Both the position numbers and the translations under genes were made by a program. From a virus, in the IMG/VR virus record IMGVR_UViG_3300028840_002107, positions 1 through 26,220 of that record: a stretch of DNA of 26,220 bases. One strand, 5' to 3'. Positions 1-26,220 of the stretch are shown here, one piece after another. How positions within the stretch are numbered: the stretch's first letter is position 1; every line of letters begins with the position of its first letter. Under the pieces are notes generated by a model. The model had not been told where the DNA came from. It did not search any database and saw only the letters and a program-made list of their open reading frames with translations.

Positions 1-324
1 AAAGACGAGAAGCGCCCAGGTGGTACGCTTTCAACTTTCATCGCCTGGCAAATGAGCGAATGCTTCCAGCAGGATCCGAACTCTGACGGAAAACGCATCG
101 CAGTTTTGAATTATATTTTTGGATCCACCGAATCGACCAACGATCTTAATGGTGCACAGCTCAAGGCGCTCGAATGGTGGCTAGGACCTGGAGAGTATGA
201 AGGCCCTGGTGCAGGAATAACACCCCGCAAGGAAGCCATAAAAGAAGCCAAAGCCATGTATGCCGCGCGCCTGAAAGAACAAGGTCAACAGGAACTTGAC
301 ATCGAAAACAATGATAGAAATTGA
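1..324 (+). CDS. Unrecognised phage protein, 5' end missing
   Basis: The reading frame is open from base 1 to the TGA at 322-324, so this is the C-terminal part (107 residues visible) of a gene that begins left of the window. An in-frame ATG lies at 52, but the upstream codons read as plausible protein (KRPGGTLSTFIAWQ), so I do not treat 52 as the start. The visible part is hydrophilic, with an aromatic stretch (ALEWWLGPGEYEGPG) and a Lys/Glu-rich helical tail (KEAIKEAKAMYAARLKE). I recognise no family. It heads a run of small same-strand genes and the next gene starts before this one ends, so it is probably the end of an early or replication-type gene. Coding status is likely; function is unknown. 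Confidence 0.7.
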   Translation, partial: KDEKRPGGTLSTFIAWQMSECFQQDPNSDGKRIAVLNYIFGSTESTNDLNGAQLKALEWWLGPGEYEGPGAGITPRKEAIKEAKAMYAARLKEQGQQELDIENNDRN

Positions 325-580
325 GCAGGGAATAGGTGTACGAACTCTGTCCACGCTCAGGGTTCAATTAAAACTCCTCCATGATGGTTTAGGACTATCA
401 TGGAGGAAAATCGCCAATATGGACGATTACAGTGGCGTTTCACATTCTACGCTTTCGGCTATTTTGCGAGGCCGAGAGCCCAAGAAACCGGATATAAGGC
501 GGAAGTTGAGACTTCCGGAAATCAGGGAATATGATGTTTATTTCGATGAGGAGGGCAGGCAGATAATGCGGGAGAGGTAA
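311..580 (+). CDS. Small helix-turn-helix DNA-binding protein
   Basis: The 89-residue product carries a helix-turn-helix-like segment at about residues 25-50 (LSWRKIANMDDYSGVSHSTL), followed by a basic REPKKPDIRRKLRLP stretch. 'Short repeat start, then GVSHSTLSxIxxGREPKxP' is a pattern I associate with small phage or mobile-element HTH proteins. It probably binds DNA, either as a regulator or as an accessory protein. I chose the ATG at 311; a TTG at 296 in the same frame is an alternative, and neither has a strong ribosome binding site. It overlaps the preceding gene and its TAA overlaps the ATG of the next gene (TAATG at 578-582). An 11-bp inverted repeat lies inside it at 375-407. HTH call moderately sure; target unknown. 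Confidence 0.72.
   Translation: MIEIEQGIGVRTLSTLRVQLKLLHDGLGLSWRKIANMDDYSGVSHSTLSAILRGREPKKPDIRRKLRLPEIREYDVYFDEEGRQIMRER
375..407. repeat. 11-bp inverted repeat inside the HTH gene
   Basis: TCCTCCATGAT at 375-385 and ATCATGGAGGA at 397-407 are exact reverse complements with an 11-base spacer. It lies within the coding sequence of the small HTH protein. It could form an mRNA hairpin or be an operator for the encoded protein; chance within coding sequence is also possible. Confidence 0.5.
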
Positions 581-801
581 TGAGTGAGCAGGAGTTGTTA
601 GAACAATGCCGGAGAACGTGGTCGGAATGGTCGGGCGGTGAAGATAAAATGCCGTATTACGATAAGGAAATCATGGTGCAGATTCTTACAGTTTGCGCGG
701 GTCAATTGTTCCATGATAGACAAATGTCGGAGAAAGATTTCACAGGCATGATCGCTGAGGCTATGAAGGCGGCTTACAACCTGGGAAAGGTTACGAGATG
801 A
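580..801 (+). CDS. Small hypothetical protein
   Basis: This 73-residue acidic, mostly helical protein has no motif I recognise. Its ATG at 580 overlaps the TAA of the preceding HTH gene, with a purine-rich GGAGAGG just upstream, and its stop overlaps the next start (ATGA at 798-801). These couplings at both ends are the main evidence that it is a real gene. No membrane segment is visible; a single Cys pair (residues 10 and 39) is too far apart to suggest a metal site. Confidence 0.7.
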   Translation: MSEQELLEQCRRTWSEWSGGEDKMPYYDKEIMVQILTVCAGQLFHDRQMSEKDFTGMIAEAMKAAYNLGKVTR

Positions 802-1070
802 AACTGAATGAGCGGATAACAGCAGAAAGAATTAAATTAGGCAAACTTACATATCGGTTATATAGGGAAGGCGTTCTTACCGCGGAACAAGTGCGAGAAT
901 TCGAGGACATTGAAGATGAATTTCGGAAAGAACTAGAGATAAAAGTTATCCAGCTCGAAGCCGTTATTGAGATAGTGAAAGAACTATTAAATATCAGAGC
1001 ATATACAGGATTTGTCGATGATGAAACAGCCGATAAGTTAGAACAAGCTATAGAAGTAGCGGAGGAATGA
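798..1070 (+). CDS. Small coiled-coil hypothetical protein
   Basis: The product is 90 residues and strongly charged. Heptad-like hydrophobic spacing runs through residues 30-65 (EFEDIEDEFRKELEIKVIQL), so a coiled coil is likely. The ATG at 798 overlaps the previous stop and the TGA at 1068-1070 overlaps the next start. The first 20 bases are nearly the same as the first 20 bases of the gene at 1230 (17 of 20), giving the related N-termini MKLNERI and MELSERM. This suggests common origin of at least the start region. Function unknown. Confidence 0.7.
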   Translation: MKLNERITAERIKLGKLTYRLYREGVLTAEQVREFEDIEDEFRKELEIKVIQLEAVIEIVKELLNIRAYTGFVDDETADKLEQAIEVAEE

Positions 1071-1243
1071 TGATAGTTAAATTTATGAGAATAGCATTTT
1101 TTGTCGGTCTGATTCTGGTTGCAGCCTGGATATTTGGCAATCTTAATATTGATTGGGCTTTCATTGGTTTCCTGTTGATGACGCCGGAAGCGATTGCAAC
1201 ATTTCATTATTGGAATAATGGAGGCGAGGATGGAACTGAGTGA
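1067..1243 (+). CDS. Very small membrane protein, 58 residues
   Basis: Reading from ATG at 1067 gives 58 residues ending at TGA 1241-1243. Two hydrophobic segments are visible: about residues 8-24 (RIAFFVGLILVAAWIFG) and about 30-41 (WAFIGFLLMTP), with a hydrophilic tail ending NGGEDGTE. It fills what would otherwise be a 160-base gap between coupled genes. Its start overlaps the previous stop (ATGA at 1067-1070), a GGAGGA precedes it (1061-1066), and its 3' end overlaps the next gene start at 1230. That placement plus the membrane pattern makes it a likely gene. A second ATG follows directly at 1070. Function unknown; an inner-membrane effector or holin-like role would be a guess. Confidence 0.65.
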   Translation: MMIVKFMRIAFFVGLILVAAWIFGNLNIDWAFIGFLLMTPEAIATFHYWNNGGEDGTE

Positions 1244-1841
1244 ACGGATGCGAGAGCCATTTGGGACTAGTGATCATTCCCCATTAGATCCTATAGAGGG
1301 TTGGTGGTATAGGCTTCTTTGTAAATTTGCCGATGAAGTCGCCCAACTTGAGGCGGAGTTGGAGAAAGAAAAGAAAGCACGTAGACATTGGCAATGGTGC
1401 GAGGGTATAAAACATGACGAATTACAGCAAGCCAAAGCAAAACTAGCTAGCATGGAACTCATGGATGCCGAGGGCGACTCGTTTGCTGAGGACATTGTCA
1501 GAGAGAACAAAGAATTAAAAGAACAACTCCAGCAGGCACAAGCCGAACTGGAAGAAAAGAATTATGCCTGTGGTGATGCGTTGCAAAAACTGTGGGATGA
1601 AATCATTGTAGCTAATAAGCCCGACTACGGAGATTGGGAATATGCGGGACAGGCATATCGCCACCTGAAAGCAGAATGGAATGATCTGGTGAAAGAGCGT
1701 GATGCGTTGGTGCGGGCTGGCACAAAGATTATTGAGGGGTGGAATAATTTTGGTATTACAGAGGGAGGCGTAAAGCACGCAGACGGGATAAGTGAAATGC
1801 GCTTGTTACTAGCCGCCCGAAAGGAAATTGAGAATGGATAA
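1230..1841 (+). CDS. Coiled-coil phage protein
   Basis: The 203-residue product is dominated by long charged helices, about residues 30-115 (for example QLEAELEKEKKARRHWQW and LQQAQAELEEKNY), so an extended coiled coil is likely. I chose ATG 1230 because GGAGG lies five bases upstream (1220-1224) and because MELSER matches the start of the gene at 798; longer starts at 1194 (TTG) and 1218 (ATG) are possible. It contains the sequence ERDALVRAG and ends AARKEIENG, both repeated in the following genes. Its stop overlaps the next start by eight bases. I recognise no enzyme motif; function unknown. Confidence 0.75.
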   Translation: MELSERMREPFGTSDHSPLDPIEGWWYRLLCKFADEVAQLEAELEKEKKARRHWQWCEGIKHDELQQAKAKLASMELMDAEGDSFAEDIVRENKELKEQLQQAQAELEEKNYACGDALQKLWDEIIVANKPDYGDWEYAGQAYRHLKAEWNDLVKERDALVRAGTKIIEGWNNFGITEGGVKHADGISEMRLLLAARKEIENG

Positions 1842-2324
1842 ATACGAAATAGAACAGATATTTGAAGATTGTAATTCTAAGGATTATGCCCGTAGAAATT
1901 CTGCCAGAAGACATACCGACTGGATGAATGTGGCATACACCTTGAAAGCCGACCGGGATGCGTTGGTGCGGTTTGTGCGCCTTATTTTCACGGATAATAT
2001 GGAGCTTTTATTCAGCGGGGATGTAGAAAAATGGGCTGAGATAAAGGACACCTTTCAGGCAATCCCTGAAGCCACCCGAAAGGAGATTGAGGATGGGTAA
2101 AGAATTTTCACAACGACTGGCTGAGGATCAGATAAAAATACTGCGACAATCTATTGCAGATTTGAAGAAAGAGCGTGATGCGTTGGCAGAAGCACTATAT
2201 GGCGAGTATTGCAAATGCGGAGCTAAAAACGCAACAATCGACCCCAATACACATACTATAGGGTGCAACTATAGAATTGTGATGAAACGCATAGAGAGGC
2301 AAGCCACCCGAAAGAAAATAGATG
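1691..2324 (+). repeat. Duplicated internal and junction sequences across three genes
   Basis: A 20-base sequence coding ERDAL is identical at 1691-1710 and 2167-2186 and nearly so at 1951-1971. A 30-base gene-end sequence is shared at 1812-1841 and 2071-2100 (26 of 30 identical), with a shorter third copy at 2303-2324. The gene-end copies contain the C-terminal codons of one gene, the ribosome binding site and the start codon of the next. This indicates duplication of gene ends together with their junctions. Confidence 0.75.
1834..2100 (+). CDS. Small hypothetical protein of the junction-repeat family
   Basis: The 88-residue product starts MDKYEIEQIFEDC, has DRDALVRFVRLIF in the middle and ends EATRKEIEDG. 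The middle and end match parts of its upstream neighbour at protein and DNA level. ATG 1834 sits eight bases before the neighbour's stop codon, preceded by AAGGAAA; the same arrangement recurs at its own 3' end. This reads as a duplicated gene end with its built-in ribosome binding site and overlapping start. No enzymatic motif seen. Confidence 0.7.
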   Translation: MDKYEIEQIFEDCNSKDYARRNSARRHTDWMNVAYTLKADRDALVRFVRLIFTDNMELLFSGDVEKWAEIKDTFQAIPEATRKEIEDG

Positions 2325-2341
2325 CAAATCTTCCTGACTGA
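2093..2341 (+). CDS. Small cysteine-containing coiled-coil protein
   Basis: The 82-residue product begins with a helical segment (QIKILRQSIADLKKERDALAEAL) and then has a CKCGAK motif and a further Cys in TIGCNY, a layout that might bind a metal. The sequence KKERDALAEAL shares an exact 20-base DNA match with the gene at 1230 (2167-2186 against 1691-1710). It ends ATRKKIDANLPD, a variant of the C-terminal sequence of its two upstream neighbours. ATG 2093 is preceded by AAGGAGATTGAGG, a clear ribosome binding site. Function unknown. Confidence 0.68.
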   Translation: MGKEFSQRLAEDQIKILRQSIADLKKERDALAEALYGEYCKCGAKNATIDPNTHTIGCNYRIVMKRIERQATRKKIDANLPD

Positions 2342-2528
2342 ATATCCTGTGTTTAATTACCCAAAAGGCATGGAGGGCTGGCGTTTCTACCGCATCGAAT
2401 ACGGCGGGTTCAATGAGTACAGCTTGGCGGAGACTACTATCTGGCTACCTGCGCACGTAGATCCTGAGGAGTTGGAGAGGTTATTGAGGGAATGGAGTGA
2501 AGAAGATGGCGACATGCAGGAAATGTAA
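2322..2528 (+). CDS. Small hypothetical protein
   Basis: The product is 68 residues, rich in aromatic residues in its first half (FNYPKGMEGWRFYRIEYGG) and acidic at the end (LERLLREWSEEDGDMQEM). It overlaps both neighbours, 20 bases upstream and 23 bases downstream. Its 3' part contains a 24-base sequence (2485-2508) that recurs at 2697-2720 with one difference but in another reading frame. This makes its last dozen residues look like read-in over a cassette junction. No known domain recognised. Confidence 0.62.
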   Translation: MQIFLTEYPVFNYPKGMEGWRFYRIEYGGFNEYSLAETTIWLPAHVDPEELERLLREWSEEDGDMQEM

Positions 2529-2720
2529 ATATTGGAATGCTCAAACACAAGAATGTTTCAATCATGATTTTGTTAGAGAAAATCTCAACGATGTATCAGG
2601 CTGGGGAGAAATGATGGTAGACATCATGATGGAGGATGCTGGCGTTGATACTTTTGGAACGCCTCCGGATTATTCATGTGGTTATTTTGAAGCTGATGAG
2701 GGAATGGAGTGAAGAGGATG
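2485..2720 (+). repeat. 24-base junction repeat, two copies
   Basis: The copies are at 2485-2508 and 2697-2720 and differ only at 2504 (A) versus 2716 (G). Each ends on the ATG of the following gene and carries GGAG eight bases before it. In the second copy the upstream gene ends inside it (DEGME then stop); in the first the upstream gene reads through in another frame (REWSEED). Confidence 0.8.
2506..2712 (+). CDS. Cys-knuckle small protein, possible metal binder
   Basis: The 68-residue product starts MATCRKCKYW and has Cys at residues 4, 7 and 17 and again near the end in DYSCGYFE. This CxxC-x9-C ... CxxF layout is common in small phage proteins and suggests a zinc or iron site, though no function is known to me. 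I chose ATG 2506 because GGAG lies eight bases upstream and the same spacing is repeated at the next gene; GTG 2497 in frame is an alternative. The central section is acidic with many Met residues. It overlaps the previous gene. Confidence 0.65.
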   Translation: MATCRKCKYWNAQTQECFNHDFVRENLNDVSGWGEMMVDIMMEDAGVDTFGTPPDYSCGYFEADEGME

Positions 2721-3017
2721 AAAAGCGAAATCAAAGAAAAAATTAAAACAGTATTACTTACGGTAGTTGCCTATTTTCGTATGCTCGCTGTTATCTTTAG
2801 TGTATTCGCATATATTGAGAGAGAGTGGTTTGCTCTATTGCTTTCATGGATAATTTTCGGAACTACTACATGGTTAATTGGTTTTGTAATATCTTCGCCA
2901 GATAAAGAGGATATACAAAATTTGACTGCTATTTTAACAGTGATGACAAATGTAGATAAGAAGGATTTACTGGAAGCCTATCGCAAAATGGAGAGCGAAG
3001 AGGAACGGTCATTATAA
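2718..3017 (+). CDS. Two-helix membrane protein
   Basis: The 99-residue product has a basic N-terminus (MKSEIKEKIK), two hydrophobic segments at about residues 11-32 and 38-60 (YFRMLAVIFSVFAYI; LLLSWIIFGTTTWLIGFVI), and a soluble charged C-terminal half with likely helices. ATG 2718 has GGAG eight bases upstream in the repeated junction sequence; GTG 2709 is an alternative overlapping the previous stop. It is the last convincing gene of the + strand chain. Membrane location is a good inference from hydrophobicity; role unknown. Confidence 0.68.
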   Translation: MKSEIKEKIKTVLLTVVAYFRMLAVIFSVFAYIEREWFALLLSWIIFGTTTWLIGFVISSPDKEDIQNLTAILTVMTNVDKKDLLEAYRKMESEEERSL

Positions 3018-3173
3018 TGATGCTTATCATAACCAAGGAGGGAAAAAACCATCGCGGTAATTGGACAAAAATGTCTACTTTCTGTAGTCAATCGTATACA
3101 AATTCAGATTATAATAATCTAGTTAGAATTAGTCTAATTGCAACTAGACTGGTCATTTTAAGTGATAATACTA
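3018..3173. other. Convergent intergenic region
   Basis: The + strand small-gene chain ends at 3017 and the - strand late block ends at 3174, so transcription converges here. The region is AT-rich and holds a strong purine-rich AAGGAGGG at 3035-3042 with no suitably spaced start codon, and two dyads (3118-3148 and 3160-3179). An open frame across it (3017-3220) has poor protein character and runs into the opposite-strand gene, so I do not call it. Confidence 0.6.
3118..3148. promoter_or_regulatory. 31-bp dyad, possible bidirectional terminator
   Basis: Centred on T3133, 13 of 15 positions pair symmetrically: a TCTAGTT outer arm, two mismatches, and a perfect AATTAG/CTAATT inner arm. It lies between converging transcription units. 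There is no strong T-run on either side, only short T-rich patches (ATTTTA on the + side, TATTATTAT on the - side). A weak bidirectional terminator or a protein-binding operator fits; I cannot tell which. Confidence 0.4.
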
Positions 3174-3179
3174 TCACTT
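3160..3179. promoter_or_regulatory. Perfect 8-bp inverted repeat over a stop codon
   Basis: AAGTGATA at 3160-3167 and TATCACTT at 3172-3179 are exact reverse complements with a four-base loop. The right arm contains the stop codon of the winged-helix-like gene on the - strand. No T-run follows on either strand, so it may be a regulator site or part of a weak terminator together with the dyad at 3118-3148. Confidence 0.4.
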
Positions 3180-3413
3180 CTGGTGGTCATCCGGAGGCCA
3201 GTAATAATTCACGTTTTTGAACACCTCACAGTTCCAACTCTCATTTTCAACTAATTCATTCAGCCATCGGCTCGCGGTTGTCATGGAGGGTCTATTTTCT
3301 TCATCAAACGAATTGATGAACATCTTTTTTGTAATGGCATGCTCTGGGATTTCAGGAACCATCTTTTTCCTGAGTTCTTCTAAGATTTCCTCAGTTGTCA
3401 AATTCATTTTCAT
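3174..3413 (-). CDS. Winged-helix-like small protein
   Basis: The 79-residue product is basic and helical at its start (TTEEILEELRKKMVPEIPEHAITKK, read in parts) and has TTASRWLNELVEN, which resembles a recognition helix, followed by a short strand-like end (YYWPPDDHQK). This is compatible with a winged-helix DNA-binding fold, but no signature is decisive. ATG 3413 overlaps the stop of the upstream metallophosphoesterase gene (ATGA at 3410-3413), so the two are translationally coupled. It is the last gene of the - strand block. A perfect inverted repeat covers its stop codon, and if the protein is a regulator this would be a candidate site. Confidence 0.6.
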   Translation of the reverse strand: MKMNLTTEEILEELRKKMVPEIPEHAITKKMFINSFDEENRPSMTTASRWLNELVENESWNCEVFKNVNYYWPPDDHQK

Positions 3414-4228
3414 ATACTCACCCTCTCTGTAACATCCCGAGTATCAACAATCCAATGATGCGAAACTTTCCCATCTTCAATGATGAAATAAAGAAGCCCA
3501 ATCTGCATGATTTCTTCACCCTTCTTCAACCTGGAGATGTACGCTGTCGATAGTTGCCAGCCTGGAACGATGTAACCATGCATCGTCAAGTCTTTCTTTT
3601 TGTATTCAACATTGAATGGTGCATAAGCTTTTTGATGAAAATGCCCCCAAATAAAATAATCGGGCGGTGTACGCCCTGCCCTGATCGATCGATAGAATTG
3701 GTCCCTGAGTTCTCTTCGGATCCCATCGCCCCAGGTATGATCTCGGTATCCAGGATTCGGTCCCTGGTGCGTGAAAAAGAAGCGATGTCCCTGGATAGTC
3801 AACTCAACGCTGAAATGCGAACGCAGTTTATGCGCTCCTAATTCTCGGGCAACTATGTCGTCAATATCGAATTTGTTATCAGAATGAACAGGAGTTCCCC
3901 TTATGCAATAGACTTTACTTGCCATTTGTGAGGGAATATTCAGACAGGTTATAGCAGCATTAGCCTGATCGAACAGTCTCTTGCTCCATAGTTGATAGGT
4001 TTCGTGATGATCCCCGTCCCCAGGCTCGCCATTCATAACGAAGATAATTTCATCATCGCCTGCAATTTCGCTTATTTTTTTCCACGCCCGTTTCCAAAAA
4101 TTAAAAACGGATTTTTGAAGTTTGCTAGATTGGTAAATACCTCCATCATCAAGTTCAACCCTTGGAGGGCAGATTGAAGTTGTTCCTCCGCATTGCAAAT
4201 CGTTTGCAACGGCTAATATTTGTCTCAT
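3410..4228 (-). CDS. Metallophosphoesterase-like protein with altered ligands
   Basis: The 272-residue product has the order of motifs of calcineurin-like phosphoesterases. An early NDLQCG (residues 9-14) stands where the family has SDxHCG. NGEPGDGDHHET (66-77) stands where related phage proteins have NGDxxDGDHH. RGTPVHS (110-116), THQGP (153-157) and an intact GHFH (195-198) follow. Normally these bind two metals and hydrolyse phosphodiesters or phosphomonoesters. Here the DxH histidine is Gln12 and the motif II Asp is Glu68, so activity may be changed or lost. The start has AAGGAT seven bases upstream. It lies in the cassette after the lysis genes. Fold assignment fairly sure, substrate unknown. 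Confidence 0.78.
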   Translation of the reverse strand: MRQILAVANDLQCGGTTSICPPRVELDDGGIYQSSKLQKSVFNFWKRAWKKISEIAGDDEIIFVMNGEPGDGDHHETYQLWSKRLFDQANAAITCLNIPSQMASKVYCIRGTPVHSDNKFDIDDIVARELGAHKLRSHFSVELTIQGHRFFFTHQGPNPGYRDHTWGDGIRRELRDQFYRSIRAGRTPPDYFIWGHFHQKAYAPFNVEYKKKDLTMHGYIVPGWQLSTAYISRLKKGEEIMQIGLLYFIIEDGKVSHHWIVDTRDVTERVSI

Positions 4229-4243
4229 ACGCCATCCTTTTCA

Positions 4244-4468
4244 TCAGGAGTACCATTTCACATTGAACCATTGAAAATCACCACCGATGACTTCAGTAAA
4301 AACGGCAATAAACAAAACATATGGCCATATAATCGGAATCAACATGTAATACCAGGGATTACCTTTCCAAATACGTTTCTCCACAAAAAAGCCTAACAGT
4401 CCAGCAAGACCCATAACGTAAACCAAGGCAATCGTAAACTGCGCCAATCGTTTCAGTATCTTAATCAT
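4244..4468 (-). CDS. Two-helix membrane protein
   Basis: The 74-residue product has a basic N-terminus (MIKILKRL), a hydrophobic segment at about residues 9-28 and another at about 41-58 (MLIPIIWPYVLFIAVF). ATG 4468 overlaps the TGA of the upstream metallopeptidase gene (ATGA at 4465-4468), so its translation is coupled to it; a longer frame start at 4516 would lie inside that gene and is less likely. The coupling suggests a joint role at the membrane with the metallopeptidase, as partner or protective factor, but this is inference only. Confidence 0.65.
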   Translation of the reverse strand: MIKILKRLAQFTIALVYVMGLAGLLGFFVEKRIWKGNPWYYMLIPIIWPYVLFIAVFTEVIGGDFQWFNVKWYS

Positions 4469-5556
4469 GGCACTTGTGGTCCATAAGGAAGCGCACAGGT
4501 AATCTTTTTCACCCACCAGGGGAACATCGAAGCTGTATCATCAAACAACATGCCAATGATGCGATTGATTACATCACCCTTAGATGTGACTTTTACAAAC
4601 TCTTGTTGTCCTGTATCCATTGGCTGCCCACAGATACCAGGGATTACATGTACTTCCCAAGGATATTTTTCGTAGTTGTATATAATGTCCCACAGATAAT
4701 GTTCTGCTTCTTCATCTTCAAACCAGTGGCGCAAACTTTTATCTGCTGCGGCTTCCTGTTTTGCATCACGCCAGAGCAAATTTGCCAGGGGTTGATAGAG
4801 ATCATCAAGGCCGATCATTCGCAATCGCACCCAGAGAGCACCACGAGCCCAGCTTTCTACTTCATACCAGAATGCTTTGCAGGCAACATCGTCGCCATAG
4901 TTGCACATAGCAGCTAATACTTCCAATGTGGCACTTTGTGTTTTGGGCTCGATTATATTTGGCCTATCGTTGGAAAATCCGCCCCGCTGTGTGTGTACTA
5001 ATTCATGAATGATAGTGGAATAAATTTGCCTGAGATCCGCATTAGGCTTCAATAACATGCGCTCATTCAAATTGACCACACTGTACCAGGTCGCTGCACT
5101 TCCAAGTAGATGAAAGCTGTTATCACCAGTCACAGGAAGAAAAGCGATCTGAACTGGGTAAACAGACTTATGTGGGGGTGCGATTCCTTCATATTCGTAG
5201 AATGGAACAACGTAGCGCACGAACTCAGCCAGCCACTCTGAATTGGTCCTGATACCCCAACTGCAATAGCGGCAAATTAGATTACCTTTCACGTAATCAA
5301 TCCGATAGGGTGCTTTGCCAAACCCACCTTCATACTCCTTAATCAGCTCAAAAGAAATAGGATCGCCAGCCCTGTTGTGGGCCATAGATGCGATATAAAT
5401 GTCACGGAAAACCAGGCTGATGGGAGATCTGTCCAGCTTCCCAATAAAAGTGTCATGTTCGATATAGTAAGAAACTTCATCATTGTAAATCAACCATAAC
5501 GACCCAATTACAATTAATGCCACTCCCAAAACAATACTAATCACACGTCTCTTCAT
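4465..5556 (-). CDS. Membrane-anchored HExxH metallopeptidase-like protein
   Basis: I take ATG 5556 as start because GAGGT lies five bases upstream and the protein then begins with a basic, hydrophobic anchor (MKRRVISIVLGVALIVIGSL). The 363-residue product is thus probably secreted but tethered, or has a signal peptide. Residues 184-188 read HELVH, a zincin HExxH site, inside YSTIIHELVHTQRGG. Glu212 in SATLEVLAA, 24 residues after His188, could be the third zinc ligand in gluzincin fashion. CRYC (95-98) and further Cys residues could form disulfides or bind metal. It stands after the holin and a hairpin-rich spacer, coupled to a small membrane protein. A role in degrading cell-envelope protein or modifying the host surface is plausible, unproven. 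Confidence 0.7.
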   Translation of the reverse strand: MKRRVISIVLGVALIVIGSLWLIYNDEVSYYIEHDTFIGKLDRSPISLVFRDIYIASMAHNRAGDPISFELIKEYEGGFGKAPYRIDYVKGNLICRYCSWGIRTNSEWLAEFVRYVVPFYEYEGIAPPHKSVYPVQIAFLPVTGDNSFHLLGSAATWYSVVNLNERMLLKPNADLRQIYSTIIHELVHTQRGGFSNDRPNIIEPKTQSATLEVLAAMCNYGDDVACKAFWYEVESWARGALWVRLRMIGLDDLYQPLANLLWRDAKQEAAADKSLRHWFEDEEAEHYLWDIIYNYEKYPWEVHVIPGICGQPMDTGQQEFVKVTSKGDVINRIIGMLFDDTASMFPWWVKKITCALPYGPQVP

Positions 5557-5720
5557 GCTTACCTCATAACTTGATTGGCTGCGTTGTCTCCTTTCATTGA
5601 TGAGTTTCCCCGGCCAGCCAGGGGAGAACTGGCCGGGGAGATTGCATCGGGATGGAGGGGGACACCCCAATGCAATTCGGGGTTACCATTATTCTTCCGG
5701 ACTGACCCCAGGAATCCGGT
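5557..5720 (-). other. Hairpin-rich spacer after the holin gene
   Basis: This 164-base gap between holin and metallopeptidase genes holds two stem-loops on the - strand. Inverted repeat 5641-5647/5670-5676 (ATTGCAT/ATGCAAT) encloses a GGGG/CCCC stem. A GC-rich stem of ten perfect pairs lies at 5608-5617/5629-5638. No T-run follows either. It probably separates the lysis genes from the downstream cassette by transcript structure. Confidence 0.55.
5607..5639 (-). terminator. GC-rich stem-loop, possible terminator or processing site
   Basis: CCCCGGCCAG (5608-5617) and CTGGCCGGGG (5629-5638) pair perfectly, extended by a T-A pair, with an 11-base loop. On the - strand AAACTC follows, so it is not a standard rho-independent terminator. 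It could slow polymerase, protect mRNA 3' ends, or be a weak terminator. Confidence 0.4.
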
Positions 5721-6050
5721 TTACAATTTGTCGGCTGTCGCTATATTGACTGCTACGAATAGCCGATCCCATACCAATTCATAGAGCGCCATCAAGGAAC
5801 CCCAGGCAACGCCAACAAATGCAATCAGCGAGCCTATGAAACCGACAAGATCCCCGCCCCATGATGGAAGCTCTACACCTGCAAAGCCTCCAGAAATGAC
5901 AAGAAATATTGCCGAAAGCACCAATGATAATGCCTGATTTGCCAACTTATTCAATGTGTAACCATATCGGTCAGCAATCAGCTTTAATGCCTGTTGAATT
6001 AGCGGAATTGCTACGAGAAACAAAATGGTGTTATACGGTTCTGCAATCAT
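5721..6050 (-). CDS. Holin
   Basis: The 109-residue product has three hydrophobic segments, about residues 8-25, 38-56 and 68-94, with short charged links and a charged C-terminus. Size, hydrophobicity and its place just after the endolysin genes fit a phage holin, which forms membrane lesions at the end of infection and lets the muramidase reach the wall. AGGAGGT lies just upstream of ATG 6050. It could instead be another small virion membrane protein, but the lysis context makes holin the better call. No second start that might give an antiholin stands out. Confidence 0.75.
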   Translation of the reverse strand: MIAEPYNTILFLVAIPLIQQALKLIADRYGYTLNKLANQALSLVLSAIFLVISGGFAGVELPSWGGDLVGFIGSLIAFVGVAWGSLMALYELVWDRLFVAVNIATADKL

Positions 6051-6059
6051 TTTTACCTC

Positions 6060-6596
6060 CTATAGGTAGTAACTTATATTTGCGCGCAACTTTAAATCTG
6101 CGAATTTTTTGGGATGATCGGGGGACCATTCAGCCCCGTTAACTGTGAAGATGAGTTTAGGACCCTTGTCGGGATTTCGGAAGGTCCATTTTACAGATCC
6201 ATCAAATTCGCTTATGCCCCCCCCAGAGATCCATAAATTGAAATTTCCGGCATACCAACCAATGTCTGGTTCAATGTCATCCGGCAGATAAATCTCATAG
6301 GATCCTGTTCCTAATCCCGGGAAACCATTTACAGATGAAAGATAGAGCTGCAAGTCTATTCTCGTTCCATTGACAAATTCATTGACGATATACCAGGCCT
6401 TCAATGTTCCTTCCCCAATGCTGGGATCCTGATCAGCTGCACCAAGATCAAACACTGGATTGATATATTGAATGACACCTTGGGGCGTCGGACCTGGACT
6501 TTGCCCTTCCAGCTCTGTGGCTATTTCTTCAATTCGGCCAGAGATCGAAACCAGCTCAGCGCTCTCACTTCTCAATTCATCGGATAATTCACTCAT
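6060..6596 (-). CDS. Beta-rich protein in the lysis cassette
   Basis: The 178-residue product has an N-terminal helix (residues 3-30) and then, after a PGPTPQG link, a section that looks like alternating strands (YEIYLPDD; NLWISGGG; LIFTVNGAEW). I know no family for it. Its N-terminal LRSESAE...ISGRIEEIA resembles the last 24 residues of the endolysin (LRNEAES...ISAGNIEGIA), so the two may share an interaction helix. AGGAGGG precedes ATG 6596. It may be a virion tip or host-surface-binding protein, since a jelly-roll-like beta domain fits; the lysis cassette location also allows a wall-binding role. Function open. Confidence 0.65.
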   Translation of the reverse strand: MSELSDELRSESAELVSISGRIEEIATELEGQSPGPTPQGVIQYINPVFDLGAADQDPSIGEGTLKAWYIVNEFVNGTRIDLQLYLSSVNGFPGLGTGSYEIYLPDDIEPDIGWYAGNFNLWISGGGISEFDGSVKWTFRNPDKGPKLIFTVNGAEWSPDHPKKFADLKLRANISYYL

Positions 6597-6604
6597 ATTC
6601 CCTC

Positions 6605-6811
6605 CTATTTATTGATGCCAATGTAACCAGCTAAGGCTGCAAGTACAACGGATACGCCACCATTCCACCAATCTCTTTTTTTGAGATGGTCAATGTCCTT
6701 CTTTTGTCCTTCAATGCAGGTTTCAACGCGTGTTAATCGGTGCTCTATTTTGATCAGCACCTTGTATAATTCCTTATTCGTTACCCGGTCGGGTATATCT
6801 ATGTTTTCCAT
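6605..6811 (-). CDS. XhlA-like small membrane protein
   Basis: The 68-residue product has an amphipathic coiled-coil segment (about residues 12-45: IEHRLTRVETCIEGQKKDI) followed by a single C-terminal membrane segment (50-66, GGVSVVLAALAGYIG). This layout matches the XhlA (haemolysin-type) family of small phage proteins, which act with holin and endolysin in host lysis in Bacillus phages. Its place between the endolysin and holin supports this. ATG 6811 has only a weak purine-rich site upstream and lies seven bases after the endolysin stop. Confidence 0.72.
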   Translation of the reverse strand: MENIDIPDRVTNKELYKVLIKIEHRLTRVETCIEGQKKDIDHLKKRDWWNGGVSVVLAALAGYIGINK

Positions 6812-6818
6812 AATTACT

Positions 6819-7721
6819 TCATCCGATCTGATTTGCTATTCCCTCAATATTTCCAGCGGAGATCCTTATGCTTTCCGCTTCATTTCTCAATCGTTCTGGA
6901 ATGGTTTTTTCTTCGCCATTGTTTTCAATCCCGCTGAACCATTCCTCATAATCCTTTTCACTCCCATTGAAAACATTCAGGTCGATGTTGTAGGGACAAC
7001 CGGGGAGTTTGGTTTTGCTATCAACTTGAATAATTGTGGGTTCATCAAGTCCTGGGGGTATAAGCGTCCTTGATGGACTGGAGCCGTCATAGAAATTACG
7101 CCAATTATGATAGAACCAATATAACGTTTCATGGAATTGTTCCCAAGTTGATAATTGATATGTTCTAAAATTCGACTGAACATATTGCCGCCAGAATACA
7201 TAATTTGCATACCACCCATCACAAACGTTCAATTCACTAGATCTTGTAGGAACATATTTGTTTATGAACCAATTGGCGGTGTACATCAGATGGTTATGGG
7301 ATAATCCGCTGGTTTCCTCAAACAAATACAGGAAGTTATCAACAATCGCATCTTCAGACAGGATCTTTGTCTTATCATCCCAGCTCGCCCAATATTGCTC
7401 GACATCGTAAGCCTGGATGACAGGCTCAAGATCCTGGATTTGTTCAGTGAACAAGTCTCTTTGCAGGTTGAAATTAGCAATTGGATCACACCAGTGATAA
7501 CCACCCGTTTCCATATCTGCCGATTCGATGTAATGTGTATGGTCCTCTGCTGTTTGATCCTTACCCAATTGCATGGAATATTTGACAATTCCAAACCGGC
7601 AGCCATGCTCTCGCATTTCTTCCAGCGGGAATCTGTTCAGGTCTGATAAATCCCATCTGTCATTGCCAAGCATGGAGCCCTGCGATTGCCATGAACTTAC
7701 ATCAAATCCCCAGATAATCAT
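6819..7721 (-). CDS. GH25 family muramidase (endolysin)
   Basis: The 300-residue product begins MIIWGFDVSSWQ, the typical GH25 first strand with Asp7, and has AYDVEQYW with Asp106 and Glu108 in the DxE catalytic position. Further GH25-like elements are MYTANWF, DGWYANY and PYNIDLNVFNG. The enzyme would cut the glycan strand of peptidoglycan between N-acetylmuramic acid and N-acetylglucosamine. The domain spans about residues 1-260; no known wall-binding repeat follows, only a charged helix (277-300) that resembles the N-terminus of the gene at 6060. GGAG lies upstream of ATG 7721. It could act in lysis or, since it sits right after tail genes, at the tail tip. Confidence 0.88.
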   Translation of the reverse strand: MIIWGFDVSSWQSQGSMLGNDRWDLSDLNRFPLEEMREHGCRFGIVKYSMQLGKDQTAEDHTHYIESADMETGGYHWCDPIANFNLQRDLFTEQIQDLEPVIQAYDVEQYWASWDDKTKILSEDAIVDNFLYLFEETSGLSHNHLMYTANWFINKYVPTRSSELNVCDGWYANYVFWRQYVQSNFRTYQLSTWEQFHETLYWFYHNWRNFYDGSSPSRTLIPPGLDEPTIIQVDSKTKLPGCPYNIDLNVFNGSEKDYEEWFSGIENNGEEKTIPERLRNEAESIRISAGNIEGIANQIG

Positions 7722-7940
7722 TTAAAACTCCATCGCCAGAATTGCAGAAAGTTCAGGATCATAGGCTGTGAAGATTGGTCCTATTTTCTCAATGGTTTTA
7801 TGAGCATCAAGAAGAGCTGCATTTTTCCCGCTATAGTTTCCCGTTGCCACGCCAGTATCAGCCGTGGATCCTTCGGTTGAGTTTGTTTCCCTACCGATCA
7901 TAGTGTCGCCGCCTTCGCCTACATCAAAAACTACTGTCAT
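7722..7940 (-). CDS. Small hypothetical protein between adhesin and endolysin
   Basis: The 72-residue product starts MTVVFDVGEGGD, continues with Gly/Ser/Thr-rich sequence and ends with an acidic helical part (HKTIEKIGPIFTAYDPELSAILAMEF in parts). ATG 7940 overlaps the upstream TGA (TGATG) and AAGGGG lies about six bases upstream; the TTG at 7943 is less likely. The endolysin gene follows with no gap. No domain is recognised. It may be a small virion or tail-tip protein. Confidence 0.6.
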   Translation of the reverse strand: MTVVFDVGEGGDTMIGRETNSTEGSTADTGVATGNYSGKNAALLDAHKTIEKIGPIFTAYDPELSAILAMEF

Positions 7941-8827
7941 CAAATACCCCTTACCAATCGCTTGATAATCTGATCTGCGAATTGATTTCGGTCGAATTCA
8001 ATCCCTACTACACCGCGATCCTCATCGTTTGTGACACCCACGATGTAATTCATGCGGGGATCTGTCACAAGAGAATCATAGACTTTGGCCATTGGTAATT
8101 CCACGCCTGGTACATACATCCAATTATTCGGTCTTATTTCATTGGGTTGAACTAATTGCCCCATGCTATTGAAGAGTTTCTTTTCGGGGTCATATTTATT
8201 GAAGGTATATTCATAGAGGCGACCACTGGGCTCGATCCAGCGAACATAAAGCGCAGGTCTATCTGATGAGGTTCCGTAATTTGAGCTTCTACTATAAATG
8301 ACTCTGTCGACAGACCCGTCTCGCGCCTGTGAATACATTTTGAAGCCATAATTTCCAACATCAATTAAAGCTTGAAACTCTGATGGCTCCAATTCAAAAT
8401 CATTTGTTCCTGGAAAAGACCATGAATAAGCAACACTTTCCGTATACAATTTTGAAACCGCAATATCTGTTCCTTCCGTTTCACATCCATTAGAACCAGC
8501 CCAGGAATTAGAACCATCCTTTGTATTCCAGGTGCAGCCCCCTTCCGTCCAGTCCGAATTATCCGCAAGAATACGCGCAATTTCGACTTTACCAGTTCCA
8601 CTACCAACGCTTGAGTAAGCCGTAAGTGTTAATATAGCCTCTTGAATTTTTGACCCTTTAGCAATTGAGGATAAATCGAATTTGAATAACGAATCATAAT
8701 TATCGGCATCTGATCTGAATCCCAAACGTAACTCAAGACTTGTCCCGGCATTGCCCGTTGGATTATTTTGGTCTATATAGGTATCTATTGCATCGCCTTC
8801 GGCTGGTTGTAAAGTGACTTCTGCCAT
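7940..8827 (-). CDS. DNRLRE (CBM96-like) adhesin, probable tail tip protein
   Basis: The 295-residue product opens with ATYI-like sequence (DAIDTYIDQNNPTGNAG), then SLFKFDLSSIAKGSKIQEAILTL, which is the signature of DNRLRE domains: a beta-sandwich related to carbohydrate-binding module 96 that is common on secreted or surface proteins. The domain fills residues 1-200 and includes GCTWNTKDGSNSW and YNYGTSSDRPALYVRW-like parts typical of its end. The last 95 residues are of unknown fold. It lies directly after the Tal-like gene and so is a good candidate for a host-recognition or glycan-binding tail protein. GAGGT precedes ATG 8827. Confidence 0.75.
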   Translation of the reverse strand: MAEVTLQPAEGDAIDTYIDQNNPTGNAGTSLELRLGFRSDADNYDSLFKFDLSSIAKGSKIQEAILTLTAYSSVGSGTGKVEIARILADNSDWTEGGCTWNTKDGSNSWAGSNGCETEGTDIAVSKLYTESVAYSWSFPGTNDFELEPSEFQALIDVGNYGFKMYSQARDGSVDRVIYSRSSNYGTSSDRPALYVRWIEPSGRLYEYTFNKYDPEKKLFNSMGQLVQPNEIRPNNWMYVPGVELPMAKVYDSLVTDPRMNYIVGVTNDEDRGVVGIEFDRNQFADQIIKRLVRGI

Positions 8828-8829
8828 TT

Positions 8830-9687
8830 TTACCTCACCGGCTTCGCTGCTTGCTTATAGTAAAATTCACGTTCTGCATCCACTCCCCAAATCCATTTGT
8901 TAAATCCGCTATCTCCTACCTGCGCGATACTATTCAGAATTTCATCCGCTTTTCTATCGGTATCGAATTCCTGTTCGAGTTGGGAAACATTGGTTTCGAT
9001 GTAAGTTGAATCAATAAACTGACCAGCATCCGTAACAATGGCAGACACAATCGTTGATGCATCTGCGTCGCCGCTGGAGCCAGTCTGGTTATAGGTTCTG
9101 AAGTTCAATGTGTGCGACCATCCCAAAGCTGTAATTTCAAGGGATGGCTCTCTTGTTACTTTTCCACCAAAATCAATTTGTCGAACGCCCGGGGAGGGAT
9201 AGGAAGTCCAGTCCATGAGCTGTTCAATATGCTGATCGGCAATGGTTAGGCTGACCTCACCCGCAATAATAACCCGCTCAATAATGCCTACTATGGCCTG
9301 CGAATTGGCATCATTAAATTTCGTAGATCTGGCAATGCCTGAGCCGGTGTTATAGCGACACCATTGGCGATTGAATACATTCATGAGATTTAATTCGCTT
9401 CTAGTTGTTCCTGTGCTTTCTACAACTTTGGCAATGAAACCACCCCATTCCAATTCGCCTTTATCGTTGTATTGTCTAATCTGGCGCATGGCCCCATTTT
9501 CCAGAAAGTCGCTTGCCATTGCTCGGGTCACACGATCTGGATGGATGTTGAAAGTGAATTTCCAGGGGCCGCCAATATCGCGATATTCGGTTCTCGGATT
9601 AACAATGTATTTTCTGTCCAGAGAGAGAACGAACGACTCCCAGGCCAGAACAGGATTCGCATCGATCAGAACCGACCCAATCGCCAT
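8830..9687 (-). CDS. Tail-associated (Tal-like) baseplate hub protein
   Basis: I chose ATG 9687, which overlaps the stop of the gene upstream (TAATG) and has GGGAG seven bases before it; the frame extends to 9783 inside that gene without need. The 285-residue product has a beta-rich N-terminal half (WKFTFNIHPDRV; LEWGGFIAKV) and a C-terminal part with DRKADEILNSIAQVGDSGF and WGVDAEREFYYKQA, which resembles the hub domains of siphovirus tail-tip proteins encoded after Dit. It is short for a Tal; the distal adhesin part seems to be encoded by the next gene instead. Assignment rests mainly on order and this local resemblance. Confidence 0.6.
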   Translation of the reverse strand: MAIGSVLIDANPVLAWESFVLSLDRKYIVNPRTEYRDIGGPWKFTFNIHPDRVTRAMASDFLENGAMRQIRQYNDKGELEWGGFIAKVVESTGTTRSELNLMNVFNRQWCRYNTGSGIARSTKFNDANSQAIVGIIERVIIAGEVSLTIADQHIEQLMDWTSYPSPGVRQIDFGGKVTREPSLEITALGWSHTLNFRTYNQTGSSGDADASTIVSAIVTDAGQFIDSTYIETNVSQLEQEFDTDRKADEILNSIAQVGDSGFNKWIWGVDAEREFYYKQAAKPVR

Positions 9688-11690
9688 TATCCGCTCCCTC
9701 TCAAAGCCATGTAACAAAATTGACCGTATAATTCGAACGCGAGATGGCATCCCAAGGATGCAATCATAGGTCCCGTTCCCCAAGTCCCGCCCGATGGATA
9801 GTGCATCATAATGAAATAGAGATGGGTATCCGTGAGAGGTTCAAGCCTTAATGATGGGCCTCCACGTCCCCATTCGTCAGAGTTATAAATATAAGATCCG
9901 CTTTTCACCCGCTTGATCGTTCTGTTGAGAATAATCCCGCTATCATCTTCAAGAATGTTATCTCCGCGCAGGGCAGAACTACCATTTACCGAATCGGTCA
10001 GCGGGTCCTCAAATGTCACGCCATAATCATTGTCCAGGGGGATAAGGATCAGAGAGTAAATTTCAAGGGTTCCACTTCCCGTTGTTCGCTCGGCATGGAT
10101 TTCAAAGATAATATCTCCGCTGGTATAACTGTCCTTAGAGCTGGCATAACCAAATGGGATTTTGATCGTTCCAAGTTCGACAACTTCATGACCCTGATCC
10201 TCTCCTTCAAGATCAACTATTTTTGTATCTCTTTTAGGAGAATAAACATTGGAGGCATCGTTGATATAAGTGCGCAGCATGATCCCCGTGTCACCGGCAG
10301 AACCGGATCCTACCTGTTGACAGGTCACAAAGGCACGATATTCCCCGATCCAATCGCCCAGCTTATCTGTACCTGTAAAAATGGCGCGCTTGACTAATGT
10401 TTCCTCGGTGGAAAAGGAAACTGCGCAATGATAGCCCCCAGGGGCTTCAACATCGGCTACGCTGGAACTATCATCCCCATAGGTTATTGCCCAGCCCGAA
10501 GGATTGTCCTGATTTCCTGCATTCAGATGGGATGTAAACGTGCCGGGGTCATTTTTAGCACCAATAACAATTCGTGAAAGGGAAGAAAAGCCCTCGTTTT
10601 CATCACCCCCTGCTGGCGTATACATTCGTATACATACATAAGGCCAAGTATCTCCCTCGATAAGCGTTGAGGGAATTTGTACTTCGGGGGTACGTTGAGC
10701 ATAATCATCTTGTGAAGCTGAAGCAACAGGAATAGTACCCCACGAAGGAGAAGCGGCCTGTTCTGAGATTATTAGCCACCAAGCATTGACTGAATTCCAG
10801 GTATCTTGTATCCAATCTGATGGCGGATTTACGCAAATTACTATATCTTCGTCATTCTGTTCTAAACAAGCCTCCAAGTCTGGGCCAGGATAACAAGTAT
10901 AATCAGTTCCAAGGGTTAAAGCCGCGGTCGTTCCTACACCATCTGAGTAATAAAGTGCCAGCGTCCCCGAATGGTTTATGCCTGCCGTAGAAAGTTTTGG
11001 AAGGACAAATATTTTGAACGGTCCCGCAGTAGAACCTATCCACAAACCATCGTTCTGAGCCACAGAAGGAAATATATTCCATGAATTAGTTCCATGAAGA
11101 TTGCTTCCCCAGGGAGAGCCCGATTTCATATATAAATGAGTAATATTGCTGTCATCCCTAAAATTGGAAACATGCACCATTGTAGGACTTGCTGGTCCAT
11201 CCGTGGGATCAAGTGTCAGCGCAGAGCCAAGAGTCCCTGGAGCACCCGAGCGCCAGATACCGCGGGCAATATTCACGCCTTGCGTTTCAATCCAATTCTG
11301 TGTCTCAAAGGGTAAGTTAAAGAAATCGGGGTTGCTAACCTCAGGGCTTTCATAAACTTTGGCATATCGAGTGCCGGTTTCATTGGTTGTTTGCTGGGTA
11401 ATATAGACTGGATTATATTGTTCGGGATGTTTTCTATGCAGATAGGCTTGTTTCAATAATTTAATAAGCGCTCGAGTCTGTGTGGCAAGATTATCATGAC
11501 TGGAGCCCATAACAATTAAGTCATAATGTTCAACAAAGAGTTCATCTTCGATGCTCTGTGCAGCATAATATTGATGAGGAGTAAATGACGACTGACCAAA
11601 TCCGCCCTTGGTTGCAATTATGCCAGGGGAAGAACTGTCAATAAGATCGACCGTATCTGACCCATTCGTGATATTAAACGTTCTCGCCAT
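9687..11690 (-). CDS. Dit-like distal tail protein with long beta-rich extension
   Basis: The 667-residue product starts MARTFNITNGSDTVDLIDS, has SHDNLATQTRALIKLLKQAY (about 60-85) and reads as mostly beta structure up to the end. Genes directly after the tape measure usually code for the distal tail protein, and the N-terminal 130 residues fit in size. Residues about 140-640 form a large extra part rich in Gly, Ser, Asp and Trp, for instance GSAGDTGIMLRTYIND and GTLEIYSLILIPLD, which look like jelly-roll strands. ATG 11690 overlaps the tape measure stop (TAATG). It may combine tail-tip ring and carbohydrate-binding roles. The family call is inference from position. Confidence 0.6.
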   Translation of the reverse strand: MARTFNITNGSDTVDLIDSSSPGIIATKGGFGQSSFTPHQYYAAQSIEDELFVEHYDLIVMGSSHDNLATQTRALIKLLKQAYLHRKHPEQYNPVYITQQTTNETGTRYAKVYESPEVSNPDFFNLPFETQNWIETQGVNIARGIWRSGAPGTLGSALTLDPTDGPASPTMVHVSNFRDDSNITHLYMKSGSPWGSNLHGTNSWNIFPSVAQNDGLWIGSTAGPFKIFVLPKLSTAGINHSGTLALYYSDGVGTTAALTLGTDYTCYPGPDLEACLEQNDEDIVICVNPPSDWIQDTWNSVNAWWLIISEQAASPSWGTIPVASASQDDYAQRTPEVQIPSTLIEGDTWPYVCIRMYTPAGGDENEGFSSLSRIVIGAKNDPGTFTSHLNAGNQDNPSGWAITYGDDSSSVADVEAPGGYHCAVSFSTEETLVKRAIFTGTDKLGDWIGEYRAFVTCQQVGSGSAGDTGIMLRTYINDASNVYSPKRDTKIVDLEGEDQGHEVVELGTIKIPFGYASSKDSYTSGDIIFEIHAERTTGSGTLEIYSLILIPLDNDYGVTFEDPLTDSVNGSSALRGDNILEDDSGIILNRTIKRVKSGSYIYNSDEWGRGGPSLRLEPLTDTHLYFIMMHYPSGGTWGTGPMIASLGCHLAFELYGQFCYMALRGSG

Positions 11691-13321
11691 TAAACTAATC
11701 GCTCCAGCATACTCTTAAAAGTTCTCATATCGAGAGTGTTATTGATATTCACAGTCATACCTTTGAAAGGCTGATTGTAATTATTTGTTTCACCTTGGGG
11801 GGTGATTTTTACATGTTCCCCAGAACTCGCCAGAATTGGAAATGTATCGTTGGGATAACCCGGGGGAACAATCATATCCAATCCATATTGCCCGCCAATC
11901 CCATCTTCAAATAAAAAGTGTCGATATTGGCTTCCTGTTCCAACTCGCATATTAATAATGAGTTCTGTTGTAAGGGTTTGCCCATCCATTTCGAGGAGTT
12001 TGGTTTTTGCATCTTCAATAGGAATATCGAGGGCGTCTGAAATGTTTTCAGACGCTTGCCAAAGATCAAGATTATTCATGTCAATTTGGAGATTTTGCCA
12101 TTGCGTATAAACTTCGGCATACATCGCTTCAGCTTCGGGAGCTGTGATTTTTCCAGCTTCTAACGCTGCCGTGATAGCCTGTTCTGCGCCCATGAGTTCC
12201 CCGCCACCTGCTGCAAGTAATTCAAGGTCCTCCATTCTTCTTTCAAGGACAGAGCCTAGTCCGGTATCTACTTTGTCAAAAAAGCTTGTTGCTGCATCTC
12301 TGGCCCTGTAATAACTACGTTTGATTTCCTCGTTTTCTCCAGCGAGCTCCTTGCCCGCCTCGATTTCTTCTTGCTCCGCACTAGCAATTTCCTTATGAAC
12401 AACGATGTGTAGTTCTTTCTCAAATCGAATAGCTTCCGCTATTGCTGCCCATTCCCGCAACTCAGCATAATTTTTGGCTATCTTCCTACCAGCCTCATCA
12501 TAAAAGCCACCAAAAAGACCTGCCGTTAAATTATGTTCCTCCATTGTCCGAATAGATTCATTAATTGCGCCTGTACCATTCATTATTCTGTCAGCAAATT
12601 TTGGAAACGTTCTGGCAATGAGAATGGTCAGGCTGTCTTGTAACTCATCTAAATTTTTGTTAAATTGTTCGTATTTAGTCGCCAAATCCTCGACAAGTTC
12701 ACCCGTATCGGTAAGCAAGGGTTGCGCATCCTGAATGGTCTGATTGAAAAGGATCTGCTTTTTCTCGGCGTCAGTCAATTTGTCAGCCGTTGTGCCCATT
12801 TTTCGGGCATAATTATCGAATATTTTCCCGCCCGCGGTCAGGATGCCAAGATTGTCCAGAATGAGAGGCGACATTCTACCAATGCCAGTTGTCAGGTCAT
12901 TGATAGATTGCAGAGGACCAAGCCCCATCGCACGACCGAGGGCAATAGATGATTTCGTTAGTTTGTCAAATTCCGCTGGGGTTTTAGCAACACCGAGGCG
13001 CAGGGCTCTATTCGCGACAAGGATGGCATCGGATCGGCTGATGGTTTGATGGGATGCGGTCTGAATAGAGTCTATAATGTCATCCATTGATTGACCGAAA
13101 GAATCGGCCAGGGTTTCACCAGTCGCTTCAAGACGAAGTAACTGAGCCCCTTCCTCGCCAAAATCAAATGCTTTTTTCGCTGTTAATGCCGCAGCTCCGA
13201 GGGCTGCAAAGGTGGCAATACCAACCTTTTTGAGATTTTTTAAATCACCCGTAGTTTGTTTTGCTGCATCTCCTGATTTTCTTGATCTCAGGATAAGTTC
13301 CAGCGTGTCTCTAGCGCCCAT
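11690..13321 (-). CDS. Tape measure protein
   Basis: The 543-residue product is alpha-helical with one hydrophobic stretch (about residues 33-47, IATFAALGAAALTAK), and it has the LRLGVAKTPAEFDKLTKSSI and NQTIQDAQPLLTDTGELVEDL-type sequence seen in phage tail length proteins. These set tail length and help pass DNA through the membrane. By the usual rule of about 1.5 angstrom per residue the tail would be around 80 nm, short to medium for a siphovirus. It directly follows the G/GT chaperone gene, as is standard. I see no lytic transglycosylase or peptidase domain. The ATG at 13321 has AGGTAG upstream. The C-terminal 100 residues look beta-rich. Confidence 0.85.
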   Translation of the reverse strand: MGARDTLELILRSRKSGDAAKQTTGDLKNLKKVGIATFAALGAAALTAKKAFDFGEEGAQLLRLEATGETLADSFGQSMDDIIDSIQTASHQTISRSDAILVANRALRLGVAKTPAEFDKLTKSSIALGRAMGLGPLQSINDLTTGIGRMSPLILDNLGILTAGGKIFDNYARKMGTTADKLTDAEKKQILFNQTIQDAQPLLTDTGELVEDLATKYEQFNKNLDELQDSLTILIARTFPKFADRIMNGTGAINESIRTMEEHNLTAGLFGGFYDEAGRKIAKNYAELREWAAIAEAIRFEKELHIVVHKEIASAEQEEIEAGKELAGENEEIKRSYYRARDAATSFFDKVDTGLGSVLERRMEDLELLAAGGGELMGAEQAITAALEAGKITAPEAEAMYAEVYTQWQNLQIDMNNLDLWQASENISDALDIPIEDAKTKLLEMDGQTLTTELIINMRVGTGSQYRHFLFEDGIGGQYGLDMIVPPGYPNDTFPILASSGEHVKITPQGETNNYNQPFKGMTVNINNTLDMRTFKSMLERLV

Positions 13322-13328
13322 AATCTAC

Positions 13329-13984
13329 CTAGTGTTTATACTTCTGAAATGTCGGATGTTGTCTCCGAAAGTTCGCCAATCTAGCTTCCCAATCATCCTT
13401 TTCCTTTTGTAGAGTAGGAAGCCCCATTTCTAATGATTCAAAACTTGCAAGCCATTCGTCCGTAATTTCATCTACCTCCCAAGGCCAGATAGCAAATCCG
13501 CCCATTAATCGATTAATCCGCTGTGCCTGGATTATTCTTGATAGTTGTGGATGTCGAGTTGCGCCACTCTGAGAGAGTACGAGCAGCGCGTCTGTCAGTT
13601 TTTTCTTATTCGCTCCTGTTGCCTTTTAAGTAAGTCAAAGGTTCCTGTAATGACGAATTCCCAGAGGCCTATATCATGCTCGATACATTGCTGATTGAGT
13701 TCCCGCACTTCCTCAGGGGGCCATTCATGTCCGTCCTTTTGGCTCCATATTTTCGAGTACCATTCAAATAATCTCTGATTGGCTTCTTCGTTTTTTTCAA
13801 TCAGGCCATCCCCTTCGTAATTTCTCATTTCAAGGATTGCCTTACGTGCTTCGTCGTATTCTTCCCGCACCGAATAGGGGGGATTGACCCACACGTAGAT
13901 AATGGATCCTTCCTGACCGCCATAGGCTTCCTCATAGTCTGCAAGATCCAGCGGCTTCACGACTTTCTTTATTTTGAACTTCAT
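13329..13984 (-). CDS. Tail assembly chaperone, frameshifted long form (GT-like)
   Basis: A -1 slip at 13598-13604 joins the 129-residue short form to an ORF that continues in the -1 frame to TAG at 13329-13331. The added part is 89 residues, starting LTDALLVLSQSG and ending RRQHPTFQKYKH, to give about 218 residues. The ORF has no good start of its own (first Met is 32 residues in), so it is invisible as a separate gene, yet it is open from the slip site to eight bases before the tape measure start. In lambda and most siphoviruses the GT product binds the tail tube through its T domain and the tape measure through G. Confidence 0.8.
13561..13589 (-). promoter_or_regulatory. Possible frameshift-stimulating stem-loop
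   Basis: On the - strand GCGC (13589-13586) can pair with GCGC (13564-13561), and inside it ACTCT pairs with AGAGT around a CTC loop, with seven unpaired bases on one side and one on the other. It begins eight bases after the slippery heptamer, a suitable distance. The fold is modest and was judged by eye. Confidence 0.4.
13595..13984 (-). CDS. Tail assembly chaperone, short form (G-like)
   Basis: The 129-residue product is acidic and helical and lies between the tail tube and tape measure genes, the standard place of the lambda gpG equivalent, which coats the tape measure during tail assembly. It ends DLLKRQQERIRKN. I chose ATG 13984 because GAGGGG lies just upstream; a TTG at 14014 would overlap the tube gene. 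The last codons, AGA AAA AAC, form a -1 slippery site directly before the TGA, so part of translation should continue into the next frame. Function by gene position; sequence is not obviously like lambda G. Confidence 0.78.
   Translation of the reverse strand: MKFKIKKVVKPLDLADYEEAYGGQEGSIIYVWVNPPYSVREEYDEARKAILEMRNYEGDGLIEKNEEANQRLFEWYSKIWSQKDGHEWPPEEVRELNQQCIEHDIGLWEFVITGTFDLLKRQQERIRKN
13598..13604 (-). promoter_or_regulatory. -1 ribosomal frameshift site A AAA AAC
   Basis: On the - strand the bases read A AAA AAC in phase with the G-like frame and are followed at once by its TGA stop. This fits the X XXY YYZ heptamer. Slipping back one base leads to CTG ACA GAC and an 89-residue open frame. 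A stem-loop follows after eight bases. Confidence 0.8.
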
Positions 13985-14000
13985 AACCCCTCGCTTTCTT

Positions 14001-15011
14001 TTAGATTGCGTCAACGTTTGTCGTCACCGTCAAAGCTAACTTTTTCGCGCCAGTTGCATCATATTCAGGAACCAGGATCGCACGATGTAAGTTGTTTCCA
14101 TTGACCTGTTCGGCCATAGGCTGAACGTCATCCCAGGTTCCGCCAAGATCCAGAACCATAGAGTGAGGGTCACCCGTTCCGATCTGTGGGCCTGTAATGG
14201 TCAATCGAACAACCTGCAAGGCTTGGCTTCGGAAAGTGTCATATATACCATCTGCACTAGAATTTCCTTCCAATGTGAAATTGGCAATAAACCCGATGAC
14301 ATCCTCGCCATGAGAGTCGAAATATTGATATGCGCTACCAAAGAATTTTGGATGAACGCCAGTCAATAATTCAATATCAAATGCTCGAAGTGTATTGGTC
14401 AAAGGCGTACCGCCAACTCCCGCCCAGGTTGTATCAACGGCAATAGTCGCCAGCTTTGCATTCATGAAATTTACAGTCGGAGCAGTAAGAGCAGCCGTAA
14501 AATCTGTTGGCGTCCATTGACGTGCAAAGAATCCACCTTCAACCACAACGGGGGATTCATCCATTCCCTGCGCAACCACACCAGAGATGCGAATGCGCTC
14601 AAACATTAGATACTCAGCTTCATAAGCCTGAACGTTATCTCCACGCTCGAACGTTATGCTGTCATGACTATTGGTTGCCGTTTCGCTTGGGGTAAAGGTC
14701 CAAAGATAATCATTCTGGTCAGTAGTTTGCTCGGCTGGCGAAACCCCGCCTTTAATCCCACAGGAAAAGATCACCGGCAATACCTGGAAATAGCCGTAAG
14801 GAAAGCGCATCGTGTCGCTTACAAGATATTGATAGAAATAGCTTTCTGCCGATTCTGTCTTTACCCCGATATTGGCCCTTGGTCTTGCTGGTTTGCGATC
14901 AGGCAATAGCGGCGACATCTCCAGTCCATAGAACATCGTATCCGCCGCCACCGCTGAACCTGGCGTCCCTTCTACACCGAATTGAAACTTAGAAAGTGCT
15001 TCGTCACCCAT
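14001..15011 (-). CDS. Major tail tube protein
   Basis: The 336-residue product, starting MGDEALSKFQFGVEGTPGSA, is mostly beta-type sequence with motifs known from siphovirus tail tubes: an N-terminal 'G.E.TPG.A' followed by TMFYGLEMSP, a QNDYLWTFTPSE section, and FERIRISGVV in the middle. The tube polymerises around the tape measure. AAAAGGAGTAATTC directly precedes ATG 15011. The position upstream of the chaperone pair supports the call. It is longer than lambda gpV (about 250 residues), so an added surface domain is possible. Confidence 0.82.
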   Translation of the reverse strand: MGDEALSKFQFGVEGTPGSAVAADTMFYGLEMSPLLPDRKPARPRANIGVKTESAESYFYQYLVSDTMRFPYGYFQVLPVIFSCGIKGGVSPAEQTTDQNDYLWTFTPSETATNSHDSITFERGDNVQAYEAEYLMFERIRISGVVAQGMDESPVVVEGGFFARQWTPTDFTAALTAPTVNFMNAKLATIAVDTTWAGVGGTPLTNTLRAFDIELLTGVHPKFFGSAYQYFDSHGEDVIGFIANFTLEGNSSADGIYDTFRSQALQVVRLTITGPQIGTGDPHSMVLDLGGTWDDVQPMAEQVNGNNLHRAILVPEYDATGAKKLALTVTTNVDAI

Positions 15012-15014
15012 GAA

Positions 15015-15182
15015 TTACTCCTTTTCTACCTTTGACTTTTTCTCTTCTACCTTCACATAATTCCCGTTCTTCAAGGCAGCTTTCAGAACTTCCTCCATGC
15101 CAAGAACTTTTACATCCTCATCCGATACCTCATGGGGAAGTCCTGGAATACCTCTGCCATTACCAACAAATTTATATTTCAT
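15015..15182 (-). CDS. Small hypothetical protein before the tail tube
   Basis: From ATG 15182, which has AGGAGG four bases upstream, the product is 55 residues: MKYKFVGNGRGIPGLPHEVS, a helix, and a Lys/Glu-rich tail (VEEKKSKVEKE). The longer frame start at 15239 would overlap the upstream gene and lacks support. Sequences with VGNGxxIPGLPxxV are common in short phage proteins placed in the head-tail region, often with unknown role. It may be a minor head or neck protein. Confidence 0.65.
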   Translation of the reverse strand: MKYKFVGNGRGIPGLPHEVSDEDVKVLGMEEVLKAALKNGNYVKVEEKKSKVEKE

Positions 15183-15190
15183 AAATCCTC

Positions 15191-15661
15191 CTAGGCCGCG
15201 GGCGAATAATCGCCCGAGACATTTTCTTTTACGGTCCAATGCACAATAAGCCCAAGATGTTCGGCCTCAGAGCCAAAGATTAATTTCACAGGCCCTTCAA
15301 TGGATGGACTATCTTCCTGACTCAATAGAAAATGTGCTACTTTCGAGTTAAGCTGCATGGACCCCGCCGCTGCATTTCGTATCAGCGCAAACCAGCGCAT
15401 GATATAGGGATAGTGCTGTTTTCCCACATCCGGCACTAAATGGAACTCTGAAACGCCCCTCCAGGTATCAATAAGCGGTCCCCCGCTGCTGTACTCATTT
15501 CGTACATCCGCTGTGTAGGTTAGGACACATGGAAAGTCGGAAATCGCCTCAGGGAACTCGCCTTTCTTGAATACATAGAAAGCCCGTAAGTTCCCGCCTT
15601 TGGGATCCTCGATCGCCTTCCACACATCCACAATTTCGTCAATCCAATTTTCAACCGCCAC
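15191..15661 (-). CDS. Probable tail terminator protein
   Basis: The 156-residue product begins at GTG 15661, with AAGGA eight bases upstream, and overlaps the upstream gene by 11 bases. It has mixed alpha/beta character with FPCVLTYTADVRN, a strand-like FHLVPDV and a final HLGLIVHWTVKENVSGD. In the standard order this slot, between the HK97 gp10-like gene and the tail tube gene, is held by the tail terminator (lambda gpU-like). The call is by position and size; the sequence alone does not prove it. Confidence 0.6.
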   Translation of the reverse strand: MAVENWIDEIVDVWKAIEDPKGGNLRAFYVFKKGEFPEAISDFPCVLTYTADVRNEYSSGGPLIDTWRGVSEFHLVPDVGKQHYPYIMRWFALIRNAAAGSMQLNSKVAHFLLSQEDSPSIEGPVKLIFGSEAEHLGLIVHWTVKENVSGDYSPAA

Positions 15662-16172
15662 CAGCTAAATCCTTTGTAATCTGTTTAAGCGCATTCTTGA
15701 AATATCTCTGTACCCAACTTTTCGATCTTTGAAAGGCTCGCTTGAGGAAAAACTTGCCCGGCATTTTTCGATGCTTTAATCTTTGCCCAATGCGATAAGC
15801 CACACCTCGAACTTTGGATGGAGGTACTTTCAGAACAATATGAACCCAACGGTCCAGAGCACCGGGGGGAGGTGCTTTCCCTGGTTTACGCCCAAATTCC
15901 TGAACGGATGGATAAACATGGCTCATCGTGGATCCCACCTTGCCCACAACAGAACCGGGTTGTCCTGTGACTTTGCTCGCCATTGAATTTCGCAGCCTGC
16001 CACTCACGCCCACGGGAGCACCTACAGGCGGGGGCTTCTTCACTTCTCGCTCAATATGCAGAACCGCTTTTTTCATGGCTTCTCGCAAGCGTCTGTCTGC
16101 GATCTTGTCATATCGCGAAAGTCTTTCAACCGCTTCATCCAAGCCTTTAATCTCAACCTCATACGTGATCAT
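15651..16172 (-). CDS. HK97 gp10-like head-tail protein
   Basis: The 173-residue product starts MITYEVEIKGLDEAVERLSR, has AMKKAVLHIEREVKK (31-45), then PPVGAPVGVSGRLRNSM (48-65) and a YPSVQEFG section (87-94). 'Treatment: helix, then P..tG.LR.S......v......Y....EfGt..' is characteristic of the HK97 gp10 family (head-tail joining or tail completion). The protein is strongly basic, especially in the C-terminal third (QRLKHRKMPGKFFLKRAFQR). It overlaps the next gene and its start overlaps the upstream stop by four bases. Confidence 0.85.
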   Translation of the reverse strand: MITYEVEIKGLDEAVERLSRYDKIADRRLREAMKKAVLHIEREVKKPPPVGAPVGVSGRLRNSMASKVTGQPGSVVGKVGSTMSHVYPSVQEFGRKPGKAPPPGALDRWVHIVLKVPPSKVRGVAYRIGQRLKHRKMPGKFFLKRAFQRSKSWVQRYFKNALKQITKDLAGGG

Positions 16173-17191
16173 AATCTTGGGATCCTGTAGACTCGTTTGA
16201 TGCGGTCGATGACTTCTTTGGGAAATTCCTGATGATAGAAAACTTCACCAAGTTCCACGTTTGCCGTTTTCCCTGCAAATCCGGTCTGTGCTTTCTTTTC
16301 CATCAGAACCGCCATCTGGCGACATAAATAATTCACATCATAGGGGGCGATATAACGACTAATGTCCTTATCGTTATCGTGTGCCGCCGCTGTTGTGCCA
16401 TTAATGCCCCGTTTAACCGTGAAGGTGCGATAGACATAAACATCAACGCTGGTGTTATGAGTTGTTTTGCTTGTATTGTGATAGCCTCTGGAAACCAACA
16501 AGGTATTCGTGCTTATGTCAAGGACTTTCATTTGCTCGAAGTTGATTTTGATGATTTCCCCGACGTTTACTTGTGTCCCATCATTAACGTCAATTTCAAC
16601 TTCAGAAGCGTCCACAGCTTCAGCGGTATTAGCGATTGAATCTGTGAGTGCACCATAATCTTCAACCAGCATTTGTTCACTATCAAGAAGAATGACCATG
16701 CCAGGGGACAGACAGGAACCATCATCTACGGCCAGGGCTGTTTTAGTAGACGTGAAACTGGCATCATTGAGATCCGTTCCCACGTCAATACTTTCATCAT
16801 AAAGCCCCCATGTCCCATTGACCGTGACACAATCCAGTTCAGGCGTCCAAACAGTGATCCCTGTAGCATCGGGATCAATAGCAATACGTGAATAAGGGCC
16901 ATTTTCCCAGAGTTTATTTCGTGGATAGAGTAGAAAATCGGTACTTTCTAAGGTGTCCCCATCGTCTGTGACTGTAGGAGTGCTAGATAAAAGGGAATGA
17001 ATAGGAAGGCTGATCTTTCCGTTTCCATCATATCGCCTGGTTGCTGACACAGGGATGAAATGTCCCAGACGCTTATCGATCCAATCCGAAGCGGATCGTA
17101 TGCGCTCCAGGGCTCGAGTGACATCCTTCACCCCTTCATCCTGACCAAGATCATGTTCAAGTTCTTCAAGAGAGCAGTACAATCTATCCAC
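16169..17191 (-). CDS. Head-tail adaptor with beta-repeat insertion
   Basis: The 340-residue product has adaptor-like sequence at both ends: a helical N-terminus (CSLEELEHDLGQDEG...RIRSASDWIDKRLG) and a C-terminal YLCRQMAVLMEKKAQTG helix, as in gp6-type connector proteins of HK97-like phages. Residues about 145-280 are an insertion with two related units, each GxxIxIxxEQMxVxD followed by an RGYHNTSKTTHN or RGINGTTAAAHDN stretch. Typical adaptors have around 100-200 residues, so the insertion accounts for the length. It probably seats on the portal and connects to the tail. I see no separate head-closure gene nearby, so this protein may also take over part of that role. Confidence 0.68.
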   Translation of the reverse strand: MDRLYCSLEELEHDLGQDEGVKDVTRALERIRSASDWIDKRLGHFIPVSATRRYDGNGKISLPIHSLLSSTPTVTDDGDTLESTDFLLYPRNKLWENGPYSRIAIDPDATGITVWTPELDCVTVNGTWGLYDESIDVGTDLNDASFTSTKTALAVDDGSCLSPGMVILLDSEQMLVEDYGALTDSIANTAEAVDASEVEIDVNDGTQVNVGEIIKINFEQMKVLDISTNTLLVSRGYHNTSKTTHNTSVDVYVYRTFTVKRGINGTTAAAHDNDKDISRYIAPYDVNYLCRQMAVLMEKKAQTGFAGKTANVELGEVFYHQEFPKEVIDRIKRVYRIPRL

Positions 17192-17429
17192 TTGCCTTCT
17201 TCCTTGGGCGTCCTCTCGGGCGCCCTACTGATTTTTTCCTTGGGGGCGATTTCACGGCTTTGTCCTGTGGGGGTTCTTCGATTTCTTTGACCTCAATAAA
17301 TTCTTCAAAACACAGAGGGGCATCGTTCATCAGCCATTGAGCCATTTTGTCATTCACTTCAATAACATCGCCCTTCTTAAAGCGCCCCATGTTGCTTACA
17401 TACTGATCAAGCAGCTTCAATTTCTTCAT
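17184..17429 (-). CDS. Small phage protein with AT-hook-like tail
   Basis: The 81-residue product has an N-terminal part (MKKLKLLDQYVSNMGRFKKG) followed by GDVIEVNDKMAQWLMND, which looks like a small beta-helix module often seen as a short head protein. The end is PPRKKSVGRPRGRPRKK, with a GRPRGRP core like the AT-hook that binds the minor groove of AT-rich DNA. It lies between capsid and adaptor genes and overlaps both neighbours. A DNA-contacting role inside the head or at the neck is a reasonable guess; the tail may also be plain basic sequence. Confidence 0.7.
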   Translation of the reverse strand: MKKLKLLDQYVSNMGRFKKGDVIEVNDKMAQWLMNDAPLCFEEFIEVKEIEEPPQDKAVKSPPRKKSVGRPRGRPRKKASG

Positions 17430-18795
17430 GTTTTTCTCTTTTCAAAATCTCTACACCAATGTTATGTCTGTCACAGACCACGAGCCCATTCGTTTCAATC
17501 CATTGAGCATACGCTTCTGAATGATCAAAGTGCATAGGATAAATCTCTTGCTGGCCAAAGTTGTTCCTGAAATAGAACTTTCCATCAGGCTTCAGCAGTC
17601 CCAGCATGGCGTCCATTGTGCTTTCAAATTCGTCGGGGTGAATATGTTCGAGGGTATCAATGGCAATGATCCAGTCATAAACCGGGTAAGCCTGACTTTC
17701 CCTGAGATCTCCAAAGTTCCATATTGAAACGCTACTTTCGTCTCTATATCGCCAGACAAGGAAATCTCTTAGAGCCCCGGGCAACTCAAAAACTACAACT
17801 CTATTCCTGCCCTTTAAGACTTCCACTTCTCCGCCAATACCACCTCCAACTACTAAAACAGTCTTGCTAAAAATATCGCCTAGGGGGGCAATGGCTTTTT
17901 GGTAAAGTGGCATGTTATTCCATCCGAGGAGGTCATAGAAATAACCGCTGTCCTCCGCACCATAGAATTTCTTAAGCTCATTTGCACTTTGGGGATTGCC
18001 ATGACGCTCCAGACCTTCCCGTACATTGGCAGAACCCCGCATAGCATGGGCGATAACTGTTTCCGGATCTTCATTAAGAAATTCAGCGACCAAATTCACG
18101 CGCCCATAGGCTTCTTTCCAGAGATCGGCAACACCTGAGAGTTGGATATATTCCTGATAACTTTCCCAGCCGGTCGTTACCCTTGAGATATGACCGGCTT
18201 TCACTTTCGTTGTAGATCCAATCCTGAAGCCGTGATCTGTCGCATCAAAGCAAAAGGCTGAATCCTCGCTAATCTTTTTATGTCTCGGATACCAGAAGAA
18301 ATCGAATTCTTCCAGAGGAATTTCGGGGTGTTCTTCCAGCATCTTTTCAAAAACTTCGCGCCGGATCAAAACGCTATGTAATCCGGCAAGCGCCGTTTCT
18401 TCGGTATGGTTATCCTTCCATACAAGACATTGCATCAGATCGCCCAATGCGCTTCGCTTGAACCAAATCGCCTCTGGGGGCCAACCCCGCCGGGGATAGA
18501 ATGCCTGAAATATGTCAAACTCCCATCCATCTTCGATGCTTCTCAGTTCTTCAACGAACTGGTATCCACCATCCCAATCGCTATCAAGAAAGCAGATACT
18601 ATCGAGATCCGTTCTCAGGAATTTACGAACCAATTCATTCGCTGAAATATGGGCGGGGTGATCTTTCTCTATAGCAAATGCATCACCAGGGCGAAGCCCT
18701 TTGGCAATCAGATGCGACCATGCTGTTACAAACTGGTTCTCGACCATTTTTTCTAATCGAGTACCTACCAGAACACTTCCCCACTCTTTTTTCAT
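17407..18795 (-). CDS. Glycosyltransferase-methyltransferase fusion
   Basis: The 462-residue product has an N-terminal section with GT-A-like features: SVLVGTRLEKMVEN at the start, FLDSDWDGG (69-77) with the Asp71-x-Asp73 metal site of GT2-type enzymes, and a LDEFDFFWYPRHKK-like acceptor area. From about residue 310 it has a SAM-dependent methyltransferase pattern: KTVLVVGGGIGGEVE (glycine loop), VVVFELPG (motif II acidic residue) and DWIIAIDTLEHIHPDE (motif IV). It would add a sugar and methylate a substrate, perhaps a virion protein, since the gene sits between capsid and connector genes. ATG 18795 has GAGGG upstream. Enzyme classes are fairly sure; substrate is unknown. Confidence 0.8.
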   Translation of the reverse strand: MKKEWGSVLVGTRLEKMVENQFVTAWSHLIAKGLRPGDAFAIEKDHPAHISANELVRKFLRTDLDSICFLDSDWDGGYQFVEELRSIEDGWEFDIFQAFYPRRGWPPEAIWFKRSALGDLMQCLVWKDNHTEETALAGLHSVLIRREVFEKMLEEHPEIPLEEFDFFWYPRHKKISEDSAFCFDATDHGFRIGSTTKVKAGHISRVTTGWESYQEYIQLSGVADLWKEAYGRVNLVAEFLNEDPETVIAHAMRGSANVREGLERHGNPQSANELKKFYGAEDSGYFYDLLGWNNMPLYQKAIAPLGDIFSKTVLVVGGGIGGEVEVLKGRNRVVVFELPGALRDFLVWRYRDESSVSIWNFGDLRESQAYPVYDWIIAIDTLEHIHPDEFESTMDAMLGLLKPDGKFYFRNNFGQQEIYPMHFDHSEAYAQWIETNGLVVCDRHNIGVEILKREKHEEIEAA

Positions 18796-18810
18796 ATACC
18801 CTCTCTCTGA

Positions 18811-18842
18811 CCAGGAGAGGGGAGAGAGTCACCCTCTCCTGG
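18811..18842 (-). promoter_or_regulatory. GC-rich hairpin before the glycosyltransferase gene
   Basis: CCAGGAGAGGG (18811-18821) and CCCTCTCCTGG (18832-18842) pair perfectly around a ten-base loop in the 66-base gap between the decoration-protein and glycosyltransferase genes. It lies 15 bases before the ATG at 18795 and has no T-run, so it is not a standard terminator. It may end or protect the abundant capsid mRNA, or reduce translation of the enzyme. Confidence 0.5.
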
Positions 18843-18861
18843 CCGGTCCGCGGTGGTCCGG

Positions 18862-19293
18862 TTAGTTAGGATCCAGCTGAACAAACAGAATGGCTGTAAT
18901 GTCATTCGAGTTTGTTGGAGCAAAATCGGTAGTTGATGTATATGAAATTCCCAAACCCTCGCCTGCACTAAAAGTCAATATGCCTGGTCGGATCGATGCG
19001 TAGGATTGCTGAGTGGCGGTTGTGCTCAGCACAGGGGCAGGATAACCACTCTGTGCAAATTCCGTCCCATCTTTATGAGCTCGGAATGTTCCAGAGTCAG
19101 TAGTCACTTCTGCCGAAGCCTGAACACTGATACCAACAACACTTCCCGATTTAGGTGCAACAAAAAGCGTATTGACATAAGTAGCATCGCTACAGGTCAG
19201 ATCGGTATTGGTTTGATTAGTTACTGCATTTGCAACGCCGAAAGGAATTCCAAAAATCGCTCCATACTTTCCGGCATTAAATTCGTCTCCCAT
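18862..19293 (-). CDS. Putative capsid decoration protein
   Basis: The 143-residue product starts MGDEFNAGKYGAIFGIP and is rich in Ser, Thr, Gly and Ala with strand-like sections (TLFVAPKSGSVVGISVQ; DITAILFVQLDP). No charged helices. It directly follows the major capsid gene, with AAGGAG about ten bases before ATG 19293. A head decoration or cement protein is typical at this spot, and the beta-rich make-up fits, but I recognise no family signature. It might also be a head fibre protein. Confidence 0.6.
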   Translation of the reverse strand: MGDEFNAGKYGAIFGIPFGVANAVTNQTNTDLTCSDATYVNTLFVAPKSGSVVGISVQASAEVTTDSGTFRAHKDGTEFAQSGYPAPVLSTTATQQSYASIRPGILTFSAGEGLGISYTSTTDFAPTNSNDITAILFVQLDPN

Positions 19294-19309
19294 GATTTAT
19301 TTCTCCTTT

Positions 19310-20665
19310 TTATGCGTAGGCGATTCCATGAATGCCAGCTGTATGTTTATCACTTCTTGCAGATGATTTGCCGTTATCACGACAACCCACAGCAATGCGT
19401 AAGCTTGCAACCATGACAAAGATCCGCTTGCGGATGTCCCGCTCCATCTCGATCAAGAGCTGGCGCCGGAAGCCGACACTCCACATTGGTCGACTGACCA
19501 ATGCAATTTGTCCTTCGTCATTGCTTGCAGCCGTTTTGCAGACTTTCCCGTCATCCTCTGCCAGGGCAATGGCCTCGGTCACGATCAGGGGGATACCATC
19601 CATCTTCGCAAGCTCACCCGTTAGGATGGTCGCGCCTGGACCGTACTTATCCAGTGTTCGGACATTGGTCAAACCCATAAGAGAAATCAGATATGTTTTC
19701 ACATTCGTGAAAGCAGCCACATCGGAAACGCTAGCGGCGTATTTGCCCATGCGAGCAACACCGGCGCGCCACTCCGCATCATCTAATGTGGAATTGATGT
19801 CTGTGGATTGACCCGTTTGATCGACCAGATAATAGTGACGAATCCCATCCTGCCCAGCAGATAGATAATAGGCATCCGTGGCAGGGGTATCATCGTCAAG
19901 ATTGATATTCCCCGTGGCAGTTGCAGTGCTATCGGCATTCATCACGAACTTGTCCATGATTTCAGCACCCGAACGCACAATTTCACCCCGAATCGTTGGC
20001 ATGACGGCAAGTAAAGCATCCTCATCCAGGTCATAGTTCCAGTTGATCTCTGAAATGAGTTCTGTTGCTGTCAGCGTTGATTTGAAGGTGGTTGGATCAG
20101 ATGCAGCCGTGGCCTCACCAGCAGTTGCCTTTCTCCAGGTTGCCGTTCCCCAGGCGGGGATGTCAAAGGGATTGGTTGGCATGGGAATAACGCCCAGGGT
20201 TGATACAACCTTGTTTGCCAGGAAGAAATCCTGCCAGAGTTCGGCTGCCATTCCTGTCGGAACCCATTCATCGCCAGATCCCGCGGTAGTGGCATCAAGT
20301 AATTTGGTCATCTCTGGGCTTTCCGTCCGCACAAAATTGGGGAATTGTTCCCTCATTTTGCGAAGCTGGAAACCAGCCCAAAGTACATCTGATTCCTTCA
20401 TGCCTTTGAAACGCCCATTTTCGATGCGCCCAAGGGTTCGTTCTTTGAAACCCTCAGGTCCAACCCATTCGCCTTTGCGCTGGGGGCGTTTTTCTTCCGC
20501 CTCTTCCAGCTTGGCGGTGACTTGTGCATCGACCAACTCAGTGATCTTTTCCTCCATAGGTTCAAGATCAATATTGGTTGGGCGGTCTGCATATTCCCTA
20601 ACGGTTTCCTGAATATCTGATAGTTCAGATTTCAGTTCGTCAAGGGTTTCTCGTAGTGTGCTCAT
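19310..20665 (-). CDS. HK97-fold major capsid protein
   Basis: I choose ATG 20665, which has GGAGGT five bases upstream; the frame extends further to 20719 but within the protease gene. The 451-residue product begins with a coiled-coil delta (scaffold) domain at about residues 1-60 (STLRETLDELKSELSDIQET). LDATTAGSGDEWVPTGMA marks the start of the capsid core. The core has ISEINWNYDLDEDALLAV (E-loop/spine region) and a DGIPLIVTEAI...GQIALVSRPMW ending typical of HK97-family capsids. The start overlaps the protease gene by 26 bases. The N-terminal domain would be removed by that protease. Capsid call is sound; the cleavage point cannot be read. Confidence 0.88.
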   Translation of the reverse strand: MSTLRETLDELKSELSDIQETVREYADRPTNIDLEPMEEKITELVDAQVTAKLEEAEEKRPQRKGEWVGPEGFKERTLGRIENGRFKGMKESDVLWAGFQLRKMREQFPNFVRTESPEMTKLLDATTAGSGDEWVPTGMAAELWQDFFLANKVVSTLGVIPMPTNPFDIPAWGTATWRKATAGEATAASDPTTFKSTLTATELISEINWNYDLDEDALLAVMPTIRGEIVRSGAEIMDKFVMNADSTATATGNINLDDDTPATDAYYLSAGQDGIRHYYLVDQTGQSTDINSTLDDAEWRAGVARMGKYAASVSDVAAFTNVKTYLISLMGLTNVRTLDKYGPGATILTGELAKMDGIPLIVTEAIALAEDDGKVCKTAASNDEGQIALVSRPMWSVGFRRQLLIEMERDIRKRIFVMVASLRIAVGCRDNGKSSARSDKHTAGIHGIAYA

Positions 20666-21380
20666 TAAGTACCTCCACAATTTCAAAAAGTATTTCGTTA
20701 ACGTCATCCGCAAAAGCATCTATTTCGTCATCCGTGAGTTTTTCGTCAATACTAATGATTGGATCAACTTCGATTTCAGTCTCTTGCTCTATATCGAGTT
20801 CTTTAGGTTCTGACTCGTTATATGCTTCAAAAATTTCTTTTTGCTCATTACGTAGATAGGGGTTATCCATATCAAAAATTTCGTTTTCAACTTCCTTGAT
20901 CGCCAATCTCAAAGCATCTTGATTGGCAGGAACGGGGACAATAGAGAACTCCAAAAGCTCCCAGCTATTGAACAGATAGCCATAGTCAAGGAATTCCCCA
21001 TCTTCATCTTTTCTTTTTTCATATTCCAGGGGATTGAAACCAACAGAGGTTGCATTGAGGAAACCACCAGCCCATAATCTGTGAGCAATATCGGCCTTGG
21101 GATTATCGCCCTTGGGAGTAAATTGAAATCGAGCCCTTACGCCCTTTTCCGGAACGGCTTCAACTTCAAGCGTCTTACCTACAACCGCCTCAACATCACG
21201 ATAATTGTGGCCAAAAAGAACAACGGGATTCTTGCGATAATTATCAAGAATCGCACCCTCGGCCTTGATAATATCGTTATCCCTGTCCACCGCTTCGGTA
21301 GAAATCCAGGCTTCATAGATACCAGCATCAGCATCAATCGTCTTTTTTTCTACCTCAAATGTTTTGTAAACCTTCTCCAC
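20640..21380 (-). CDS. HK97-type prohead protease (S78)
   Basis: The start is GTG 21380, with GGAGGT five bases upstream; an ATG at 21385 lies in another frame and stops early. The 246-residue product has the serine protease signature of the S78 family: LFGHNY with His58, NATSVGFNP with Ser112, and LLEFSIVPVPANQDAL at about 142-157. It cleaves the capsid delta domain during head maturation. The C-terminal 80 residues are acidic (EPKELDIEQETEIEVD and DEIDAFADDVNEILFE) and probably a non-catalytic tail. Placed directly before the capsid gene, as is usual. Confidence 0.88.
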   Translation of the reverse strand: MEKVYKTFEVEKKTIDADAGIYEAWISTEAVDRDNDIIKAEGAILDNYRKNPVVLFGHNYRDVEAVVGKTLEVEAVPEKGVRARFQFTPKGDNPKADIAHRLWAGGFLNATSVGFNPLEYEKRKDEDGEFLDYGYLFNSWELLEFSIVPVPANQDALRLAIKEVENEIFDMDNPYLRNEQKEIFEAYNESEPKELDIEQETEIEVDPIISIDEKLTDDEIDAFADDVNEILFEIVEVLNEHTTRNP

Positions 21381-21394
21381 TTCATACCTCCAAC

Positions 21395-21432
21395 AAAAAA
21401 TCCCGGAACGAGCTTAGTGCTCGCCCCGGGAT
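21395..21432 (-). terminator. Rho-independent terminator between portal and protease
   Basis: On the - strand ATCCCGGGGCGAGC pairs with GCTCGTTCCGGGAT (14 pairs including two G-U) around the loop ACTAA, and T6 follows. It lies four bases before the protease ribosome binding site. By shape this is the clearest intrinsic terminator in the window. Confidence 0.82.
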
Positions 21433-21473
21433 CATTCCCTCGGTCAGGCGTTCTAATTTATTCAGTTGTTACT

Positions 21474-21505
21474 TAGTATATATACTATTTTCTCCGAAAT
21501 TTCAA
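21474..21505 (-). promoter_or_regulatory. Sigma-70-like promoter with palindrome at -10
   Basis: On the - strand TTGAAA (21505-21500) and TATATA (21482-21477) are 17 bases apart. The -10 is inside a perfect 14-bp palindrome TAGTATATATACTA (21474-21487), a possible operator. It directly follows the portal stop codon and is upstream of the terminator at 21395-21432. Confidence 0.5.
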
Positions 21506-23653
21506 CTATTCCATTACCACAGGTCCCAACGTGCACAGGCAATTGATGATATTCCCTGGACTTCCTTGTGGGTCGCCCGGATATTGTAACAGTTCGCCGC
21601 CCACGTCAAAGGATTCTCTCAGGCCTCTTTGTTGCCCATGTGCAGTTGCATGTTCATCACGTGTTCGGCCAGGGATTAATGCAGAGATCCATTCCCGAGC
21701 CCGAACGACTTCAGATTGCGCCCAGGCTTCAGTAGCCCCAAGATTAGAAGCTGCTGTAATGGTAGTCCTTGCGATCCGTTCCGTTTGCCAATCGGTTTTC
21801 AGACCTCCATAGTATGCGCTCAATCGCTCCATGATTTGCGGAACGCTTTCGCCTTCCAGTTCCGCCTCCTCGAATATACCCACAAGATCCAGCCATACTC
21901 TATTCTGTGTTTTCTGGGCGGTGTGCTGCAAGATCCCGCGGTATGCACTGATGACTTCGGGGCGCTCAATCCCGAAGGCAATTTCTAGGCCAAGCGCCTC
22001 AACTTCCGCCGATCCAGCAGCATCCACCGCACCAGCGACAAGAGACAAAAAAGCCGAAATGAAAGCCTGTACCTCATTGGTTAGATTGAATAATTCACTT
22101 ACAGGCGGGATCCTGCCCTCTTCGTCCAATTTCATTACAGGAATTTTATCGATCCATTTGCCACGTCCAAAGGCTCGGTTATCTCTAAGTCCTCGTGTAA
22201 CTTCATTTTGTTGTCGCTGCCAGAATTTCTTAAGCTCCCGCTGCATTCGGGAAACAAAGGGATCGGTCAGAGCGTTTCGCCTTTTCAGGAGTGCCTTATG
22301 TTCATCGCTATCGAACAGGGGAGCGCCCATGCCATAATGCCAATCTTTCTGATCCGTTGTTTCAGCAATCTTGAAACTTTGCTGCATACTCCGCCCGTTC
22401 GTGTCTGGTGGATTTCCCATAACAGGAACCATATTCAGGGGCAGGTATCCAATATCACCGCCCATGATCTCGGGAAGCCCCAGCCCAAGCCACTGATTGA
22501 TAACATTGACCGGATAGCCTTTATTGGCAAGTTTTTCTAACTGTTCGATTTTCTCCGATTTATCTTCCTGGAGTTGAGGGATGGCTGTAAGATCTGTTTC
22601 AACTCGTTGCCCCGCATCAATATGATTGTATCTTTTGGCCCAGGCTGTAATAACTCGATCTCGGAAACGAACCATCGGAGTGATAGTCAACGTCCAAAGA
22701 ACTCGATCCGCCGTATCGAAGTTTTCATAGGTATTTCGACCATAACCCATGATCTCATCGGGAACCCCAAATATCGCCCCGATCTCATCCCTGGCAAGTT
22801 TGCGCTGTTCTAACCATTCAAGGTCTTTGGGAGCCCAATTCAGGGGCTTGACATCGGTGATACCTTTTTCAAGAATGATGGGCATGTGTAGGCCTTCGCC
22901 CCCCCTGAAATTGCTCAGATATTCCTCGTATTCTTCTCGTTCTGTTTTTGTCAAACCTTCAGGGGCAATCAGGGCATAATCGGGTCTTGCCTGGTTCTTG
23001 AAAAACAAGCGCGACCATGCTTGGGAAAGTTGGTCGATATTGATTCCCATTCTTACAGCTGCGATAGGGGCCAATCCTCGCCATACATTTTGTGGGTTAT
23101 AAAATTTATAGTGGATAAATTCATCAGGTTTCAGGATATAGGGCTCATCATCATTGTTGTCAATTTTGTATTCAACAACTTCTCGGTACAATTTTTTATT
23201 TTTATTTTTGCGAATATAGACCATCCAGGATTGGCGGGGCCAGAACTCCATGAGTTCAGCACCATTATTTCGCACAGCTTCAATTCCCCATTCCCCGCTA
23301 AGCATTTGATCAACAACCCACTCCTCCCAGAAGTCGGCTGAACTCATAGATGGATTGGGGGACTGTAATAATTGGCTAAAAGGGTGTTCATCTAATGGGT
23401 CAAGATCCTGGCCGCTACCCTGAACAACGCGAAGATATAGAGGGGCAATATTATCTTTCAGAACTTTGATTGCCTTGTAAACCCAGATATGCGTTGAAAA
23501 TATCTCTGCATTGCTATGAAAATCATCACGCAAAGCTGTCGGATCTGCATCTGAAAATGCTCGCAGAATAGGAAGCCTCCACTGCAATTCTGGATGTAAA
23601 TCATATAAACCTTTGCCTCTTATCGCATCAATAATTCTGGTAAATATACTCAT
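21506..23653 (-). CDS. Portal protein fused to a MuF-like domain
   Basis: The 715-residue product starts MSIFTRIIDAIRGKG; ATG 23665 is an in-frame alternative overlapping the upstream gene. Residues about 10-430 are an HK97-type portal: VYKAIKVLKDNIAPL, WRGLAPIAAVRMGI, FKNQARPDYALIAPEG, LARDEIGAIFGVPDEIMGYG and PMVRFRDRVITAW. The rest carries a MuF-like (SPP1 gp7/Mu gpF) domain at about 600-715: ERIARTTITAASNLGATEAW, WISALIPGRTRDEHATAHG and the end NIINCLCTLGPVV. The portal ring packages DNA and joins head and tail; MuF domains are minor head proteins that take part in assembly or injection. The usual separate genes are joined here. Confidence 0.88.
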   Translation of the reverse strand: MSIFTRIIDAIRGKGLYDLHPELQWRLPILRAFSDADPTALRDDFHSNAEIFSTHIWVYKAIKVLKDNIAPLYLRVVQGSGQDLDPLDEHPFSQLLQSPNPSMSSADFWEEWVVDQMLSGEWGIEAVRNNGAELMEFWPRQSWMVYIRKNKNKKLYREVVEYKIDNNDDEPYILKPDEFIHYKFYNPQNVWRGLAPIAAVRMGINIDQLSQAWSRLFFKNQARPDYALIAPEGLTKTEREEYEEYLSNFRGGEGLHMPIILEKGITDVKPLNWAPKDLEWLEQRKLARDEIGAIFGVPDEIMGYGRNTYENFDTADRVLWTLTITPMVRFRDRVITAWAKRYNHIDAGQRVETDLTAIPQLQEDKSEKIEQLEKLANKGYPVNVINQWLGLGLPEIMGGDIGYLPLNMVPVMGNPPDTNGRSMQQSFKIAETTDQKDWHYGMGAPLFDSDEHKALLKRRNALTDPFVSRMQRELKKFWQRQQNEVTRGLRDNRAFGRGKWIDKIPVMKLDEEGRIPPVSELFNLTNEVQAFISAFLSLVAGAVDAAGSAEVEALGLEIAFGIERPEVISAYRGILQHTAQKTQNRVWLDLVGIFEEAELEGESVPQIMERLSAYYGGLKTDWQTERIARTTITAASNLGATEAWAQSEVVRAREWISALIPGRTRDEHATAHGQQRGLRESFDVGGELLQYPGDPQGSPGNIINCLCTLGPVVME

Positions 23654-23657
23654 TTCA

Positions 23658-25460
23658 CTAACCATACCTATTCAATTTATTATATCTCTGCCCTGTCGTT
23701 TCTCTACGAATTGCCCTGCCTATTTTCCAAATGGATGGCCGCCTGGATGGACAATATACAATTGCATTATCAGACACAGATACCGAATCATCAACAGCAA
23801 TCGTATAAACAACCCCAGCAATTGCGGTAACAACATTGGGACTGTCTGCCAATGCAACCGCATCGCTTACAGCAAATTTGATCTCAAGGGAGTCAAATCC
23901 TACAGTATCAGTAATGCTTATGCCATCAGATTCGCTTATATTCAATCCGAAATAAATAACTGGCGTATCGCCCGCCGTGACCGCATCACTTTCTGATACC
24001 GTAATTGCCAATGGATCAAATGTTGGTATATCCGTGACCGAAATGGAATCACTAACATTTACGTCAATCGCACCAATCGAAGAAACCGAAACCTGAGGAG
24101 TATCCGTGACAGAAACCGCATCCGATTCGGAAACATCGGCTAATTGTAAAGTTAAAGTCGGGCTATCTGAAACGTTGATAGGATCTGACTGACTTACATA
24201 CCATTCCCCGATTGTCGTAACTTGAGCTGTAGGAGAATCACTTACAGTCACCGATTCTGATTCTGCAATGTTCAGATCATAAACAGGATTAACATCTTCT
24301 GTGTCACCGATGGTGACCGATTCACTCTCTGCAATCTCGATCGTGAGTGTAATACCTTCAGTATCACCTAAGGTAATACTCTCACTCTCTGAAACTTCGA
24401 GCCCCATATATAGCGATGCAGTATCCCCAACGGTTATTGCATCGCTTTCGGCAACATCTCCGAGTTCAAGGGCTCCAATAGTGGCAGTATCACCGACTGA
24501 TACCGGATCAGACTCGCTGATTTCTGGCTCAACCTCAGGAGTTACAACTTCAACGGTGACATCTTCGCCGACTGAAATTTCATAATAATAGCCTGTGGGA
24601 AGAGTGTCGGTGACCGTGATAGATTCTGAAATGCCCGTGATATTCAGATCCTGAGCTTCGAGTCCTGTAATATTGTCAGATTCTCCAACCGTTACAGCAT
24701 CACTTTCTGAAACTGCCAAATCCTCAGATTCCAGTGAAGCCGTATCACCAACGGTCACGGCATCCGATTCAGTAATATCGCCCAGCCCAAGATACATGGT
24801 AGGGCTATCGCCTACCGTTACGCTGTCCGATTCTTCAAGATTAGGAAGTGTCAGGGCCGCCATGCTTGCGGTGTCCCCGACCGTAACAGAATCAGAAATG
24901 CCACTAACGCTGTTGTCCGTTACGCCTTCTTCATAAGTTATTCGTGGAATTCTGGAATAACCGTCAAGCGGGGTAGTTCCATCATCTTTGTAAAGTTCAA
25001 TATCCCAATAATCGTTATCACTGGCGTTGCCTGTATCAATTTCGATGGCGATACCAATTTCCCAATGATCTTCACCTACGAAATCCATACCATCTACAGT
25101 CTCACCAAGTGTGCCATCTTCGTCTAATTCGCCGCCCGTGAATGTAAGAGATGATGAAGTCAATCTATCGTTATTGTCAGCATCTGCATCTGTAAACCAG
25201 CCATCTGTAGCAATGCGAAGCCCGTCTGTTCTGCCCGTGGTCAGGTCAGCGTAGGAACCACCATTCTTCGCAGCTCGAATGACAGGAACATAGTTATTGA
25301 CCGCCTTGGCGTTGGTAATTTCCACCTCCAAGCGAAGGATGACCGTAGTGGCATCTGTAGCAGTGAGATTATCATTCTCACTCAGGCCACTGACAAAATT
25401 CCAGTTGCTATCATTATCATAAAAGCCAAAGCCGTTTTGATTAAAGACTGGATTAGTCAT
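23658..25460 (-). CDS. Repeat-rich putative fibre or adhesin protein
   Basis: The 600-residue product has a unique N-terminal domain (about 1-180, beta-type, containing VILRLEVEITNAKA and EDHWEIGIAIEID). About 18 repeats of roughly 20-30 residues follow, with the core ESDAVTVGDTAS (variants ESESVTIGDTED and SDSISVTDIPTF). The C-terminus is basic (PSRRPSIWKIGRAIRR). The repeats are rich in Ser, Asp, Thr and Val with almost no Cys or Lys, as in stalk-like adhesins. I know no named family for them. It is directly upstream of the portal gene, where terminase is usually found. The two neighbouring genes overlap it or abut it. A fibre attached to head or tail is the likely role. Confidence 0.75.
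   Translation of the reverse strand: MTNPVFNQNGFGFYDNDSNWNFVSGLSENDNLTATDATTVILRLEVEITNAKAVNNYVPVIRAAKNGGSYADLTTGRTDGLRIATDGWFTDADADNNDRLTSSSLTFTGGELDEDGTLGETVDGMDFVGEDHWEIGIAIEIDTGNASDNDYWDIELYKDDGTTPLDGYSRIPRITYEEGVTDNSVSGISDSVTVGDTASMAALTLPNLEESDSVTVGDSPTMYLGLGDITESDAVTVGDTASLESEDLAVSESDAVTVGESDNITGLEAQDLNITGISESITVTDTLPTGYYYEISVGEDVTVEVVTPEVEPEISESDPVSVGDTATIGALELGDVAESDAITVGDTASLYMGLEVSESESITLGDTEGITLTIEIAESESVTIGDTEDVNPVYDLNIAESESVTVSDSPTAQVTTIGEWYVSQSDPINVSDSPTLTLQLADVSESDAVSVTDTPQVSVSSIGAIDVNVSDSISVTDIPTFDPLAITVSESDAVTAGDTPVIYFGLNISESDGISITDTVGFDSLEIKFAVSDAVALADSPNVVTAIAGVVYTIAVDDSVSVSDNAIVYCPSRRPSIWKIGRAIRRETTGQRYNKLNRYG
23760..24930 (-). repeat. Array of about 18 coding repeats
   Basis: The repeats of the putative fibre protein occupy about 1.2 kb. 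Units have a conserved core coding S-D/E-x-V/I-x-V-x-D-T/S and variable linkers of 8-20 residues. Unit sequences differ at many third positions, so the array is old or diversifying rather than a fresh expansion. One unit near 24540-24600 is degenerate. Confidence 0.8.
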
Positions 25461-25768
25461 TGTTCTGCTCTACGCAACTTATCTGCCCAACTCAATGCTG
25501 TTTGAAAGATTTTCTGAAATTTCTCTGTGTCGATTGTTCTTCCAAACATAACCAACTTATAGCCGGGTTCAAACATATACTGATAATAACCGGCCTCATC
25601 TACACCATAAAACCCCATCTCTTTATCCAGGCAATAGAAATCAGCATGGCTGACCGTATGCCAGTTCTTTTTGCCCTTCTGTACAATTGCCTGTACATTT
25701 GTCGTATCCGCTTTTTCTGGCGGTCCCTCAAACATGGTTCCATCGCCATAAAAAATAAAGCATCTCAC
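25457..25768 (-). CDS. Small hypothetical protein
   Basis: The 103-residue product begins MRCFIFYGDGTMFEGPPEKA, then VQAIVQKGKKNWHTVSHADF, and has aromatic residues throughout (YYQYMFEPGYKLVMFG). No domain is known to me, though a short 'YGDG...FEG' start is seen in small phage proteins of unknown role. Its ATG overlaps the stop of the LamG-like gene (ATGA type) and its stop overlaps the start of the repeat protein, so the three genes form one unit. It may be a virion accessory protein of the fibre. Confidence 0.65.
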   Translation of the reverse strand: MRCFIFYGDGTMFEGPPEKADTTNVQAIVQKGKKNWHTVSHADFYCLDKEMGFYGVDEAGYYQYMFEPGYKLVMFGRTIDTEKFQKIFQTALSWADKLRRAEQ

Positions 25769-26220
25769 GATATAACCCTCACGCCTGTATATTGAAAAGG
25801 CACTGCGTCAGTGATGGCTACGCCTAAATCCTCCACTCCCAATACGCCCGATGCCAAAATGGGTGCGCCCCAAGCAACAGGAGGACTATCCGCACCGTCG
25901 GCAAGCGTACCAACTTCATTCCAGCTAATTTTGGCTTGATAATCGTAGATACGTTCACTTGAACCGGGAAACATTGGCACCCATGATACAAAATCAACAA
26001 GATCAGTAACAGGTCGAATGAAATACATTTCCTGAAGGATTTCAGCAACAGACAAGTTAGTGTCCCATATCTTTTGTACCGCCATTTGACCATCGAAGTA
26101 CATCGACGCTCCTCCTTCCCAAACACCGGTCAAAAAACTAGCAACACCCGATCCCGCTGTATAGCCTCCGGCATCATCACAATCCTTTGAAACCTGTTCC
26201 ACTCCGTTGAGATAACCTCG
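25765..26220 (-). CDS. LamG-like (concanavalin A-type) lectin domain protein, 5' end missing
   Basis: The frame is open to the right edge of the window: upstream of a GTG at 26202 it reads RGYLNG, so the gene continues beyond. The visible 151 residues include YLNGVEQ, GGASMYFDGQMAVQKIWD, and LSVAEILQEMYFIRP, which is the typical end of a Laminin_G_3/concanavalin A-like module ('..NG... G......DG.IA.v.iyn..Ls..ei..'). Such modules bind sugars and are common in phage fibres. The last 70 residues are another strand-rich part. It is the first visible gene in a run of three coupled genes before the portal. Confidence 0.72.
   Translation of the reverse strand, partial: RGYLNGVEQVSKDCDDAGGYTAGSGVASFLTGVWEGGASMYFDGQMAVQKIWDTNLSVAEILQEMYFIRPVTDLVDFVSWVPMFPGSSERIYDYQAKISWNEVGTLADGADSPPVAWGAPILASGVLGVEDLGVAITDAVPFQYTGVRVIS

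Follow-up and report, generated by a model that had tools for sequence, protein, structure and literature searches.

A probable lambda G/GT-type −1 frameshift in a predicted tail assembly chaperone gene of a tailed phage and its relatives

The tail assembly chaperones of phage lambda are the closest described counterparts of the gene pair reported here. There the binding partner of G is the tape measure protein and that of T the tail tube subunit (PMC5009743). This arrangement, with the same role, is reported both for lambda and for a large number of other tailed phages (PMC5009743); a frameshift conserved in the tail-assembly genes of tailed phages is attributed to Xu, Hendrix and Duda (2004), cited in PMC5009743. 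The locus compared here is encoded on the minus strand of a virus record 26,220 bases long (the window, i.e. the whole stretch of DNA that was analysed), in which a G-like gene is followed by an extension frame. Because portal, head maturation protease and endolysin-like genes are present elsewhere in the window, it is taken to belong to a tailed phage, and no DNA similarity was found between the window and named phages. We put the probability at roughly 0.95 that the pair represents a programmed −1 ribosomal frameshift of the lambda G/GT type in a predicted tail assembly chaperone gene, a reading that draws on sequence comparison.

The G-like gene and its extension frame

The genes are ordered on the minus strand as a probable major tail protein gene (14001–15011, 336 codons), the G-like gene, the extension frame and the tape measure protein gene (11690–13321, 543 codons; PHROG 3779, E = 1.9e-11). 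The upstream gene (15011–14001) carries the major tail protein label from its position only; it had no family match in Pfam or PHROG, and homologues of 40–56% identity are present in most of the relatives. Also among the structural genes of the window is a 462-residue ORF (17407–18795, minus strand), the C-terminal part of which weakly matches methyltransferases (Pfam PF13489, E = 2e-5, under the curated cut-off).

The G-like gene (13595–13984, minus strand), recognized from its ORF, its profile homologues and a weak fold match, begins with ATG at 13984, ends with TGA at 13597–13595 after 129 codons, and lies between the probable major tail protein gene and the tape measure gene. Its 3′-end reads ...AGA AAA AAC TGA. 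The A_AAA_AAC heptamer (13604–13598, minus strand) is in phase with G and touches the TGA, as the preliminary description had stated. Only three in-phase A_AAA_AAH heptamers were counted in 7,194 window codons, which puts the chance expectation for the final 12 codons of any one gene at about 0.005; the heptamer at the end of G is therefore rarer by chance than the open frame that follows it, since a run of 89 open codons arises in about 2% of cases at the stop-triplet frequency of the window and is weak evidence alone. A second in-phase A_AAA_AAC lies within G (13796–13790, minus strand), where a slip would run into a −1 stop only a few codons further on, and this internal heptamer was not seen in the relatives first compared.

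The −1 frame (13329–13598, minus strand) re-reads the C at 13598, stays open for 89 codons and ends with TAG at 13331–13329, in agreement with the length first proposed; the gap to the tape measure ATG (13321), given as eight bases in the preliminary description, is seven. Joined to G, the extension gives a predicted GT product of 218 residues, again the proposed length. The extension frame opens 27 nt 5′ of the slip point, and between this opening and extension residue 20 no ATG, GTG or TTG was found in the window, which bears out the suggestion that the extension lacks a good start codon; having no usual start codon near its beginning, it would be missed by gene callers.

Neither G nor T had a convincing family match in Pfam or PHROG, whether taken from the window or from eight relatives (PHROG only for the T of the relatives), and by sequence they therefore constitute an undescribed chaperone family. 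The structural model of G (mean pLDDT 88.7) had as its best match the HK97 tail assembly chaperone 2ob9 (Foldseek rank 1, E 0.24, below significance), and VIA-align, in which 2ob9 again ranked first, superposed the two over 98 residues (Z 6.1, rmsd 4.3), likewise a weak match. With an E of 0.24 and an identity of 8–15%, this resemblance is too weak to establish homology between G and the HK97 chaperone; a fold search with T against viral structures found nothing. It is gene order, together with this weak fold match and not membership of a sequence family, that suggests a tail chaperone identity for G, and gene order from which we infer the chaperone role of G/GT.

Conservation of frame and heptamer among relatives

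No true relatives were obtained when viral contigs were searched directly with G, T and the tape measure protein; named phages yielded no relatives with G and T, and only distant tape measure proteins with the tape measure protein. Relatives were reached through the upstream tail protein, whose nine-member alignment led to 69 viral loci; the DNA following each tail protein gene was then scanned with G and T profiles derived from the first eight members. One candidate relative (L002) was rejected as spurious, its match being a single ‘WVNPP’ segment inside an unrelated ORF. In the relative L003, the tape measure ORF (9790–11916) contains a segment which, judged by eye, resembles an intein or related self-splicing domain (GGCFVQGSPI...VVHNK). 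In the first comparison, with seven relatives, the T of the window shared 28–39% identity with theirs (E = 3e-19 to 2e-7), the homology starting at the slip codon.

Wherever the profiles placed G and T in different frames, that of T was the −1 frame. With a marginal match (L078), four near-identical loci and a locus having both parts in one frame (L062) left out, the census comprised 39 non-duplicate loci including the window, a few of them cut by contig ends. In all 39 testable loci a homologous G is followed by the extension in the −1 frame, and an in-phase A_AAA_AAN stands at the same place, the junction, in 39 of 39, while elsewhere in the G genes of these loci an in-phase A6 was met in only 3 of 5,512 codons. 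The GT proteins have diverged to a median pairwise identity of 30%, which indicates long-term conservation rather than recent copying.

The mode of divergence was informative in a closely related pair of loci, L004 and L005, whose extensions show 71 differences over 285 bases. In the −1 reading, 19 of these are at first, 12 at second and 40 at third codon positions, and dN/dS is 0.19, whereas the other two frames give dN/dS values of 1.5 and 2.7 and contain stops. This shows that the extension is under purifying selection at the protein level in L004/L005, and exactly in the −1 frame; the preliminary description had made codon conservation in relatives a test of its proposal, and the proposal was upheld by this selection as well as by the 39 loci.

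These data bear on two other explanations. That the open −1 frame arose by chance, or that a sequencing or assembly error has split one gene, might be entertained from the roughly 2% chance of the open frame by itself and from L062, in which G and T share one frame across an 11-A run; the frame relation and the heptamer are nevertheless kept in 39 divergent loci, and with the protein-level selection in L004/L005 this refutes the reading, to which we assign a negligible probability. Judged on these sequences, the comparative evidence is decisive against chance. Alternatively, T could be a separate gene with its own internal start, coupled to the end of G without any frameshift, and in 31 of 39 loci an ATG, GTG or TTG does stand in the frame of T, either before T or shortly after its beginning. 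Yet the candidate starts vary in position among the relatives and often lie far upstream inside G, the window has no such start in the stretch from the frame opening to extension residue 20, and a separate gene would leave the in-phase A_AAA_AAN at every locus unexplained; we consider this highly improbable, and favour a frameshift at the heptamer.

The stem-loop and the probable route of slippage

A stem-loop had been proposed eight bases downstream of the heptamer, and folding returned the same coordinates (13561–13589, minus strand): bases 13589–13581 pair with 13569–13561 to form a 9-bp stem of −15.3 kcal/mol, 8 nt 3′ of the heptamer. Taken alone, the window's stem-loop is modest (z about −1.4 versus shuffles), and its support comes from the relatives. 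Across the 39 loci, the 62 bases after the heptamer are more stable than synonymous-codon shuffles in which both the T protein and its codons are preserved (mean z −1.01, P = 1.5e-4), and no excess structure was detected by the same shuffle test in a control stretch inside T (mean z 0.05, P = 0.63). The z values range from −1.4 to −3.4 in the clade of the window (L007, L018, L010, L046, L050 and L059). A comparable hairpin is present in 11 sequences, among which several base pairs have both partners exchanged (e.g. G-C in five and C-G in five, or C-G in four and G-C in four), with the caveat that the pairing register was picked for each sequence (i+j 41 to 46), which favours pairing. In many relatives the stem-loop is weak, above all in those with 9–10 A at the junction. 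We conclude that the stem-loop of the window is probably functional and that a stem-loop is not universal in the GT family. A further candidate stimulator, the Shine-Dalgarno-like AGGAG (13613–13617, minus strand), 8 nt 5′ of the heptamer, is weak and was set aside: 9% of same-length stretches in G are as good, and it is inconsistent in the relatives.

The length of the A-run raises the question of whether the ribosome or the RNA polymerase slips. Were the polymerase to stutter on the run, GT would be encoded in a single frame by a minority of mRNAs; slippage by bacterial RNA polymerase is efficient on runs of 9–10 A (PMC5009743), and such runs stand at the junction in 17 of the 39 loci (L016, L017, L019–L021, L023, L024, L029, L035, L036, L039, L041–L043, L048, L056 and L057), so that some relatives may differ in route. 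Loci with 9–10 A also tend to have weaker stem-loops (P = 0.004), but after tree correction the relation between A-run length and stem strength is not significant (r = 0.14, P = 0.21), and a trade-off between the two is not claimed. The window, in contrast, has six A only and its clade six or seven, followed by a downstream stem-loop, which points to the ribosome; for the G/GT pair as read here, transcriptional slippage is thus regarded as very unlikely.

Under programmed ribosomal frameshifting, most ribosomes would terminate at the TGA and release the 129-residue G, while a minority, aided by the stem-loop 8 nt downstream, would slip one base back on A_AAA_AAC and produce the 218-residue GT. 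If the roles known from lambda apply, the tape measure protein would be coated by G, and GT would recruit major tail subunits to it through its T part; both G and GT would leave before tail completion. What we infer in this scheme is that slippage takes place, at what rate, and that G and GT act as chaperones. The lambda-like −1 slipping originally suggested is backed by the conservation in 39 of 39 loci, the selection in the −1 frame and the excess of stem-loop structure. With this reading, two proteins lacking a match in the searched Pfam and PHROGs libraries would gain a confident annotation, and the census describes a chaperone family that keeps one slip motif strictly despite proteins diverged to about 30% identity.

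Other possible joining routes and described systems

G and T appear to be joined differently outside the census. In L062, where the 11-A run lies at about bases 424–434 of the 2,000 bases after the tail protein gene, the one-frame arrangement could be a natural fusion, a case in which slippage makes the short form, or an error in the sequence. Where the tail protein is only distantly related (about 26–33% identity), the next gene is a G-like one joined to an extension in the +1 frame, and the junction reads UUU CGA in six loci (L011–L014, L070 and L082), UUU UGA in two (L077 and L083) and UUU CCG in one (L079). These distant relatives probably use a +1 frameshift at the same place in the gene order, and slippage would be expected to lead from UUU onto the overlapping UUC or UUU where the codon that follows is slow or a stop. 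For comparison, influenza A virus has a known +1 site, UCC_UUU_CGU (PMC3498833), and a +1 shift in the corresponding gene of the archaeal virus HSTV-2 has been called very likely (PMC5009743).

Tentatively, and with considerable doubt, the route joining G to T may have changed repeatedly within one tail-gene lineage. The routes would be ribosomal −1 slippage on a short A-run with a stem-loop (the clade of the window), possible RNA polymerase slippage on stem-poor runs of 9–10 A, perhaps an in-frame fusion (L062), and +1 shifts at UUU before CGA, UGA or CCG (the distant relatives). If true, this would form a natural series in which selection keeps the product pair and not the recoding route.

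The locus of the window agrees with lambda gpG/gpGT in gene order, in having an in-phase heptamer where G ends and a −1 extension that runs up to the tape measure gene, and, by analogy, in its expected minority fusion product. It differs from lambda in that G and T have no sequence match to the searched families and in that the slip site is A_AAA_AAC, that of lambda being G_GGA_AAG. The −1 cassette of E. coli dnaX resembles the present one in combining an A-rich heptamer with a downstream stem-loop, while the likeness to its upstream Shine-Dalgarno-like stretch is only weak here; its slip site is A_AAA_AAG versus A_AAA_AAC, the former being the more slippery in E. coli (PMC5009743), and the dnaX shift shortens its product whereas the shift proposed here would lengthen it. 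The −1 frameshift trick itself is thus known, being common to many tailed phages; the novelty lies in the sequence family and in how broadly it is conserved.
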